A stretch of 64,000 bases of DNA from Candidatus Peribacteria bacterium RIFOXYB1_FULL_54_35 (GTDB lineage Bacteria > Patescibacteriota > Gracilibacteria > Peribacterales > Peribacteraceae). The first letter of the stretch is position 1. The number at the start of each line of letters is the position of its first letter. The position numbers were made by a program, and so were the translations under genes. Positions 1 to 64,000 of this stretch are shown here, one piece after another. The notes below the pieces were generated by a model that was given only the letters and a program-made list of their open reading frames with translations, was not told the DNA's origin and did not search any database. The stretch is from NCBI GenBank assembly GCA_001787755.1, contig MFYJ01000013.1, positions 62,001-126,000 of the forward strand, read 5' to 3'.

Positions 1-192
1 TGGCGCACGAAGGCGAAGCCCATCTTCCTGGAGAGAATCTGGAAGGTCCTCGGGGAACTCCCGTACGAAGTGGTACTGCCGGTGGAACCGGAAGATCCGG
101 CGAGGCCAACGCTCTTTTACCGCAGAGAAGACCAGTTTGTCGGCCGCGAGATCGTCCTCCTCAAACCGAAAAAAGCAGAGGAGAAGAAGTGA
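1..192 (+). CDS. C-terminal end of a gene cut by the window edge
   Basis: Frame 1 is open from the first base for 63 codons and stops at TGA 190-192, so the start lies upstream of the window. The visible tail is charged, ends in KPKKAEEKK, and shows no transmembrane segment, cysteine cluster or catalytic motif that I recognise. Its GC-rich third codon positions match the genes around it. The promoter of the tRNA begins 9 bases after the stop, so the two are probably separate transcripts. No family can be named. Confidence 0.6.
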   Translation, partial: WRTKAKPIFLERIWKVLGELPYEVVLPVEPEDPARPTLFYRREDQFVGREIVLLKPKKAEEKK

Positions 193-200
193 GAGAATCG

Positions 201-229
201 TTTTCAAACAAGCGTCGTTTGCCTATAAT
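201..229 (+). promoter_or_regulatory. promoter upstream of tRNA-Asn
   Basis: TTTTCA (201-206), a 17-base spacer and a perfect TATAAT (224-229). Transcription would start near 236, about 105 bases before the tRNA. The leader contains a 7-bp hairpin, CCCGCAC (256-262) with GTGCGGG (280-286), possibly a processing or attenuation structure. Confidence 0.6.
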
Positions 230-340
230 GCCGCAGCGTTGATCTGTTCCTCGGCCCCGCACTATTCGCATGCGCTCAAGTGCGGGACGAGTAACTCAGC
301 TGCTATCCTATTCTCGTTCGGTCTTTCTCCACTTATACGT

Positions 341-415
341 TCCTCGGTAGCTCAATGGTAGAGCATTCGGCTGTTAACCGAATGGTTGCTGGTTCGAATC
401 CAGCCCGAGGAGCCA
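341..415 (+). tRNA. tRNA-Asn (GTT), CCA encoded
   Basis: The cloverleaf can be drawn by hand. The acceptor stem is TCCTCGG (341-347) with CCGAGGA (405-411), the discriminator base is G412, and CCA is encoded at 413-415. The anticodon stem TTCGG/CCGAA encloses the loop CTGTTAA, with anticodon GTT at 373-375. The T-arm has the usual GGTTCGAATCC core. The 3' end is repeated at 2885-2909 and again near 2958-2969, which makes this gene a candidate attachment site. Confidence 0.97.
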
Positions 416-433
416 ATTTTCACGAAGTGAAAA
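409..433 (+). repeat. 25-bp direct repeat, left copy (tRNA 3' end)
   Basis: Bases 409-433 are identical to 2885-2909. The repeat starts in the last acceptor-stem bases of tRNA-Asn, covers the CCA and continues into the palindrome TTTTCACGAAGTGAAAA (417-433). The palindrome could serve as the tRNA terminator. The placement is like an integration site at a tRNA 3' end. Confidence 0.6.
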
Positions 434-531
434 ATAGAGACAAGGTTGGAAGAATTAATTAGCGTTAGCTTTTCTATACTTTCTACCGCTATCATGCATG
501 CAAGAGCCATTATCCTTTAACGCTCACTAAT

Positions 532-726
532 ATGCTTGCAGAAATAGGTATCATGGTCGGCTTCTACATAATGACAAGGATGCTGTCATTGGAAAGGACC
601 AAGGAAGGTAAAGTATCATCCTTTGCTCGTGTTTTTTCCGCTGTAACATTCATTGTTACCGCACTGGTAGTTATAGACCTAGTTATAAGAGGCTTTTCTG
701 CTTCCGCTGAAATTCCCACCTTCTAA
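532..726 (+). CDS. small two-helix membrane protein, copy 1
   Basis: A 64-aa protein with two hydrophobic segments, about residues 2-18 and 35-53, separated by a basic loop (ERTKEGK). It probably sits in the cytoplasmic membrane. A close paralog with the same length and the same C-terminal PTF lies at 2566-2760, on the other side of the SLH gene, so the trio seems to be a duplicated unit. The next gene starts 24 bases downstream, which suggests co-transcription. I do not recognise a named family. Confidence 0.75.
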   Translation: MLAEIGIMVGFYIMTRMLSLERTKEGKVSSFARVFSAVTFIVTALVVIDLVIRGFSASAEIPTF

Positions 727-750
727 TTCATTCGTTCATTCCTGATAATC

Positions 751-2532
751 ATGAAAAACCGTAATATTCCAATTCTTCTACTTTTGGCACTGTTGCCAAC
801 AAACGTACAATCTTTGACCAGTGATTTCCCAACTACTTGGAAACATGATGAAAAAGTACAAATAACTGGCAAGAATCTTGAGGGTGATGAACCGTTATAC
901 AAAGAGTTTTGTATCGCCCCGGCTGCGTTGAAAGATGAAAAGAAATGTTACGAAGAAGATGAATACAATGGGGAAATTGAGTTTGAAACATGGAGCAGTA
1001 GCAAGATTGAATTTTACCCACCCGAAGAAATACCTGCGAATGGTGTGGTGACATTGCACAGAGCCATTAAAGTAGAAAAGTGTTTTGGTTCCGCTGGCTG
1101 TATTGAATCCACTGAGGAAGAAGATATAGAACTGGGTACTTACATGGCAGAACCTTTCATAAAAACCGTAATTGACCTAAATAAAACAGCAAAAGCAGAA
1201 ATATTTCGAAAAGGTGGAAGGTACGAAATACAGGGCACATATTTTGGCGAACGTGGCGATATTTTTCTGGTCACCCCTTATTCTGCACGCAAAGTTGAAA
1301 AAGACGACATAGATGAATGGAGCAGTAACACTATCGTTGTAACATTGAATAAATCAGATGTTGGTGATGCACTGGAAGGCATAAGGATAAACAACACGGC
1401 GCTAGGCTCAGAAACTTGGGAAATATCTGGCCAGAAGTCACAAGCCACAAAGAGCAGTAGCAGCCAACAGAGCAGTGAAGCCACAACAACCAATGTGTCT
1501 GTATTTACGGATATTAGTGCTTCACATAATTACTACCCTGCAATCAGCTGGGCAAAAAATAGCAGTGTTCTACAGGGATACCCCGATGGAACGTTTAAGC
1601 CTGATAGAAAGGTAAACCGTGCCGAATTCCTGAAAATTGTACTTGAAGCTAAGGGCGTTAGCGTGGCTACCAGTAGTACTAGCAGCGGTTTTAGTGATGT
1701 AGACGAAAATGCGTGGTACGCCCCATATGTCCGCTATGCAAAGGAGCAAGGTATTGTTCAGGGATACCCAAATGGAATGTTTAAACCAGAACAGGCAGTG
1801 AACTTCGCTGAAGCTCTCAAGATGGCCTACAACGCCCTAGGTATCACCACAAATGAAATAGGCAGCGACTGGTACGAGCGCTTCCTACAGCATGCAAAAC
1901 TCAACAGCGTATTATTCACATCCGATGCAAGGGTGAGCGAGGATATGAATCGCAAGGATGTTGTATGGATTGTGTGGAAACTGATGACGCACGACGGTGA
2001 CTGGCAGCAACCATCAAAGGTCACTAACACAACGCCGCCGCCCACGAACACATCGGCTGTGCAGTTCAAGGATGGAACCTTTGTTGTTGGCAAAGACATT
2101 CAGGCTGGAACGTATAGAACCCGAAAAGCAGCGAGCGGCTGCTACTACTCGCGCTTGAATGGTTTTAGCGGTGAATTGGAAGACATCAATTCCAATGAAC
2201 TGACAAACGCACCATCCATTGTCACGATTGATGCCAGTGATAAAGGCTTCAAATCGTCAGGCTGTGGAACATGGACGCAAGACTTGTCTGCAATCACGAC
2301 GAGTAGAACATCCTTTGGCGATGGCATGTTCATCGTTGGAACTGACATTGATGCTGGAACCTACAAGAATAGCGGTGGTTCAAGTTGCTACTACTCGCGT
2401 TTGAGCGGTTTTAGCGGCGAATTAGATGACATCGTTTCCAATGAACTGACTAGCGCATCGGCAATCGTGACCATTTCTGACAGCGATAAAGGGTTCAAGT
2501 CGGCAGGTTGTGGTACTTGGACGAAAATGTAA
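751..2532 (+). CDS. secreted SLH-domain surface protein with C-terminal repeats
   Basis: 593 aa. Residues 1-21 form a signal peptide (basic start, LLLLALLP core, cleavage near VQS). A beta-rich region follows with an 'ITGKNL' motif that suggests an IPT/TIG-like fold, then a Ser/Thr linker near 226-246. Two clear SLH motifs follow (about 250-300 with GYPDGTFKPDRKVNRAEF, and 312-360), then a degenerate third. The last 155 residues are two tandem copies of a domain that begins DGxFxVGxDIxAGTY and ends DKGFKSxGCGTWT, each with a conserved CYYSRL segment; such domains occur on exported proteins of other bacteria. SLH domains bind cell-wall polymers, so the protein is likely displayed at the surface. 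It lies between two copies of a small membrane protein. Confidence 0.85.
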   Translation: MKNRNIPILLLLALLPTNVQSLTSDFPTTWKHDEKVQITGKNLEGDEPLYKEFCIAPAALKDEKKCYEEDEYNGEIEFETWSSSKIEFYPPEEIPANGVVTLHRAIKVEKCFGSAGCIESTEEEDIELGTYMAEPFIKTVIDLNKTAKAEIFRKGGRYEIQGTYFGERGDIFLVTPYSARKVEKDDIDEWSSNTIVVTLNKSDVGDALEGIRINNTALGSETWEISGQKSQATKSSSSQQSSEATTTNVSVFTDISASHNYYPAISWAKNSSVLQGYPDGTFKPDRKVNRAEFLKIVLEAKGVSVATSSTSSGFSDVDENAWYAPYVRYAKEQGIVQGYPNGMFKPEQAVNFAEALKMAYNALGITTNEIGSDWYERFLQHAKLNSVLFTSDARVSEDMNRKDVVWIVWKLMTHDGDWQQPSKVTNTTPPPTNTSAVQFKDGTFVVGKDIQAGTYRTRKAASGCYYSRLNGFSGELEDINSNELTNAPSIVTIDASDKGFKSSGCGTWTQDLSAITTSRTSFGDGMFIVGTDIDAGTYKNSGGSSCYYSRLSGFSGELDDIVSNELTSASAIVTISDSDKGFKSAGCGTWTKM

Positions 2533-2565
2533 TGACTCTTTCGCCTCTATCTTCCCCTTCCCTTT

Positions 2566-2760
2566 ATGCTCGCTGAAATTGGTATCATGATCGGTTTCTA
2601 CATCCTAACGAGGATGCTCACGATTGAGCGGAACAAGGACGGCAAAGTGTCTTCCTTCGGGAAGGTCTTTGCGGCGGTTACGTTCATCATCACAGTCATC
2701 ATAGTCATTGATTTGGCGATGCGTGGCTTTTCAGCCACTAACTCAATGCCGACATTCTAA
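2566..2760 (+). CDS. small two-helix membrane protein, copy 2
   Basis: 64 aa, closely similar over its whole length to the protein at 532-726 (MLAEIGIM start, VFAAVTFI helix, RGFSA and PTF end). The codons are more GC-rich than in copy 1, so the copies have diverged at synonymous sites. It starts 33 bases after the SLH gene and is probably in the same transcript. A job in anchoring or exporting the SLH protein is only a guess from position. Confidence 0.75.
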   Translation: MLAEIGIMIGFYILTRMLTIERNKDGKVSSFGKVFAAVTFIITVIIVIDLAMRGFSATNSMPTF

Positions 2761-2870
2761 ACAGCGGTAGCAGCGCGTAGCACTTCATCTGGCTGCATCG
2801 GCAGGACAATACTGACGAGCTTGATTTCCCTGCCAAGCTCTATGATTTCCTGCGCCCAATCCGTTCGCAT
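2757..2870 (-). pseudogene. possible gene fragment (37 codons)
   Basis: The minus strand reads 37 codons from ATG at 2870 to a stop at 2757, with a protein-like sequence (IIELGREIKLVSIVLP). It ends inside the last codon of the neighbouring plus-strand gene and is preceded by repeat DNA, so it may be the remnant of a gene cut by whatever placed the 25-bp repeat. It could equally be chance. Confidence 0.25.
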
Positions 2871-2884
2871 ACGTTCAAGGATGG

Positions 2885-2909
2885 GGAGCCAATTTTCACG
2901 AAGTGAAAA
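2885..2909 (+). repeat. 25-bp direct repeat, right copy
   Basis: Identical to 409-433, the 3' end of tRNA-Asn plus palindrome. A second, shorter copy of the tRNA end, CCCGAGGAGCCA, lies at about 2958-2969. The 2.45 kb between the copies holds the SLH gene and the two 64-aa genes. No integrase is visible inside. Confidence 0.6.
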
Positions 2910-2972
2910 TGGCGACGAGGGGTGGATGAGAAGTATCCGAGGACTGTCATGCTGAGCCCGAGGAGCCATAAA

Positions 2973-3001
2973 TTGACAATATTAATAGATAGTTGTTATA
3001 T
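2973..3001 (+). promoter_or_regulatory. promoter of the HExxH protein
   Basis: A perfect TTGACA (2973-2978), a 17-base spacer and TTATAT (2996-3001). The ATG at 3009 is only 7 bases beyond the -10, which points to a leaderless transcript and fixes the start codon. Confidence 0.6.
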
Positions 3002-3008
3002 ACAATAT

Positions 3009-3974
3009 ATGAGTGGACCTCATCCCACAGAATTTGATCAGGTTTGCAGCTCTGCACTCGATGCTTTTCAGTCAGGGAAGACACTCACTTCTGATGAAAT
3101 TGTTGCGGCAACTACTCGGTTTCCTTTTCTGCTTCAATGTGTCTCTGGTAGAGGGGATCCTGATCTTCCATCAGATGAAGCGGATCTCCGACAGAAAGCT
3201 GCCATTGCAGATACAGTCATTGGAAATATTGAAAGCGGCATCGAAGCTCTTCGTAGCAAGTTATTGCAGAGTACACAAAACCATCCTCCACATATTTTGT
3301 CACCATTCAATAGAGTTCAGCGAAATGCTCAGAATCCTCTCCGGAATAAATATCGACTGTATCTTGCGGCACTTGAGAAAAACCTCCCACAGTATCCAAT
3401 ACCCATGAACGCATTTTTCTACATGCTTGCGGGAAAAAACAGACAGAGGGTTGCAGCCTCTTTTCGTGATGGGGATCGCACGATGTTTGCCGCTGAAAAT
3501 TTCTCCTCCCAGTGTCCTATCGATGGCATCGTCGCATGCCATGAGACCGTTCATGTGGCGCAGAACGATGCGGTGCAGTCAGGTATTACCACTATCGCGC
3601 GGGCGCGACAGTACCTCGAACGACTGAAGTTTCTTGGGAAAAGACCAAGCGTAGTACTCAATGGAGAATTACCCGCGTACACTCGCGAGTTGCAGATTGC
3701 CGATGGAGTTCTCCAGGGGGCACTACGGAACCCCGGCGCAGTAACAGAAGACGAAGTCATTGCCTCACTCGGTGCAAAGCGCCCGGAACAGCAAATTGTT
3801 ACTCGTACACTCCTGCGATTAGCCAGAGTCTTCCCGGGTTTTTTCCGCCATACACCGGACCAAAGATATCCAGAGTCTTTCGCCTCTGAAGTAATCAACA
3901 TCTGCCGATCCGAACGCTATGCAGTTTACGCACTTTCTTCCTCCGACTTTTTGGGGGATTTGGAGGAGATATGA
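3009..3974 (+). CDS. predicted zinc metallopeptidase (HExxH)
   Basis: 321 aa from ATG 3009. An upstream in-frame start at 2922 lies in repeat DNA and before the promoter, so I reject it. The motif HETVHVAQ (H at residue 178) is a classic HExxH zinc site, and a downstream glutamate in 'NGELPAYTRELQ' could be the third ligand, as in gluzincin-like peptidases. The N-terminal half is helical with no catalytic features. There is no signal peptide, so it may act in the cytoplasm. The two following small genes have their own signals. The fold is inferred from the motif alone; no family name is certain. Confidence 0.7.
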   Translation: MSGPHPTEFDQVCSSALDAFQSGKTLTSDEIVAATTRFPFLLQCVSGRGDPDLPSDEADLRQKAAIADTVIGNIESGIEALRSKLLQSTQNHPPHILSPFNRVQRNAQNPLRNKYRLYLAALEKNLPQYPIPMNAFFYMLAGKNRQRVAASFRDGDRTMFAAENFSSQCPIDGIVACHETVHVAQNDAVQSGITTIARARQYLERLKFLGKRPSVVLNGELPAYTRELQIADGVLQGALRNPGAVTEDEVIASLGAKRPEQQIVTRTLLRLARVFPGFFRHTPDQRYPESFASEVINICRSERYAVYALSSSDFLGDLEEI

Positions 3975-4008
3975 ACAGCTACACACACGAAAGTGTAAAT
4001 GCGGTACT

Positions 4009-4164
4009 ATGGTGTTCATGAAAAACCCTCGTTGGTACCTTGGATTTCTTGGATTCCTTGGATTGAACGGAATTCCTGAGGTGCTCACACAAGACCTGTT
4101 TGGCTCACTGTGGCTGCTCTGGTTCTTATGGTTTCTCCATTTCATACCGCAGAGAAAACCCTGA
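4009..4164 (+). CDS. small membrane protein with LGFLGFLG motif
   Basis: 51 aa from ATG 4009, or 48 from ATG 4018. It has two hydrophobic stretches: a Gly/Leu/Phe-rich YLGFLGFLGLNGI segment and a Trp-rich LWLLWFLWFLHFI segment. Small proteins with the repeated LGFLG motif are known in Firmicutes (DUF3796-like), and this one resembles them. It is likely an integral membrane protein of unknown role, just downstream of the metallopeptidase gene. Confidence 0.6.
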   Translation: MVFMKNPRWYLGFLGFLGLNGIPEVLTQDLFGSLWLLWFLWFLHFIPQRKP

Positions 4165-4229
4165 GGTTCTTCTGAGAAGGAGGACAAACGGTTTGGCATT
4201 CTGGAAATATCCAGCCTGGAAAGCCATGA

Positions 4230-4259
4230 TTGACAATAACCACCAAAATGCTTTATAAT
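4230..4259 (+). promoter_or_regulatory. consensus promoter, leaderless GTG
   Basis: Perfect TTGACA (4230-4235) and perfect TATAAT (4254-4259) with an 18-base spacer. GTG at 4267 lies 7 bases after the -10, where the first transcribed base is expected. Confidence 0.75.
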
Positions 4260-4266
4260 ATCACTA

Positions 4267-4770
4267 GTGGCAGAAACCCCTCAAAAGCAGGAGCCAGATC
4301 CTAAAGTCCTAGAAGCTAAACAATGCCTCGAAGGGGCAGGTATTCCCTGCCAGATCGCGTACGGCGGTCATGCAATTCTCTTGGGCATGACTGCAACGTA
4401 CGGAGAGGCAAAGAAAGTCCTCGGAGACCAGAAACTCGATGTACCCGTGCGCCTGCCGGAACGACACGGGCAGCGGGGCATACGAGGCGTCACGGCGAAT
4501 CCCTACCACAGAGCTGCACTCCAGCCTGTGGAGGGCAACACCCCTCAGGAAACATCTGCAGAGGCAAATGAGGTAGAAAAACCAGTCGTTGCCACGCCGG
4601 AGGCAGCTAAGCTCATGCAACTTTTGGAGGGGAAAAGAATTTGGCATCGTCTCAGTGAGAAAAATGGAAATGTAGTGTACGTAAAAAGCGGGACCGATTA
4701 CCGCGAAGCGAAGAAACTTCGGGATCAAAAACCGCAGCTCACCACCGTCTCCCTCTTCATCGAAGAGTAG
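4267..4770 (+). CDS. hypothetical protein with an internal duplication
   Basis: 167 aa starting at GTG, placed by the consensus promoter 7 bases upstream. Two similar segments of about 37 residues can be seen: near 20-58 (LEGAGIPCQIAYGGH...YGEAKKVLGDQK) and near 118-155 (LEGKRIWHRL...YREAKKLRDQK). They are joined by a basic, proline-containing linker. The alternation of helix and short strands suggests a small alpha/beta repeat. No signal peptide or transmembrane segment is present. I do not recognise the family. Confidence 0.7.
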   Translation: MAETPQKQEPDPKVLEAKQCLEGAGIPCQIAYGGHAILLGMTATYGEAKKVLGDQKLDVPVRLPERHGQRGIRGVTANPYHRAALQPVEGNTPQETSAEANEVEKPVVATPEAAKLMQLLEGKRIWHRLSEKNGNVVYVKSGTDYREAKKLRDQKPQLTTVSLFIEE

Positions 4771-4851
4771 GAACATACTGTACTTTCCTATTCCAGAGAC
4801 TATGGAACGGTACGGAAATCCTCAGAGCATGCGGGGGGTTGTTCTCAGTTC

Positions 4852-5157
4852 CTACTCCCCCCATGGCTCATCGTGGTGTGATTTCGTCATCATCATGATG
4901 GCGTGCAGCGATGTCGCCGCCTTCGCGTGCGCGGCAAACGTCTCCCCAAATCCATCAAATGGTTGGTGCGGCCCTATGGTGTGCTCATAGCAGTAGATGA
5001 GTTCTCCGAGTTGGTGGCAGTCCAGTGGAATACCTGCTCTTGTGAGCGCCCTCCGGATATCCGGTATGTGCTCCGGATCTGGTGTGTACTCTGCAAGAAA
5101 CTGATCGATGGGCTCTGTAAGCCGGACAGCCGCCGGAGTGTACGCACTTGCTTCCAT
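4852..5157 (-). CDS. small hypothetical protein
   Basis: 101 aa from ATG at 5157. It has a protein-like composition with a helical middle (IPDIRRALTRAGIPLDCHQLGELIYCYEH) and a His/Met-rich end (HAIMMMTKSHHDEPWGE). It points away from the MFS gene and converges on the preceding gene. No clear promoter or ribosome site was found. It is kept because the reading frame is clean and fills an otherwise empty stretch; the family is unknown. Confidence 0.5.
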   Translation of the reverse strand: MEASAYTPAAVRLTEPIDQFLAEYTPDPEHIPDIRRALTRAGIPLDCHQLGELIYCYEHTIGPHQPFDGFGETFAAHAKAATSLHAIMMMTKSHHDEPWGE

Positions 5158-5399
5158 GTGTTATGAATGGGGAAAGGAATACTGCGTCTATGATCAGGAA
5201 GGAGAGGCATCTTGTCCCGCGGGACCGTCTTTGAACTGACAGGACAAGAGGAAAAGCGGCTCTAGAAGCTCCAAAGAAAACTCCGGGTGAACTCGCGGGT
5301 ATTTTTTCCGGTTTTGATACAGAATAGTTTTAATGCCTTCAGAAAAAACAGATACTGAAGAACACCACACCGTGAAGAGGGCAATGCTACACTTCGCCT

Positions 5400-6581
5400 A
5401 TGCAGACGTTCCTCCGGAGGATCTACGCCTTCGCGTGCCTCAACCATTGCATCCTCATCTACCCCGTGTACGCGATTCTCTTTCAGGAGAGCGGACTCAG
5501 CAGTATCCAGGTCACATCACTCTTCATGCTGTGGTCCGCAGTGACGGTCGTATTCGAGGTGCCAACCGGCGTGCTGGCGGATAAGTATAAGCGCAGGAAC
5601 ATCCTCGTCTTTGCACAGCTGCTCAAGGGCGGGTGCTTCCTCTGCTGGCTCGCGAGCAAGACCTACTTCGCGTTCGGTGTGGGATTTTTCCTGTGGGGGA
5701 TCTCGTCCACGCTCATGAGCGGAACATTTGAATCGTTCGTGTACGACGAGCTCAAGCACTGCGGGAAAGAAGAAAGCTTTAAGAATGTGGTCAGCCGCAT
5801 ACGTGCATCAAGTTTCATTGGAATCACCATTGCTGTGCTCCTCGGAGGAATCATTGCCGAGTACGGCTATGACTCAGCACTGATCCCCAGCAGCATCGTG
5901 CCGTTCCTGAACATACTGGTCCTGTTCAGCATTCCCTCGGTGGCACCCATGTGCTCCACGGGAGAGCGGGCATACTTCCGCATTCTCGTAGATGCTTTCC
6001 GGGAAGCGAAGAACAACCCTGCACTCCTCCGTCTCATGATCTTCTTCGCAATCACCTTCGGTTCCATGGGCGCATCGGATGAGCTCTGGGAACTCCTCTT
6101 CCGTGAACGGAGCTTCACCCTCGCAACCATCGGCTTCCTGTTCGCCATTGGCAACACCGTCTCGGCTCTCGCCTGCCTCTCCGTGCAGTACCTCCCTCTC
6201 CAGGGGAAACGAGCCTACGCGTTCGTCATCATCGGCGGTCTTGCTTCCGTGCTCCTGGCACTCCTAAGAAGCCCGTTTGCCATCGTGCTTGCTTTCGTGT
6301 CGATCTTCATCCTCGAAGCAGCATTCACGCTGTTCCAAACACGCCTGCAGCACGCCATCTCTTCCCACCAGCGCGCGACCGTGTCCTCCATCAACAGCCT
6401 GCTCCTGGAAATGGTTGCAATCGTGTTCTACTTCCTCGCAGGCATATTGGCAGACCGTTTTGGCTTCGTCTCTTTTCTCTGGCTCCTCGGCATCATCACA
6501 GGAGCTGTCTCCCTGCTCTACCTGTTCCTCCCATCGGAACCCGTGGCAGAACATCAAACAGTGAGTCTTGCAGAGAAGTAG
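5400..6581 (+). CDS. MFS transporter
   Basis: 393 aa with about 12 hydrophobic segments and no signal peptide, an integral membrane protein of the major facilitator superfamily. The family's loop motif between helices 2 and 3 is visible as GVLADKYKRRN (about residues 60-70), and a similar LADRFG occurs in the C-terminal half, as expected from the two-fold MFS repeat. TACACT (5388-5393) ends 6 bases before the ATG, so a leaderless start is likely. The substrate cannot be read from sequence. A drug or metabolite exporter is possible. It converges on the TrmB-like regulator, with a stem-loop between them. Confidence 0.88.
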   Translation: MQTFLRRIYAFACLNHCILIYPVYAILFQESGLSSIQVTSLFMLWSAVTVVFEVPTGVLADKYKRRNILVFAQLLKGGCFLCWLASKTYFAFGVGFFLWGISSTLMSGTFESFVYDELKHCGKEESFKNVVSRIRASSFIGITIAVLLGGIIAEYGYDSALIPSSIVPFLNILVLFSIPSVAPMCSTGERAYFRILVDAFREAKNNPALLRLMIFFAITFGSMGASDELWELLFRERSFTLATIGFLFAIGNTVSALACLSVQYLPLQGKRAYAFVIIGGLASVLLALLRSPFAIVLAFVSIFILEAAFTLFQTRLQHAISSHQRATVSSINSLLLEMVAIVFYFLAGILADRFGFVSFLWLLGIITGAVSLLYLFLPSEPVAEHQTVSLAEK

Positions 6582-6597
6582 CGTGCCTCTTGTTGAC

Positions 6598-6663
6598 TCG
6601 TTTGCTCGTTACTCGTTCCTCGTTCAAACGAGCCAACGAGAAAACGAGCTCACGAGCAAACGA
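6598..6663. repeat. spacer stem-loop, ACGAG-word type
   Basis: Built from repeated TCGTT/AACGA words. The left arm TCGTTTGCTCGT is mirrored by ACGAGCAAACGA. It lies between the convergent MFS and regulator genes and could terminate both. Relatives lie at 48279-48339 and 57753-57818. Confidence 0.7.
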
Positions 6664-7419
6664 TTATTTGGCAACAAACGCCGTTGCACCCAGCCACGCA
6701 AGATCAAATACCGCCTTCATCGTGCGCGCGAAGGTAGAACTTTCGACGAGCAGACCGAGGAGTTCACCGGTCTTCAGGGAAACGATACCCACCGTGTTCC
6801 CGAAGATGAGCACTTCGTTCTCGAACGGGAACTGTTCCTTGTTCACGAGGAGGATTTCGATGAGATTCGGATCGTAGCTCGCCGGGAGGAAAGGATCGAT
6901 GACATGCACCGTCTCCACGGTATTCGGCGAGAGGTAACGGGTTTTTATGCCCTTCTGCAACCGCTCGTGCGTGTAGCTGCGGAAAAATGAAGGAAAGAAT
7001 TCCGTCACCGTTTTCAAATTTGTGTAGCCGAGGATTTCTTCCTCTGCCGAGAGCGATTCGGAGAAGACGCGCTCCACCCCATCCCGCCCCTCGTAGAAGC
7101 GTATCTTCGGCTTAAACCGCTGAGAGCTCGCGAGCGTCTTGAGCTGCGGCAGTAACCCCCGCGCAATGTTCACCCGCTCCTTCGCGAGCTGCTCCAGCTG
7201 CTCCGGAGGTTCGGGCGCGAAACACTTCACTCCATTCTTGTTGTACTGGGAGAGGAGACGCTTCTCAAGAAGGTTCTCCAGTGTGTGGTAGCAGCTCACG
7301 CGGTGCACACCCGCCTTGCGTGCGATGGTGGAAACAGGACCGCCATTGATCTCCAGACAGGCAAGATAGACTTTTGCTTCCTCATCGCTTAAGCCCAGCT
7401 TGAGCAGATCGGTAATCAT
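6664..7419 (-). CDS. TrmB-like transcriptional regulator 1
   Basis: 251 aa from ATG at 7419. The frame extends further upstream, but that part is interspersed repeat DNA. Residues 1-65 form a winged helix-turn-helix (LGLSDEEAKVYLACLEINGGPVSTIARKAG...), typical of TrmB-type regulators. The C-terminal part carries an RFYEGRDGVERVF segment and a 'VLIFGNTVGIVSL' strand, both matched in the regulators at 42548 and 47481, which suggests a shared effector domain. It is divergent from the first array gene, with palindromes at 7551-7617 between them. A role in controlling array genes or itself is an inference from position. Confidence 0.82.
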   Translation of the reverse strand: MITDLLKLGLSDEEAKVYLACLEINGGPVSTIARKAGVHRVSCYHTLENLLEKRLLSQYNKNGVKCFAPEPPEQLEQLAKERVNIARGLLPQLKTLASSQRFKPKIRFYEGRDGVERVFSESLSAEEEILGYTNLKTVTEFFPSFFRSYTHERLQKGIKTRYLSPNTVETVHVIDPFLPASYDPNLIEILLVNKEQFPFENEVLIFGNTVGIVSLKTGELLGLLVESSTFARTMKAVFDLAWLGATAFVAK

Positions 7420-7422
7420 ATC

Positions 7423-7515
7423 GTCATGGTGAGCTGTCATGGTGAGCGTAGCCGAACCACGAACCATGGCGTAATGATCTGCACGTCGTCCCTCGGCTCC
7501 GCTCGGGATGACGTG
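7423..7515 (-). repeat. composite interspersed repeat, copy 1
   Basis: Related to 43368-43493 and 62218-62305. One end reads CACGTCATCCCGAG and the other GCTCACCATGAC (minus-strand sense). It sits directly upstream of regulator 1, as copy 2 does for regulator 2. Confidence 0.65.
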
Positions 7516-7550
7516 CTTTCTCATATAGTATAGCAGGTTTTCCCGTGTGT

Positions 7551-7617
7551 TGTAGATTTTTTTCTACAGTATTTGGAACTGATTTTTTGGCTTTAAATAA
7601 AGCTAAAATCAATACTG
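7551..7617. promoter_or_regulatory. paired palindromes between regulator 1 and array gene 1
   Basis: TGTAGA (7551-7556), six T, TCTACA (7563-7568). It is followed by a long interrupted palindrome at 7567-7617 whose arms are CAGTAT/ATACTG, TGATTTT/AAAATCA and GCTTT/AAAGC. Position between divergent genes and symmetry suggest an operator for the TrmB-like protein. Not proven. Confidence 0.5.
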
Positions 7618-7709
7618 TCACTTCAGATGTTGGACAAAGTTGACGAAGTGATGGACAATGACAACGGCGGAATGTGTACGCTATTTTTTATATTGTGAAA
7701 TATTTTTCT

Positions 7710-9410
7710 ATGAATACAACCCTTCGTCAGGCTCAGGGCAAAGGATGCATCCAGTGCTCGGCAAACTTCGTCACGGAAGACAAGGATCTGGAGCTCTACG
7801 AAAAAGCATCGCCGCGACTGAAAGGAAAGTACTGGCATATCCCCTCCCCCACGCTCTGCCCGGACTGCCGCGTGCAGAGGAGAATGGGCTGGCGCAACGA
7901 CCGGACGTTCTACCACCGCAAATGCGACCTCTCCGGCAAGCAGATTATCTCCATCTACCCGGAGAACACACCGTTCCCCGTGTACCATCAGAGTGAATGG
8001 TACGGAGACAAGTGGGACCCGATGGGGTACGGACAGGAATACGATTTTTCCCGACCCTTCTTTGAGCAATGGCATGCACTCATGCTCAAAGTACCGAGAC
8101 TCGGCATGGATCTTGTGAATTGCGAAAACAGTGATTACTGCAACTACTGCGGAGATGATAAAGATTGTTACCTCGATATCGCCGGCGAGGCGAACGAAGA
8201 CTGCTTCTTTGATCTCTTCACCAAATACAGCAGGGATTGCATCGACTGTACTTTCGCGTACCACTCCGAACTCTGCTACGAATGCATTCAGTGTTATGGC
8301 TGCCATACCTGCCGCAACTCCATGTACCTGGATGACTGCAGCGACTGCGCGTTCTGCTTTGACTGCAAAGGATGCAGGAACTGCCTGCTCTGCACCAATC
8401 TGCGCAATAAAGAGTACTGCATTCTCAATGAGCAGCACACAAAGGAGGAGTGCCAGGCGAAGCTTGCCGAACTGAATCTCGGATCGAACAATGCTCTCAG
8501 GAGCGTCTTCGATATCTGGAAGAAGATGCGCATAGAAAGAGGCATCTATCGCGACATGTACAACCTCAGCTGTGAGGATTGCACGGGGAATGACATCAAA
8601 AACTCCAGAGACTGCCACCATTGCTTCAACGCCACAAACTGCGAGGATTCTAAGTACCTCTACGACGTGCTTGACGCGAAAGACTGCCAGGATCTCAACT
8701 ACTCCCTCTACAAGCCCGAAGCCGCATACGAACTCATTTCCACGCTCTCCATGAAGTTCAGCGCCTTCAACATGGCTTCGCACTACTGTGTCAATGTATA
8801 TTACTGCGATCTCACGAACAATTCAAAGAACCTCTTCGGGTGCATTGCGCTCAACCACAAGGAGTACTGCATTCTGAACAAGCAGTACACGAAAAAAGAG
8901 TACGAAGACCTCGTCCCAAGAATCATCGTGCACATGCAGAAAACCGGGGAATGGGGCCAGTTCTTCCCTCTGAGTATCTGCCCGTTCGGCTACAACGAAA
9001 CAGTGGCGCAGGAGTACATGCCGCTCACAAGAAAAGACGTGGAATCACGCGGGTGGCGATGGGCAGAAGAGCAGAAGGCAGAGAAGGAGTACATGGGACC
9101 GAAGGTGGAGGTGCCGGACCGTATCGATGACACCACAGATGATCTCTGTGAGAAAATTCTCATCTGCGAACTATCCGGGAAACCCTACAAAATCATCCCG
9201 CAGGAGTTCAAGTTCTACAAAAAGCTTGGAATCCCCGTTCCGAAGCGCTCCCCCCTCCAGCGCCACAAAGATCGCAATGTGCTGCGCAATCCTCGTACAC
9301 TGTGGAAACGGACATGCAGCAAGTGTAGAAAAGGCGTGCAGACGAGTTACGATCCGAAGAGACCGGAGAAGATCTACTGTGAGAAGTGTTACCTCGATTC
9401 CCTCCATTGA
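7710..9410 (+). CDS. array protein 1, Cys-rich zinc-module protein
   Basis: 566 aa with about 43 Cys. N1 is intact (C13, C16, C50, C53). N2 keeps a single Cys (CDLSG). The Cys-rich block 1 runs from about 130 to 240 and ends in the hinge LRNKEYCILNEQ. Block 2 runs from about 280 to 390 and ends in NHKEYCILNKQYTKKEY. C1 is lost (CELSG, SPLQR) and C2 is intact (CSKC, CEKC). Codons 4-10 (TLRQAQG) are made of an interspersed CCCTTCG...CAGGGC palindrome at 7720-7739. An in-frame GTG at 7674 is the alternative start. There is no signal peptide, so the protein is probably cytoplasmic. Its role is unknown. Confidence 0.85.
   Translation: MNTTLRQAQGKGCIQCSANFVTEDKDLELYEKASPRLKGKYWHIPSPTLCPDCRVQRRMGWRNDRTFYHRKCDLSGKQIISIYPENTPFPVYHQSEWYGDKWDPMGYGQEYDFSRPFFEQWHALMLKVPRLGMDLVNCENSDYCNYCGDDKDCYLDIAGEANEDCFFDLFTKYSRDCIDCTFAYHSELCYECIQCYGCHTCRNSMYLDDCSDCAFCFDCKGCRNCLLCTNLRNKEYCILNEQHTKEECQAKLAELNLGSNNALRSVFDIWKKMRIERGIYRDMYNLSCEDCTGNDIKNSRDCHHCFNATNCEDSKYLYDVLDAKDCQDLNYSLYKPEAAYELISTLSMKFSAFNMASHYCVNVYYCDLTNNSKNLFGCIALNHKEYCILNKQYTKKEYEDLVPRIIVHMQKTGEWGQFFPLSICPFGYNETVAQEYMPLTRKDVESRGWRWAEEQKAEKEYMGPKVEVPDRIDDTTDDLCEKILICELSGKPYKIIPQEFKFYKKLGIPVPKRSPLQRHKDRNVLRNPRTLWKRTCSKCRKGVQTSYDPKRPEKIYCEKCYLDSLH
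7720..7739 (+). repeat. REP-like palindrome inside array gene 1
   Basis: CCCTTCG and CAGGGC arms of the same element seen at 11267, 13013, 27913, 36882 and 40933. Here it encodes residues near the N-terminus of the protein. Confidence 0.6.
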
Positions 9411-9515
9411 GAATGTCGTATGTCGTATATCGGGAAATCCCCAAGGGGGAGAAACCCAAAGCTTCATACGTACTGACCAACATGTGACATTCCATATTCC
9501 ATATTCCACATACGC
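9411..9515. repeat. spacer stem-loop, TATGTGGAATG-word type
   Basis: Words such as GTCGTATGTCGTATAT on the left and ATTCCATATTCCACATAC on the right form a long imperfect stem. The right arm carries CATATT (9500-9505), 10 bases before array gene 2, so it doubles as its -10. Confidence 0.6.
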
Positions 9516-11231
9516 ATGATTCGTACCTGCACGCTCACCGGCCAACCCTTCGAGATCCGGCAGGAAGACCTGAAGTTCCTGGAGGAAATCTCCCCTGTCT
9601 TTCAGGGGAAGAAATACCCTCTCCCGGCCCCGGATCTCTGCCCGACCGCACGCATGCAGGTGCGCCTGGCACAGCGCAACGAGCGCTTCCTCTACCACCG
9701 GAAATGCGACCTCTCCGGCAAGCAGATCATCTCCTGCTACTCACTGGATAAGCCTTTCCCCGTGTACGAGAATGATGAGTGGTACAGCGATAAGTGGGAT
9801 GGTAAAGAGTACGGAATGGAGTTCGATTTCACCCAGCCGTTCTTTGAGCAGTTCGGGAAATTGCGCGCCCGCGTGCCGCGGCTCGCGCGCATCCTGGAGA
9901 AGCCCTACGAAAACAGTGACTACTGCAATACGGCAAGCCAGGTGAAGAACTGCTACCTTCTTTTCTCCAGCAATCAGAATGAAGATTGCTACTTCGGGTC
10001 GTGGGTGAACCAGTGCAGGAGCTGCGTGGACTCTCTGAATGTGGAGAACTGCGAACTCTGTTATGAGTGCGTCGGCTGCAGAGACTGCTATGCGCTGCGG
10101 TACGGAAGGGACTGCATCGGCTGCCGCGAGAGCTTCTTCCTGCGCGACTGCCAGGGATGCAGCAACTGCTTTGGCTGCACAAACCAGGTGAATAAGCAGT
10201 ACATGGTCTTCAATGCACAGAAGACGAAAGAGGAATATAAAGCATTCCTGAAGGGGGTGAATATTGGGAGTTACAGCGAAATGGAGCAGGCAAAGGAAAA
10301 AATCGAATCACTGCTCGGGGATCCTATCGTGAAGGAGTACCACGGAACGAACCTCGAGCACTGCTCCGGTGACTACCTGCGCAACTGCCGCAATGCGTAC
10401 CGATGCTATGAGGCAAACAACATCGAGGATTGCAGCTACTGCCAGTGCCTCCAGAACTGCAAAACCAGCATGGATCAGAGCTATTGGGGACAGGGAACGG
10501 AACTCATCTACTTCACCCAGGCATGCGGATACAACTGCTATCACATCCTCTTCTCCAATATCTGCTGGTCTGAGTGCAGCAATCTCCTCTACTGCGACCA
10601 CTGCTTCTCCTGCAGAAACTGCTTTGGATGTGTAGGTCTCCGCAAGGACGAATACTGCATCTTCAACAAGCAGTATTCCAAGGAAGAGTACGGGAAACTG
10701 GCCGGAAAGATCATCGGACACATGCAGAAAACCCCACTCCGCTCCCCTTCGGGGAGCTTCGCGGGGTATGAATGGGGGCAGTACATCCCGCCCAGCCTGA
10801 GCATCTACGCCTACAACGAAACACTGGCGCAGGAACAGGTTCCCCTCACCAGAGAAGAAGTGCTGAAGCGCGGCTGGTTATGGCTGGACGAAGAGGAACA
10901 GGAAAAGCAGTACATGGGACCGCCCTTCGAACAGCCGGATACCATCGATGGAGTGACAGACTCCATCTGCAACAGAATTCTGCACTGCAAAGCAACCGGA
11001 AAGCCCTACAAAATCATTCCGCAGGAACTCAAGTTCTACAAGCAGATGAACATCCCTATCCCGCGCCTGCACCCGGACGAACGCCACAGGAGACGGCTAC
11101 AGCTGCGCAATCCCCGGCAGCTTTGGGAGAGAGAATGCGCGAAGTGCGGCAAGGAGATTGAGACGACGTACGCACCGGAGAGGCCGGAAATCGTGTACTG
11201 CGAATCCTGTTACTTACAAACCGTCCACTAA
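9516..11231 (+). CDS. array protein 2, with decayed N1 site and hairpin insertion
   Basis: 571 aa. This is the only array member whose N1 site is broken: CTLTG replaces CxxC and CPTA replaces CPxC, the same kind of change other members show in C1. N2 keeps one Cys (CDLSG). C1 is lost (CKATG, HPDER) and C2 is intact (CAKC, CESC). Between 'HMQKT' and 'EWGQ' there is an extra PLRSPSGSFAGY encoded around a perfect hairpin (10741-10757). The linker YMGP...PDTIDGVTD groups it with array proteins 1, 3 and 4. The tail is YLQTVH. Confidence 0.85.
   Translation: MIRTCTLTGQPFEIRQEDLKFLEEISPVFQGKKYPLPAPDLCPTARMQVRLAQRNERFLYHRKCDLSGKQIISCYSLDKPFPVYENDEWYSDKWDGKEYGMEFDFTQPFFEQFGKLRARVPRLARILEKPYENSDYCNTASQVKNCYLLFSSNQNEDCYFGSWVNQCRSCVDSLNVENCELCYECVGCRDCYALRYGRDCIGCRESFFLRDCQGCSNCFGCTNQVNKQYMVFNAQKTKEEYKAFLKGVNIGSYSEMEQAKEKIESLLGDPIVKEYHGTNLEHCSGDYLRNCRNAYRCYEANNIEDCSYCQCLQNCKTSMDQSYWGQGTELIYFTQACGYNCYHILFSNICWSECSNLLYCDHCFSCRNCFGCVGLRKDEYCIFNKQYSKEEYGKLAGKIIGHMQKTPLRSPSGSFAGYEWGQYIPPSLSIYAYNETLAQEQVPLTREEVLKRGWLWLDEEEQEKQYMGPPFEQPDTIDGVTDSICNRILHCKATGKPYKIIPQELKFYKQMNIPIPRLHPDERHRRRLQLRNPRQLWERECAKCGKEIETTYAPERPEIVYCESCYLQTVH
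10741..10757 (+). repeat. hairpin inserted in frame in array gene 2
   Basis: GCTCCCC, loop TTC, GGGGAGC: a perfect 7-bp stem inside coding sequence, at a site where most paralogs have no extra residues. Confidence 0.7.
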
Positions 11232-11266
11232 TGACGACTATTCCACTCTCTGATGGCACAAGCGGA

Positions 11267-11292
11267 TTCGCCCTGAGCTCGTCGAAGGGCGA
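11267..11292. repeat. REP-like palindrome next to a relic tail
   Basis: Ends TTCGCCCT and AGGGCGA are inverted. It abuts the relic gene end at 11291-11320. Confidence 0.7.
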
Positions 11293-11320
11293 GAAGTGTT
11301 ACCTACAAACCGTCCACTGA
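11291..11320 (+). pseudogene. relic 3' end of an array gene
   Basis: Ten codons reading EKCYLQTVH and stop, the conserved C-terminus of an array protein without the rest of the gene. Its TGA overlaps the ATG of array gene 3 (TGATG at 11318-11322). Confidence 0.7.
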
Positions 11321-12975
11321 TGCACAAATCCTGCGCCAATTGCGGCTCCTCCTTTGAGATTACGGATGCGGATCTCGCCTTCATTGAGAAAATTTCACCG
11401 ATGTTCAGTGGAAAAACGTTCCACATTCCTGCTCCTCACCATTGCCCTCCCTGCCGTGAGCAGTACCGCATGAGCCACCGGAATGAGCGGAATCTCTACC
11501 ACCGAAAATGCGACCTGACCGGAAAACAAATAATCTCCATGCACAGTCCGGAAGAGCCGTTTTTAGTCTATGAGCAGGGAGCATGGTGGAGCGACCAGTA
11601 TGATCCTCTTGCCTATGGAAGGGAGTTCGATTTCAGCCGGCCATTCTTCGAGCAATTCAAAGAACTGGAGCTCGCTGTTCCTAAACTTGCCCTCATCAAT
11701 GCAAAGAGCGAAAACAGTACATACACGAACTATTCAGCGGAAAACCGGAACCTGTACATGGTGGTTGGAGGACTGGGAGCCGAAGACTGTTACTACAGCT
11801 ATCGCGTCTTCTATTCCAAAGACATCTGCGATTGTTATGATATCTACAAATGTGAGCGGTGCTATGAATGCTCGGAATCCGGGAATCTCTATAACTGCAT
11901 CTTCTGCACAAATTGCTTCAATTCCTTCGATCTCGTCCTCTGCAAAGACTGCATAGGATGCAAGAACTGCTTCGGGTGCGTGAATCTCCGCAACAAGCAA
12001 TTTTACATCTACAACCAGCCATTCTCCGAAGAGAACTACCGCTCAAAGGTCACTGAACTTAAAAAGAACCTGAAACTTGTGAAACCGGATATTGAGAAGT
12101 TGCACGCCACAGTCCCCCATCGATTCGCACAGCAGGTGCAGTGCGAGAATATCACAGGTGACCAACTCTGGCAGTGCAAAGACTGCACAAACTGCTACAC
12201 GCTCAAGAACTCCCGTGATTGCGCATACACACGCATTGGAGAAAATGGTAAGGACTGTACGGACTGCAATTTTTGCGATAACTGCGAGCTGCAGTACTTG
12301 AGCTGCAATAATGAGAAGAACTACAACATCATGTTCAGCTCGCTCATCTGGTACTGCAAGTATGTGCTGTACTCCATGAACTGCTTCAATAGCCAATACC
12401 TCTTTGGCTGCACGGGGATGAAGAAACACGAATACTGCATTTTCAATAAGCAGTACTCAAAGAAGGAGTACGACGATCTCGCAGCCAAAATCATCGCCCA
12501 CATGCAGTCAACTGGTGAATGGGGAGAGTTCTTTCCTCCCCATATCTCTGCATTCGGATACAACGAAACCGTAGCAAATGACTACATCCCTCTCACAGAA
12601 CAAGAAATCCATGTGAAAGGATGGAAATGGCGCCAGATGCAATCAGAGAAGGAATATTTGGGGCCCCCGATAAAAATTCCTGATTCAATCGAGGAGGTTG
12701 AAGACGCAATCTGCGAGCAAATACTCCTCTGTGAGGGAACGGGGAAGCCGTTCAAAATAATCCCGCAGGAACTCAATTTTTACCGCACGCTCGGCCTGCC
12801 GTTGCCGAAGAGATGTCCTGACCAGCGCCACACCGACCGGATGAACCGGCTCAATCCTCGCAGACTCTGGAACCGAACCTGTGCGAAGTGCGGAAAAGCA
12901 CTGCAAAGCACCTACGCACCCGAAAGACCCGAGATCATCTATTGCGAATCCTGTTACCTTGCAACTGTGCATTGA
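11320..12975 (+). CDS. array protein 3
   Basis: 551 aa, the second shortest of the family. It starts at ATG 11320, which overlaps the stop of the relic tail; a longer frame from 11296 only reads through that relic. N1 is intact (CANC, CPPC) and N2 keeps one Cys (CDLTG). C1 is an intermediate state: the first pair is CEGTG but the second still has its first Cys (CPDQR). C2 is intact (CAKC, CESC). The first Cys block carries several aromatic substitutions. No -10 box close to the start was found, so it may be read from upstream. Tail YLATVH. Confidence 0.85.
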   Translation: MHKSCANCGSSFEITDADLAFIEKISPMFSGKTFHIPAPHHCPPCREQYRMSHRNERNLYHRKCDLTGKQIISMHSPEEPFLVYEQGAWWSDQYDPLAYGREFDFSRPFFEQFKELELAVPKLALINAKSENSTYTNYSAENRNLYMVVGGLGAEDCYYSYRVFYSKDICDCYDIYKCERCYECSESGNLYNCIFCTNCFNSFDLVLCKDCIGCKNCFGCVNLRNKQFYIYNQPFSEENYRSKVTELKKNLKLVKPDIEKLHATVPHRFAQQVQCENITGDQLWQCKDCTNCYTLKNSRDCAYTRIGENGKDCTDCNFCDNCELQYLSCNNEKNYNIMFSSLIWYCKYVLYSMNCFNSQYLFGCTGMKKHEYCIFNKQYSKKEYDDLAAKIIAHMQSTGEWGEFFPPHISAFGYNETVANDYIPLTEQEIHVKGWKWRQMQSEKEYLGPPIKIPDSIEEVEDAICEQILLCEGTGKPFKIIPQELNFYRTLGLPLPKRCPDQRHTDRMNRLNPRRLWNRTCAKCGKALQSTYAPERPEIIYCESCYLATVH

Positions 12976-13012
12976 TATGAATGCTCTACGAATCATGATC
13001 GATAACACAGGA

Positions 13013-13038
13013 TTCGCCCTGAGCTCGTCGAAGGGCGA
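13013..13038. repeat. REP-like palindrome next to a relic tail
   Basis: The same 26-bp palindrome as at 11267-11292, again followed at once by a relic gene end. Confidence 0.7.
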
Positions 13039-13066
13039 GAAGTGTTACTTACAAACCGTCCACTGA
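13037..13066 (+). pseudogene. relic 3' end of an array gene
   Basis: EKCYLQTVH plus stop, TGA overlapping the ATG of array gene 4 at 13066. It resembles the end of array gene 2 rather than that of the gene just before it. Confidence 0.7.
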
Positions 13067-14772
13067 TGCAGAAATCCTGCACCAACTGCGGCTCTTCATT
13101 TCCCCTGCCCCCACAGGAACAGGAGCTCTATCGCACGCTCGATGTGTTGAACCCTGTGGAGTGTCCAGATTGCCGGCGGCAACGACGGTTGATGTTCCGC
13201 AATTTCTTCCATCTCTACCATCGCACGTGCGATCTCACGGGGAAAAAGATCATCTCCATGTACGATGAGGACGCGACGTTTCCGGTTTATGGCATTCAGG
13301 AATGGTGGAGCGACCGCTGGGACGGGCTGCAATACGGCGTCGATCCGGACTTCTCGCGCCCGTTCTTCGGACAAATGACAGTCCTCCACCACATCGTCCC
13401 GCGCATTTGTTTCATGAACGTGAACTGCGAGAATTGCGACTACTGCAACATGTCCAATGGCAGCCGTAATTGCTACCTGGTCTTCGGAAACGTCGGAAAC
13501 GAAGACTGCATGTACGGCCACATTGTCTGGCAGTCCCAGAACTGCTACGACTGTCTCTATACCTACCGCAGCGCCTTCTGCTATGAGTGCATCGATTGTG
13601 TGCAGTGCCACACGCTTTCCTTCTCTCGTGACTGCGACAACTGCACCTCATCGATGTTCCTCGTCCACTGTGTGGGATGCAGTGATTGCTTCGGGTGCGT
13701 CGGTCTTAAGAATAAGCAAAATCACATCTTCAACGTGCCGCACTCCAAGGAAGAGTACGCGAAAAAGATCGATGCACTGAACACCGGAAACATCCGCACT
13801 GTTTCGCTTGCGAAGGAGAGAGTACAGATGCTCATCGGGAAGGAAATCGTGAAGCACTATCATGGGTTTAACTGTGAAAATGTCACCGGGGATTACCTCT
13901 ACAATTGTAAAAATGTCATTGAAGGATACGACTTGAAGAACTGTGAGGATTGCCTGTACAGCGCCACGCTCGACAGTTTCACAGACAGCATGGATTGCAA
14001 CTTCTGCGGCATCAATGTCGGGAAGCACGCCGAGCTCTGCTACAACTGTCTCACTGTTGGCCCCAACTACCGGATGTTTTGTTGCCACGCCTCGCAGAAC
14101 GACAACGCCAATCTCTTCTACTGCGATACATGCCATGGGTGTCAGGACTGCTTCGGGTGCATCAGCCTGAAGAAGAAGCGCTACTGCATCCTCAATAAGC
14201 AGTACACGAAAGAGGAGTATGAAACGCTCGTACCCAAGATCATTGAGCACATGAAGAAGACTCCATACCAGACGCCTGGGGGCGTCGGTACGGGGCAGGC
14301 CGGCGAATGGGGGCAGTTTTTCCCGCGCGAACTCTCTCCATTCGGCTATAATGAAACAATTGCGCAGGTATATTTTCCGCTTGAGAAGGAACAAATCCAT
14401 GAAAAAGGATGGCGCTGGAAGGAGGAGCAACCGGACGAGTTGCAGCAGAATTATCTGGGAACCCAGGTTGCGATCCCGGACGACATCCGCGCCGTTCCGG
14501 ATGCTATCTGCAACCAGATCCTGCGCTGCGAAGGATCCGGCAGACTCTACAAAATCATTCCTCAGGAACTGAAGTTCTACCAGCAGATGAATCTGCCACT
14601 CCCCCGAAAGTGCTTCATGCAACGACAAAAAGAGCGTTTCGCCCTGCGAAATCCGCGGAAACTATGGCAGAGGAGGTGCGGGAAGTGCGGGAAGGAGATT
14701 CAGACAAGCTATGCACCCGAGAGACCGGAGACAGTGTATTGTGAGGAGTGCTACCTGAAGGAAGTGTATTAG
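13066..14772 (+). CDS. array protein 4, with hairpin insertion
   Basis: 568 aa. The N-terminal module is the short form (QEQELYRTLDVLNPVECPDC), with N1 intact and N2 reduced to CDLTG. C1 is intermediate: CEGSG with CFMQR, one Cys left in the second pair. C2 is intact (CGKC, CEEC). Between 'HMKKT' and 'GEWGQ' it carries 13 extra residues (PYQTPGGVGTGQA) containing a hairpin at 14271-14286, the same protein position as the insertion in array protein 2. The linker YLGT...IPDDI links it to members 1-3. The gene converges on a glycosyltransferase gene 34 bases away. Confidence 0.85.
   Translation: MQKSCTNCGSSFPLPPQEQELYRTLDVLNPVECPDCRRQRRLMFRNFFHLYHRTCDLTGKKIISMYDEDATFPVYGIQEWWSDRWDGLQYGVDPDFSRPFFGQMTVLHHIVPRICFMNVNCENCDYCNMSNGSRNCYLVFGNVGNEDCMYGHIVWQSQNCYDCLYTYRSAFCYECIDCVQCHTLSFSRDCDNCTSSMFLVHCVGCSDCFGCVGLKNKQNHIFNVPHSKEEYAKKIDALNTGNIRTVSLAKERVQMLIGKEIVKHYHGFNCENVTGDYLYNCKNVIEGYDLKNCEDCLYSATLDSFTDSMDCNFCGINVGKHAELCYNCLTVGPNYRMFCCHASQNDNANLFYCDTCHGCQDCFGCISLKKKRYCILNKQYTKEEYETLVPKIIEHMKKTPYQTPGGVGTGQAGEWGQFFPRELSPFGYNETIAQVYFPLEKEQIHEKGWRWKEEQPDELQQNYLGTQVAIPDDIRAVPDAICNQILRCEGSGRLYKIIPQELKFYQQMNLPLPRKCFMQRQKERFALRNPRKLWQRRCGKCGKEIQTSYAPERPETVYCEECYLKEVY
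14271..14286 (+). repeat. hairpin inserted in frame in array gene 4
   Basis: GACGCC, loop TGGG, GGCGTC, within the extra codons that interrupt the HMKKT-GEWGQ junction. Confidence 0.65.
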
Positions 14773-14805
14773 ATGAGAAGTCGGTATTTTTCTGAGGATT
14801 ACTGC

Positions 14806-16281
14806 TCAATGGACACGCTCATAAATATCTACGCCACCAATGGTTGAGACGTGGATGTAATCATCGAGCGGATAGGGAAAAGGAGGAACATCCGGCATGA
14901 GAACAATGAACTGCGGTGGATTTTTCTGCAGAGCGTCAGTGAGTTCCAGCTCATATCCTCCTTTCCTTTGAATGTGGTAGAAAACAGTAAAGCGACTTGG
15001 CGGAAGGGTGCCGGTTTGGTAGTACAGCCGGGCAGCATTTCCCCACATAAACATACTTGGCTCATCTTTCGCACGACCAAGGATAAATCTGACGATCCTG
15101 CTGTCCCTTGGCGTTCGGGGATCAAAAAATTCTTCATAGGCAGCAAGCGTTTTTTGACCGGTTAAAAAGTCAACGGAGTTTGCATAGTAACCAACTGTTT
15201 TTGTCAGACTCCAGTGAGTGAAAAAGGTGAAGAGGAGGTAGCTCATCACAACCAGCCCTCCGGTGAGAAAATACTTATACTGCGTTTTGGAGCAAAACAG
15301 CATGCCGAATACAAGCGCAAAGCTGGGGATGAGAACGATCAGGTAATGCGTATAGGATCGGTGTGAGAAGAAGCTATTGAACAATGAAAAAACAAACCAT
15401 ACGCAAATAAAGAGGACGGGCTTTGATACTGTATCTCTATTGACTGCCAGCCCTATCACAATAACCGAGAGCAACAGCAATTTGCTGATCAGCATCCCCT
15501 GAGGGAAAAGAAAAAAATTGTTGCATCCAACATACCAGACAGTACTCAGGAACGTTGCCTGGATGTAGTCGCCGAGTACTCCCTTCGATAGAAAGTAGAT
15601 GATACTGAGAATAAATGGCAGAACAAAGCCAGCGGTGAGCGCTGCGAACTGTCGCCATGAATCGGTCATGGCACGAACGAGTGGTCTGAATGATACTTGC
15701 CCGGGGAGAGATACAATCAGGAAGAAAACCAAAAAAGCAGCAAAATCAAAGATACCAACGATCTTATACAAAAAGGCGATACCCAGGAGCATGCCTGCCA
15801 GCAGCAGATACCTCTGCTTTTGTGCTCTCTCTGTTGCAAGATAGACAAGATAACCTGCAGCGATACTGAACGGCAGCATAAAATTCTCTGCGTTTGCGAT
15901 ATTGCCCTCAAAAGTTGGCAAGCCAAAAAGAAGGGTAAACCCAAGCGTGGAGGCAATCACCGCCTTCCTCTCTTGAAACAATTGCACAGCAAGCCGGAAA
16001 AACAGAACAATGCTGGCGAGTCCGAAGGTGAGTGAGAGAAGCCTGAGAAAAAACTGATCCCCGCCAAAGAGAGCATAGGTGTAGTAGAGAAGTGGCGGTT
16101 TGTTGTCCCAGATCTGACTGTAGAGCGTGTATCCTCTGTTCAGCGCTAAAGCGATTGTTTGGTAAATCCCCTCATCACCGTACCAGTAGGGTTCAGCCAG
16201 CGAGGGCAGACGAAGAAAAAAGAAGAGGAGTGAGACCACCACGAGAAACCAGAAGGCAAAAGATTTCTCCGTTCGTCGCAT
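14806..16281 (-). CDS. PMT/ArnT-like membrane glycosyltransferase
   Basis: 491 aa from ATG 16281, about 23 bases downstream of a -10 box. The N-terminus is one membrane helix followed by a short extracytoplasmic loop with YGDEGIYQ, the acidic 'DE' motif of GT-C enzymes such as ArnT and PMT, and then NKPPLLYY, also typical. About ten further hydrophobic segments follow and a soluble C-terminal tail. Such enzymes move a sugar from a polyprenyl-phosphate carrier onto a lipid or protein on the outer side of the membrane. The acceptor is unknown. It is on the opposite strand to the array and interrupts it. Confidence 0.82.
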   Translation of the reverse strand: MRRTEKSFAFWFLVVVSLLFFFLRLPSLAEPYWYGDEGIYQTIALALNRGYTLYSQIWDNKPPLLYYTYALFGGDQFFLRLLSLTFGLASIVLFFRLAVQLFQERKAVIASTLGFTLLFGLPTFEGNIANAENFMLPFSIAAGYLVYLATERAQKQRYLLLAGMLLGIAFLYKIVGIFDFAAFLVFFLIVSLPGQVSFRPLVRAMTDSWRQFAALTAGFVLPFILSIIYFLSKGVLGDYIQATFLSTVWYVGCNNFFLFPQGMLISKLLLLSVIVIGLAVNRDTVSKPVLFICVWFVFSLFNSFFSHRSYTHYLIVLIPSFALVFGMLFCSKTQYKYFLTGGLVVMSYLLFTFFTHWSLTKTVGYYANSVDFLTGQKTLAAYEEFFDPRTPRDSRIVRFILGRAKDEPSMFMWGNAARLYYQTGTLPPSRFTVFYHIQRKGGYELELTDALQKNPPQFIVLMPDVPPFPYPLDDYIHVSTIGGVDIYERVH

Positions 16282-16303
16282 ATGTGCTTGCTTTATCAGT
16301 GAC

Positions 16304-16333
16304 TTTATACCCCGTGCCCTTTCCAAACGTCAA
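16304..16333 (-). promoter_or_regulatory. promoter of the glycosyltransferase gene
   Basis: Minus-strand TTGACG (16328-16333), an 18-base spacer and TATAAA (16304-16309). It supports the start at 16281 rather than the upstream TTG at 16326, which falls inside the promoter. Confidence 0.6.
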
Positions 16334-16366
16334 CCTGATATGAAAGACAAGCACAGGTGGGGACAA

Positions 16367-16408
16367 ATGGAGTATTGCGAGGAGTGCTATCTCAATGAAG
16401 TATACTGA
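16367..16408 (+). pseudogene. relic 3' end of an array gene that carries a promoter
   Basis: Fourteen codons, MEYCEECYLNEVY and stop. The last codons contain TATACT (16401-16406), 7 bases before the ATG of array gene 5, so the relic appears to be kept as that gene's -10 box. Confidence 0.65.
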
Positions 16409-16413
16409 CACCC

Positions 16414-18075
16414 ATGCCCCACACCTGCACCGATTGCTCAGCCCGGTATGAAATTCCGGAGGATGAACAGGTGTTTCACGCAGATATGGGAGTCCCTCCC
16501 CCAAAACAGTGTCCGCACTGCCGCTTCGTCCGCAGACTCAATGAGCGCAACGCGAGGAATCTCTACAGACGGAAATGTGATCTGACCGGGAAGGAATTCA
16601 TCTCTCCCTATAGCGATGTCCCCTTCCCCGTGTACCATCCTGACGTGTGGTTCTCGGACGACTGGGACGACCTGAAGTACGGGAGAGACATCGACTGGAA
16701 CCGTCCCTTTTTCGATCAGCTCCTCGAGCTCTTCCACTGCGTTCCCCACCAGGGGCAATTCATCTGCCCCGGCACACTGGAGAACAGCGAATATGTGAAC
16801 TGCGCCGGATACCTGAAGGATTGTTACCTGGTTGCCGAAACGGACTATAACGAGAAGTGCCTGTACGGTAACAGAGTCTTCCACAACATAAGTGTTGTGG
16901 ACTGCAGCAACATCTACGAGTCAGAACTCTGCTACGAGTGCATAGACTGCACCAAGTGCCACAGCTGCCGTTACTGCATAGACTGCCTCAATTGTTCCGA
17001 TTGCTTCGCGATGCGAAACTGCATCGGGTGCCACGACTGCATCGGATGCATGAATCTGCGCCAGAAGCAGTACATGCTTTTCAATGAGCAACTCAGTAAA
17101 GAAGAGTACGCGAAGAGAAAGAAGGAAATGGCACTTCATACAACGGGAGGTGTGGAATCTCTGCGGGGAAAAGCCAAAGAGTTCTTCCTCACACAACCAC
17201 ACCGCTTCGTCCAGATGGAGCAGGTGCAGAACTGCAGCGGGGATCACCTATTTAATTCGAAGAATGCACATGACTGCGTAGACTGCACAGACCTGGAAGA
17301 CTGCAAGTACTGCGCACGCGTTTTCAATGCAAAATCCGCACTGGACTACACTTCGTGGGGAGATAAATCCGAGCGCATGTACCAATGCGGAGCCTGCGGG
17401 GACAATGCCTACAATCTGAAATTCTGCACGACATGCGCTACCAATAATTCCGACCTTGAGTACTGCGGCCACTGCACGGGATGCAAGAACTGCTTTGGAT
17501 GCGCAGGAATGCGCAAGAAGCAGCACTGCATCCTGAACAAGCAATACTCCAAGAAGGAGTATGAAAACACCCGGAAAAAGCTGATCAAACATATGGAGAA
17601 GCACGGCGAATGGGGCGAGTATTTTCCCAAGCAGTTCTGCCCGTTCGGGTACAACGAAACACTCGCTGCCGAATACTTCCCTCTCACAAAAAAGGAGGCA
17701 CTCGCGCAGGGCTACAGATGGAGGGATCCAGTGGATGAGAAACCGAAGGTGGAGAAGGTAATCCCAGTGAAAAAGCTGCCCCAGTCTATAGAGGATATTC
17801 CCGACGATATTCTCCACTGGGCTGTAACATGCGAGGAAACAGACCGCCCTTTCCGCATCATCAAACAGGAACTGGATTTTTACAGGCAGATGCAAATTCC
17901 TGTGCCTCATTTTCACCCGGATGAACGTCACAGGCGCCGCATGGAGCTCAGACCTTCACGCGTGTTCTATGATCGCACATGCGATAAATGCGGGAAGGAG
18001 ATCCAAACAACCTATGGCCCGCAGAGACCGGAGATTGTGTACTGCGAAGAATGCTATCTCTCTGAGGTATACTAA
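16414..18075 (+). CDS. array protein 5
   Basis: 553 aa. Short-form N-terminal module (EDEQVFHADMGVPPPKQCPHC). N1 is intact and N2 has one Cys (CDLTG). C1 is lost (CEETD, HPDER) and C2 is intact (CDKC, CEEC). It is the first member with the 'VIPVKKLPQSIEDIPDDILHWAV' linker that marks the second subfamily (members 5, 6, 9-18 and 20). The promoter TATACT lies in the relic just upstream. Its own last codons, GTA TAC TAA, supply the -10 box of the next gene, only 6 bases on. No membrane segment or signal peptide. Confidence 0.87.
   Translation: MPHTCTDCSARYEIPEDEQVFHADMGVPPPKQCPHCRFVRRLNERNARNLYRRKCDLTGKEFISPYSDVPFPVYHPDVWFSDDWDDLKYGRDIDWNRPFFDQLLELFHCVPHQGQFICPGTLENSEYVNCAGYLKDCYLVAETDYNEKCLYGNRVFHNISVVDCSNIYESELCYECIDCTKCHSCRYCIDCLNCSDCFAMRNCIGCHDCIGCMNLRQKQYMLFNEQLSKEEYAKRKKEMALHTTGGVESLRGKAKEFFLTQPHRFVQMEQVQNCSGDHLFNSKNAHDCVDCTDLEDCKYCARVFNAKSALDYTSWGDKSERMYQCGACGDNAYNLKFCTTCATNNSDLEYCGHCTGCKNCFGCAGMRKKQHCILNKQYSKKEYENTRKKLIKHMEKHGEWGEYFPKQFCPFGYNETLAAEYFPLTKKEALAQGYRWRDPVDEKPKVEKVIPVKKLPQSIEDIPDDILHWAVTCEETDRPFRIIKQELDFYRQMQIPVPHFHPDERHRRRMELRPSRVFYDRTCDKCGKEIQTTYGPQRPEIVYCEECYLSEVY
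18068..18073 (+). promoter_or_regulatory. -10 box inside the end of array gene 5
   Basis: TATACT overlaps the Val-Tyr-stop codons of array gene 5 and lies 8 bases before the ATG of array gene 6. Confidence 0.55.
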
Positions 18076-18081
18076 GCACAC

Positions 18082-19731
18082 ATGCAAATGACCTGCAAAG
18101 TGTGCGGTACAAAGTACTCTCTCTCAGAAGGAGAAACGAAAAATTATGCAAAATTCGGATATGATCCGCCCCCTCTTTGCTTTGCATGCACGCAAAAGCA
18201 ACGTGTCTGCTTTCGAAATGGAAGGACTCTCTACAGAAGGAAATGTGATTTCTCAGGTGAAACTATCGTTTCAATGTACGCACCTGATTCTCCATATACG
18301 ATATACAAGCAAGACATCTGGTGGAGCGACCAGTGGGATCCACTCACCTATGGTAAAGAGTACGATTTTAACCGACCGTTCTTCGAGCAATTTAAAGAAC
18401 TCAGTCTCCAGTCACCCCATTCAACACTTACCAATATCAATCCCGATAACAGCGAGTACTGCAATATGTGCGAGGGAAACCGAAACTGCTACCTCACTAT
18501 TGGTGGCGACTTCAATGAAGATTGCCTCTACGGAAACTTTAACATGCACAATCGTGATGTTGTTGATTGCGATACATCAAATGACAATGAAGCATGTTTC
18601 TTCATTCTGAATTCTTTTGACTGTTACGGTTGCCGATTCACATTTGACTCAAAAAACTGTAGTGATTGTTCATTCGTCTCTGACTGTATGGGCTGCAGTG
18701 ACTGCATTCTTTGCACAAATCAGCGAAATAAGTCTTTCTGCATTCTCAACGAGCAGTTGACTAAGGAAGAATTTGCTCAGCGAAAGTCCGACCTTATGAA
18801 CGGCACATACAGTATGCAGCAAAAGAACTGGGAGGAGTTTCTTAAGCTGCTTTCAAAACGCGCTGTGAAGGCGACACACAACGTCTCCTGTGAAGATTGT
18901 GCTGGTGACTACATAAAAGGAAGTAAAAACTGCGTGAACTGTTTCGATGCGAGCGACTGCGAGGACTGCATGAATATGATCTTCTTGAGTAAGACAAAAG
19001 ATTCATTCAATTCTGGATTCATTGGAGATACTTCCGAGCTCTGCTACAACATGCAGGCTGCAATTGCCTATGGCTCAACCCATTCATTTACAGTGTTCGA
19101 ATCAAAGTTCATTGAATACAGTGAACACATCTTCCACTCCGAGTACATGTTTGGATGTTCGAACGTAAAGAAGAAGAAATACTGCATACTTAATACTCAG
19201 TATTCTGAAAAAGAGTATAAGGATTTGAGAGTAAAAATAATCGAACATATGAAGAGTACCGGAGAATGGGGACAGTATTTTCCAAGGAGCTTTTCATGTT
19301 TTGGATACAATGAATCTACTGCTTCAGAAATTTTCCCGATGTCAAAGAAAGAAGCAATGGGGCAAGGATTTAACTGGAGAGACGAAGAGGATATCAAGTT
19401 GGATGTTGAGAAAGTGATACCTGCAAGTGACCTCCCTGATTCTATTGAAGATATACCGGATGACATTCTCAATTGGGCTATACGATGTGAAAAAACCAAC
19501 AAGCCATTCAAACTGATTAACCAGGAGTTGAAATTTTACCGAACACATCGCATACCTGTCCCGCATATCCATCCCGACGAGCGCTATAGAATAAGACTCT
19601 CCCTTAAAAATCCCTCTGTGCTCTGGGACAGGACGTGCGCAAAATGCGAGAAGGCTGTTCGAACGTCGTACGCACCGGAGAGACCGGAGATTGTGTACTG
19701 CGAAGAATGCTATCTCAAAGAGGTGTACTAG
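18082..19731 (+). CDS. array protein 6, AT-rich member
   Basis: 549 aa, the shortest member. The N-terminal module is a variant (CKVC, then LCFAC). N2 has one Cys (CDFSG), C1 is lost (CEKTN, HPDER) and C2 is intact (CAKC, CEEC). It pairs with array protein 16, 17 kb away: both have NMCEGN, GGDFNEDC, MHNR and CYGC blocks in the same order. Its codons are visibly richer in A and T than those of gene 16 and of its neighbours, so it may be a more recent arrival or escape gene conversion. It starts 6 bases after the stop of gene 5. Confidence 0.87.
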   Translation: MQMTCKVCGTKYSLSEGETKNYAKFGYDPPPLCFACTQKQRVCFRNGRTLYRRKCDFSGETIVSMYAPDSPYTIYKQDIWWSDQWDPLTYGKEYDFNRPFFEQFKELSLQSPHSTLTNINPDNSEYCNMCEGNRNCYLTIGGDFNEDCLYGNFNMHNRDVVDCDTSNDNEACFFILNSFDCYGCRFTFDSKNCSDCSFVSDCMGCSDCILCTNQRNKSFCILNEQLTKEEFAQRKSDLMNGTYSMQQKNWEEFLKLLSKRAVKATHNVSCEDCAGDYIKGSKNCVNCFDASDCEDCMNMIFLSKTKDSFNSGFIGDTSELCYNMQAAIAYGSTHSFTVFESKFIEYSEHIFHSEYMFGCSNVKKKKYCILNTQYSEKEYKDLRVKIIEHMKSTGEWGQYFPRSFSCFGYNESTASEIFPMSKKEAMGQGFNWRDEEDIKLDVEKVIPASDLPDSIEDIPDDILNWAIRCEKTNKPFKLINQELKFYRTHRIPVPHIHPDERYRIRLSLKNPSVLWDRTCAKCEKAVRTSYAPERPEIVYCEECYLKEVY

Positions 19732-19778
19732 CAACAGCGTTTAGCGTGCAACGGAAAGCCATTAACCGCTATCCGCTG
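19732..19778. repeat. spacer stem-loop, TAGCG-word type
   Basis: Degenerate copy: GCGTTTAGCG on the left, TTAACCGCTA on the right, followed by the TATACT of the next gene. Confidence 0.5.
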
Positions 19779-19794
19779 TATACTCCACATCCTC

Positions 19795-21459
19795 ATGCAG
19801 CAACCCTGCTCCAACTCCTGGTGTCAGAACGCATTCGAACTATTCCCGGAGGACCGTGAACTCTTCCGGCAGTTTGATGTTCCTGAACCCACGATGTGCC
19901 CGGACTGCCGGCATCAGCGACGAGCGGCGTTCCAGATTTCCCTTGTGCTCTTTGAGAGGAAATCCGCCCTCTCCGGAGAGCCCATCCTCACCCTCTACCG
20001 ACCGAACAAGCCCTACGCCGTCTACTCCATTGATGAATGGTGGAGCGACGCGTGGGATCCTCTGAGATATGGGAGAGAGTTCGACTTCTCCCGCCCATTC
20101 TTCGAACAATTTGCCGAACTCTTCTCCGCCGTTCCGAAGATGGCAACGTTTAACGAAGGATGTGAGAACTGCGAGTACTGCGCAAGCGCAGGATCGGCAA
20201 AGGACTGCTACTACTGCCGAACAGTCCACCGTTCGCAGAACTGCTACTTTAGCGAGATGGTGACCGGCTACAACGAGAACCTCTGTGACTGCCTCCGATG
20301 CCAGAGATCGGGGAAACTGTACGAATGCATCCTCTGCATCAACTGCCACCAGAGTGCCTACCTCCTGCGCTGCACCCAGACGCATGACAGCTACTTCAGC
20401 ACCGATCTCCGCGGCTGCAGCAACTGCCTCTTCTGCCATAACCTCCGCAACAAGTCGTACTACGTAGAGAACAAGCCCGTTTCAAAAGAGGAGTTCAAAG
20501 CACGGAAGGCAGAACTGCAGGATGGCTGCCACTCCACCCTCGAAGAGAATCTGAAAAAATTCGGAGAGGTCTACAGCGCAACCATCTGGCAGGACCTGAC
20601 CAATACGAACTGTGAGAACTGTGTGGGAGACGGGCTCGTGAATTCTGCGGATTGCTACCAGTGCTTTAATTGCTTCAACTGCCAGAATGCCCGCTACTGC
20701 TGGATGCTCACGCCGAGCGAGCGGTGTGTGAGCGCCATGGATATCACCCGCGGAGGAATTGGAGAGCTCCTCTACAACTGCACAGGACTCGGCGGAGGCA
20801 ACTACTTCATGCGCATGTGCTCGCAGTGCAGAAAGTGCTCAGAAATGACCTACTGCATCGACTGCTACCACAGTAAAAACTTCTTCGGATGTGCGGGGAT
20901 GAAGTCAGGAAACTACTGCATTCTCAACAAACAATACACGGAAGAGGAATACAAGAAGCTGCGAGACAGAATCATCGCACACATGAAGAAAGCAGGAGAA
21001 TGGGGAACGTTCTTCCCACCTTCCCTTGCCCCTTTCCCATACAGTGACTCCCTCGGACAGGTATACTTCCCGCTGAGCAAAAGAGAAGCGGAAGCACGGG
21101 GATTCCAGTGGGAAGAACCCCTGGAGCAGAAGCTCAAGGGCAATACCCGCAGAGAGCCGCTTCCTGATTGTATTGCTGACGTAGAGGATGCTATCTGCCA
21201 CGAGGTGCTCACATGCGAGACGAGCGGCAAACAGTACAAAATCATCCGGCAGGAACTGGAATTCTACCGGGACACGCGTCTCCCCCTCCCGCGCAAGCAC
21301 CCCGATGTGCGCATGCAGCGCAGGAGCAATATGCTCAGTGCACACAGGCTCTGGAACCGCACATGCGCGAAATGCGGGAAGAAGATACAGACTTCCTATG
21401 CACCTGATCGCCCGGAGATTGTGTATTGCGAAAAGTGCTACCTCTCTGAAGTGTACTGA
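19795..21459 (+). CDS. array protein 7, altered N-terminal zinc sites
   Basis: 554 aa. In N1 the first pair is spaced C-x4-C (CSNSWC) instead of C-x2-C, and the second pair is normal (CPDC). N2 has no Cys at all (RKSALSG). C1 is lost (CETSG, HPDVR) and C2 is intact (CAKC, CEKC). The linker 'LPDCIADVEDAICHEVL' puts it with members 1-4, 8, 19 and 21. TATACT (19779-19784) lies 10 bases before the ATG, so a leaderless transcript is likely. Cys block 1 has a clear CQRSGKLYECILCINCH segment. Confidence 0.87.
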   Translation: MQQPCSNSWCQNAFELFPEDRELFRQFDVPEPTMCPDCRHQRRAAFQISLVLFERKSALSGEPILTLYRPNKPYAVYSIDEWWSDAWDPLRYGREFDFSRPFFEQFAELFSAVPKMATFNEGCENCEYCASAGSAKDCYYCRTVHRSQNCYFSEMVTGYNENLCDCLRCQRSGKLYECILCINCHQSAYLLRCTQTHDSYFSTDLRGCSNCLFCHNLRNKSYYVENKPVSKEEFKARKAELQDGCHSTLEENLKKFGEVYSATIWQDLTNTNCENCVGDGLVNSADCYQCFNCFNCQNARYCWMLTPSERCVSAMDITRGGIGELLYNCTGLGGGNYFMRMCSQCRKCSEMTYCIDCYHSKNFFGCAGMKSGNYCILNKQYTEEEYKKLRDRIIAHMKKAGEWGTFFPPSLAPFPYSDSLGQVYFPLSKREAEARGFQWEEPLEQKLKGNTRREPLPDCIADVEDAICHEVLTCETSGKQYKIIRQELEFYRDTRLPLPRKHPDVRMQRRSNMLSAHRLWNRTCAKCGKKIQTSYAPDRPEIVYCEKCYLSEVY

Positions 21460-21460
21460 C

Positions 21461-21527
21461 CAGAAGTCAGTAGGCAGAAGACAGAAGGCAGTTTAGAATA
21501 ACTCCCTACTGACTTCTGACTTCTCAC
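21461..21527. repeat. spacer stem-loop, CAGAAGTCAG-word type
   Basis: CAGAAGTCAGTAGG on the left and CCTACTGACTTCTG on the right are perfect reverse complements, with a CAGAAG-rich loop. A relative lies at 39009-39078. TAGAAT (21494-21499) inside may be the -10 of array gene 8, with a short leader. Confidence 0.75.
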
Positions 21528-21530
21528 ATC

Positions 21531-23198
21531 ATGCAGAAAACATGTGAACAGTGCTCGGCTCCCTTCGACATAACCAATGAAGATCTTGCCCTGCTTGCAA
21601 GACTCTCGCTCACGCTCGACGGAAAAAAATTCGATCTTCCACCGCCGAGAGACTGTCCGGACTGCCGTCAGCAGCGCCGCATGTCGTTCCGGAATGAGCG
21701 AACACTCTACCGCAGGAAGTGCGACATTACAGGAAAGGACATCGTCTCCATCTTCCCGCCGGACTCTCCCTACAAAGTCTGCGACAAAGATTACTGGTAC
21801 AGCGAGAAGTTCGATCCTTTTCCTTTTGGCAGGAAATATGACTTCAACCGGCCATTCTTCGAACAATTCAAGGATCTGGAACTTTCCATTCCCCTGCCCT
21901 CCCTGCGCATAGAGCGCTCGGAGAACTGCGACTTCAACAACGACATGCGTGACTGCAGGAACTGCTACCTCTGCTCACGTACACACGAATCGCAGGATCT
22001 GCTCTACACCTACCGCGGGAATAAGTCTTCAAATTCCGTGGACTGCACGCAGATTACAAAATCGGAAATCATGCATGAGTGCGTGGAGTGCGTGAAGTGC
22101 TATAACTGCCGGTACCTCTTCTTCTGCAGCGAATGTACGGACTGTTCGTTCCTGCTCGACTGCAGAAGCTGCATGTCGTGCTTCATGTGCACGAACCTCC
22201 GCAATAAGCAGTACTGCTTCCTCAATGAGCAACTCACAAAAAACGAGTACAAGAAGAGGCTTGCGGAGTTTGATTTCGGCTCAGAGAATCACGTGCAGAA
22301 GGCCTATCGGATGTTCGCGGACATCAAGAAGAAAACCATACGGAGGGCTCTCATCCATGTGAATGCCGAAGATTCAACAGGCGATAACCTCTTTGACTGC
22401 AAGAACTGCCACCTCTGCTTCGGAACGCAGTTCTCACAGGACAGCCGGTACCTCTGGGACGTGAAGCTGTACAAAGATTCCATGGATGCATACAGCGGAG
22501 GGAGAAACAGCGAACTCATCTATTACACCACTGCAGGGGCGGCATCCTACGGGGTGCAGTTCTGCCTCCGTACTTCCGAGTGCCACGATGTGCTGTACTC
22601 TTTCTTCCTCAATTCATCGGAGTATGTTTTCGGTTCCATCGGACTCAGGCGGGGAAAGTACTGCATTCTCAACAGGCAGTACTCAGAAGCGGAATACAGG
22701 CAACTGCTCCCGAAAATTGTGGAACACATGGAAAGTACCGGAGAGTGGGGAGATTTCTTCCCGCCTTCCCTCTGCCCGTTTGCCTATAACGAGACAGTGG
22801 CACACGAGTACTTCCCCTTCACCAGCAAAGAGGCAAAAGAAAAGGGATACCGCTGGAAAGAACAGGACCCGAAGGACTATCGGAAGCAGACCCATCCCCT
22901 CCCCGAAAACATTGCCGATATTGGCGATGAGGTGACAAACACGATGCTTGCCTGTTCATCCTGCGGAAGGAATTACAAGATCGTTCCACAGGAGCTCAAA
23001 TTCTACCGTGAACACACCGTTTCTGCTCCCCGCCTCTGCCCCGACTGCCGCCACATGCGCAGGCTCGGGACCAAGAATCCGCTGAAACTGCGGGAAGATA
23101 CTTGCAGGAAGTGCAACAAGAGCATCATCACTACATTCCCCGAGGGAACGGAAATGCAGATCTACTGCGACGAGTGCTATCTGAAAGAGGTGTATTAG
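21531..23198 (+). CDS. array protein 8, both C-terminal zinc sites intact
   Basis: 555 aa. One of only two members with an intact C1 site: CSSCG about 45 residues before LCPDCRHMRR. C2 is also intact (CRKC, CDEC). N1 is intact (CEQC, CPDC), while N2 has CDITG plus an isolated Cys (VCDKD). The C-terminal module therefore shows the probable ancestral form of the duplicated zinc module. The EWGDFFP and AYNET linker is present. It is followed by a TAGCG-type stem-loop. Confidence 0.88.
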   Translation: MQKTCEQCSAPFDITNEDLALLARLSLTLDGKKFDLPPPRDCPDCRQQRRMSFRNERTLYRRKCDITGKDIVSIFPPDSPYKVCDKDYWYSEKFDPFPFGRKYDFNRPFFEQFKDLELSIPLPSLRIERSENCDFNNDMRDCRNCYLCSRTHESQDLLYTYRGNKSSNSVDCTQITKSEIMHECVECVKCYNCRYLFFCSECTDCSFLLDCRSCMSCFMCTNLRNKQYCFLNEQLTKNEYKKRLAEFDFGSENHVQKAYRMFADIKKKTIRRALIHVNAEDSTGDNLFDCKNCHLCFGTQFSQDSRYLWDVKLYKDSMDAYSGGRNSELIYYTTAGAASYGVQFCLRTSECHDVLYSFFLNSSEYVFGSIGLRRGKYCILNRQYSEAEYRQLLPKIVEHMESTGEWGDFFPPSLCPFAYNETVAHEYFPFTSKEAKEKGYRWKEQDPKDYRKQTHPLPENIADIGDEVTNTMLACSSCGRNYKIVPQELKFYREHTVSAPRLCPDCRHMRRLGTKNPLKLREDTCRKCNKSIITTFPEGTEMQIYCDECYLKEVY

Positions 23199-23260
23199 CG
23201 ACTAGCGGTTAGCGTGTAGCGTATGGCTGCTAATCGCTAACCGCTAAACGCTCATCGTTG
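23199..23260. repeat. spacer stem-loop, TAGCG-word type
   Basis: The perfect arms AGCGGTTAGCG (23204-23214) and CGCTAACCGCT (23235-23245) enclose more TAGCG/GCTA words. It sits directly before the TATACT of array gene 9. Confidence 0.75.
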
Positions 23261-23276
23261 TATACTTCAAAGCCTC

Positions 23277-24992
23277 ATGCAGAAGACCAGCCTTCATCAA
23301 GATTCCGGCCGGCAAGCGTGTGCCCAATGCTCGGCGTCCTTCGAAATCACCGCTGAAGATCTCGCGTTCCTCGAGAAGCTCTCGCCGAAGATTGGAGGGA
23401 AAATTTTGAAGATTCCTCCCCCTACGCTCTGCCCGGAGTGCCGCCGCCAGCGTCACATCACCTGGCGAAATGAGCGGACGCTCTACCAACGCACTTGCGA
23501 CCTCTGCGGGAAGAGCATCATCTCGATCCACGAGACCTCAGCTCTCTTCCCCGTCTACTGCAATGAGTGTTGGTGGAGCGATCGGTGGAACGCGCAGGTA
23601 TTCGGCTGCCCGTACGATCCATCTCGATCGTTCCTCGCACAGATGCAGGAACTCCGAGCCGTCGTGCCCAGAAACGCCCTTTATCTCAAGAATACTGTCA
23701 ATTGCGACTACTGCAATCACTCGCTCGATATCCGCAACTGCTACCTCTGCGTCTGTGTCGGATACAATTCTGAAGACGGCTACTACTCCAAGTGGATCAT
23801 CAAGTCGAAAAACTTCTGTGACTGCTACCAGCTCATCGGCTGCGAGCTCCAGTACGAATCGTTCTACAGCAACGCCTGCTACAACTGCATCGTCGCAGAG
23901 AGATCCGAGGAATGCCGGGACAGCGCGTTCCTCTACGATTGCACAGGTTGCAGCGACTGCTTCTGCTGCTGGAACCTCCGGCACAAGCGGTTCTGCATCG
24001 AGAACGTGCAATACACGGAGAAGGAGTACCGACAGAGGAGGAATGCGATCGACCTGGGATCGTACCACGTGTTCCAGGATTCCGTGGCACGGTACCGTTC
24101 CTTGATTGCAGCACGCGCTGTTCGTGTTTCCATGTTCTCGAGACAGTGTGAGAATGTGTCGGGGGATTTTCTCATTCGCTGCAAGAATGTCCACGATTCC
24201 TACGATGTGGAGGACGGGCAGGATGCGCGGTTTTGCTACGGCTGCGCAGGCATCCGGGACTGTTACGACATCAACGAGGCTGCAGTGGACTGCGAGCTCC
24301 AGTACGATGCTCAGTCCTGCGACTTGAGCCGACGCATCTGCTTCTCCCACACTTCCTACTACTGCAGCGACGGTCTCTACCTCGATTCCTGTCACAGCTG
24401 CAGGAGTTGCTTCGGTTCTGTAGGGCTGCGCAACGCACAGTACTGCATCTTCAACCACCAGTACACGAAGGAGGAGTTCGAAACGCTTGTTCCGAAGATC
24501 ATCGAACAGATGCGGCAGGACGGCGAGTGGGGAGAATTCTTCCCGGCAGAACAGAGCCCCTTCGCTTACAACGAGACAACGGCGATGGAGTACTTCCCGC
24601 TCACGGAGGAGGAAGTTCTACGCCGCGGATTGAAGTGGAAGAACCGGACAGATGAGCCTCCGAAAGTGGACCGCATCATCCCAGCGCACCAATTGCCGAA
24701 TGCGATCGACGACATCCCCGATGACATCCTGAACTGGGCAATTGAATGCGAAGCCACAGGAAGACCGTTCCGGATTATCAAGCAGGAGCTCGACCTCTAC
24801 AGAGCCATGCGGCTTCCCATTCCCCACCTCCACCCCGACGAACGGCACAGGAGGAGGATGGCTCTCAGGAATCCGCGGAAACTGTGGCAGAGGAAGTGTG
24901 CAAAGTGCGGGAAGGAGATACAGACGACGTACGCTCCCGAGAGACCGGAGATTGTGTACTGTGAGGCTTGTTACCTTGCGGAAGTGTATTGA
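23277..24992 (+). CDS. array protein 9, complete N2 zinc site
   Basis: 571 aa with 44 Cys. N1 (CAQC, CPEC) and N2 (CDLCG, YCNECWW) are both complete. C1 is lost (CEATG, HPDER) and C2 is intact (CAKC, CEAC). Ten extra residues (SLHQDSGRQA) sit between MQKT and the first Cys pair, shared nearly base for base with array gene 11. The core resembles the next gene (NALYxKN, YSKWII, WNLRH), so the two look like a tandem duplicate. TATACT (23261-23266) ends 10 bases before the ATG. Confidence 0.88.
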   Translation: MQKTSLHQDSGRQACAQCSASFEITAEDLAFLEKLSPKIGGKILKIPPPTLCPECRRQRHITWRNERTLYQRTCDLCGKSIISIHETSALFPVYCNECWWSDRWNAQVFGCPYDPSRSFLAQMQELRAVVPRNALYLKNTVNCDYCNHSLDIRNCYLCVCVGYNSEDGYYSKWIIKSKNFCDCYQLIGCELQYESFYSNACYNCIVAERSEECRDSAFLYDCTGCSDCFCCWNLRHKRFCIENVQYTEKEYRQRRNAIDLGSYHVFQDSVARYRSLIAARAVRVSMFSRQCENVSGDFLIRCKNVHDSYDVEDGQDARFCYGCAGIRDCYDINEAAVDCELQYDAQSCDLSRRICFSHTSYYCSDGLYLDSCHSCRSCFGSVGLRNAQYCIFNHQYTKEEFETLVPKIIEQMRQDGEWGEFFPAEQSPFAYNETTAMEYFPLTEEEVLRRGLKWKNRTDEPPKVDRIIPAHQLPNAIDDIPDDILNWAIECEATGRPFRIIKQELDLYRAMRLPIPHLHPDERHRRRMALRNPRKLWQRKCAKCGKEIQTTYAPERPEIVYCEACYLAEVY

Positions 24993-25101
24993 TCGTATAT
25001 GGAATATCGTATGTAGTATGTCGGACGAGCTTCTTGAAGATCTTTTGATTTTCTCTCCTTTTCATTCCCCACATACGACATACCACATACCATATACGAC
25101 T
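24993..25101. repeat. spacer stem-loop, TATGTGGAATG-word type
   Basis: GTATATGGAATATCGTATG on the left faces CATACGACATACCACATAC-like words on the right. It is homologous to the spacers at 29671 and 33199 but diverged. Confidence 0.65.
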
Positions 25102-26781
25102 ATGGATAAGGTTTGCGCCCAATGTTCGGCATCGTTTGAAATCACAAATGAGGATCTTGCGTTCTACGAGAAGGTCTCGCCGACATTCGGAGGGAAGAAG
25201 TACCTCATTCCCCCTCCGACGCTCTGCCCGGACTGTCGGCAGCAACGCAGGCTCTCCTGGAGAAACGAGCGGAGTCTCTGCAAGAGAACCTGTGATCTCT
25301 GCGGAAAAGAGACAGTATCCATCTACCACCTTCCCACACCGTTCCCCGTGTACTGCAATGAGTGCTGGTGGGGAGAGGGATGGGATGCTCTGAGTTTCGG
25401 CCGCGATTTTGACTTCTCAAAGCCATTTTTTGAGCAATTCAACGCATTGCAGCATGCAGTTCCCCGCAACGCTCTCTACAGGAAGAACGCTGTGAACAGC
25501 GACTTCTGCAACCACAGCGACGGCCTCAAGGACTGTTACATGGATGTCTGTGTGGCAGGTTCAGAAAAAGTGTTCTATTCGAAATGGATTATAGACAGCC
25601 ATTCCATCTGTGACTCGTACCAGATGGTGGAATCCACTCAGTGCTACGAATGCTCGTACTCGGACTGGAACAGCAACTGCAGCTTCGTGAAGCACTCCAA
25701 CAACTGCCGCGATTCTCATTTCCTCTTTGACTGCGACGGATGCCACCACTGTTTCCAATGCTGGAATCTGCGCCACCGTGAATACTGCATACGAAATGAG
25801 CCGGTATCGCCGGATGCCTATGCAAAACATGCGCAGGACATCCTTGGGTCCTACGGGAAAATGCAGAAGGCATGGACTGACTTCCAGCGCCTTGTGGAGG
25901 AGAAGGCCATCCACAGAGACCAGCGCCTAACGCAGTGCGAGGACTGTTCCGGGAACCTGATGATGCAGTGCAAGAACGTGCATGACTCCTACGACATCAT
26001 GAACTCGCAGGATTGCCGGTACTGCTACGACTGCGAAGGGATGAAAGATTGTTACGACGCGTACGAACCGGCATTCAACTGCGAACTTCAGTACGAATCA
26101 CACGCATGCAATCGCGGCGTTCATACGCTCTTCGCGCACGTTTCCTACGATGTGAATGATGTGACGTACGTCGACAGCTGCCACAACAGTTCTGACCTCC
26201 TTGGATGTGTTGCTCTGCGCCACAAGAAATACTGCATCTTCAATAAGCAGTACATCAAAGAGGAATACACGGTGCTGGCTGCAAAGATCATCGAGAAAAT
26301 GCAGGCCACTGGCGAATGGGGGGAGTTTTTCCCCTCACATCTCTCCTTTTTTGCCTACAACGATTCCACCGCAGAGGAATTCTTCCCTCTCGGAGAGAAA
26401 GAGGTACTGAGGAGGAACTGGCAGTGGCGGGAGGTGCGCGATGAAGTCCCAAAAGTGAAGAAAATCATCCCCGCAGAAAAGCTCCCGGACTCCATCGATG
26501 ATATTCCTGATGACATTCTCAATTGGGCAATTGAATGCGAAGCCACGGGGAGACCATTCCGGATCATCAAGCAGGAACTCGATCTCTACAGGACTATGCG
26601 GCTCCCTATCCCCCACTTCCACCCTGACGAGCGGCACAGGAGAAGAATGGCTCTGAGAAACCCGCGGAAACTGTGGCAGAGGAAGTGTGCGAAATGCGGG
26701 AAGGAGATACAGACGACGTACGCTCCCGAGAGACCGGAGATTGTGTACTGCGAGCAGTGCTACCTCGCTGAAGTGTATTAG
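25102..26781 (+). CDS. array protein 10, complete N2 zinc site
   Basis: 559 aa from ATG 25102. The frame is open far upstream, but that part overlaps gene 9 in another phase, so I start at the family's MDKVCAQC. N1 (CAQC, CPDC) and N2 (CDLCG, YCNECWW) are complete; C1 is lost (CEATG, HPDER); C2 is intact (CAKC, CEQC). It is close to array protein 9 in the core (NALYRKN, KWII, WNLRHREYC) and nearly identical in the last 100 residues, which may reflect conversion of the 3' end. Confidence 0.87.
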   Translation: MDKVCAQCSASFEITNEDLAFYEKVSPTFGGKKYLIPPPTLCPDCRQQRRLSWRNERSLCKRTCDLCGKETVSIYHLPTPFPVYCNECWWGEGWDALSFGRDFDFSKPFFEQFNALQHAVPRNALYRKNAVNSDFCNHSDGLKDCYMDVCVAGSEKVFYSKWIIDSHSICDSYQMVESTQCYECSYSDWNSNCSFVKHSNNCRDSHFLFDCDGCHHCFQCWNLRHREYCIRNEPVSPDAYAKHAQDILGSYGKMQKAWTDFQRLVEEKAIHRDQRLTQCEDCSGNLMMQCKNVHDSYDIMNSQDCRYCYDCEGMKDCYDAYEPAFNCELQYESHACNRGVHTLFAHVSYDVNDVTYVDSCHNSSDLLGCVALRHKKYCIFNKQYIKEEYTVLAAKIIEKMQATGEWGEFFPSHLSFFAYNDSTAEEFFPLGEKEVLRRNWQWREVRDEVPKVKKIIPAEKLPDSIDDIPDDILNWAIECEATGRPFRIIKQELDLYRTMRLPIPHFHPDERHRRRMALRNPRKLWQRKCAKCGKEIQTTYAPERPEIVYCEQCYLAEVY

Positions 26782-26832
26782 CGACTAGCGGTTAGCGTGT
26801 AGCGTATAGCTGCTAATCGCTAACCGCTCAAA
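26782..26832. repeat. spacer stem-loop, TAGCG-word type
   Basis: GCGACTAGCGGTTAGCG on the left, CGCTAACCGCT on the right, almost the same as 23199-23245. It lies between array gene 10 and a convergent gene. Confidence 0.7.
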
Positions 26833-26862
26833 GTGGTGAACTCCCCACTTCAAAGGCATCAA

Positions 26863-27801
26863 TCAACCGTCATCTTTCCTATCCAGAAAGAATTGACGCA
26901 CACGCGCATGGAGATTTGGCTTGTCTGTAGCCCAGTGCCAAAGCCCGTCCTTACCGATGGCAATATCCTTGGTGCAGTCGAAATCGTGTTCTTTCAGGTA
27001 GCCATAGCGTTCCAAGTACTGCCTGTTTGCGGAGTGGCCATGCCACAGATGAAAAATTCTTCCTTCCACGCATCCTACGGCGCCTTTGGCCATCTTTTGT
27101 GCCTTCTTCCTCCAATGCGCATAGTGCCTGTACATCTGTGTACTGAGCATCAACCGGGGATCCGGATGGTTATTCCACCCGAGAAATGCAGTCGCCATCA
27201 GAACGTCATTTCCTCCCACCACCAGATAATCGTAGAGAGAACACCTGGAGAGCAGAGATCTTCTCGCGGCCCAGACAAATCCGGGTTGGAACACACGAAG
27301 ATCTTCCATGGAAGCATGGTGTGCACCGGCTGCTTGCGCGAGCGATAGCCGCTGGAGCGCAGCAAACGTGTTGCTCCGATTGAATATTGAAACACTCGAG
27401 AAACACTGGGCCACCGGTACGTCTTCAAGAATGCGGGCCAGATCTGCCATCCAGTGACTGTTCTCAAACAGCACATCTGCATCCACCCATGCAACTTTGT
27501 CATACGCATGTACCGGGAGAGATGCAGCCAGAACATTCAATGCACGCTCCTTCTGCCAGAGAATATCAGGCGTACGTATCTGAAGCGTTTTTTCGGACGA
27601 AGGAAGAAAAAACTGCTGCTCTCCAAATGCCACTTCCACCGTCCACAAATCTGCACCCTGAGAACGCATGCTTTCGGCAAACCGCAGGTAGTTTTCTTTC
27701 AGTTTTTGGTACCCGGCGGGGTTGAAGTACGGGGTGAGAACAGCAAGTTTTCCGGGAAGTTCCTTCCTGCCTGCCCGACGCGGAGAGAGAAAGAAATGCA
27801 T
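26863..27801 (-). CDS. glycosyltransferase-like protein
   Basis: 312 aa from ATG 27801; an upstream start at 27849 would add 16 residues. The N-terminal part has a nucleotide-sugar-type beginning (KLAVLTPYFNP), then VAWVDADVLFEN, a DxD metal-binding motif with the context of GT-A fold enzymes, and later 'GGNDVLMATAFLGW' and an LWHGH segment. No membrane helices, so it would act in the cytoplasm. TACAGT lies 9 bases before ATG 27801. It interrupts the array on the opposite strand, as the gene at 14806 does. The exact sugar and acceptor are unknown. Confidence 0.7.
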   Translation of the reverse strand: MHFFLSPRRAGRKELPGKLAVLTPYFNPAGYQKLKENYLRFAESMRSQGADLWTVEVAFGEQQFFLPSSEKTLQIRTPDILWQKERALNVLAASLPVHAYDKVAWVDADVLFENSHWMADLARILEDVPVAQCFSSVSIFNRSNTFAALQRLSLAQAAGAHHASMEDLRVFQPGFVWAARRSLLSRCSLYDYLVVGGNDVLMATAFLGWNNHPDPRLMLSTQMYRHYAHWRKKAQKMAKGAVGCVEGRIFHLWHGHSANRQYLERYGYLKEHDFDCTKDIAIGKDGLWHWATDKPNLHARVRQFFLDRKDDG

Positions 27802-27864
27802 GTATTCCCTACTGTATGCACGAAAATGGAGACGCACAAGGAAGCGCACTGAGACGGTAAGCAG

Positions 27865-27912
27865 GAAGCGGTTAGCGTGTAGCGTTTAGCTGCTAATCGC
27901 TAACCGCTCACC
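27865..27912. repeat. spacer stem-loop, TAGCG-word type
   Basis: AGCGGTTAGCG and CGCTAACCGCT arms, followed by a REP-like palindrome (27913-27938) inserted between stem-loop and promoter. Confidence 0.7.
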
Positions 27913-27938
27913 GCCTGTCCTGAGCTGTGTCGAAGGGC
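27913..27938. repeat. REP-like palindrome upstream of array gene 11
   Basis: GCCTGTCCTGAGC...GTCGAAGGGC; the same sequence occurs upstream of array gene 16 at 36882-36907. Confidence 0.65.
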
Positions 27939-27963
27939 TCATCGTTGTATACTCCAAAGCCTC

Positions 27964-29670
27964 ATGCAGAAGACCAGCCTTCATCAAGATTCCGGCCGGC
28001 AAGCGTGTGCCCAATGCCCGGAATCATTTGAAATCACGGACGGCGATCTCGCGTTCTACGAGAAGGTATCGCCGGTCATTGGAGGGAAGAAGTATCCGAT
28101 TCCCCCGCCGACGCTCTGCCCGGACTGCCGGTTGCAACGGAGACTTTCTGTACGCAACGAGCGGCATCTCTCCCGGCATCGCTGCGATCTGTGTGGGAAA
28201 CCGTGCATTTCCTCCTTCCCTGCAGGGAATACGTTCCCCGTCTACTGTACGGCATGCTGGTGGTCGGACCATTGGGATCCGAAGGACTATGGCCGGGATT
28301 TCGATTTTTCCCGTCCGTTCTTTGAGCAGTTTCAGGAACTCCTCCGCAATGTCCCGAAAGCCGGCGCACTGCAGATGAACAATGAGAACTGCGAGTTTAA
28401 CCATCTCCTCGCCTTCAGCAGAAATTCCTATTTGTGCCCAGGCAGTTACTTCATTGAAGACTGCATCTACGTGCGCAAAAGCCAGTACTGCCGCGACTGC
28501 GTAAACAGTAACGAGCTCAACCGGTGCGAGACCATCGCAGACAGCACCAATTGCGACAACTGCTCCTCCTCGCACCACCTCATCAACTGCCGGAATTGCC
28601 ACTCTTCAAGCTATATGAATGATTGTACGGGGCTCACGAATTGTTTCATGTGCAGCGGGATGGTACAGAAGCAGTACCATTACAAGAATCAGCCGCTCGC
28701 GAAGGAAGCCTACGGGGAGGTGCTTGCGGACGCCGCCCGCAAATCACCGGAGGAACTCCTGCGCACATACCAAGACTTCAGTCGCACTGTCCCCAAACGA
28801 GCGCAGATTCAGCTCAATTGCGAGCACTCCACGGGAGACTATCTGTACAACTGCAAAAATGCCCTGCACTGCTCCGATTGTTTCAATTGCGAAGATTCGA
28901 TGTATCTCCTTGAGTGTGAGGGAGTGAAAGATTCCATGGATCTCTCCATGCACGACAAAGATATTGAGCTCTGTTACGAAATATGCTCCGGCGGGGAGAA
29001 GAGCTACCTCACCGCCTTCTGTTACTGCACCATCGCCTCCCCGCGCTCCCTGTACTTAAGTTCCTGCTTCTACCAGCCCGACAGCTTCGGGTGCGATGGA
29101 TTCCACGGCCACGGTCAGTACTGCATCCTGAACAAGCAATACACCAAGGAAGCGTACGAAGAACTCGTTCCCCGGATTATCGAACACATGCAAACGCACG
29201 GCGAATGGGGGGAGTTTTTTCCCATCAGCATCAGCCCCAATGCCTATAACCAGACTGTGGCACAGGATGAGTTTCCGCTCACGGAAGCGGAGGCGAAAGC
29301 GCGCGGCTGGCCATGGCGCGGAGAGAAGGACGAAATGCCAAAAGTCTCCAAGGTGATTCCTGCTGAGAAGCTCCCGAGCTCTATCGATGACATTCCGGAT
29401 GACATTCTCAACTGGGCAATCGAATGCGAAGCAACCAAAAGACCGTTCAGGATCATCAAGCAGGAGCTCGACCTCTACAGAACCATGCGGCTCCCCATCC
29501 CCCGCTTCCATCCCGACGAGCGGCACAGAAGAATGATGGCTCTCAGGAATCCGCGGAAACTGTGGCAGAGGAAGTGCCATAAGTGCGGGAAGGAGATGCA
29601 GACGACGTACCAGCCTTCGCGGCCTGAAGTTGTCTATTGTGAGACTTGTTACCTTGCAGAGGTATACTGA
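27964..29670 (+). CDS. array protein 11, complete N2 zinc site
   Basis: 568 aa. It begins with the same extension as array protein 9 (SLHQDSGRQA). N1 (CAQC, CPDC) and N2 (CDLCG, YCTACWW) are complete, C1 is lost (CEATK, HPDER), and C2 is intact (CHKC, CETC). The second hinge is unusual (GFHGHGQYCILNKQY), and the first is weak (SGMVQKQYHYKN). TATACT (27948-27953) ends 10 bases before the ATG. The last 22 bases of coding sequence plus the whole downstream spacer are repeated exactly at 33173-33338. Confidence 0.87.
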   Translation: MQKTSLHQDSGRQACAQCPESFEITDGDLAFYEKVSPVIGGKKYPIPPPTLCPDCRLQRRLSVRNERHLSRHRCDLCGKPCISSFPAGNTFPVYCTACWWSDHWDPKDYGRDFDFSRPFFEQFQELLRNVPKAGALQMNNENCEFNHLLAFSRNSYLCPGSYFIEDCIYVRKSQYCRDCVNSNELNRCETIADSTNCDNCSSSHHLINCRNCHSSSYMNDCTGLTNCFMCSGMVQKQYHYKNQPLAKEAYGEVLADAARKSPEELLRTYQDFSRTVPKRAQIQLNCEHSTGDYLYNCKNALHCSDCFNCEDSMYLLECEGVKDSMDLSMHDKDIELCYEICSGGEKSYLTAFCYCTIASPRSLYLSSCFYQPDSFGCDGFHGHGQYCILNKQYTKEAYEELVPRIIEHMQTHGEWGEFFPISISPNAYNQTVAQDEFPLTEAEAKARGWPWRGEKDEMPKVSKVIPAEKLPSSIDDIPDDILNWAIECEATKRPFRIIKQELDLYRTMRLPIPRFHPDERHRRMMALRNPRKLWQRKCHKCGKEMQTTYQPSRPEVVYCETCYLAEVY

Positions 29671-29810
29671 ATCGTATGTGGAATGTCGTATATCGTATGT
29701 CAGATGAGCCTCTTGAAGATCTTTAGGTTTCTCTCCCCTTCTCATTCCCCACATACGACATACCATATACCACATACAACATGCCTATGGACAAGGTCTG
29801 CTCCCAATGT
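29645..29810 (+). repeat. 166-bp perfect direct repeat, copy 1
   Basis: Identical to 33173-33338. It spans the last codons of array gene 11, the spacer stem-loop (29671-29779) and the first 30 bases of array gene 12. The two copies bracket exactly two genes. Confidence 0.85.
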
Positions 29811-31469
29811 GCGGCATCATTCGAAATCACGGATGGCGATCTCGCGTTCTACGAGAAGGTGTCGCCAGTCATTGGAGGGAAGAAGTATCCGATTCCCCCG
29901 CCGACGCTCTGTCCAGACTGCCGACAGCAGAGACGGCTCGTGTGGAGAAATGAACGGAACCTCTACCGTCGCACCTGCGACCAGTGCAACAAATCCATCA
30001 TTTCCATCTATCCCAAGGCAAGTCCCTTCACTGTCTTCTGCCCCGACTGTTGGTGGAGTGACACCTGGGATTCACGGGATTTCGGGCAAGAGATGGATTT
30101 TGGCCGCCCTCTCTTTGAACAGATGCGGGAATTGCAAGAAGAGGTACCGCGCCTGTCTCTCAACATCGTCAGTAACGAGAATTCCGAGTACATCAACCTC
30201 TCCGGATACAACAAGAACTGCTACCTCCTCTTTGCCGCAGAGTACAACGAAGACTGCCATTACGGCACCCAGGTAATCAAATCTACAGGATGTGTGGATG
30301 CGTTCGACTGCTATGAGTCCCGATATTGCTACGAAGTAGTCGATGCAGAGAAGTGCCACTCTGTGCTGTATTCACAAAATGTGAGTGCCTGCTCGGAAAG
30401 CCTGTTCCTCTTTGATTGCCGGGGATGCGCTCACTGCATTCTCTGCACAAATATGCGCAACCAGAAATACTGCATCCGCAACCAGCAGATGCAATCAGAG
30501 GCGTTCGCAGCAGAGAAAAAGCGGATTACCGAAGAGATTGCCAAGGGAAAATTCCGAGAATACCAGGAAGAATTCGCTTCACTCAAACGAACATGCCTGC
30601 ACCGTGCTGCAGATATCGTGAACTGTGAGAATGTCACCGGAGATTATCTGAAGAATTCTCACAATCTCCGAACCTGTTTCGATGTCTCATACGGAGAAGA
30701 CTGTACATACGTGTACACAGGATTCCAGGTAAAAGACCTTGGTGATGTATGTCATACCACTGAGGCAGAGCTCGGCTACGACTCCCTCAGTCTTGGTTAC
30801 GGCTCATATAACACTGCTTTTACACACGGATCATGGAGTGCAAAAAATCTTCTCTACTGCGACATCATCCAGTCCGGCTCGGACATGATGGGGTGCGTAT
30901 CCATGAAACCCGGAAAATACTGCATCCTCAATAAGCAATACACCAAAGAGAGGTATGAGAATTTCGTTCCCAAGGTCATTGCACACATGCAGGAAACGAA
31001 AGAATGGGGTGAGTTCTTCCCCGTTACCCTCAGTCCTTTCGCGTACAACGAAACGAACGCACAGCTTTACTATCCCCTTTCCGAGGTAGAAGTGCTTCAG
31101 CACGGATGGAGATGGCATAAACCGGAAGATTCTCTCTCCGGAGTGAAGAAGACCATCCTCGCAGCGAAGCTGCCTGCATCCATCGAAAACATCCCCGATG
31201 ACGTTCTCAACTGGGCAATCACCTGCGAAGAAACAAGACGCCCATTCAGAATCATCAAACAGGAACTGGAGTTCTACAGAAAAATGAAGCTCCCTATCCC
31301 CCACTTCCATCCTGATGAGCGGCATAAGAGGAGGATGGCCCTGCGTAATCCCCGGGTTCTGTGGCAGAGGAAATGCGGGAAATGCGGGAAGGAGGTACAG
31401 ACAACGTATGCCCCCGATCGTCCTGAGATTGTGTACTGTGAGGCTTGTTACCTTGCGGAGGTGTACTAG
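29781..31469 (+). CDS. array protein 12, complete N2 zinc site
   Basis: 562 aa from ATG 29781, with a second ATG two codons on. TATACC (29766-29771) lies 9 bases before the first. N1 (CSQC, CPDC) and N2 (CDQCN, FCPDCWW) are complete, C1 is lost (CEETR, HPDER), and C2 is intact (CGKC, CEAC). The first block ends in LCTNMRNQKYCIRNQQ. The N-terminal FEITDGDLAFYEKVSPVIGG is shared almost unchanged with members 11 and 13, while the Cys blocks differ strongly. This is a conserved-ends, variable-core pattern. Confidence 0.87.
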   Translation: MPMDKVCSQCAASFEITDGDLAFYEKVSPVIGGKKYPIPPPTLCPDCRQQRRLVWRNERNLYRRTCDQCNKSIISIYPKASPFTVFCPDCWWSDTWDSRDFGQEMDFGRPLFEQMRELQEEVPRLSLNIVSNENSEYINLSGYNKNCYLLFAAEYNEDCHYGTQVIKSTGCVDAFDCYESRYCYEVVDAEKCHSVLYSQNVSACSESLFLFDCRGCAHCILCTNMRNQKYCIRNQQMQSEAFAAEKKRITEEIAKGKFREYQEEFASLKRTCLHRAADIVNCENVTGDYLKNSHNLRTCFDVSYGEDCTYVYTGFQVKDLGDVCHTTEAELGYDSLSLGYGSYNTAFTHGSWSAKNLLYCDIIQSGSDMMGCVSMKPGKYCILNKQYTKERYENFVPKVIAHMQETKEWGEFFPVTLSPFAYNETNAQLYYPLSEVEVLQHGWRWHKPEDSLSGVKKTILAAKLPASIENIPDDVLNWAITCEETRRPFRIIKQELEFYRKMKLPIPHFHPDERHKRRMALRNPRVLWQRKCGKCGKEVQTTYAPDRPEIVYCEACYLAEVY

Positions 31470-31513
31470 CGGTTAGCGTGTAGCGACTAGCCGCTAACCG
31501 CTAACCGCTCGTC
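31470..31513. repeat. spacer stem-loop, TAGCG-word type
   Basis: GCGGTTAGCG on the left, CGCTAACCGC twice on the right, then TTGTATACT, the promoter of array gene 13. Confidence 0.7.
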
Positions 31514-31533
31514 GTTGTATACTTCAAATCCTC

Positions 31534-33198
31534 ATGCAGAAAACTTGTAGCCAATGTTCGGCATCGTTCGAAATCACGGATGGCGATCTTGCGTTCTACG
31601 AGAAGGTGTCGCCGGTCATTGGAGGGAAGAAATTCTTGATTCCTCCTCCCACGCTCTGCCCGGACTGCCGACAGCAGCGCAGGCTCGGATTCCGCAATGA
31701 GCGCCGTCTCTACAGGCGCAAATGTGATTTCACCGGAAAACCGATCATTGCGCTGTTCGCACCGGATGCCCCCTACCCTGTCTATGGCCATGCTTCGTGG
31801 TACTCAGATGCCTGGGATCCGCTGGCGTACGGCCGGGAATTTGATTTTAACACCCCGTTCTTCGACCAGCTGGATGCGCTCTGGAAGCGCGTGCCGCAGC
31901 TCGCCATCTTCAACACGAGAAACGAGAACAGCGAGTACGCCACCTACAGCGAACAGGACAAGAACTGCTACCTCCTCTCTGCAAGCAACCGCAATGAAGA
32001 TTGTTACTACTCGAGCTACATCTGGGACAGCATTTCCTGCTGCGATTGCCACAACGTGGAGAAGGCGGAGCTCTGCTACGAAGCAGTGGACTGCAGCGGT
32101 ACATACAATGTCCGCTACTCACAGAATTGCCACGACTGCCGCGATTGCTCCCTCTGTTATGACTGCCGTTCCTGCCATGATCTGTATGCGTGCAGCGGCC
32201 TCCGCAGCAAGCAATACTGCATCCTCAATGAGCAGTACAGTCCTGAGGAATACAAGAAGAAAATCAAGGAGCTACCCACACAGGAAGTGTATGAAAAGTT
32301 TCAAAAACTGAAGCTCCGCACGCCACGGCTCTTCGCAAACCTGCTCCATTGCGAAGATGTGTCCGGTGACTACCTCACTTCCTGCAGCCGGGCGGACCAT
32401 TGCTTTAATTCGTTTGACCTTCAGGATGCCAAGTTCGTAGAGAACAGCCCAGGAGGTTCCCGCGACGTCATGGATATCAGCGGGTGCACGCACACGCAGT
32501 TTGCGTATGAGCTTGTAAGCGTTGCGTACGGCTACGAAGTGATCTGGTGCATCACATCGCACATCGGTCTCAAGAACTCCCTGTACTGCGTCTCCTGCCA
32601 CAGCGGCCGCAATCTATTCGGATGTGTGGGCATGAAGAAAGGACAGTACTGTCTCCTCAACAGGCAATACAGCAAGGAAGAATATGAAAAACTTGTACCG
32701 AAAGTGATTGCGCATATGCAATCGACGAAGGAATGGGGCGAATTCTTCCCTCTCTGTCTTTCACCCTTCGCATATAATGAAACTGTTGCCCAGGAGTATT
32801 TCCCTCTCTCGAAGCAAGAGGCTGCATCACGAGGTTCGAACTGGAGAGACACCGTCGACGAAATGCCGGAAGTGAAGAAAACAATCCCCGCAGCGAAACT
32901 TCCTGACTCCATTGAGAGTATTCCCGATGACATCCTCAACTGGGCAATCACCTGCGAAACAACGAAACGGCCGTTCAGAATCATCAAGCAGGAGCTGGAG
33001 TTCTACAGAACTATGCAGCTCCCCATTCCCCACTTCCACCCGGATGAGCGGCATAGGAGGAGGATGACCCTGCGAAACCCCCGGGTTCTGTGGCAGCGGA
33101 AATGCCATAAGTGCAGGAAGGAGATACAGACGACGTACGCTCCCGAGAGACCGGAGATTGTGTATTGTGAGGCTTGTTACCTTGCAGAGGTATACTGA
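31534..33198 (+). CDS. array protein 13
   Basis: 554 aa. N1 is intact (CSQC, CPDC). N2 has one Cys (CDFTG) and no Cys pair before WYSD. C1 is lost (CETTK, HPDER) and C2 is intact (CHKC, CEAC). Cys block 1 is dense (CHDCRDCSLCYDCRSCHDLYAC); block 2 has few cysteines. TATACT (31518-31523) ends 10 bases before the ATG. With array gene 12 it forms the two-gene segment between the 166-bp repeats, so a single crossover could remove both. Confidence 0.87.
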   Translation: MQKTCSQCSASFEITDGDLAFYEKVSPVIGGKKFLIPPPTLCPDCRQQRRLGFRNERRLYRRKCDFTGKPIIALFAPDAPYPVYGHASWYSDAWDPLAYGREFDFNTPFFDQLDALWKRVPQLAIFNTRNENSEYATYSEQDKNCYLLSASNRNEDCYYSSYIWDSISCCDCHNVEKAELCYEAVDCSGTYNVRYSQNCHDCRDCSLCYDCRSCHDLYACSGLRSKQYCILNEQYSPEEYKKKIKELPTQEVYEKFQKLKLRTPRLFANLLHCEDVSGDYLTSCSRADHCFNSFDLQDAKFVENSPGGSRDVMDISGCTHTQFAYELVSVAYGYEVIWCITSHIGLKNSLYCVSCHSGRNLFGCVGMKKGQYCLLNRQYSKEEYEKLVPKVIAHMQSTKEWGEFFPLCLSPFAYNETVAQEYFPLSKQEAASRGSNWRDTVDEMPEVKKTIPAAKLPDSIESIPDDILNWAITCETTKRPFRIIKQELEFYRTMQLPIPHFHPDERHRRRMTLRNPRVLWQRKCHKCRKEIQTTYAPERPEIVYCEACYLAEVY

Positions 33199-33338
33199 AT
33201 CGTATGTGGAATGTCGTATATCGTATGTCAGATGAGCCTCTTGAAGATCTTTAGGTTTCTCTCCCCTTCTCATTCCCCACATACGACATACCATATACCA
33301 CATACAACATGCCTATGGACAAGGTCTGCTCCCAATGT
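33173..33338 (+). repeat. 166-bp perfect direct repeat, copy 2
   Basis: Identical to 29645-29810. It includes the gene 13 end, the spacer stem-loop (33199-33307) and the first codons of array gene 14. Confidence 0.85.
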
Positions 33339-34994
33339 TCGGCATCGTTTGAAATCACGGATGACGATCTTGCGTTCTACAAAGAAATTGCGCCGGTGTT
33401 CAACGGGAAGCAGTTCCCCATACCTTCACCTATGCAATGCCCTGCCTGCCGGCTGCAGAGAAGGCTGCTCTTCCGCAATGAACGAAAACTCTACAAAAGG
33501 AATTCCGGCATAAGCAGGAAACCGATGGTGACGATGTTTGCGCCGGATAATCCCTACAAAACCTGTTCTCAGGAAGAGTGGTTCAGCGATACATGGGATC
33601 CAATGGCATACGGGAAGGAATGTAATTTCTCCCATCCGTTCTTCGATCAGCTGCGCGCGCTGAATCTCGCCGTGCCCCATCCGGGGCTGAACAATACGAA
33701 TGTGGAAAATAGCGAATACACGAATTACGCGTTGAACCAGAAGAATTGCTACCTCATTTTCGGAGCCGCCGACAACGAAGACTGCCTCTATGGTAAATTT
33801 GTCATTTTCTCCAAGAACACGACGGACTGCCTGTCTGTCTATTCCTGCGAGTGGTGCTCCGAGGGTGTGGCATCGCAACAGTGCTACGGATGCCACTATT
33901 TCCTGAACTGCCACAACTGCAGTGATTGTTTCATGATCGAAGATTGCAGCGGATGCAAAAACTGCATTATGTGCTTCGGTCTCCGGCAGAGAGAATACTG
34001 CATCCTCAACAAACAACTGACTAGAGAGGAATTTTTGTCGCAGAAAGCGGCGTTGTATCCTTTGACCTCCCAAAAGATCGGACGGATGCAACAGCAACTG
34101 AATGAACTGCAAAAAAATCTCCCACACATCGGTTCCCATATCTATGCGAGTGAAGACTGTACGGGGGACGCCATCTACAACAGCAAGGGGTGCAAGGAGT
34201 GTTTTGATATCAATCATTGCGAAGATTGCCACTGCACGGCATTCACTCCCAATGGAGTTTCTTCGTACGACAGTACATATTCAGCGCCGGACGGCGTGCA
34301 ATGGTGCAACAACGTGACCTGCACCATCGGCCACCGGTGCCTGGGAACGTACATGTGCTGGTACACGAACGACGTGTATTACTCCATCAACTGCCGCCAG
34401 TGCGATTTCTGCTTTGGATGCGTGGGCTTAAGAAATAAGAAATATTGCATCTTCAACAGGCAGTACACGAAGGAGGACTACGAAGTGCTTGCCGGACGCA
34501 TTGCTGAGAAAATGACGGCAGCCGGCGAGTGGGGGCACTTCCTTCCTCCGGATCTCTCGCACTTCGCCTACAACGAAACTATCGCACAGGAGTACTTCCC
34601 CCTCACAAGAGAACAGGCGCTGGCACTCAGGTTCCGATGGCGGCCAGAAGATGCCATTCTGCCGGATGCCAAGAAAACAATCCCGGGCGAGCAGCTGCCG
34701 GACACCATTGGAAACATTCCCGACGATATCCTGCACTGGGCCATCATCTGCAGTGCAACGAAGAAACCGTTCCGCATCACCAAGCCGGAGCTCGATTTCT
34801 ACAGGCGGATGGAACTTCCCGTCCCAAGGCTGCATCCGGATGAACGCCACAGGCTGCGCCTTGCAAAGAAGAAACCGTATCGCCTCTGGAACCGTACCTG
34901 TGCCAAATGCCAAAAGCCCATTGCCACGAGTTTCGCGCCTGATCGTCCTGAAATTGTGTACTGTGAGACCTGCTATCTCAGTGAAGTGTACTAA
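33309..34994 (+). CDS. array protein 14, no Cys in N2
   Basis: 561 aa. N1 is intact (CSQC, CPAC). N2 has lost the otherwise common CD pair (RNSGISRK), although a lone Cys remains downstream (YKTCSQEEW). C1 is lost (CSATK, HPDER) and C2 is intact (CAKC, CETC). The start of the gene is identical to array gene 12 for 30 bases, then diverges quickly (YKEIAPVFNGKQF). TATACC (33294-33299) lies 9 bases before the ATG. The hinges are standard (LRQREYCILNKQ, LRNKKYCIFNRQYTKEDY). Confidence 0.87.
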   Translation: MPMDKVCSQCSASFEITDDDLAFYKEIAPVFNGKQFPIPSPMQCPACRLQRRLLFRNERKLYKRNSGISRKPMVTMFAPDNPYKTCSQEEWFSDTWDPMAYGKECNFSHPFFDQLRALNLAVPHPGLNNTNVENSEYTNYALNQKNCYLIFGAADNEDCLYGKFVIFSKNTTDCLSVYSCEWCSEGVASQQCYGCHYFLNCHNCSDCFMIEDCSGCKNCIMCFGLRQREYCILNKQLTREEFLSQKAALYPLTSQKIGRMQQQLNELQKNLPHIGSHIYASEDCTGDAIYNSKGCKECFDINHCEDCHCTAFTPNGVSSYDSTYSAPDGVQWCNNVTCTIGHRCLGTYMCWYTNDVYYSINCRQCDFCFGCVGLRNKKYCIFNRQYTKEDYEVLAGRIAEKMTAAGEWGHFLPPDLSHFAYNETIAQEYFPLTREQALALRFRWRPEDAILPDAKKTIPGEQLPDTIGNIPDDILHWAIICSATKKPFRITKPELDFYRRMELPVPRLHPDERHRLRLAKKKPYRLWNRTCAKCQKPIATSFAPDRPEIVYCETCYLSEVY

Positions 34995-35016
34995 GGCATT
35001 TATTCTCAAGACAGGA

Positions 35017-35064
35017 CTCACCCTGAGAGACCCCGAGCGAAGCCGAGGGGGAGTCGAAGGGCGA
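35017..35064. repeat. REP-like palindrome, expanded form
   Basis: Nested CCCTGAG...CCCCGAGCGAAGCCGAGGGG...TCGAAGGGCGA units directly before a relic gene end. Confidence 0.6.
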
Positions 35065-35092
35065 GGAATGTTACCTGAAAGAAGTGTATTAG
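35063..35092 (+). pseudogene. relic 3' end of an array gene
   Basis: Ten codons, EECYLKEVY and stop, unlike the YLSEVY end of the preceding gene, so not a simple local duplication. Confidence 0.65.
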
Positions 35093-35130
35093 CGGTAAGC
35101 TGCTTATCGCTTTCCGCTGACCGCTTACCG
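35091..35130. repeat. spacer stem-loop, GCGGTAAGC-word type
   Basis: GCGGTAAGCTGC on the left, CCGCTTACCGC on the right: a variant vocabulary of the TAGCG family, also seen at 40768 and 50254. Confidence 0.65.
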
Positions 35131-35163
35131 CCCATCGTTCATAGCTGTATACTTCAAATCCTC

Positions 35164-36837
35164 ATGCAGAAGACCTGCACTCAATGTTCGTCCTCCTTTG
35201 AGATCACGGATGAGGATCTCGCCTTCTACGAGAAGATTTCTCCGGTCTTTAATGGAAAGAAAGAATCCATTCCGCCACCAACCCAATGTCCGGAATGCCG
35301 GATGCAGCGACGACTGACGTTCCGGAATGATCGGAGCTTGTACCACAGCACCTCGAACCTATCCGGGAAGGCAACCATCTCCATGTACCACCCTGACCGG
35401 AAATATATCATCTACACACAACAGGAATGGTGGAGCGACGCGTGGGATCCACTCGCTTTCGGAGCGTCATTCGACCCGTCCGTCCCTTTTTTCATGCAAT
35501 TCACCGCGCTGCAGCAGCGCGTGCCCCGTTTTCCCCTCTTCAACGTAGATTCGGAAAACAGCGACTACGTGAACTACGCACCTCACTGCAAGAACTGCTA
35601 CCTTCTCTTCGGTTCCTGGTTCAACCACGACTGCTCCTACGGCCAAACACTCACAGAATGCAAATCATCCTTCGATAACCTCTTCCTGGAAAAATCTGAG
35701 CTCTGCTATGAGTGCGTTGACTGCGCGAGTAATTACCGAACGTCTTTCTGCCACAGTTGCTCCAACTGCTCTGACAGCATGTTCTGCTTCGACTGCAAAA
35801 ACGTCCGCAGCAGCGTTGGATGCTGGAATCTCCGCAACAAGGAGTACTACCTGTTCAACAAACCTGCAACCAAAGGAGAGATTGATACCACACTCGCCCA
35901 AATGCACTCCGACAGAGGCTTGCGCACACTGCGGGAGCGATACGGTCAGATGATACGGGAACGCGCCGTGCATCAGGCATTGACCGGGTCGAACAACGAC
36001 GAGAGTTCCGGGGATTTCCTCTTCGAGTGTAAGAATGTCCGCCAGTGTTTCTCTGCCTACAGATGCCAAGACATGGCCTACTCTGCACGACTCATGGACC
36101 AGAAGGATACGTGGGATTTTGAGGGCGGTGGCAAAGGGGAACTCGCTTACGAAAGCATGAGCAACGATTTCGCCTTCCATTCCATCGCCTGCACTACAAG
36201 CGAGCATCTCACGGACAGCCACTACTGTGATCTGTGCTTCGAGTGCAAGGACTGTTTCGGTTGTGTGGGTCTGCGACACAAGCAATGCTGCATCTTGAAC
36301 AGGCAATACAGCAAGGAGGAGTACGATCGGCTCATTCCTCAGATTATCGAGAAAATGCGAGCGGATGGAGAGTGGGGTGAGTTCTTCCCGGTAGAATCGA
36401 GCCCCTTCGCCTACAATGAGACCATGGCACAGGAATACTTCTTCCTCACAAAGAAAGAAGTTCTGAAGCGAGGGTGGAAGTGGCGGGACCAGACGGATGA
36501 GATGCCGACGGTTTCCAAAATCATTCCGGCGATGCAACTGCCGGATTCTATCGATGATATTCCCGATGACATCCTCAACTGGGCTGTTGAATGCGAAGAA
36601 ACAAAAAGGCCGTTTAAAATCATCAAACAGGAATTAGAGTTCTACAGGTTAATGAAACTCCCCATTCCTCACTTCCACCCCGATGAGCGGCATAAGAGAA
36701 GGATGGCACAGCGTAATCCGCGGAAACTGTGGCAGAGGAAGTGCCATAAGTGCGGGAAGGAGATGCAGACCACGTACGGTCCTGAGAGGCCTGAGAGGGT
36801 GTACTGTGAGGAATGTTACTTGAAAGAGGTGTATTAG
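35164..36837 (+). CDS. array protein 15, no Cys in N2
   Basis: 557 aa from ATG 35164. The frame extends upstream through gene 14's shadow, but TATACT (35148-35153), 10 bases before this ATG, and the family start MQKTCTQC fix it. N1 is intact (CTQC, CPEC). N2 has no Cys (HSTSNLSGK). C1 is lost (CEETK, HPDER) and C2 is intact (CHKC, CEEC). Cys block 2 is thinned out (LMDQKDTWDFEGGGK). The last 110 residues are very close to those of members 9-13. Confidence 0.87.
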   Translation: MQKTCTQCSSSFEITDEDLAFYEKISPVFNGKKESIPPPTQCPECRMQRRLTFRNDRSLYHSTSNLSGKATISMYHPDRKYIIYTQQEWWSDAWDPLAFGASFDPSVPFFMQFTALQQRVPRFPLFNVDSENSDYVNYAPHCKNCYLLFGSWFNHDCSYGQTLTECKSSFDNLFLEKSELCYECVDCASNYRTSFCHSCSNCSDSMFCFDCKNVRSSVGCWNLRNKEYYLFNKPATKGEIDTTLAQMHSDRGLRTLRERYGQMIRERAVHQALTGSNNDESSGDFLFECKNVRQCFSAYRCQDMAYSARLMDQKDTWDFEGGGKGELAYESMSNDFAFHSIACTTSEHLTDSHYCDLCFECKDCFGCVGLRHKQCCILNRQYSKEEYDRLIPQIIEKMRADGEWGEFFPVESSPFAYNETMAQEYFFLTKKEVLKRGWKWRDQTDEMPTVSKIIPAMQLPDSIDDIPDDILNWAVECEETKRPFKIIKQELEFYRLMKLPIPHFHPDERHKRRMAQRNPRKLWQRKCHKCGKEMQTTYGPERPERVYCEECYLKEVY

Positions 36838-36881
36838 TGGTTAGCGTGTAGCGACTAGCTGCTAATCGCTAACCGCTCACC
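36838..36881. repeat. spacer stem-loop, TAGCG-word type
   Basis: GGTTAGCGTGTAGCG on the left and CGCTAACCGCT on the right, followed by a REP-like palindrome. Confidence 0.65.
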
Positions 36882-36907
36882 GCCTGTCCTGAGCTGTGTC
36901 GAAGGGC
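36882..36907. repeat. REP-like palindrome upstream of array gene 16
   Basis: Same 26 bases as at 27913-27938, in the same place between stem-loop and TATACT. Confidence 0.65.
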
Positions 36908-36931
36908 TCATCGTTGTATACTCGGAATCTC

Positions 36932-38617
36932 ATGCAGCAAACCAGCCTCCGCACAGGCTCCGGCCGGCAAGCCTGCACCGTCTGCGGCACCGAGTTTGCC
37001 CACACAGCAGAGCAGTTGTCGCTCTTTCAGAAATTCGGGATGGGAAGCCCCCCGACGCAGTGCCTCCCCTGCAGGCACAAGCACCGGCTGAGCTTTAGGA
37101 ACGGCCGCGTGCTCTACCGGCGCAAGTGTGACTTCTCGGGGGAGAGTACCGTCTCCGTGTTCGCACCGGACAAACCGTACAAGGTGTATCGCACGGACAT
37201 CTGGTGGAGCGACCAGTGGAATCCTCTCGACTATGGCAGAGACTTTGATTTTTCCCGCCCCTTCTTCGAGCAATTCCATGATCTGCAGCTCCAGGTCCCC
37301 CGCCCGGCACTCGCCAACATCAAGCCGGAGAACAGCCCTTTCTGCAACATGTGCGAGGGGAACAAGAACTGCTACCTCATCTGCGGCGGGGACTTTAACG
37401 AGGACTGCATGTACGGCATCTACGGGATGCACAACCGCAATGTCATGGATTGTGACGGGAGCAATGACAGCGAGTACTGCTACTTCATGAGCGATTCGTT
37501 TGAGTGCTACGGATGCCAGTTCGCCTTCGACTCCAAGAACTGCAGCAACTGCGCGTTCATCAGTGACTGTACCGGCTGCACAGAGTGCATTCTCTGCACC
37601 AATCTCGTGCAGAAGAAACACTGTATAGAGAATGAGGAACTCTCTCCGGAGGAGTACAGGAAGCAGAAAGCGGCACTCCTGAACGGCACATACTCCCAGC
37701 AACAGCGCAACTGGGAGAAATTTCTCGCTATGCGCGCCAAACGCATCGCGAAGTATGCGCACATCCTCAACTGCGAGGATTGCACCGGCGACTACGTGGT
37801 GAACTCCAAAGGCTGCAAAAACTGCTTTGACACGTGGGATTGCGAGGACCTCCTGGATGTGATTCTCGCAAGCAAGACGAAAGACACGTTCCACTCCACC
37901 TGTATCGGGGACGACTCGGTGCTGTGCTTCAATATGCAATCCACAGTAGACGCGTACGAATGTTCGCACTCCTACCTCGTGTACAACAGCAGTAATGTGG
38001 AATACAGCGACCACATCGGGAGTTCCAAGAATATCTTCGGATGCGTCGGCCTCCACAGGAACGAGGAGTGCATCTTCAACAGGCAGTACTCAAAGGAGGA
38101 GTTTGGGAAGCTACGGTCAAAGATTATTGATCATATGAAAGAAACAGGAGAATGGGGGCAGTTCCTGCCCAAGGAATGCTCGTGCTTCGGATACAACGAG
38201 AGCACGGCAAACGACTACTTCCCTCTCACGAAGAAAGAGGCGCTGGCTCAGGGATTCTCCTGGTATCACGCTTCGGAAGAGAAGCTTTCTGTGGAGAAAT
38301 CGATCCCCGCTGCAAAGCTCCCTGATGCTATCGAGGACATTCCGGACGATATCCTCAACTGGGCGGTGATCTGCGAGAAGAGCAAGAAACCCTTCCGCAT
38401 CATTAAGCAGGAATTGAACTTCTACCGCACACATGAAATCCCAGTACCGCATCTCTCCTTCGAAGAGCGACACCTCACGAGACTTGCTCTGCGCACCCCA
38501 AAGGAGCTCTTTGAACGCACATGTGATAAGTGCGGGACAGTGATGCAATCGGCATACGCTCCTGAGAGACCTGAGACGGTGTACTGTGAGGCTTGTTACC
38601 TTTCTGAGGTTTATTAG
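36932..38617 (+). CDS. array protein 16, partner of array protein 6
   Basis: 561 aa from ATG 36932; an upstream start at 36896 lies in the palindrome. An N-terminal extension TSLRTGSGRQA replaces the direct MQKTC start. N1 is a variant (CTVC, CLPC), N2 has one Cys (CDFSG), C1 is lost and also differs in its second half (CEKSK, SFEER), and C2 is intact (CDKC, CEAC). The Cys blocks match array protein 6 closely (NMCEGN, GGDFNEDC, DSKNCSNC). Its codons are much more GC-rich than those of gene 6. TATACT (36917-36922) ends 9 bases before the ATG. Confidence 0.87.
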   Translation: MQQTSLRTGSGRQACTVCGTEFAHTAEQLSLFQKFGMGSPPTQCLPCRHKHRLSFRNGRVLYRRKCDFSGESTVSVFAPDKPYKVYRTDIWWSDQWNPLDYGRDFDFSRPFFEQFHDLQLQVPRPALANIKPENSPFCNMCEGNKNCYLICGGDFNEDCMYGIYGMHNRNVMDCDGSNDSEYCYFMSDSFECYGCQFAFDSKNCSNCAFISDCTGCTECILCTNLVQKKHCIENEELSPEEYRKQKAALLNGTYSQQQRNWEKFLAMRAKRIAKYAHILNCEDCTGDYVVNSKGCKNCFDTWDCEDLLDVILASKTKDTFHSTCIGDDSVLCFNMQSTVDAYECSHSYLVYNSSNVEYSDHIGSSKNIFGCVGLHRNEECIFNRQYSKEEFGKLRSKIIDHMKETGEWGQFLPKECSCFGYNESTANDYFPLTKKEALAQGFSWYHASEEKLSVEKSIPAAKLPDAIEDIPDDILNWAVICEKSKKPFRIIKQELNFYRTHEIPVPHLSFEERHLTRLALRTPKELFERTCDKCGTVMQSAYAPERPETVYCEACYLSEVY

Positions 38618-38662
38618 CGTGTAGCGTGTAGCGACTAGCCGCTAATCGCTAACCGCTATTCG
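38616..38662. repeat. spacer stem-loop, TAGCG-word type
   Basis: GCGTGTAGCGTGTAGCG on the left and CGCTAACCGCT on the right. It follows array gene 16 and faces the end of the small minus-strand gene. Confidence 0.6.
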
Positions 38663-38707
38663 CTGTGTACCTCGAAAACAAACCAAAAGCCTTATCATTT
38701 CGATTCA

Positions 38708-38929
38708 TTACTCCCCAAACATCGAGCGGCGCTCCAGTGGCTGACCATCTGCACCTACTCCTGGGGATACCCGACGGAAATCCGCTGCCGAAAGCCCCAA
38801 GGTCGCCCCATGCTCTCTGAGAGCATCTGACACTTCGGTAACAACTCTGGGATCTGCTGCGCCTTCAACCCCTCCGGGAGCTGCTTCTGGAAGCTGCTCA
38901 CCTGATCCAACCTGCTCTGCTTTTGTCAT
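38708..38929 (-). CDS. small hypothetical protein, 73 aa
   Basis: 73 aa from ATG 38929, rich in Gly, Ala and Glu, with a helical middle (RVVTEVSDALREHGATLGLSAADF). No membrane segment or Cys. A good minus-strand promoter precedes it (38954-38982), which supports expression, with a leader of about 20 bases. It interrupts the array on the opposite strand. No family recognised. Confidence 0.55.
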   Translation of the reverse strand: MTKAEQVGSGEQLPEAAPGGVEGAADPRVVTEVSDALREHGATLGLSAADFRRVSPGVGADGQPLERRSMFGE

Positions 38930-38953
38930 AGGTATTGTGGGTAACTTGTGCGC

Positions 38954-38982
38954 ATTTAACTACTTTTATTTATGCATGTCAA
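38954..38982 (-). promoter_or_regulatory. promoter of the 73-aa gene
   Basis: Minus-strand TTGACA (38977-38982), a 17-base spacer and TTAAAT (38954-38959). Confidence 0.6.
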
Positions 38983-39008
38983 CAATGAGGGCAAGGTTTT
39001 TAAGGAAC

Positions 39009-39078
39009 GGTCCAGAAGGCAGTGGGCAGAAGGCAGAAGGCAGTTTAAAATTACTGCCTACTGACTTCTGTCTTCCTG
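39009..39078. repeat. spacer stem-loop, CAGAAGTCAG-word type
   Basis: Repeated CAGAAGGCAGTGGG words on the left, TGCCTACTGACTTCTG on the right, related to 21461-21527. TAAAAT (39053-39058) may be the -10 of array gene 17. Confidence 0.7.
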
Positions 39079-39081
39079 TCC

Positions 39082-40767
39082 ATGCAAAAGGTCTGCTCCC
39101 AATGCTCGGCCCCCTTCGAGGTCACGGAAGCCGATCTGGCATTCTACGAGAGAATATCCCCGGGATTCGGCGGAAAGAGCTTCCCCCTCCTTCCCCCGAC
39201 ACTCTGCCCGGACTGCCGCAACATGCGGCGCCTGGCATTCCGCAATGAGCGCTGCCTCTACAGGCGCACATGTGATCTCACCGGGAAACCTCTCCTCTCC
39301 ATCTACAACACCGATGTCTCCTTCCCCGTGTACAGCTACGACGCATGGTGGGGGGACGACTGGGACGCGCTCTCCTATGGGAGGGAGTTCGATCCCGCCC
39401 GTCCGTTCTTTGAGCAGTTCGAAAAACTCTTCCGCTGCGTACCGAGACTCGGGATAGTGACAGGGCACAACGAGAACTGCGACTACTGCAATTACACGAA
39501 TTATTCAAAAAGCTCGTACCTCTGCTTCGGATGCCACAACGTCGACCACTGCTTCCACAACTGGCGCACACACTGGTGCGAGCACTGTGTGGACTGCCTG
39601 CAGCTCAACAAATGCACCCTCTGCTACGAGTGCATAGACTGCGACGAATGCTACAACCTGCGCTTCTCACAGGACTGTTCCACCTGTAGTGATTCCTCCT
39701 TCCTCTACGACTGTAAGGGATGCACGCACTGCGTTGGCTGTGTGGGCCTCCGCAACAGAGAGTACTGCCTCTTTAACGAACAGCTCGATGAGCAAACATA
39801 TGCACAGAAAATGAAGCAGCTGCAACTCCATACGCCGGACGGGATAGAGAAGACACGGATGAAATTCGAAGAGTATAAGCAGGGAAAGCCACACCGGAAC
39901 CTTTTCATCTCCAACTCGGAGAACGTGAGCGGCGACCACATCTGCGACAGCCACAATCTTCACGAGTGCTACCACGTGAAGCGCGCAGAAGACTGCAGTT
40001 ACCTGGAGTCGTGCGAGGATATTCGTGACAGCATGGATAGCTCCTTCAGCGGATGGCCCGCGGAACTTGTATACGAGACGATGAGTGCGGGCGTCACCTG
40101 CTATAACTTCCTCTTCTGCACGGCAAGCTGGAGCTGCAGTAACCTCATCTACTGCGACAACTGCCACCACAGCAGCGATCTCTTCGGATGCATAGGCCTG
40201 AGGAAGAAAAACCGGTACTGCATCCTCAATAAGCAGTACACCAAAGAGGGATACGAGGAGCTTGTTCCAAAGGTGATTGCGCACATGCAATCCAGTGGGG
40301 AATGGGGGCAGTTCTTCCCGCAATGCTTAAGCCCGCACGCGTACAACGAAACGATTGCGAACGGGTACTACCCTCTCACAGAAACAGAAGCGAACAGCCG
40401 GGGCTGGGGGTGGAGAGAAGAAACGGATGAAATGCCAAAGATGGAGAAGGTCATTCCAGGTGACAGCCTCCCGAAAACTATCGACCAGACACCTGATGAC
40501 GTGCTGAACTGGGCTATTCTCTGCAGAATCTCAACTCGTCCCTTCAAGATCATTAAGCAGGAACTGGAGTTCTACCGCCAGATGCAGCTCCCTCTCCCAC
40601 GCCTGCATCCGGACGAGCGGTACCGACGAAGGATGGCATGCAGGAATCCCCGGAAACTGTGGCAGAGGAAGTGTCCAAAGTGCGGGAAGGAGATGCAGAC
40701 GACGTACGCTCCGGAAAGACCTGAGACTGTGTATTGCGAAGCTTGTTACCTTTCTGAGGTGTATTGA
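39082..40767 (+). CDS. array protein 17
   Basis: 561 aa. N1 is intact (CSQC, CPDC) and N2 has one Cys (CDLTG, then VYSYDAWWGD). C1 is lost in an unusual way (CRIST, HPDER) and C2 is intact (CPKC, CEAC). Cys block 1 is very regular (CEHCVDCLQLNKCTLCYECIDCDECYNL). The second hinge has one extra residue (LRKKNRYCILNKQYTKEGY). No -10 box lies right at the ATG. The stem-loop upstream ends 4 bases before it, so it probably has a short leader. Confidence 0.87.
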   Translation: MQKVCSQCSAPFEVTEADLAFYERISPGFGGKSFPLLPPTLCPDCRNMRRLAFRNERCLYRRTCDLTGKPLLSIYNTDVSFPVYSYDAWWGDDWDALSYGREFDPARPFFEQFEKLFRCVPRLGIVTGHNENCDYCNYTNYSKSSYLCFGCHNVDHCFHNWRTHWCEHCVDCLQLNKCTLCYECIDCDECYNLRFSQDCSTCSDSSFLYDCKGCTHCVGCVGLRNREYCLFNEQLDEQTYAQKMKQLQLHTPDGIEKTRMKFEEYKQGKPHRNLFISNSENVSGDHICDSHNLHECYHVKRAEDCSYLESCEDIRDSMDSSFSGWPAELVYETMSAGVTCYNFLFCTASWSCSNLIYCDNCHHSSDLFGCIGLRKKNRYCILNKQYTKEGYEELVPKVIAHMQSSGEWGQFFPQCLSPHAYNETIANGYYPLTETEANSRGWGWREETDEMPKMEKVIPGDSLPKTIDQTPDDVLNWAILCRISTRPFKIIKQELEFYRQMQLPLPRLHPDERYRRRMACRNPRKLWQRKCPKCGKEMQTTYAPERPETVYCEACYLSEVY

Positions 40768-40830
40768 AGCGGTAAGCAGGGGGCGGGCAGCGGTAAGCTG
40801 CTTACCGCTTATCGCTTTCCGCTTGCCGTT
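40768..40830. repeat. spacer stem-loop, GCGGTAAGC-word type
   Basis: AGCGGTAAGC twice on the left, GCTTACCGCTT on the right. The TATACT of array gene 18 follows at 40832. Confidence 0.65.
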
Positions 40831-40846
40831 GTATACTTCAAAACTC

Positions 40847-42544
40847 ATGCACAAGACCTGTGCCCACTGCTCGGCATCGTTCGAAATCACCGATGACGAT
40901 CTCGCGTACTACAGCAAAATCTCGCCTGTGTTCCCTTCGACTGAGCTCAGGGCAGGCTACGGAAAGAACTACCCTGTCCCACCACCGACACACTGTCCGC
41001 AATGCCGTCAGCAGCGCCGCTACGCAATCCGCAATGAGCGCAATTTGCACAGACGGAACTGTGCTATGTGCAAGAGAAACATTCTTTCGATGTACTCTCA
41101 GGACAAACCCTTCACGGTGTTCTGCCCGGAATGCTGGTGGGGGAACAAATGGCACGGAGCTGACTATGGAAGGGGCATTGACTTCGGAAGACCGTTCTTC
41201 GAGCAGTTTGCCGAACTGCAGCGCAGCGTTCCGCGCATCAGCCTGTACCTGGTGAACTCGGAGAACTGTGACTTCTGCAACTTCGTTGGCGATTGTAAAA
41301 GCTGCTACCTGACGTTTGGCTCCGTCTACTCTGAGGATTGCCTGTACGGATCGGCGTACTACTCCAAAAACTGCGTCGACAGCCTCGTCACTCGTGAGTG
41401 TGAACTCAGCTATGAGTGCTCGGATTGCAGGAAACTCTACCGGTGCCTGTTCTGTCAGGACTGTTACGGCTCAGACCACCTCCTCTACTGCTACGACATG
41501 CAGGGGTGCAGCGAGTGCATCGCCTGCGCAGGACTCCGGAACAAGCAGTACTACATTGGGAACACACCATTCTCCAAAAGTGAATATGAGGAAAGGAAGA
41601 GAAAGATCGACCTCTGCAGCGCGGCACAGACAGAGAAACTCCGGAAGCAACTGGAGAGTATCAAGCTCGGCATTGTCCGCCATTACATGCCAAGTACCAA
41701 CGTGCAGAACGTGAGCGGCACGCACATCTACAACTCCAAGAACACATTCCAGTCATTCTACGTGGACCGCTGTGAAGACTGCGCGTACTGCATGCAGGTG
41801 GTGGATCTGAAGGATTGCCACGACAACAACTACACGGAAGAGAATGAGCTCTGCTATGAGTACCTCGGCATGTACGGGGCGAAGAACACGTTCTTCTCCA
41901 ACTTCTGCCGCCATACCTACGGGGTGTGCTGCTCCGACTACTGCATCAACAGCAAGTACCTCTTTGGCTGCTCCGGAATGCGTGATAAGGACTACTGCAT
42001 CTTCAACAAACCGTACACGAAGGAGCAGTACGAAGAACTGGTCCCAAAGCTCATAGCGCACATGCAAGCCACAAAGGAATGGGGGGAGTTCTTCCCTACC
42101 GCTATTTCTCCTTTCTGCTACAACGAGACTGTCGCCCAGGAATACTTCCCTCTCACGAAGGATCAGGCATTGGGTAAGGGATACCGATGGCAGGATACGA
42201 AAGACGACATGCCTGAAGTGCAGAAAGTGATTGCTGCAAGAGAGCTTCCTGCCGCCATCGAGGATATTCCCGACGATGTGCTGCACTGGGCCATACGATG
42301 CGAGGCAACCGGCAGACCTTTTAAGATCATCAGGCAGGAACTGGACTTCTACCGTCAGATGCGGCTCCCCCTCCCTCACCTCCATCCGGATGAGCGCCAC
42401 AGGAGAAGACTCTCGCTCAGAAATCCGCGAAAGCTTTGGCCGAGAACATGCGGAAAGTGCGGGGAGGAGATACAGACCACATACGCACCCGAGAGACCGG
42501 AGAAAGTGTATTGTGAAGCTTGTTACCTCTCTGAGGTGTATTAG
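40847..42544 (+). CDS. array protein 18, complete N2 site, REP-like insertion
   Basis: 565 aa from ATG 40847, with TATACT (40832-40837) 9 bases upstream. N1 (CAHC, CPQC) and N2 (CAMCK, FCPECWW) are complete; C1 is lost (CEATG, HPDER); C2 is intact (CGKC, CEAC). Between 'SPVF' and 'GKNYPVPPP' nine residues (PSTELRAGY) have no counterpart in paralogs. They are encoded by a 21-base REP-like palindrome at 40933-40953 plus six bases, inserted without breaking the frame. It lies in the loop between the two Cys pairs of N1. The following gene is convergent. Confidence 0.87.
   Translation: MHKTCAHCSASFEITDDDLAYYSKISPVFPSTELRAGYGKNYPVPPPTHCPQCRQQRRYAIRNERNLHRRNCAMCKRNILSMYSQDKPFTVFCPECWWGNKWHGADYGRGIDFGRPFFEQFAELQRSVPRISLYLVNSENCDFCNFVGDCKSCYLTFGSVYSEDCLYGSAYYSKNCVDSLVTRECELSYECSDCRKLYRCLFCQDCYGSDHLLYCYDMQGCSECIACAGLRNKQYYIGNTPFSKSEYEERKRKIDLCSAAQTEKLRKQLESIKLGIVRHYMPSTNVQNVSGTHIYNSKNTFQSFYVDRCEDCAYCMQVVDLKDCHDNNYTEENELCYEYLGMYGAKNTFFSNFCRHTYGVCCSDYCINSKYLFGCSGMRDKDYCIFNKPYTKEQYEELVPKLIAHMQATKEWGEFFPTAISPFCYNETVAQEYFPLTKDQALGKGYRWQDTKDDMPEVQKVIAARELPAAIEDIPDDVLHWAIRCEATGRPFKIIRQELDFYRQMRLPLPHLHPDERHRRRLSLRNPRKLWPRTCGKCGEEIQTTYAPERPEKVYCEACYLSEVY
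40933..40953 (+). repeat. REP-like palindrome inside array gene 18
   Basis: CCCTTCGACTGAGC...AGGGC, the inverted form of the CCCTGAGC...TCGAAGGG element found in spacers. In frame within a zinc-site loop. Confidence 0.75.
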
Positions 42545-42583
42545 CGGTTAGCGTGTAGCGACTAGCCGCTCATCGCTCATCAC
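42545..42583. repeat. spacer stem-loop, TAGCG-word type, inside regulator 2 end
   Basis: GCGGTTAGCG...CCGCTCATCGC. It starts at the stop of array gene 18 and overlaps the last codons of the convergent regulator (42548 onward). Confidence 0.5.
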
Positions 42584-43348
42584 CGCCGCCCCCCACATCA
42601 CCTCAAACCATGCCCGGAACGTATCTGCCAGGTGCTTGTTCTCTATGCGCACGATGGTTTTCTCGTCATCGAAGGCAAAGAGAGCAACCGTATTACCAAA
42701 GACGACCGTGTCGGTATCGAAGCTGATTCCTTTTGGAAGAAGGCGGACATCGTAGCCCTCATGCATTGGAACCTCTTTGAGGTATTTCCTCGACCCTTCG
42801 TTATCCACAAGTAAATCACGACCCCGGATGATTGCGTCTTCCCCGAAAAGAATGGTGACAATGTTTCCTCCGAATGTTTTGTAGGAGACCTCCGGGTTGT
42901 AGATGCCAACAAACTCCTGTACGAGGATCTCGCGGTACACCTGGCGCATCCCGCTGAGACCGCTGAGGGTCGTCACCCGCGGCGTACTTGGGAGCGGTGC
43001 CTTCATGTTATCCAACAGTGGCAATGCCCCTTCCACCAGAGGGCGCAGATCTTCCAGTTTCTGCACACGATCCTCCAGGTACCCGAGTAGCCGCTTCGGT
43101 GACTCCGCCACAAAGTGGATGATCTTCCCGCGCTCAATTTCGGACACAAGTCCCCTCTCTTTGAGCTCCCGAAGAATGAGGTACGTGTGGCTGCGCGACT
43201 GGCGTGCTGCTTTCGCGACGGTACTCGCACGCGCCATCTTGAGCGGCAGCAACGCGAGATATATTTCAATCTCCTTGTCTTCCAGCCCCAGCTGCCTGAG
43301 GAGCGGGCGGATTGCCTGCGTGCCGGAGATATGTGGTGAGGTGGTCAT
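42548..43348 (-). CDS. TrmB-like transcriptional regulator 2
   Basis: 266 aa from ATG 43348. A start at 43423 is in frame but lies in repeat DNA. The winged helix-turn-helix is at about residues 10-75 (LGLEDKEIEIYLALLPLKMARASTVAKAARQSRSHTYLILRELKERGLV). The C-terminal part has TTLSGLSGMRQVY and TVVFGNTVALFAF, parallel to regulators 1 and 3. Upstream, as for regulator 1, lie a composite repeat (43368-43493) and a palindrome (43511-43530). The divergent partner is a small permease gene. The ligand and targets are unknown. Confidence 0.82.
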   Translation of the reverse strand: MTTSPHISGTQAIRPLLRQLGLEDKEIEIYLALLPLKMARASTVAKAARQSRSHTYLILRELKERGLVSEIERGKIIHFVAESPKRLLGYLEDRVQKLEDLRPLVEGALPLLDNMKAPLPSTPRVTTLSGLSGMRQVYREILVQEFVGIYNPEVSYKTFGGNIVTILFGEDAIIRGRDLLVDNEGSRKYLKEVPMHEGYDVRLLPKGISFDTDTVVFGNTVALFAFDDEKTIVRIENKHLADTFRAWFEVMWGAAVMSDERLVATR

Positions 43349-43367
43349 AGTATGCAAAGGTGCAAAG

Positions 43368-43493
43368 CACGTCATCCCGAGCGTCACCCTGAGCGGAGCC
43401 GAAGGGCGAGGGCCGACTGTCATCCTGAGGTGCGACCCCGAGCGCAGCGAGGGGGAGCCTCGAAGGATAAGTCGGCCACCTCACCATGACATG
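43368..43493 (+). repeat. composite interspersed repeat, copy 2
   Basis: It begins CACGTCATCCCGAG and ends TCACCATGAC, with nested CCCTGAGC...CGAAGGGCGA units. Related to 7423-7515 and 62218-62305. Confidence 0.65.
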
Positions 43494-43510
43494 CAGACCC
43501 CCGGAGGATG

Positions 43511-43596
43511 TTGTCTATAATTGTAGACAATTTATCTTCTAATGTAAATAGAGACCTAATATAAGCCTATACTATTTGTATAAATACATTAGACAA
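43511..43596. promoter_or_regulatory. candidate operator between regulator 2 and the permease
   Basis: TTGTCTA (43511-43517), 6 bases, TAGACAA (43524-43530): a 7-bp inverted repeat. A third half-site TAGACAA lies at 43590-43596, close to the permease start. This is the arrangement expected for a dimeric regulator acting on a divergent pair. Confidence 0.55.
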
Positions 43597-43624
43597 TTTT
43601 AGATACCTCCGTCAATATGCTCCT

Positions 43625-44053
43625 GTGAATCCGCTCCAGAGCTCCATGGCTCTCACCATTCTCGGCTACTTCACCTACCATATCTTCCAGAAGTCGGTTC
43701 CTGCCGGAGTACATCCGATTGCCGCCATCATCATGGCGTACGGAATGGGGCTGCTCTTCGGCCTTGTACTCCTGTTCCTCACAGGAGATCCCGCAACGGC
43801 GCTTCGAACCTCCAGATACGCCAACTGGGCAGTGTATGGCATAGGGCTTTCCGTCTTCGTCATGGAAACAGGATTCCTGCTCTCGTACAGGAACGGCTGG
43901 AACATGAGCACCGGCGTCACCGTGTGCAATGTGGTGGTCATCCTGCTACTCATACCCATCGGCACCATCTTTTTCCGCGAGTATTTGAACATAGCCAATA
44001 TGCTCGGTATCTTCCTGTGTATTGCAGGACTTCTTCTCCTTCACACACCATAA
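43625..44053 (+). CDS. small EamA/DMT-type membrane protein
   Basis: 142 aa starting at GTG 43625, with about five hydrophobic helices. It is a single EamA domain, the half-size form of drug/metabolite transporters, which would need to work as a dimer. The final helix region (TIFFREYLNIANMLGIFLCIAGLLLL) has the typical EamA ending. It is divergent from regulator 2, with an operator-like palindrome between them. Array gene 19 starts 2 bases after its stop, so both should be on one transcript. The substrate is unknown. Confidence 0.75.
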   Translation: MNPLQSSMALTILGYFTYHIFQKSVPAGVHPIAAIIMAYGMGLLFGLVLLFLTGDPATALRTSRYANWAVYGIGLSVFVMETGFLLSYRNGWNMSTGVTVCNVVVILLLIPIGTIFFREYLNIANMLGIFLCIAGLLLLHTP

Positions 44054-44055
44054 GT

Positions 44056-45735
44056 ATGCAACAAACATGCGCACAGTGCTCGGCAGCGTTCAGCGTTCAC
44101 AATGAGGATCTGCAAATGCTCGATGAGCTCTCTCCCGTCATCGGAGGAGTGAAGCTGAGCCTCCCCTCCCCGACCATGTGCCCGGACTGCAGACTGCAAC
44201 GAAGACAGGCACATGTGAACCACGTAAACCTCTACGAGAGAACATGCGATCTTTCCGGAGCACCCATCATCTCCAATACGCACCCCTCTGCCCCATACAC
44301 GGTGTACGACCAGGAAGTCTGGTACAGCGACAAATGGGATGCACATAAGTACCAGAGAAAGTACGACTTCTCCCGACCGTTCTTTGAGCAACTCAAGGAA
44401 CTGATAGATGAGGTACCACGACCAAATCTGATGACCGGATACGAATTCGATGAGAACTGCGACTACACAAACTACGCCGGGAAGAACAAGGACTGTTACC
44501 TGATATTTGACAGTGATGAGAATCGGGACTGCTTCTACAGCTACAGCCTAAACCACTGTGTCAATTGCGTCGGGTGCTACAGGACCCGCAAGTCGGAACT
44601 CTGTTACGAGTGCGTCGACTGCGTGAAGTGTTACGGCTCTGCGTACCTGCAAGACTGCGATAACTGTGCCGACTCGGTCTTCCTCAAAAATTGCACGGGA
44701 TGCAAGAACTGTCTGATGTGCAGCAACATCAAGAATAAAGAGTACTGGGTGGAGAATAAGCCCGTCGGCAAAGAAGAATTCGGAAAGCTCCGCGCAATGC
44801 TGGGCAGCCACTCGGCGGTGGAATCCGCAAGAGGACGGTTCGAGAAACTGAAGCTTGAATTCCCGCAGAAGTATATGCACGGCGTACAGAATGAAGATGT
44901 GGAAGGCGATTACCTGGTGAACTGCAAAAATGCCTTCAACTGTTTCGACAGCGAAGACTTGTGGGACTGCAGATACGTCTATCAGGGCTTCATGCCACTG
45001 AAGACCTGCATGGACATCCACGAGTGCGGTGAAGGAGAACGGTTGTACGAATGCTCCGTGGCAGGCTATGAGATCAACAGTTGCTGCTTCTGCAACCACA
45101 CGCTCGCCAATATGAGCGACATGCTCTACTGCTCACTCTGCCACCACTCAAACCACTGCTTCGGATGTGTGGGCCTGCGCCGAAAGAAATACTGCATTCT
45201 CAATAAGCAGCACAGCAAAGAGGAGTACGAGGAGCTGGTACCCAAGATTGTGGAACACATGCGCGGCACCGGAGAGTGGGGCGAGTTCTTCCCTGTCTCC
45301 ATTGCCACATACGCGTACAACGAAACCATCGCGCAGGATTACTACCCTCTCACGAAAGATGAGGTGAAACGCAGGGGCTGGCAGTGGTTTGATGATGTGG
45401 AGAAGAAGGAGCAGAAAACGGGAGAGCCTGCGGAACTTCCGGACAGCATAGATGACACCCCCGAAGATATATGCGGAAAGATCCTGACCTGCGAGGAATC
45501 CGGGAGGCAGTACAAAGTTATCCCGCAGGAACTGGAATTTCATAAGAAACTGCACGTACCGCTCCCCCGTACCAGCTTCTTCAAGCGGTACAGAAACCAG
45601 CTCGCCATGCGGAACAAGCGCATCCTCCACAATAGGAAATGTGACAAGTGCGGTGCAGCCATTCGTACGAGTTACCAACCAGGCCGGCCCGAGCAAATAT
45701 ACTGCGAACCCTGCTACCAGGAATCACTGAGTTAG
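44056..45735 (+). CDS. array protein 19, in operon with the EamA gene
   Basis: 559 aa from ATG 44056, 2 bases after the permease stop; longer in-frame starts fall inside the permease. N1 is intact (CAQC, CPDC) and N2 has one Cys (CDLSG). C1 is lost (CEESG, SFFKR) and C2 is intact (CDKC, CEPC). The C-terminus is the most divergent of the family (CYQESLS) and recalls gene 1 (YLDSLH). The linker 'ELPDSIDDTPEDICGKIL' places it with members 1-4, 7, 8 and 21. It is the only member clearly co-transcribed with a non-array gene. Confidence 0.87.
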   Translation: MQQTCAQCSAAFSVHNEDLQMLDELSPVIGGVKLSLPSPTMCPDCRLQRRQAHVNHVNLYERTCDLSGAPIISNTHPSAPYTVYDQEVWYSDKWDAHKYQRKYDFSRPFFEQLKELIDEVPRPNLMTGYEFDENCDYTNYAGKNKDCYLIFDSDENRDCFYSYSLNHCVNCVGCYRTRKSELCYECVDCVKCYGSAYLQDCDNCADSVFLKNCTGCKNCLMCSNIKNKEYWVENKPVGKEEFGKLRAMLGSHSAVESARGRFEKLKLEFPQKYMHGVQNEDVEGDYLVNCKNAFNCFDSEDLWDCRYVYQGFMPLKTCMDIHECGEGERLYECSVAGYEINSCCFCNHTLANMSDMLYCSLCHHSNHCFGCVGLRRKKYCILNKQHSKEEYEELVPKIVEHMRGTGEWGEFFPVSIATYAYNETIAQDYYPLTKDEVKRRGWQWFDDVEKKEQKTGEPAELPDSIDDTPEDICGKILTCEESGRQYKVIPQELEFHKKLHVPLPRTSFFKRYRNQLAMRNKRILHNRKCDKCGAAIRTSYQPGRPEQIYCEPCYQESLS

Positions 45736-45753
45736 TTGTACAATGTCGCTCCA

Positions 45754-47445
45754 ATGCTGAAGACATGCGCTCAGTGCGGTTCGGCCTTCGACATCACCGA
45801 CGAAGATCTCGCTCTCCTCGACAAAGTTTCTCCCGTTGTCGGGGATAAAAAGTTCGCACTCCCTCCCCCGACCATGTGTTTTCACTGCCGCCTGCAGAGA
45901 CGGCTGGCCTTCTATAATGCCCGATCGCTGTATCACCGGAAGTGTGATCTCACAAAGCAACCAATTGTCTCAATCTATTCACCAGACAAACCATTCACGG
46001 TATATGAGCGCCGCGCATGGTATGGCGATGGATGGGACCCCCTGGAGTATGGAATGGATTTTGATTTTAGCAGGCCGTTCTGTGATCAGTTCCGAGCACT
46101 GATGGAAACCGTGCCGCTTCTTTCATTGGCAGTATTAAGCGATAACGTGAATAGTGAATTTACCAATGATAACCTGGCACTGAAAAATTGCTACCTTATT
46201 TTTGATGGTGAGCGTGCAGAAGAGTGCCTGTACGGACACACTTTTGCCGGCATAAAATCCTGCCTGGATTTTGTAGTTTTAACCGACTGTGAGCTGTGTT
46301 ACGAGTGCATACACTGCGAGAATTGCTACAATTGTAAATATGCCCGATACAGCATCAACTGCAGCGATAGCTGGTTTTTAAGAGATTGTATCAGCTGCAA
46401 ATATTGCTTTGGGTGCGCAAATTTGCGGCAGAGAAAATTTTGTATCTTCAATGAACAGAAGACAAAAGAAGAATATGGAGCGTTCATGCGGCAGTTTCAA
46501 ACTTCATCCTTTCCCGCAGCCCAGGAGATGAAGAAGAAATCCGATGCCTTCTCTCTCACACAACCAGTTAAAGCAGTACGGGGCGAGCAGAACATTGACG
46601 TCATGGGAGATAATATCTACCAGTCCAAAGATTCATCATCCTGCTTTGACTGCTATAGAATGCAGGATTGCCAGTACTGCACCGATTGCCTTGTCGGCGC
46701 CAAAGATTGCTGCGATATCCATATTTGGGGTGACGCAATGGAACTCAGCTACAACTGCTGCGTTGCCGGCGTCCGGGTGCGGAACCTGCTCAGCTGCTAC
46801 TACGTTTCGGAAGGATGCGATAATGTATTCTATTCAATCTACTGCAGCCGGCAGAGCCGGAATCTGTTCGGATGCATCGGCCTGAGGCATAAGAGCAACT
46901 GCATCTTCAATAAGCAGTACAGCAATGAAGAATTTGAGCAACTCGCACAGAAAATTATTGAGCACATGCAGCGCACAGGTGAGTGGGGGGAGTTCTTCCC
47001 TCCCACCATCTCTTCATTCGGCTATAACGAAACCATGGCACAAACCTTCTTCCCTCTGGAAAAAAAAGAAGTACTAGCACGCGGATGGCAGTGGGGTGAC
47101 TTCGAGGCACCGGTGGAAGCCGATCGTACGATCAGGACAAGCCAGTTGCCCGACGATGCGAATGATACCCCGGATGACGTGCTCAACTGGGCTCTCCTCT
47201 GCGAAGTGACCGGAAAGCCTTTCAAAATCATCAAACAGGAACTGCAATTCTATAGAGATCACCGGTTACCGCTCCCCCGCCGCCACCCGAACCAGCGCCA
47301 CGCTGACCGGTACGGATTCAAGAACCCATACAGGCTCTGGAACCGCGCATGTGCCCATTGCAGGAAGCCGATAACCACAAGCTACGCACCCGAGCGGCCG
47401 GAGAAGGTGCTCTGCGAGGAATGCTATTTAAAAGAGGTGTACTAG
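45754..47445 (+). CDS. array protein 20
   Basis: 563 aa from ATG 45754, with TACAAT (45739-45744) 9 bases upstream and the previous stop 18 bases away. N1 is intact with an unusual second pair (CAQC, CFHC). N2 has one Cys (CDLTK), C1 is lost (CEVTG, HPNQR), and C2 is intact (CAHC, LCEEC). The stretch 46130-46560 is clearly richer in A and T than both ends of the gene, as if the core and the ends had different histories. The linker 'LPDDANDTPDDVLNWAL' is intermediate between the two subfamilies. Confidence 0.87.
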   Translation: MLKTCAQCGSAFDITDEDLALLDKVSPVVGDKKFALPPPTMCFHCRLQRRLAFYNARSLYHRKCDLTKQPIVSIYSPDKPFTVYERRAWYGDGWDPLEYGMDFDFSRPFCDQFRALMETVPLLSLAVLSDNVNSEFTNDNLALKNCYLIFDGERAEECLYGHTFAGIKSCLDFVVLTDCELCYECIHCENCYNCKYARYSINCSDSWFLRDCISCKYCFGCANLRQRKFCIFNEQKTKEEYGAFMRQFQTSSFPAAQEMKKKSDAFSLTQPVKAVRGEQNIDVMGDNIYQSKDSSSCFDCYRMQDCQYCTDCLVGAKDCCDIHIWGDAMELSYNCCVAGVRVRNLLSCYYVSEGCDNVFYSIYCSRQSRNLFGCIGLRHKSNCIFNKQYSNEEFEQLAQKIIEHMQRTGEWGEFFPPTISSFGYNETMAQTFFPLEKKEVLARGWQWGDFEAPVEADRTIRTSQLPDDANDTPDDVLNWALLCEVTGKPFKIIKQELQFYRDHRLPLPRRHPNQRHADRYGFKNPYRLWNRACAHCRKPITTSYAPERPEKVLCEECYLKEVY

Positions 47446-47478
47446 CAACTAGCCGTTAACCGCTATGCGCTACCCGCT
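47446..47478. repeat. spacer stem-loop, TAGCG-word type
   Basis: Short, degenerate: ACTAGCCGTTAACCGC and GCGCTACCCGCTTA words between array gene 20 and the convergent regulator 3. Confidence 0.45.
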
Positions 47479-47480
47479 TA

Positions 47481-48242
47481 TTATCCTCTCCCCAGTAAAT
47501 CAAAAATGAAGTGGAAAATCTGGCTCAGTTCCGCCTGCTTGATCTTCAGGCCTACCTGACCGCCTTTGTACGTCGCGAGGTAGACCGCATGCCCCGCAAC
47601 AAAGATGTTGCTCGTCCCCCGCGCAATGGGGAGCCGGGAAAGATCGAGTTCCGCGGGAGGGACTTTCTTCAGGTGTTCCGGTATGAGGCCACCGGTGGCC
47701 TCAAACAATTCCACCTGAATTTTCCGCTTTCGCAGATCTTCGAAGAACGCCCGCACGGTTTTGCTCAGTGGCTCATCCTCCACCCGCTCCTCAAAGGTGT
47801 TGGAGCTGAGCATCCGGAGTTGCTTCAGCTCACTGGACAGAAGCTCATGCAGCATGTCGCGAAAGAGACTTTTAATGCCCGCTTCACCTTCGAACATCTG
47901 GAGCTTGGGGATGATGTCCTCCTGACTCCGCAGGGACTGAAGGATATTCAGTGCCGTGGGGAACTGCTTCATGAGTTCCTCATACTTCTCCACTCCGTCC
48001 TTAAGATGCTCCTCAATGGCATCGAAACTCTCTATCCCGAAACACTGCACACCTTCCCGAAAATACGTTTTCACAAATCCACGTTCAGCGAGTTTCTTGA
48101 GATGCTTGTAGGTTGTAATGCGGTCAAGATCGCACCGGCGGGCAATCACCGATGCCGGCTGCACACCAAGTTCTGCGAGAACCAGGTAGATGGCACGCTC
48201 TTTCTCGGTAAAATCCAGTTTGGCAAGGTACTGCGAGAGCAT
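47481..48242 (-). CDS. TrmB-like transcriptional regulator 3
   Basis: 253 aa. A winged helix-turn-helix occupies residues 1-65 (LDFTEKERAIYLVLAELGVQPASVIARRCDLDRITTYKHLKKLAERGFV). The C-terminal domain has KLQMFEGEAGIKSLFRDML and ends 'QVGLKIKQAELSQIFHFIFDLLG', both matched in regulators 1 and 2. It is divergent from array gene 21; two palindromes (48371-48387 and 48410-48425) lie between. An ACGAG-type stem-loop sits just upstream of the start, which is unusual since these otherwise follow genes. Confidence 0.82.
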   Translation of the reverse strand: MLSQYLAKLDFTEKERAIYLVLAELGVQPASVIARRCDLDRITTYKHLKKLAERGFVKTYFREGVQCFGIESFDAIEEHLKDGVEKYEELMKQFPTALNILQSLRSQEDIIPKLQMFEGEAGIKSLFRDMLHELLSSELKQLRMLSSNTFEERVEDEPLSKTVRAFFEDLRKRKIQVELFEATGGLIPEHLKKVPPAELDLSRLPIARGTSNIFVAGHAVYLATYKGGQVGLKIKQAELSQIFHFIFDLLGRG

Positions 48243-48278
48243 CAGAAAGGAGGAAATAAAGCGTTGTACACTGTCCTC

Positions 48279-48339
48279 TTCGTTTCCTCGTTGGCTCGTT
48301 TAAACGAAAAACGAGTGAACGAGCAAACGAGCTAACGAT
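48279..48339. repeat. spacer stem-loop, ACGAG-word type
   Basis: TCGTTTCCTCGTTGGCTCG on the left, ACGAGCAAACGA on the right, with TTTAAA at the apex. Confidence 0.65.
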
Positions 48340-48370
48340 ACAACACCTGTGGGGCTGTTTTCCAAGAGGG

Positions 48371-48425
48371 CATGCAGGTCCTGCATGACCTAAGTATACC
48401 AATTCTGTTGTTCTTTGTGAAGAAC
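48371..48425. promoter_or_regulatory. two palindromes upstream of array gene 21
   Basis: CATGCAG-GTC-CTGCATG (48371-48387) and GTTCTT-TGTG-AAGAAC (48410-48425). Candidate operators for regulator 3. The sequence GAACAGTTTACA next to the second also occurs in the promoter of the ZIP gene (near 53420-53431). Confidence 0.45.
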
Positions 48426-48504
48426 AGTTTACAAGCTCCATTAAAATATTTATAAACATACAGCTATTTTGATGAAGATTTTACATAGTTTTCCTGTTCT
48501 TCCT

Positions 48505-50184
48505 ATGGAACGCATATGTAAACGCTGCCAGGCACACTTCATAGTCCACAAAGACGAAGAAGACTTCCTGCAGAAGATCGGATTCAAGTATGGGAAAACG
48601 GAGGTGCATCTTCCTCTCCCCGTCTACTGCCCGGACTGCCGGTGCCAGTTACGTACCTGCCACAGGAACGAACGGAACATGTACAAAGTCCGCTCCTCCT
48701 TCTCCGGGAAGGACATCATCTCCGTGTACGCACAGGAACAGTCCTGGGGAGACAAGCCCTTTAAAATCTACTCCCAGGAAGAGTGGCGGAGTGACGCGTG
48801 GGATCCTATGGAGTATGGGAGGAACTTTGATTTCACCCGCCCATTCTTCGATCAGTTTGCAGAGCTACAGCAGCAAGTCCCCCGACAAGCGCTCATTTCC
48901 ATCAGCAACGAAAACTCGGGGTTCACAACGGGAACGGGCTTCTGTAAGAACTGCTACCTCATTAACTCCTCGGAGTACTGTGAGGACTGCTACTACGGCA
49001 AGCTCCTGCAGACTTGTAAGGACTCCGTGGACTGCAGCTACCTCTACAATTCCGAGCTCTGCTACGAGTGCTTCAGCTGCTACGAGTGCTATAACTGCCA
49101 GTACGTCTCCTTCAGTACCAACTGCTCGGACTGCATGTTTTCCAGCAACCTCAAGTCCTGCACAAACTGCTGCCTGTGCACGAACCTCTCCCAGAAGGAG
49201 TACCACTTCATGAATGAGCCTCTGAGCAAGGAGGAGTACGAAAAGCGGCTGAAGGATTTCCGCGGGAGCTATCCCCTCACGGAGAAAATGCGGAATCTCT
49301 ACCGGAAGACGATTGGCACGATGGTCCGCAAGTACGCCAACATCGTGAGCTGCCAAAACTGTACCGGCGACTACGTAGAACACTCCAAGAACTGCCTCGA
49401 TTGCTACGATGTGAATGAGAGCGAAGACTGCCGGTACGTGCAGGTTGGCGTGCAGGTGAAGGATAACTACGACTGCTCCAACATGTACATCAAACCGGAG
49501 CTCTGTTACGAGACACTGGGAACCATAGAAGTGTATGGCAGCGCGTATTGTCTCTTCATCTTCCACAGCAAGCGGATGCTGTACTGCGACTTCTGCTACC
49601 ACAGCGAAGACTGCTTCGCCTGCACGGGGCTCACCCACAAGAAGCACTGCATCTTCAATAAGCAGTACAGCAAGGAGGAGTACGAAGCACTTGTGCCGAA
49701 AATCATCGCACACATGCAATTGACCGGGGAATGGGGCTTGTACTTCCCATCACGGTACGCCCCATTCGGATACAACGAATCCCTTGCATTTGAATATTTT
49801 CCTCTCAGTAAAGAAGAAGCGCTGAAGCAGGGATTTCTGTGGAGGGACTCCGACGCAAAGGACAGAAAACCGCAAACAGCTGCGTTTCCGGACAGCATCG
49901 CGGACGCAGCAGACAGCATTACGCAGGAAATTTTCTGCTGCAGCGACTGCAGCAAGAACTTCCGGATTATTCCGCAGGAACTGGATTTCTACCGCAGGCA
50001 GGCTCTCCCCATCCCCCGCAAGTGCCAGGAATGCCGTCATACGGACAGAATGCACTTCAGGAACCCCCGCAGGCTCTGGAATCGCACATGCGCGAAGTGC
50101 AGAGAAGCTGTGCAGAGCACCTCTGCACCTGATCGTCCTGAAACGATCTATTGCGAATCCTGTTACATTAAGACAGTCTACTAA
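48505..50184 (+). CDS. array protein 21, C1 site intact
   Basis: 559 aa from ATG 48505, chosen because the family starts 3-5 residues before the first Cys pair (MERICKRC); ATG 48472 would add 11 hydrophobic residues and cannot be excluded. N1 is intact (CKRC, CPDC). N2 has no Cys (VRSSFSGK). C1 is intact (CSDC, CQEC), shared only with array protein 8. C2 is intact (CAKC, CESC). A six-residue insertion (EQSWGD) precedes KPFKIYSQEEW. It is the last member of the array and ends CYIKTVY. Confidence 0.85.
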   Translation: MERICKRCQAHFIVHKDEEDFLQKIGFKYGKTEVHLPLPVYCPDCRCQLRTCHRNERNMYKVRSSFSGKDIISVYAQEQSWGDKPFKIYSQEEWRSDAWDPMEYGRNFDFTRPFFDQFAELQQQVPRQALISISNENSGFTTGTGFCKNCYLINSSEYCEDCYYGKLLQTCKDSVDCSYLYNSELCYECFSCYECYNCQYVSFSTNCSDCMFSSNLKSCTNCCLCTNLSQKEYHFMNEPLSKEEYEKRLKDFRGSYPLTEKMRNLYRKTIGTMVRKYANIVSCQNCTGDYVEHSKNCLDCYDVNESEDCRYVQVGVQVKDNYDCSNMYIKPELCYETLGTIEVYGSAYCLFIFHSKRMLYCDFCYHSEDCFACTGLTHKKHCIFNKQYSKEEYEALVPKIIAHMQLTGEWGLYFPSRYAPFGYNESLAFEYFPLSKEEALKQGFLWRDSDAKDRKPQTAAFPDSIADAADSITQEIFCCSDCSKNFRIIPQELDFYRRQALPIPRKCQECRHTDRMHFRNPRRLWNRTCAKCREAVQSTSAPDRPETIYCESCYIKTVY

Positions 50185-50190
50185 TATGGA

Positions 50191-50226
50191 TTCGCCCTGA
50201 GCGAGTGAAACGAGTCGAAGGGCGAA
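50191..50226. repeat. REP-like palindrome, expanded form
   Basis: TTCGCCCTGAGC...TCGAAGGGCGAA with an extra GAGTGAAACGAGTC centre, abutting a relic gene end. Confidence 0.6.
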
Positions 50227-50253
50227 GAATGCTACCTGGCGGAAGTGTATTGA
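50224..50253 (+). pseudogene. relic 3' end of an array gene
   Basis: EECYLAEVY and stop, which matches the ends of members 9-13 and not that of the preceding gene 21. Confidence 0.65.
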
Positions 50254-50315
50254 GGCGGTAAGCAGGAAGCAGGAAGCGGTAAGCTGCTTACCGCATACCG
50301 CTTACCGCTTCGCCG
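50254..50315. repeat. spacer stem-loop, GCGGTAAGC-word type
   Basis: GCGGTAAGCAGGAAGC repeated on the left; GCTTACCGC repeated on the right. Confidence 0.65.
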
Positions 50316-50324
50316 CGTAATTCG

Positions 50325-50352
50325 TTTACCAAAGCACCCTTTCCTGTAGAAT
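50325..50352 (+). promoter_or_regulatory. promoter of the TraG/VirD4-like gene
   Basis: TTTACC (50325-50330), a 16-base spacer and TAGAAT (50347-50352). The ATG is 9 bases further on. Confidence 0.5.
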
Positions 50353-50361
50353 ATCTCTCCA

Positions 50362-52605
50362 ATGGCAGACCTGCGCCACCTCCATATCATCATCCCCCAG
50401 GGCATAGAGAGTAAAGAGAAGATGGAACCGAAATTCCAGGAGTTGCTCATCAGTCTGCGCAATACGGTCACAGGAGTACGCTTCGCGTTCGAGTATTTCG
50501 GGTACGAGCAGTACACCTACTTCTACATCACGGTGGAGGAAAACTTCAAAAAAACGATTGAAGGCCTCCTCTACTCCCTGTTCCCGGAAGCGGAAATCTC
50601 CGAAACACAGGATTACACCCTGCAATTCGACCCGGAGAAACAAGTGGTGGCAGGTGCACAGATCAAACTCCGGGAAAAGGACGTGTACCCCATCCGCACG
50701 TACGAGCAGTTCGAGGAAGACAGCATGTCCCGGCTCTTCTCTGTCATCTCAAAAATCCAGAGCGGGGAGCAGGTTTGGGTACAGATTATCGTGGAACCCC
50801 ACGATGACACCGCCCGGTTCCACTTCCTCCGCAACTGGCGCTTCGTCTTCGTGCGTCTCAAGAAGTTCTTCTCCATCCGAGATCGCATGCGCAAGGAAGG
50901 ACTGAAAGGCATCAACCAGGTGCGGTTTGATATGGCAAAGGAGAAGGAGAAAACAAAACCTTTCCGCGTGAGCATCCGCTGCGCGTACGTCGGCAGGAAC
51001 GAAGCAGAGGCGCGCCAGAAGCTGAAAGCCGTCGCCAACAGTTTCTACCACTTCAACGACACGGATATCAACGGGTTCCAGGTGAGCAAGATCACCACAA
51101 GCCCTGCCTTCGTGAAACAGTACCAGAGCCGCAAGCATGGAACGGATTTCATCCTGAGCGCCAAAGAGGTTGCGACGCTCTACTACTTCCCCAATGCCGA
51201 TGCGGTCCCGCACATCGTGCATGTGCTCGCGCGGAAGTCCGACCCCCCGCAGGACCTGCCACACGCGAAGGAACAGAATGTGAGCGCATTCGGCATTACG
51301 AATTACCACAACAACTTCGTTCCGTTCGGCATACGGCGTGAAGACCGCAGAAGGCACCTGTACATCGTCGGAAAATCCGGCGTGGGGAAGAGCAAGCTCT
51401 TAGAGCTCCTTGTGAATCACGACCTCCAGGCCGGGCACGGTGTCGCCGTGCTGGATCCGCACGGCGATCTTGTGGATGCCATTCTCCGCTTTGTCCCGCC
51501 GGAACGCGTGAATGACGTGATTGTCTTCGATCCCGCTGACACCGGTTTCCCCATTGCGTTCAATCCGCTGGAGAAAGTGGATCCTGCCTACAAGATGCAA
51601 CTCACCATCGGCATCCTGGACATCTTCAAAAAACTCTTCGGAACCAACTGGTCCGACCGCCTGGAACACGTGCTGCGCTACACCATCCTTGCCCTGCTCG
51701 ACAGCCCGGATACAACGGTGATATCGATCTTGAAAATGCTCTCCGATAAGAACTACCGCCAGAAAATTGTGGCGCGTATAGAGGACAACGTGGTGAAGAG
51801 CTTCTGGGTCTCGGAGTTCGCCGCATGGTCCGAGAAGTTCGACGCGGACGCCATCACTCCCCTCCTCAACAAAGTGGGACAGTTCGTGGCAACGAACATG
51901 ATGCGCAACGTCGTGGGACAGCCGCTCACACGTTTCAGCATCCGGGATATCATGGATAACCGCAAAATCCTGCTCATGAAAGTCTCCAAAGGGCTTCTGG
52001 GAGAGGAAAACTCACAGCTCATGGGCGCCATGATCATCACTAAGATCTACCAGGCTGCTATGAGCCGCGCCGATACGCCGGAGGAGCAGCGGCCGGACTT
52101 CTACTTCTACGTGGATGAGTTCCAGAACTTCGCCACAGACACGTTCTACGAGATTATGTCGGAAGCGAGGAAGTACCACCTCAATCTCACCATCGCACAC
52201 CAGTACATGGGGCAGCTCAGCCAGAAGATCCGCCAGACGGTCTTTGGAAACATTGGCTCCATGATCAGCTTCCGGGTCGGCGCGGAAGACGCATCGGTCA
52301 TGGCAGAAGAGTTTTCTCCCATCTTCAAAGAGCGCGATATCATTAACCTCGGCGTACGCGAGTTCTACATTAAGATGTCGGTGAATGGCGAAATCCGCGA
52401 GCCGTTCTCCGGGAGAACGCTGGATGTGCCAGCTGTGACACAGGATAACACTGCACGCATCATAGAACAGTCACGCAGGAAGTACTGCCGGCCCAAAGCA
52501 GAAGTAGAAGAGGTATTGCAGAAATGGGATGAAGCGGCGGCAAAACCTCCCTCCAAAGAAGAGCTCGCTATGGTGGAGGAGAAGTTCGAGGAACCGATTA
52601 TTTAG
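50362..52605 (+). CDS. TraG/VirD4-like or HerA-like DNA-translocating ATPase
   Basis: 747 aa. Walker A is GKSGVGKS (about residues 337-344), and a Walker B strand reads FYFYVDEFQNF (about 578-588), followed by the helix 'EARKYHLNLTIAHQYMGQL' typical of VirD4/TraG and related FtsK-HerA ATPases. The first 320 residues have no membrane helices, so it would be a soluble form. Proteins of this kind drive DNA export in type IV systems or DNA processing. In Patescibacteria they often accompany type IV pili, but no other such gene is in the window. A -10 (TAGAAT) lies 9 bases before the ATG. Confidence 0.82.
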   Translation: MADLRHLHIIIPQGIESKEKMEPKFQELLISLRNTVTGVRFAFEYFGYEQYTYFYITVEENFKKTIEGLLYSLFPEAEISETQDYTLQFDPEKQVVAGAQIKLREKDVYPIRTYEQFEEDSMSRLFSVISKIQSGEQVWVQIIVEPHDDTARFHFLRNWRFVFVRLKKFFSIRDRMRKEGLKGINQVRFDMAKEKEKTKPFRVSIRCAYVGRNEAEARQKLKAVANSFYHFNDTDINGFQVSKITTSPAFVKQYQSRKHGTDFILSAKEVATLYYFPNADAVPHIVHVLARKSDPPQDLPHAKEQNVSAFGITNYHNNFVPFGIRREDRRRHLYIVGKSGVGKSKLLELLVNHDLQAGHGVAVLDPHGDLVDAILRFVPPERVNDVIVFDPADTGFPIAFNPLEKVDPAYKMQLTIGILDIFKKLFGTNWSDRLEHVLRYTILALLDSPDTTVISILKMLSDKNYRQKIVARIEDNVVKSFWVSEFAAWSEKFDADAITPLLNKVGQFVATNMMRNVVGQPLTRFSIRDIMDNRKILLMKVSKGLLGEENSQLMGAMIITKIYQAAMSRADTPEEQRPDFYFYVDEFQNFATDTFYEIMSEARKYHLNLTIAHQYMGQLSQKIRQTVFGNIGSMISFRVGAEDASVMAEEFSPIFKERDIINLGVREFYIKMSVNGEIREPFSGRTLDVPAVTQDNTARIIEQSRRKYCRPKAEVEEVLQKWDEAAAKPPSKEELAMVEEKFEEPII

Positions 52606-52645
52606 CGGTAAGCGGTTAGCGGCTAGTCGCTACACGCTAATCATC
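52606..52645. repeat. spacer stem-loop, TAGCG-word type
   Basis: GCGGTAAGCGGTTAGCG on the left, CGCTACACGCTAATC on the right, between two convergent genes. Confidence 0.6.
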
Positions 52646-52657
52646 CACCACCTCGTC

Positions 52658-53413
52658 CTAATGCGCATGCCCCGCAGCCAGGAAGTACATGAGTGCGATG
52701 CCTGCAACCATGGAGAGCAGCTGAATGAACGCCTTCCGGGGGTGGTTTTCTTTGTGGAGTTCGGGGATGAGGTCGACCCCCGCAATGTAGAGGAAGTTCC
52801 CTGCGGCAAGCGGCAGCAGCACCTGTTCAATGTTTTCCACATGCGTGCTCAGCAGAAGAACGACCACCGCTCCAACGAGTGCTGTGAGTGCGGAGAGGAA
52901 GTTGAAAAAGAGCGCTCTCCCTTTGGGAAAACCGCTGTGCAGGAGCACAACAAAATCCCCTATCTCCTGCGGAATCTCGTGGAAAAGAACCGCAATGGTG
53001 GTCGAAATTCCCAGGGGGATACTCACGAGGTAGCTCGTGGCGATGAGGATGCCATCCAGAATGTTGTGCGCAGCATCGCCAACAAGAACGAGCATCCCCG
53101 CGGGATGGATGTTGGCCGTGCAATCGAGGTCATGGCAGTGCCGCCAGTGAATGAATTTTTCAATGACAAACGAGCCGAGAATACCGAGAAGGACAATAAA
53201 CATCGCATCCGGAAAATGAGGAGCATGCTCGGCAATTTCCGGGAGGAAGTGGAGGAAGACGCTCCCGAGCAGGGCACCCGTGGAGAAGCTCACAAAATAC
53301 AGGAGCACTTTCTTGAGTGCGCGGTCATGGAGCAGAAGAAACATGATCCCCACAAGTGAAACAACACTCACAAAGAGAACACTGAGGAAGATTATTAGAA
53401 TAGTTTGAGCCAT
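52658..53413 (-). CDS. ZIP family metal transporter
   Basis: 251 aa from ATG 53413; the frame is open further upstream, but TAAACT (53424-53429) lies 10 bases before this ATG and the first helix starts here. About eight hydrophobic segments, a His-containing loop (HWRHCHDLDC), and the two ZIP metal motifs: HNILDGILIA in helix IV and HEIPQEIGD in helix V. ZIP proteins import zinc, iron or similar divalent metals into the cytoplasm. Metal supply for the zinc-module proteins next door is an attractive but unproven link. Confidence 0.88.
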   Translation of the reverse strand: MAQTILIIFLSVLFVSVVSLVGIMFLLLHDRALKKVLLYFVSFSTGALLGSVFLHFLPEIAEHAPHFPDAMFIVLLGILGSFVIEKFIHWRHCHDLDCTANIHPAGMLVLVGDAAHNILDGILIATSYLVSIPLGISTTIAVLFHEIPQEIGDFVVLLHSGFPKGRALFFNFLSALTALVGAVVVLLLSTHVENIEQVLLPLAAGNFLYIAGVDLIPELHKENHPRKAFIQLLSMVAGIALMYFLAAGHAH

Positions 53414-53493
53414 AACAAAGAACAGTTTACAGAAGAAAATGTGTGCGCGGAATGATTCGGAGAGAATCTGTATCTTCTTAGGGAATCGGATTA

Positions 53494-53624
53494 GACACGG
53501 CGCCGTTTGTCGGTGAACATCATTGCTGCGGTGACGGCTGAGCAAAGCCAGTGAAGCTCCACGGGCTTACGCCCGTGGCCTCCTGCGGAGTCGGGTGAAA
53601 GTTTGATTGGAAACGGCGCTGTGT
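53494..53624 (-). mobile_element. MITE-like element, copy 1
   Basis: 131 bp with inverted ends ACACGGCGCCGTTT and AAACGGCGCTGTGT (13 of 14 match) and an internal hairpin CCACGGGC-TTAC-GCCCGTGG. It is flanked by TTAG and TTAA, a possible imperfect 4-bp target duplication. A second copy in opposite orientation lies at 61919-62084. Confidence 0.75.
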
Positions 53625-53631
53625 TTAACAT
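53603..53631 (+). promoter_or_regulatory. pgpA promoter, -35 inside the MITE-like element
   Basis: TTGATT (53603-53608) within the element, exactly 17 bases, then TAACAT (53626-53631) just outside it. The ATG of pgpA is 6 bases further on. Confidence 0.55.
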
Positions 53632-53637
53632 AGAACC

Positions 53638-54120
53638 ATGAAGCGTCTGACTACCTTCTTCCTGAGCTTGTTTGGTGTTGGCTTCATCTCCGGCATCGAG
53701 GGAACGCTCGCGAGCATCCTGAGTATCCCCATTATTCTGCAGATATACCCTCTCCTCCCCTCCTCTCAGCCGAAACGATTCCTCCTGTACGGGTGCATTT
53801 TCCTGGTGCTCATGGTGTTTGGCACTGTTGCCATCTCCCACTGCTCCCGGGCTCCCAAAGACAACGTGGACCAGTCTTTCATCGTGTTGGATGAAATGGT
53901 GGGCATGATGGTGGCACTCCTGCCCATGATGATGACAGGACAGTTTGTCTGGTATACCCCCGTCATTGCTCTCGGGCTCTTCCGCTTCTTCGACATAGTC
54001 AAACCCCTCGGAATCGGCGCGATCGACCGAAAGAATACTCCGCTCTCGGTGATGATGGACGACGTGCTCGCAGGAGCGTACTCCGCCCTTGTCCTCCTCT
54101 TTCTTATGAACGTACTGTAA
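53638..54120 (+). CDS. pgpA: phosphatidylglycerophosphatase A
   Basis: 160 aa with four hydrophobic stretches. The PgpA signature is recognisable in order: an N-terminal GFISGIEGTLAS segment (equivalent to the usual G-x-PGT-x-GS), FIVLDEMVGMMVALL, FRFFDIVKPLGIGAIDR, and SVMMDDVLAGAYSAL with the acidic DD pair. The enzyme removes the phosphate from phosphatidylglycerol phosphate in the membrane, the last step of phosphatidylglycerol synthesis. The promoter appears to be made partly by the transposon-like element upstream. Confidence 0.88.
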   Translation: MKRLTTFFLSLFGVGFISGIEGTLASILSIPIILQIYPLLPSSQPKRFLLYGCIFLVLMVFGTVAISHCSRAPKDNVDQSFIVLDEMVGMMVALLPMMMTGQFVWYTPVIALGLFRFFDIVKPLGIGAIDRKNTPLSVMMDDVLAGAYSALVLLFLMNVL

Positions 54121-54124
54121 GGCT

Positions 54125-54153
54125 TTGACAGAACAATCCTGGAAGTCAACAAT
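54125..54153 (+). promoter_or_regulatory. promoter of the coiled-coil protein gene
   Basis: Perfect TTGACA (54125-54130), a 17-base spacer and AACAAT (54148-54153), 9 bases before the ATG at 54163. Confidence 0.6.
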
Positions 54154-54162
54154 GACTATCCT

Positions 54163-55998
54163 ATGTCCCCTCTGAAGACCATCACATTCGAGGAATTGCG
54201 AGAGAGAAATGAGAACGCACTCACACGAGTCAACTACACTCCTGAAGGTGACTTCAGCGTTCTCACCGCCTATCAGCGGCGGAGAGTGCAACAGCTCCTG
54301 ACCGATCGTGCCCATTTGGAAGATCTCGCTTCCACCCAAAATCAGAGGGAATCGTACGGCATAGAGCATTGGCACAGTCAGTTCGTGCGTCTGCGCGATA
54401 CGGGAACTCATCCGGACTCCACGCTGGAAGGAGACGAGCTCCGGCAACGCATTTGGGATGCCGTGCCGAACTCACGCTTCAGGCGGTTCCAGGAGGCATT
54501 CTGCCACCCCCACCAGTTCATTGCCCCCCCATTCAAAATTCATGAGGGAAACCGGGTGGAATTCACCGGCAACCCAGACTTCAATACGATAAGTCTGGAG
54601 CCATGCCTCGTGAGCGCGGACCGCATCCCGGAGAAACTGGCAGAAGACCTTGGCCTGGTGGAATTGGAGGAATCGGACCGGAGCCACCCGTACGAGAGAC
54701 TGAAGAAGAAAGCGGAACTACATGCCATCGCACGCTTAAAGAAGATCTGGGAATCGGCGGTGCCGCTCCAGAGGGGGCATCACCGCATTCTCGCCATCCA
54801 GCAATCCACTACCACAGTGGATGCCCGCTACCCCGGTGTGGCAGAACCGGGAGATGGACTCGCTGGCACCATCCTCTATACGCGGGAAGAGGAGAACGGG
54901 AGAGAGCAGGCCAAAGCAGCAACAGAACCCCCGCGGCAGCTCTCTGTGCAACATTTCAGAAGCGTGTATTCCGCACATCGGAAAACATTCCACGAAGCAA
55001 AAGCATACAACAGAGAGATCGACCAGCTCGGCAAACTGCAGGAAGAATTGCAGCTGCTGAATACTCAGATAGACCGTGAGTGGAAAAAGGAGACGCCAGA
55101 GGAAGACAAGGATCGCATGCTTGCCGAAGCCCGCACACTGGTTGCACAGGGACATAAGTTGCTCGCAGCCTGCGAGAACAAATACAAAGTGCGGGCAGAC
55201 GATCTCCTCGCAGGCCTCACGGAGTTGGGACCGGAGAAGCACAAGCAGAGAATCAGTGCTTCTCTCAGTAAGATGGTCGCTGTTATCAACCGCCTGCAGA
55301 GCCGCTTCGAAGAGATGTACCCCAAAGGAGGGTATAACGAGCAGGACCAGATGGTCCTGGGGACGCACATCACACGGAACGAACGCTGCATGCGGCAATT
55401 CCGTGGTCACGTGCAGCAGAATGCGCCTGTTCTGGACAATGGTCTGGCTCTCTTTGGGGGGAAACCGCTCACAGAACCGCAAGTGGAGACCCAAACAACC
55501 GGCGTACTGCGCAGGATGCACATCCACCCGGACGACCTGAACGGGGTGCAGCTGCGCCCGTTCACTGTGTACGCCGGAAAACTGCGGGAGAAGTGCAGTG
55601 CACTCGGATCCGCCTTAAGAGCACGCAACCAGCGTGGTGCCAAAGACGCGGTAGTGCAGATGCATGTCATCGGGAAATTCCAGGAGGTACGCACCTGCTT
55701 TGAACAAATCAAACAATACGTCATTGATGGAGAGCGTATCCCCATAGCCCGTATCCGGGACTTCGTGCACCACATGAACGGGCTCTTCTCCACGTTCCAA
55801 GTTTTCCCTGATCACATTGTGGCAGGATACGAGGGGCCGTTCACGCATATGCGCGATGAGCTTGAGCGCATAGAGCAGGGACTTGCCTACTATGCAGACC
55901 GGGACGTAGACGTCGGCACGCGCGCAGAAATCTACAAGAGTCTGAAGCAGTACATTGAACAATTTGATATTGAGGAAATGGTCACAGCACTTGCCTGA
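54163..55998 (+). CDS. large hypothetical protein, probably coiled coil
   Basis: 611 aa, highly charged, with no signal peptide and no membrane segments. Residues about 260-420 are rich in heptad-like helix (EIDQLGKLQEELQLLNTQIDREW...), consistent with a coiled coil. The first 200 residues contain a globular-looking part with FEELRERNENAL and YQRRRVQQLLTDRAHLEDL. The C-terminal third is again helical. No catalytic motif stands out. It has its own promoter and is followed by a long non-coding region. I cannot assign a family. Confidence 0.75.
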   Translation: MSPLKTITFEELRERNENALTRVNYTPEGDFSVLTAYQRRRVQQLLTDRAHLEDLASTQNQRESYGIEHWHSQFVRLRDTGTHPDSTLEGDELRQRIWDAVPNSRFRRFQEAFCHPHQFIAPPFKIHEGNRVEFTGNPDFNTISLEPCLVSADRIPEKLAEDLGLVELEESDRSHPYERLKKKAELHAIARLKKIWESAVPLQRGHHRILAIQQSTTTVDARYPGVAEPGDGLAGTILYTREEENGREQAKAATEPPRQLSVQHFRSVYSAHRKTFHEAKAYNREIDQLGKLQEELQLLNTQIDREWKKETPEEDKDRMLAEARTLVAQGHKLLAACENKYKVRADDLLAGLTELGPEKHKQRISASLSKMVAVINRLQSRFEEMYPKGGYNEQDQMVLGTHITRNERCMRQFRGHVQQNAPVLDNGLALFGGKPLTEPQVETQTTGVLRRMHIHPDDLNGVQLRPFTVYAGKLREKCSALGSALRARNQRGAKDAVVQMHVIGKFQEVRTCFEQIKQYVIDGERIPIARIRDFVHHMNGLFSTFQVFPDHIVAGYEGPFTHMRDELERIEQGLAYYADRDVDVGTRAEIYKSLKQYIEQFDIEEMVTALA

Positions 55999-56109
55999 GA
56001 AACTATCCAGACAGAAACCCCCTGTAGCCAGATACCTACACCCTAAGCTGCAGAAGGTAATTTTTTGCAGTCTCCTCGCCATCTTCGCAAAGACATTGTA
56101 TAAGCTATG

Positions 56110-56868
56110 AATTTCTTCCGAGCCCTACTGTAAGCCAAAAATGAGATAACACTCTCGTACAAAAAATATATTCAAGAAACAGTATTTGGCTTTGGCTAGG
56201 GCTCTTTCTTGCATAGCAGGCATGCCATGAGTACGATGCCCAGATTTGCTCCGAAAAACGGAACGCAAATCAAGGCCATCAGCCTACGCCCTCAGTACAG
56301 AGGGCACCCTCGATCCTTCAGCGCTGACTACGGACTTACCACGGCTTCGGCCGACACGTCAGCCTAGTGACCCTTGCGGTCTCAAGAGATACACACAAAC
56401 AAACACACGTCCGGTCGGACAGACAAACAGTCTCTGTCCGACCGGACACATCTCGCTCCTTCCCACCACCGATGCTGTAGAGAGAATGGTGATCATGCAC
56501 ATGCCGAAGCACATACTTCTCCCAACTCCCTATGTTGGGCACAGAAGTCCTTGTCTTCTCCCGCATGTGTCCGTGATTACCATTCTCTCTGCTGTGCAAT
56601 GTTCGTGCCGCCGCAATAGAGGAGAGCTGGTGGCATGCACCCCCTTGCTCCCCAGTGTTCTCTGTCGCCCTCGTGCACAGTGTAAAAGAGCCGGTACGGG
56701 GACTTCGTCGGTCACGAGGAGAAACAAGAGACCAGAGCTCGGCAGCGGGTTGAGGGCTCCTCCCCTCACTGACCTACTTCACTGACTCAGTAGCTTCCTA
56801 GACTAGCTATTGATAGTCAGAAGGTCACACACACAAACAAAAAGGACCAGCCATTCTGGTCTTTTTTG
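56110..56868 (+). ncRNA. candidate large structured non-coding RNA
   Basis: Nearly 1 kb between genes has no convincing reading frame but many strong hairpins in series: GAGCCCTA (56120-56127) with TAGGGCTC (56197-56204); GCCCTC with GAGGGC (56288-56305); a perfect 15-bp stem between 56409-56423 and 56433-56447; a long stem starting GAGAGAATGGT (56480-56490) with ACCATTCTCTC (56579-56589) enclosing CCCAAC/GTTGGG; CCTCGTG with CACGAGG near 56669-56718; and a final intrinsic terminator. The left boundary is uncertain. It lacks RNase P, tmRNA and SRP landmarks that I would recognise. Confidence 0.45.
56842..56868 (+). terminator. intrinsic terminator of the structured region
   Basis: GACCAG (56845-56850), loop CCATT, CTGGTC (56856-56861), followed by TTTTTT, with A-U pairs extending the stem. 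The clearest classical terminator in the window. Confidence 0.85.
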
Positions 56869-56871
56869 TAA

Positions 56872-56980
56872 GGAATGTGGAATATGGAATGTGGTATATC
56901 GGGAAAGGAGCAAATGAGTAAAGACCAAAGGGAAAAAGCCCACATTCCACATACGATATACGACATTCCATATTCAATCC
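56872..56980. repeat. spacer stem-loop, TATGTGGAATG-word type
   Basis: GGAATGTGGAATATGGAATG on the left, CATTCCACATACGATATACG on the right. Confidence 0.7.
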
Positions 56981-56985
56981 CCCGA

Positions 56986-57486
56986 TCAGGCTCCCAAAAC
57001 GCTGTGCTCGTGCCTCAGGAGCCACTCCTTCCTCCATGCGCCATGCGCGTACTCCCCTACCTCCCCGGAAACAGGAACAACCCTATGACAGGGAATAAGC
57101 AGTGAAAGCGGGTTGCGGCCAACCGCGGAACCTACTGCCCGCACCGCTTTTGGATGGCCAATACCGGCAGCCACCTGGCTGTACGTTCTCGTTTCCCCGT
57201 AGGGAATGGTGATAAGATACTCCCAGACTTGAAGCTGGAAATCCGTACTCTGGATTGCGAGGGGCAGGGAGTGGAAATTATGCTGCGACCCCGAAAAATA
57301 CGCATGGAGCTGATCCATGCAGGGCTGGAGAATCTCGTAGACACCTGCATCTTCCCGTTCCCCTTCCACAAACAGAACACTGGAAATGCCACGCTCGGAT
57401 CCACGGACGAGAAGGAGCCCAATCGGACTCTCGTAGTAACTGTGGACATGCGCGGAAACACCCTGCATTTGCGAAAAGGATACCAT
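56986..57486 (-). CDS. ogt: methylated-DNA--protein-cysteine methyltransferase
   Basis: 166 aa from ATG 57486; a second ATG at 57468 lies 8 bases after TATCCT and may be the real, leaderless start. The N-terminal domain is the usual small alpha/beta lead (SPIGLLLVRG). The catalytic domain has FQLQVWEYLITIPYGETRTYSQVA, GNPLSLL-type context as RNPLSLLIPCHRV with the active-site Cys in PCHRV, and the end EWLLRHE. The enzyme takes the alkyl group from O6-alkylguanine irreversibly. It is divergent from the small membrane gene at 57527, 40 bases away. Confidence 0.93.
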   Translation of the reverse strand: MVSFSQMQGVSAHVHSYYESPIGLLLVRGSERGISSVLFVEGEREDAGVYEILQPCMDQLHAYFSGSQHNFHSLPLAIQSTDFQLQVWEYLITIPYGETRTYSQVAAGIGHPKAVRAVGSAVGRNPLSLLIPCHRVVPVSGEVGEYAHGAWRKEWLLRHEHSVLGA

Positions 57487-57513
57487 GTGAAAACGCGAAA
57501 AAAGAAAAAGTGG

Positions 57514-57519
57514 TACACT
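57514..57519 (+). promoter_or_regulatory. -10 box of the 72-aa gene
   Basis: TACACT, 7 bases before the ATG at 57527. Confidence 0.5.
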
Positions 57520-57526
57520 GCCTCCT

Positions 57527-57745
57527 ATGTTTCACCTCTTTCGGCGCTCCATCGCATACGTCTCACAGCAGCAGGCACGCTCAGCCGGCTCCGGGCTCCT
57601 CTTCAATGGACTCATTTGCGTTCTCTTCTCCATCGCTATCTTCACGAATCCCGATTTACTCGCATTCCTCGTCGCCACGTTCCTCCTGATCATCGGGGTT
57701 TCACTCCTCACCACCTGGTGGAAGATGCGGAACTGGATAAAGTGA
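57527..57745 (+). CDS. small membrane protein, 72 aa
   Basis: 72 aa with a basic N-terminus and two hydrophobic helices (about 22-39 GLLFNGLICVLFSIAIF and 43-62 LLAFLVATFLLIIGVSLL), ending in WWKMRNWIK. Likely an inner-membrane protein of unknown role; small proteins of this type are common next to unrelated genes. The start is supported by a -10 box 7 bases upstream. Followed by an ACGAG-type stem-loop. Confidence 0.7.
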   Translation: MFHLFRRSIAYVSQQQARSAGSGLLFNGLICVLFSIAIFTNPDLLAFLVATFLLIIGVSLLTTWWKMRNWIK

Positions 57746-57752
57746 GATAACC

Positions 57753-57818
57753 CGTTCTCTCGTTAGCTCGTTCCTCGTTCGAACAAGCCAACGAGGAAAC
57801 GAGCGAACGAATCAACGT
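57753..57818. repeat. spacer stem-loop, ACGAG-word type
   Basis: CGTTCTCTCGTTAGCTCG on the left; CGAGGAAACGAGCGAACG on the right; GTTCGAAC at the apex. Between convergent genes. Confidence 0.7.
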
Positions 57819-57846
57819 GAGTCATCCATGAGACAAACGCCCATCT

Positions 57847-59733
57847 TCAGGATGCCCTCTCGGTGTACTCCAGAACCTCCGAGAGCCACGGGTGCTCCTT
57901 CCAGAGGATCCTGCCGTACGGCGACTCCGGATCTTCCCAGCTTGGTGGCAGCACCTGCATGAGTTCTTCGTAGATCTGCTCTTTCTTCTCCTGATTCTGA
58001 AGAAGCTCGTAGCAGTGGAGTGCAATGCGGAAGTGCACCACACCTGCGGGCTTCTTCCCGCTCGCCTGTGCGAGAAGAACGTCCACACTCTCCTCATCCC
58101 CTTCTATCGCCCTCCCCCATGCCCAGAGCAACAGCACCATGCCATCTTCCCCTCCCGTGAGGGCTTCCAGCCGCCTCAGCTGGAGCTCAATGAGCACTTT
58201 CAGTCCTGAAGCTGTCTCTTCGTTCGCTGCATTCTCCAGCGCGAAGAGATCCGTTTCTACGGCCTGCGTGAGCATCTGCCGGTCGAAGCGGAACGTATTG
58301 GCTGCTTCTGCGTACCCCGCAATGGACCGGACCAGATTGCCTGCAGCAAACCACTGTTCCGCCCTCTCCATCATGATCTGCGCACGCGTCCACTTCCCGG
58401 CTGTGACGAGGAGAACAACGAGAAGGAGTGAGAGAACGAGGAGCACAGGACGATCCCATTTCTGCAATGACTCTCGCTCTGGAAGAACCGCCCCCAGCAT
58501 CATCCCGACAATGAGCCAGAAGAATGAGGCAGTGACAAGGACATCAAACCCGAAGAGAAGAGCGATACTCGCACCGAGTAGAGAGAGAAAACCTGCAAGA
58601 TAGTACCGTTGCATCTCCTCTTTCCTCCTGTGCCAGAGTTGGATCAAGAGACCGATGAGGAGACCGTAGTACGCGAGGAAGCCGAGCGGACCGAGCGTGA
58701 GGAGAAGATCGAGCGGCTTGCTGTGCGCACGATCAATGCGCGTGGTCAGCGACTCGAACCGCAGGATAGAGTCACTCATGGAGCGAGCGGAGAGAATGCC
58801 CACCGTCTCAAGCCCATACCCCTGCGGGCGCTCAGCAAGCATCTGCATGCCACCAGTCCAGATGAGGAGCCGGGAATCGACGGAGCGCTCAGACTCTGTG
58901 GGAACGGAGAACCGCTTGAGCATGTAATGCGTTCCCAGTGCGGCCAGGATAAGTGCGCAGACAACGAGCAGAGCCCACTGCTTCCTGCTCAGAATCCGTG
59001 CACGGCCGTGCATCCACACCGTGGCAAACAGAAATGCGATGCCAAGGCCGAGGATGGCGCTGCGACTGGCGGTGGAGAGGAGTACGACGATGTTGAGCAG
59101 AAAGAGGATGAGTCCTGCGATACGCCACCACCGGGGACCGAGCCGTGCAGAGAGAATGACGAAGGGAACAGTGAGCACCAGGAAAAGCCCCAGAGTATTT
59201 GGCTGCCCGATGAGCGAGAACGTGCGCCCGAGGAACACATCGCTCCCCCAGAGGAACGCGAGAGGATCGAGCGAAACAACCTGCAGCACTCCGTATGCCA
59301 CAATACCTACGTTGGCGATGACAATGGTTTTCACGAGAATGCGCCTCCCCTCCTCCGTCGTAGCCCCAAGCATGGCAAGGAGCGCAATGGTGACGTAGAG
59401 CATGTGCGTCAGCACGCCTTCGTAGCGCGGAGCAGAACCAAAGAAACTCAGCAGCGGTGCTACGGACCACAGGAGCGAAAGGGGCACAACGACAGCGAAG
59501 AGCAGCAGGCACCATCCTGCCCAGTGCGAGACGAGCCTCCCAAGCACGCCCAGTGAGGGGTGGAAAGCAAGAGAGACACAGAAAATAAGTGTGACAAAAC
59601 CAAGAATGAGAATCTTCGGGAGTCCGAATGCAAGGGATGGGAGTGGCACCACCAACCAGGATGCGAGAACGAGGCCAGCCCCAAACAGGAGTAGAAGCCA
59701 GCGGTCCACGGCACTTCTGCCAGAAGGCGTCAT
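57847..59733 (-). CDS. O-antigen ligase/polymerase-like membrane protein
   Basis: 628 aa from ATG 59733; in-frame starts further upstream lie inside the divergent gene. About eleven hydrophobic segments cover residues 10-430. The Wzy_C-type region is visible in the middle: GQPNTLGLFLVLTVPF, LLSTASRSAILGLGIAF, and after a large periplasmic loop, HSKPLDLLLTLGPLGFLAYYGLLIGLL. The last 170 residues are soluble and helical with a TPR-like look. Such enzymes ligate or polymerise glycans on the outer face of the membrane. Together with the two glycosyltransferase genes in the array it points to a glycosylated cell surface. Confidence 0.82.
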   Translation of the reverse strand: MTPSGRSAVDRWLLLLFGAGLVLASWLVVPLPSLAFGLPKILILGFVTLIFCVSLAFHPSLGVLGRLVSHWAGWCLLLFAVVVPLSLLWSVAPLLSFFGSAPRYEGVLTHMLYVTIALLAMLGATTEEGRRILVKTIVIANVGIVAYGVLQVVSLDPLAFLWGSDVFLGRTFSLIGQPNTLGLFLVLTVPFVILSARLGPRWWRIAGLILFLLNIVVLLSTASRSAILGLGIAFLFATVWMHGRARILSRKQWALLVVCALILAALGTHYMLKRFSVPTESERSVDSRLLIWTGGMQMLAERPQGYGLETVGILSARSMSDSILRFESLTTRIDRAHSKPLDLLLTLGPLGFLAYYGLLIGLLIQLWHRRKEEMQRYYLAGFLSLLGASIALLFGFDVLVTASFFWLIVGMMLGAVLPERESLQKWDRPVLLVLSLLLVVLLVTAGKWTRAQIMMERAEQWFAAGNLVRSIAGYAEAANTFRFDRQMLTQAVETDLFALENAANEETASGLKVLIELQLRRLEALTGGEDGMVLLLWAWGRAIEGDEESVDVLLAQASGKKPAGVVHFRIALHCYELLQNQEKKEQIYEELMQVLPPSWEDPESPYGRILWKEHPWLSEVLEYTERAS

Positions 59734-59737
59734 ATGG

Positions 59738-59747
59738 TACAATACTA
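59738..59747. promoter_or_regulatory. overlapping divergent -10 boxes
   Basis: TACAAT on the plus strand (59738-59743) and TAGTAT on the minus strand (59742-59747) overlap by two bases within the 21-base gap between two start codons. Confidence 0.5.
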
Positions 59748-59754
59748 GGATACT

Positions 59755-60810
59755 TTGCTGAGAAAGAACATCCTCCACCGGCGGCTCAGGGCCACAAAAC
59801 TCCACTTCCACCGGAAGAGACACAGGAGGAAACTCGCGCAGATCTTGCATCCATTTGCTGTGCTCGTCGTGAGCATGGTGGTTGCGACAGGAGTCATCAC
59901 ACATGAATCACTGACGAGAGCAGATATCCTCCCTCCGCTGCATAACTTCAGAATTCGCCCACTGGACAGCACGGAGATGGAGGTGGGCCAGAACCTGCGG
60001 CTGACAGCAGAGGGGTACTACGGGACATCACCTGTTGTCGTGAAAGCGCAGTGGAACCTTCTTGGAGATCAGAACTTGGGATACCTGATGGACTGCGGGG
60101 AAAGTCCGGATTGCACGTTCGTTGCGACGAATCCCGGCACAGCAGTGATAGAGGCGGAGGCGCATGATCAATTCGCCCATGTGACGGTGGATATCCGCGG
60201 GCCCGTGACCCCCGTGCAGAACACATTCACCGACACACTCCCCCCGTGGGCAGAACGCCCGATACTGGACCTGCGGCAGCGCAGCATCATCCACGGATAC
60301 GAGGACGGACGCTTTGGGAGCGCGGACACCCTGACGAGAGGACAACTCATCACGCTCATCTACAGGATGCTCCTGCACTTGGAACTCATCGCAGCACCAG
60401 CGAACTGCCGGCAGTACTACGACGACGTGCCGCCGGACCACTTCGCCTACGATGCCGCCTGCGTGTTCTACGCACGGGGCTGGTCTTCCGGCCTGCGTCA
60501 GTTTGACACAGATGCACCGGCGAGCCGCGCACAGGCGGCTCAGTTCATACACAGCATTCTCGGCGCACCGCTCCTTCGGCACTGGGGACTCACACTCGGC
60601 GACATAGCACAGGAAGGAGCGCTATACCCGGACGTGCCGGAAGACCACTACATGTTCTATGAGAGCGTCGTGCTCAACCGTGCGGGAATCATGACAGGGT
60701 ACGGAAGCGGGCTCTTTGGCCCGGAAGACACCCTCAATCGTGCGCAGGCGGCAACGCTCGTGCACCGGGCGCTGAGAAAAGCAGAGGAGCTGCAGCTACG
60801 GCTGTTCTAG
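59755..60810 (+). CDS. membrane-anchored SLH-domain protein
   Basis: 351 aa starting at TTG 59755. A basic N-terminus precedes one hydrophobic segment (about 32-48, HPFAVLVVSMVVATGVI) that may be a signal anchor. An Ig-like beta domain follows (LRLTAEGYYG...TVDIRG, about 80-150) and then three SLH-type motifs (DLRQRSIIHGYEDGRFGSADTLTRGQL; YYDDVPPDHFAYDAACVFYARGWSSGL; YPDVPEDHYMFYESVVLNRAGIMTGYGSGLFGPEDTLNRAQ). Probably surface-located and wall-binding. Divergent from the O-antigen-ligase-like gene. Confidence 0.82.
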   Translation: MLRKNILHRRLRATKLHFHRKRHRRKLAQILHPFAVLVVSMVVATGVITHESLTRADILPPLHNFRIRPLDSTEMEVGQNLRLTAEGYYGTSPVVVKAQWNLLGDQNLGYLMDCGESPDCTFVATNPGTAVIEAEAHDQFAHVTVDIRGPVTPVQNTFTDTLPPWAERPILDLRQRSIIHGYEDGRFGSADTLTRGQLITLIYRMLLHLELIAAPANCRQYYDDVPPDHFAYDAACVFYARGWSSGLRQFDTDAPASRAQAAQFIHSILGAPLLRHWGLTLGDIAQEGALYPDVPEDHYMFYESVVLNRAGIMTGYGSGLFGPEDTLNRAQAATLVHRALRKAEELQLRLF

Positions 60811-60821
60811 AATGAGGATTT

Positions 60822-60920
60822 GGGGCTGGGGTTAGGGTTAGGACATAGGAGAATAATCAACACTCAAAGAGCAGATCAATACATTCTCATCTCTAACCCT
60901 AGCCCTAACCCTAACCTTAG
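60822..60920. repeat. spacer stem-loop built from TTAGGG words
   Basis: GGGGTTAGGGTTAGG on the left and CCTAACCC-type words (CTAACCCTAGCCCTAACCC) on the right, with an unrelated 50-base loop. It lies between convergent genes. Confidence 0.7.
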
Positions 60921-60923
60921 AAC

Positions 60924-61871
60924 CTACCGCCTCAGAGGCCCAATTTCCATGAGGCGTGATGGCATGATGCGCAGTTTCGTGAGAGGGACATTGATGAAGA
61001 AGATACCGAACGCCATGAGTCCCAGGCTCGCCAGCTGCGTGGGGCTCACCTGCTCACCCAGGAATGCAACTGCCATGAGGATCCCAATGCCCGGAGCCGA
61101 GGCGACGATGATCCCCGCATCGAGAGTGGAGATCTTCGCGAGCGCACGGAAGTACAGGAAGTACGGGAGAATGTAGCTCACGATGGCCAGCCCCAGCACC
61201 AGCCAGATACTTGGGGGATTACGCAGCATCTGGAATGTCTCTGGTTCAGTGAGAGCAATGATGATCCCGATAACCACCAGGCTGAGGAATGTGCGCACGA
61301 GGACCACGGAATCGAGGTGACGGTGCCTCACATACTTCTTGTGGAGCGTCGTCGTGAGCGCGCTGGCAAGGGAGGAGAAGAGGATGAGAGGAGCACCCAA
61401 ACTCAGCTCCGCATGGAAAACATCCTTCCAGAGCAGCACCACTGTGCCTGCAAGAAGAAAAGCTGCTCCCACGAACATGTTGCGATTGAACTTCTCCTGC
61501 AGCATGCACACCGCGAACATGACGATGAAGAGCGGTGAGAGGCTCGAGATGAGCACTGCCTCCGATGCCTGCACAAAGCGCAGGCCATTGAGGAACAGTA
61601 TGGGTGCGAGAATGCCACCTGTGAGAGTCGTGAGCAGCGTCCCTTTAATGTCCCTTCTGTCCATCTCCCACTTCTCCCCCGCCTCCAGAAGCATGAACTC
61701 ATGCAGAGCCAGTACGATGGCCATCACGAGGAGCGCAAGGAAGTACATGCCGAGAGGTGTCCACTCCTCCTTCAGGAGCAGCTTCGTGAAGACGGGGTTC
61801 GTCTGGGAGAGGATGACAGCGAACAGAATACCTGCGAGCGCCACTCTGTTCGTTTTTCGTATGAGGAACAC
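60924..61871 (-). CDS. EamA/DMT family permease
   Basis: 315 aa starting at GTG 61871, with ten hydrophobic helices in two EamA repeats. The first repeat ends with SLSPLFIVMFAVCMLQEKFNRNMFVGAAFLLAGTVVLL; the second ends with ASAPGIGILMAVAFLGEQVSPTQLASLGLMAFGIFFI. Both have the conserved late Glu (QEK, GEQ). It is an inner-membrane exporter or permease of unknown substrate. The start is fixed by TTGCAT/TACGAT, 9 bases upstream. In-frame codons upstream would read into a MITE-like element. Confidence 0.85.
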   Translation of the reverse strand: MFLIRKTNRVALAGILFAVILSQTNPVFTKLLLKEEWTPLGMYFLALLVMAIVLALHEFMLLEAGEKWEMDRRDIKGTLLTTLTGGILAPILFLNGLRFVQASEAVLISSLSPLFIVMFAVCMLQEKFNRNMFVGAAFLLAGTVVLLWKDVFHAELSLGAPLILFSSLASALTTTLHKKYVRHRHLDSVVLVRTFLSLVVIGIIIALTEPETFQMLRNPPSIWLVLGLAIVSYILPYFLYFRALAKISTLDAGIIVASAPGIGILMAVAFLGEQVSPTQLASLGLMAFGIFFINVPLTKLRIMPSRLMEIGPLRR

Positions 61872-61880
61872 AGTGGAGTG

Positions 61881-61908
61881 ATCGTAGCAGCGACTGCAGA
61901 GAATGCAA
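61881..61908 (-). promoter_or_regulatory. promoter of the EamA permease
   Basis: Minus-strand TTGCAT (61903-61908), a 16-base spacer and TACGAT (61881-61886), 9 bases before GTG 61871. Confidence 0.5.
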
Positions 61909-61918
61909 AAGCTTCTCG

Positions 61919-62084
61919 ACACGGCGCCGTTTCCAATCGAACTTTCACCCGACTCCGCAGGAGGCCACGGCCGTAAGGCCGTGCCTGCACGCCGGAGTGC
62001 GTTTCGGCACGCAGGCGTGGAGCTTCACTGGCTCTGCGCAGCCGTTATCGCAGCAATGATGTTCACCGACAAACGACGCCGTGT
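61919..62084 (+). mobile_element. MITE-like element, copy 2
   Basis: 166 bp with ends ACACGGCGCCGTTT and AAACGACGCCGTGT (13 of 14 inverted) and a perfect 4-bp flanking duplication CTCG (61915-61918, 62085-62088). It matches the reverse complement of 53494-53624 except for about 35 extra bases forming an additional hairpin. No transposase is encoded. Confidence 0.8.
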
Positions 62085-62217
62085 CTCGCGCAGCATACGT
62101 GGGTTTCCTCTGCTTGGCTGAGGAGCACACAGCACAGGAGACTGACCGCCTCTTAGGAAAGCTCTGTAAAACTAATCAGCATGGTGAGCTTGCCGAACTG
62201 CTGCAGCCACCCAATAG

Positions 62218-62305
62218 CACGTCATCCCGAGCTGTCATCCTGAGCGTAGTCGAAGGACGAGGGACGACGTGCACGCCATGGTTCGGCTCCGCTCACCATG
62301 ACGTG
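62218..62305 (+). repeat. composite interspersed repeat, copy 3
   Basis: The ends CACGTCAT and ATGACGTG are perfectly inverted; inside are CCTGAGC...TCGAAGGACGA units. Same family as 7423-7515 and 43368-43493, here not next to a regulator. Confidence 0.7.
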
Positions 62306-62329
62306 CTTCCATAATTCCTCAGAACTTCC

Positions 62330-62836
62330 TCAGCTCCTGCGCCTCAGGATCCAGCTCAACCAGCTCCGGTTCTTCACCCTCTGCCCTCCTGCAGGAGTAC
62401 CCCCCTGCTCCCTGTCTGCCTCAATGACGGGTGCAGCACGCTCAGCACCGTCTTCTTTAGCATCACTCAAATCAAGCTTTTTTGCTGTTCCAATGACCAG
62501 ACGGTAGATGCTGTTCCTCGTGTGCAACCAGTAGGAACCGTCACTCATCCTGTCAATCCGCAGAATGGAAGAGGTGTGGTTTGACCGGTCTGCATCTGGG
62601 GGACGCACGTACAGTGCACACCCCTTGCCCGCTCTGCCTTGTATGTTTAACTGCCCACTTGCCACTTTCCCGTTGAAATCAAATGAAACTGCCAGGGATT
62701 CCCCGGTCGCAGGATCAATTTTCCCCATGGTCACATCAGTGCCGACTCCGACGCCGGGGATTTCTTCGAGATCCCCCTCCACAACCGTGGGGAGAGAAAA
62801 TTCCTGACTGGGTTCTCCTTCTGCTGCTTGTGTCAT
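62330..62836 (-). CDS. hypothetical protein, 168 aa
   Basis: 168 aa from ATG 62836, placed by a perfect TATAAT (62847-62852) 10 bases upstream. The N-terminal 30 residues are acidic and disordered-looking. The middle (about 35-120) alternates short strands (LAVSFDFNGKVASGQLNIQG, CALYVRPPD, SYWLHTRNSIYRLVIG), like a small beta-barrel. A charged tail ends in WLSWILRRRS. No signal peptide. The family is unknown. Confidence 0.65.
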   Translation of the reverse strand: MTQAAEGEPSQEFSLPTVVEGDLEEIPGVGVGTDVTMGKIDPATGESLAVSFDFNGKVASGQLNIQGRAGKGCALYVRPPDADRSNHTSSILRIDRMSDGSYWLHTRNSIYRLVIGTAKKLDLSDAKEDGAERAAPVIEADREQGGTPAGGQRVKNRSWLSWILRRRS

Positions 62837-62952
62837 TTCAATGAATATTATAGCACATTTTTCGCATTGATGGAACATCCGATGGCAGAGACGCACGGTA
62901 ACTGCCCACCGACTGCGCACTGGTATCGCAATTCGCGCTGAAGCCCCCTCCC

Positions 62953-63017
62953 AAATGCTGCTGCATTTGCCCCTCCCCCGGAACGGGGGAGGGGCAGCGA
63001 GTCCGCCCGGGGCGGAC
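62953..63017. repeat. three consecutive hairpins
   Basis: AAATGC-TGCT-GCATTT (62953-62968); a 12-bp stem with arms GCCCCTCCCCCG (62969-62980) and CGGGGGAGGGGC (62984-62995), loop GAA; GTCCGCC-CGG-GGCGGAC (63001-63017). Dense palindromic DNA between two divergent genes. Confidence 0.65.
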
Positions 63018-63087
63018 GAGCGGGGAGAGGGCGCAATTCCGGGAGCAGAGAATTCGTGAGGTCAGTGAGCAGTAACGACGCACGCAA

Positions 63088-63116
63088 TTGCCCAAAATGG
63101 CAAAATACGCTAAAAT
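63088..63116 (+). promoter_or_regulatory. promoter of the last gene
   Basis: TTGCCC (63088-63093), a 17-base spacer and TAAAAT (63111-63116), 9 bases before ATG 63126. Confidence 0.55.
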
Positions 63117-63125
63117 AATAGGATA

Positions 63126-64000
63126 ATGCGAAAAAGACACATTGCTCTCCGTTCTCCCTTCAGACGACCGGGTTTCGCTCTCACTGCGTTCGTACTCTCC
63201 GTGACGTTGACGAGTGTCGCTGCCATGCAGGCAGGAACAGAGGAACGAGCATGGCTCCTCGCACAGACTGCGTGCGGCAATGGTATCTGCGAGGCAGGCG
63301 AAGACACCCCCCTGTGCCCCCCCTGCCTCGAGGGCATGCCTCCGGAGTTCTGCCAGTGCGTGCCAATCTGTGAGCTGGACTGCACGCTGGAAGAGGATGC
63401 GCCTATCGTGATTCCCCCGGACCCCTGCACAAATCTCTTCTGCCCCTACGGCTGCATGAACGGGCAGTGCCTCCCGAACCCCGCAAGCGAAGACCTCTGC
63501 AAAGGCAAATTCTGCACGTACGGTTGCGTGAACGGCCTGTGTCTCCCCCCTCCCGCCATACCCTGCGACCCGTACATCTGCGCAGACGGATCGCAGCGAC
63601 CACGATGTGCCGGGGATGGCAAACCCATCAACTACTTTGGGGATCCCTGCACGACGGGACACACATTCTGCCATTCGTCTGCCGAGTGCGACGCAGGGAA
63701 AACCTGCACGGTGGAACTGGGTGACTGCCTGAGTGATCCCTCCTGCCCCGGGTGCGACGTGTGCGTGGGAACCTGCATTCTCACAGAGCAGGTGCAGGTA
63801 CAGCAGTCCAGCTCTTCCCAGACACCAGAGGAGAGTGCGATCACCGCACACCGTTCACAGAAACTGCTCCCCGAACCGGCAAAGAACTGGTTCCCTGATA
63901 CGGACCCTCAAAGTGAAACCGGGAAAGCCGCGAACCTCCTGCGCGACGCCAAGGTCATCAGCGGCTACCCCGATGGCACGTTCCGCGAGAGCAACCCGGT
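63126..64000 (+). CDS. secreted Cys-rich SLH protein, cut by window end
   Basis: Open from ATG 63126 to the last base (291 codons visible). The N-terminus is a twin-Arg-containing basic stretch and a hydrophobic core (FALTAFVLSVTLTSVAAMQA), so a signal peptide. Residues 50-230 hold many Cys in small knots: an ACGNGICEAGEDTPLCPPC segment like eukaryote-type Cys-rich repeats, then two copies of 'C-x3-FC-x-YGC-x-NG-x-CLP'. A Ser-rich linker follows, and the visible end is the start of an SLH motif (WFPDTD...AKVISGYPDGTFRESNP). Likely a surface protein stabilised by disulfides. The -10 is 9 bases before the ATG. Confidence 0.8.
   Translation, partial: MRKRHIALRSPFRRPGFALTAFVLSVTLTSVAAMQAGTEERAWLLAQTACGNGICEAGEDTPLCPPCLEGMPPEFCQCVPICELDCTLEEDAPIVIPPDPCTNLFCPYGCMNGQCLPNPASEDLCKGKFCTYGCVNGLCLPPPAIPCDPYICADGSQRPRCAGDGKPINYFGDPCTTGHTFCHSSAECDAGKTCTVELGDCLSDPSCPGCDVCVGTCILTEQVQVQQSSSSQTPEESAITAHRSQKLLPEPAKNWFPDTDPQSETGKAANLLRDAKVISGYPDGTFRESNP

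Follow-up and report, generated by a model that had tools for sequence, protein, structure and literature searches.

A predicted large structured noncoding RNA with a pseudoknotted core in Candidatus Peribacteria

Results

The locus and its surroundings

The window analysed here is a stretch of 64,000 nucleotides from a Candidatus Peribacteria genome of 1.56 Mb, which holds three copies of the RNA described below, the window copy included. A 611-aa reading frame without a Pfam match (54163-55998, plus strand) is found just upstream of the RNA gene. Downstream of it come ogt, for O6-methylguanine methyltransferase, and then an O-antigen ligase gene, and a second genome (G024) has these two genes in the same order after the RNA. 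Other copies occupy conserved loci beside glyA, a TraG-like ATPase gene and hrcA, beside a group with secF and trigger factor, or with gatB on one side and efp on the other. The gene orders seen in other families were cofE-like–RNA–mscS and RNA–murI–guaA. Gene names given without a Pfam result were read from the sequence. Orthologs at the same locus were not clearly more alike than paralogs within one genome. The features of the window copy are collected in Table 1.

Two further elements of the window lie apart from the RNA. ORFs at ~53491-54447 (minus strand) and 61903-62121 (plus strand) have near-identical translations (PFPI.LSPDSAGGHGRK ... ELHWLC.AV.AAMMFTDKRRRV), and a conserved DNA repeat seems to be present here twice. 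In addition, an intergenic inverted repeat rich in CGTT/AACG (CTCGTTCCTCGTTCG...CGAGGAAACGAG) is located at 57750-57830.

Table 1. Predicted features of the RNA gene, in window positions
Feature	Position	Strand	Remarks
Palindromic site, consensus TGAATACA-N3-TGTATTCA	56156-56174	+	first base at -87 relative to the predicted transcript start; probably bound by a regulator
-35 element TTGCAT, 17-nt spacer	56209-56214	+	TTG hexamer 16-19 nt before the -10 element, 61 copies
-10 element TACGAT	56232-56237	+	TACGAT, TACAAT or TATGAT in 50/61 copies (selected on a -10-like sequence)
Predicted transcript	56243-56867	+	~625 nt; from promoter and terminator positions; fold z -14.3 against mononucleotide shuffles
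H1, hairpin at the extreme 5' end, GATTTGC.../...GCAAATC	56243-56271	+	
Variable 5' module	56266-56405	+	related module tandemly repeated in the contig C12 paralog
Perfect 15-bp hairpin	56409-56447	+	sequence varies among copies
Conserved pyrimidine-rich strand, family form GATCCTTCACACCACCG	56455-56471	+	
P0 5' strand, GTAGAGAGAATGGTGATC...	56477-56502	+	partner permutation, 43 copies
P0 3' strand	56567-56592	+	last bases CTCTCTGC (56585-56592) also P1 5' strand
P1 5' strand CTGC	56589-56592	+	pairs with GCAG 56742-56745
P2 hairpin	56604-56637	+	7/8 pairs with double changes; loop GAGGAG 56619-56624
P3, CCCC/GGGG and GTTC/GAGC	56650-56701	+	7/8 pairs with double changes
H-type pseudoknot, S1 CTTCGT/ACGAGG, S2 GGTC/GACC, A-rich loop AGAAACAAGA	56703-56733	+	
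P1 3' strand GCAG	56742-56745	+	
P4 hairpin GAGGG-CTCCTC-CCCTC	56752-56767	+	loop complementary to P2 loop, 6/6 in the window copy
P5 with conserved 2-nt AU bulge, TGACTCAG.../...TTGATAGTCA	56770-56827	+	
Intrinsic terminator GACCAG-CCATT-CTGGTC-TTTTTT	56845-56867	+	also in homologs

Existence and extent of the RNA gene

An earlier note on this DNA had proposed that the segment 56040-56868 is a large ornate RNA that ends at an intrinsic terminator, and the fold, the covariation and the absence of a conserved reading frame all support such an RNA. The segment folds with -320 kcal/mol, compared with -237.7 ± 8.4 kcal/mol for 20 dinucleotide-preserving shuffles (z -9.8). The proposed 3' end was confirmed, as the terminator is present, but the 5' boundary has to be moved: the transcript is predicted to start near 56243. 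Against mononucleotide shuffles, the strong folding signal was confined to the transcript, and 56040-56242 exceeded chance by little (z -2.3); this part precedes the predicted start and represents promoter and regulatory DNA outside the transcript. Judged from the sequence, a stand-alone noncoding RNA gene with its own predicted promoter and terminator is well supported, and so are the extent and the fold of its product. Transcript lengths among homologs range from 377 to 833 nt.

The only long reading frame, to which the note had denied any protein character, runs from 56246 to 56785 (179 aa) and has no Pfam match. In comparison with two same-genus copies, its substitutions were spread evenly over the three codon positions (8/9/8; 19/14/16; 13/12/15), and the core lengths of the homologs represent all three frame classes. 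By these measures the frame is without coding constraint, and no conserved reading frame is apparent.

Promoter and upstream palindrome

Promoters were compared in 61 copies, 60 from Peribacteraceae and one from another family, which had been selected for a -10-like sequence followed by GAT. The counts for the -10 element are not independent, because the copies were selected on it; the -35 element and the features considered after it are independent. The -35 sequence in the located promoters was mostly TTGC, 16-19 nt upstream of the -10 element. A strict generic scanner reported no sigma-70 site. The transcript start is further marked by H1: a helix of this type with at least six pairs, beginning at the first transcribed GAT, was present in 58 of the 61 copies (14.8 expected), and its variants GATTTG/CAAATC, GATTTC/GAAATC and GATTTA/TAAATC retain the pairing.

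It was also found that a palindrome with at most four mismatches occurs in 40 of the 61 promoters and in about 1% of shuffles, and that 39 of the 40 are positioned at -86 to -88. Its right half, TRTATTCA, was seen at -75 to -77 in 29 promoters, with 0.4 expected. The palindrome of the window copy is degenerate (CGTACAAAAAATATATTCA, 5 mismatches out of 16). The fixed position at -87 suggests that the RNA gene may be under the control of a transcription factor. In the complete genome of a relative (G032), both RNA genes carry the palindrome; since it also occurs elsewhere in this genome, it probably belongs to a regulon and does not mark the RNA alone. One such place is position 375013, where a perfect TGAATACA-N3-TGTATTCA coincides with the beginning of a TspO-like gene, which adjoins a DUF1295-like gene (both were identified by eye). 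The palindrome at the TspO-like gene suggests a regulon that would include the RNA.

The core fold

Covariation, which the note had named as a check, proved strong. Among 42 copies from the family, 26 of the 37 pairs in the seven core helices had double changes, and 168 double-change cells were counted compared with 47 in shuffles (0 of 500 shuffles reached the observed value). Core cells were paired in 92% of cases, and sliding the partner by one column reduced this to about 45%. The structure had been drawn by eye from these 42 sequences, and the class-wide test therefore matters: in 22 sequences, mostly from other families, there were 60 double-change cells compared with 18 (0 of 500). By this comparison, all seven core helices are seen to carry compensatory changes. 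P5 alone gave 112 double-change cells in 65 copies, as against 56 with permuted partners (maximum 85 in 500 permutations).

In 67 of the 75 Peribacteraceae copies examined, the H-type pseudoknot outscored every one of 30 shuffles. In Peribacteraceae S1 has the form CYTCGT/ACGAGG and S2 the form GGTC/GACC; in other families the sequences of both stems differ and the pairing is retained, S1 being CGGTCC/GGACTG, CGATCT/AGATTG, CGTCG/CGACG, CCGTCG/CGACGG or AGCCG/CGGCT.

By comparison among the copies, the loops of P2 and P4 also pair with each other in a kissing contact. GAGG faces CCTC in Peribacteraceae, and elsewhere GACCAA faces TTGGTC, GACTAA faces TTAGTC and CGACGA faces TCGTCG. Over 102 copies the contact reached 10.8, compared with 7.75 ± 0.53 for permuted loops (0 of 200), and outside Peribacteraceae 15.3 compared with 12.5 ± 0.8 (0 of 500), these figures coming from fixed windows chosen after the pattern had been seen. 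Within Peribacteraceae alone the signal was weaker, with 3 of 300 permutations reaching the observed value, and some copies have no such contact. An automatic pass also gave a weaker signal, with the P2 loop misassigned in several copies.

The 5' half and the P0 and P1 helices

Both stems singled out in the note are present: the perfect 15-bp stem is formed by 56409-56423 with 56433-56447, and the long stem, here called P0, by 56477-56502 with 56567-56592 (26 positions). P0 is backed by covariation, as 90% of its cells were paired in 43 copies, compared with 78% for permuted partners (maximum 81%), and 98 double-change cells were counted compared with 33 (maximum 56 in 1000 permutations). In the paralog on contig C12 (~194243-195050, minus strand), a module of ~100 nt from the 5' half forms tandem repeats, and a hairpin is inserted beside CTCTCTGC.

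P1 has four pairs in the window copy and six in most copies. Over 81 copies 91% of its cells were paired; the helix is nearly invariant, so that the pairing rests on few double changes. A second CTCTGC was slightly worse as the partner in P1 (86% of cells paired).

The conserved strand CUCUCUGC has alternative partners, upstream in P0 or downstream in P1: CTCTCTGC pairs with GYAGAGAG upstream and with GCAGAG downstream. Two arrangements are conceivable: coexistence, in which both helices share the strand or P1 turns to the neighbouring CTCTGC, and mutual exclusion. The pairing counts favour the shared strand but do not settle the matter. P0 is longer than P1 and is transcribed first, and the alternative pairing may constitute a switch.

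Distribution

A DNA search of 59 genomes picked up homologs in 33, every one of which belongs to Candidatus Peribacteraceae. A covariance model of 182 positions (R1) detected one to three copies in each of 71 of the 74 Peribacteraceae genomes, members of the CPR; of the three genomes missed, one (G029) contains a copy that runs off the end of a contig, and the other two are 75% and 82% complete. Exact pattern matches fell on records labelled Candidatus Peribacteraceae, Peribacteria or Peregrinibacteria and on one contig labelled Uhrbacteria, which is possibly a binning error.

Weak matches in other families proved by their sequence to be real homologs. Two hits of model R2 (L171 and L175) were judged spurious. 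Among 353 genomes of the class, wider covariance models detected the RNA in 99 (E ≤ 0.05) and then in 139 (E ≤ 1e-3). With the limit set at E ≤ 1e-8 the matches cover 13 families of the class, that is, Peribacteraceae and 12 further ones. The last model was built without families f16, f21, f22, f23, f24, f27 and f9, which makes their recovery independent of it. Outside the class there was no reliable match. With model R3, other classes of the phylum yielded seven hits (E 2e-5 to 0.012), mostly short or partial, which we do not claim and which indicate the noise level. No match to the RNA was found in phage and plasmid records or in a pattern scan of viral contigs, and a search of open-licence papers yielded no description of it.

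Comparison with known RNA classes

In a full scan with Rfam 15 at the gathering score, the window gave no match except one tRNA. Relaxing the threshold to E ≤ 10 in the RNA region, or to E ≤ 5 for six homologous loci, produced chance matches only. The note had seen no landmarks of RNase P RNA or tmRNA, and both were located elsewhere in the genome, above the cut-off: RNase P RNA (RF00010), without a match in the region, at C11:169490-169976, and tmRNA (RF00023) at C13:51890-52299. ARAGORN reported nothing in 55500-57500, and the RNA has no tRNA-like end or tag frame. The 6S RNA model (RF00013) did not match the RNA, and a sub-threshold match lies at C11:109339-109493.

An SRP RNA was considered because RF00169 is silent in the genome and because the RNA has a passing likeness to 4.5S RNA. 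This model, of an SRP RNA with a GGAA-capped helix 8, gave no match genome-wide, this RNA included, and the large SRP model RF01854, applied to the RNA region, gave none either. The idea was rejected because the SRP hallmarks are missing and the sequences of the pseudoknot strands change from one family to another. In the complete relative a pattern search found no motif of the SRP GTPases Ffh and FtsY, and in the host genome no small SRP RNA was detected. These are weak negatives; the SRP system may have been lost or may have diverged strongly. Since no RNase P, tmRNA, 6S or SRP identity emerged, the RNA was assigned to a new family among the large structured RNAs.

The Rfam models of OLE, ROOL, GOLLD and HEARO also gave no match. 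ROOL and GOLLD are phage-linked. The RNA described here lies on the chromosome and occurs in almost every member of one family, unlike these two and unlike OLE of Gram-positive extremophiles. It differs from all three in its host group and in its core of P2–P4 kissing loops and an H-type pseudoknot, and resembles them in its size of several hundred nucleotides, its ornate conserved fold and its noncoding nature. OLE, ROOL and GOLLD are large ornate bacterial RNAs whose roles are largely or partly unknown (PMC12286853, PMC9723947). With 6S RNA it shares a free-standing, chromosomal, noncoding gene and long helices, and with tmRNA and RNase P RNA a conserved, pseudoknotted structure of several hundred nucleotides. 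We know of no such pseudoknot core in 6S RNA.

Discussion

Large structured RNAs of unknown role are rare, and most are known from Firmicutes or phages. The window copy is probably a stand-alone large structured noncoding RNA, one of three in its genome and a member of a new class-wide family. As to its function, we infer a regulated trans-acting ribonucleoprotein scaffold as the most likely role, a reading that we hold about as readily as we doubt it; a base-pairing regulator ranks second. On this reading, the RNA would be compactly folded and act in trans. A protein or a ligand would be held by its conserved unpaired bases next to P1 (UCUGYRAUG, AGCAAGGCAG), and the variable 5' half would carry the output. 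Synthesis of P0 comes before that of P1, which can form only once P0 has opened at least in part; assembly may therefore work as a switch that is timed or regulated. A transcription factor bound at the -87 palindrome would control the gene.

The base-pairing regulator would use the exposed pyrimidine-rich strands GATCCTTCACACC, GTTCCTCCC and CTCCTC to mask the Shine-Dalgarno sequences of messages, with the fold serving only to protect and present these strands. The 5' half does contain conserved unpaired strands rich in CCTT and CCTC, the gene has its own promoter and terminator as in known trans-acting RNAs, and there are several paralogs per genome. However, the CTCCTC loop of P4 is better explained by its contact with the P2 loop than by an anti-Shine-Dalgarno role; both loops co-vary in other families, and the remaining pyrimidine strands are known in this analysis only from Peribacteraceae. 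We regard this role as doubtful, clearly behind the scaffold.

A ribozyme or self-processing RNA appears improbable: the compact fold with its pseudoknot, its loop-loop contact and the nearly invariant unpaired bases round the central helix would suit one, but no known ribozyme core was recognised and no cleavage or splicing site or interrupted gene was seen. It is more improbable still that the RNA is a divergent SRP RNA, 6S RNA, tmRNA or RNase P RNA. Its class-wide chromosomal occurrence, its roughly fitting size and the silence of the small SRP model in the genome speak for such a housekeeping RNA; against it stand the genes or sub-threshold match located elsewhere for the last three, the lack of any Rfam match, the absence of SRP hallmarks and, as a weak negative, of the GTPase motif, and the presence of up to three copies per genome, which is unusual for such RNAs. 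ROOL and GOLLD are often mobile or phage-derived; for the present RNA such a nature is hardly credible, because despite several copies per genome and the frequency of large structured RNAs in phages, the phage, plasmid and viral-contig searches were negative and the RNA is nearly universal in its family at conserved chromosomal loci.

That so large an RNA is conserved in genomes of reduced size speaks for an important function, one that could not be guessed from protein annotation, and uncultured Peribacteria may depend on an undescribed RNA device. With distinctly less confidence than for the scaffold, one can imagine that this CPR class possesses an ancient RNA machine, either a catalyst or the central part of an essential ribonucleoprotein of unknown kind, that is transcribed under a dedicated regulator and assembled by a strand exchange from P0 to P1. 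The fold is defined well enough for probing, cryo-EM and compensatory mutation.

A separate observation concerns the ribosome of the complete relative. At the 3' end of its 16S rRNA (~1202092 in G032), GGAACATCTCCTT takes the place of GGATCACCTCCTT, so that the anti-Shine-Dalgarno region is altered.
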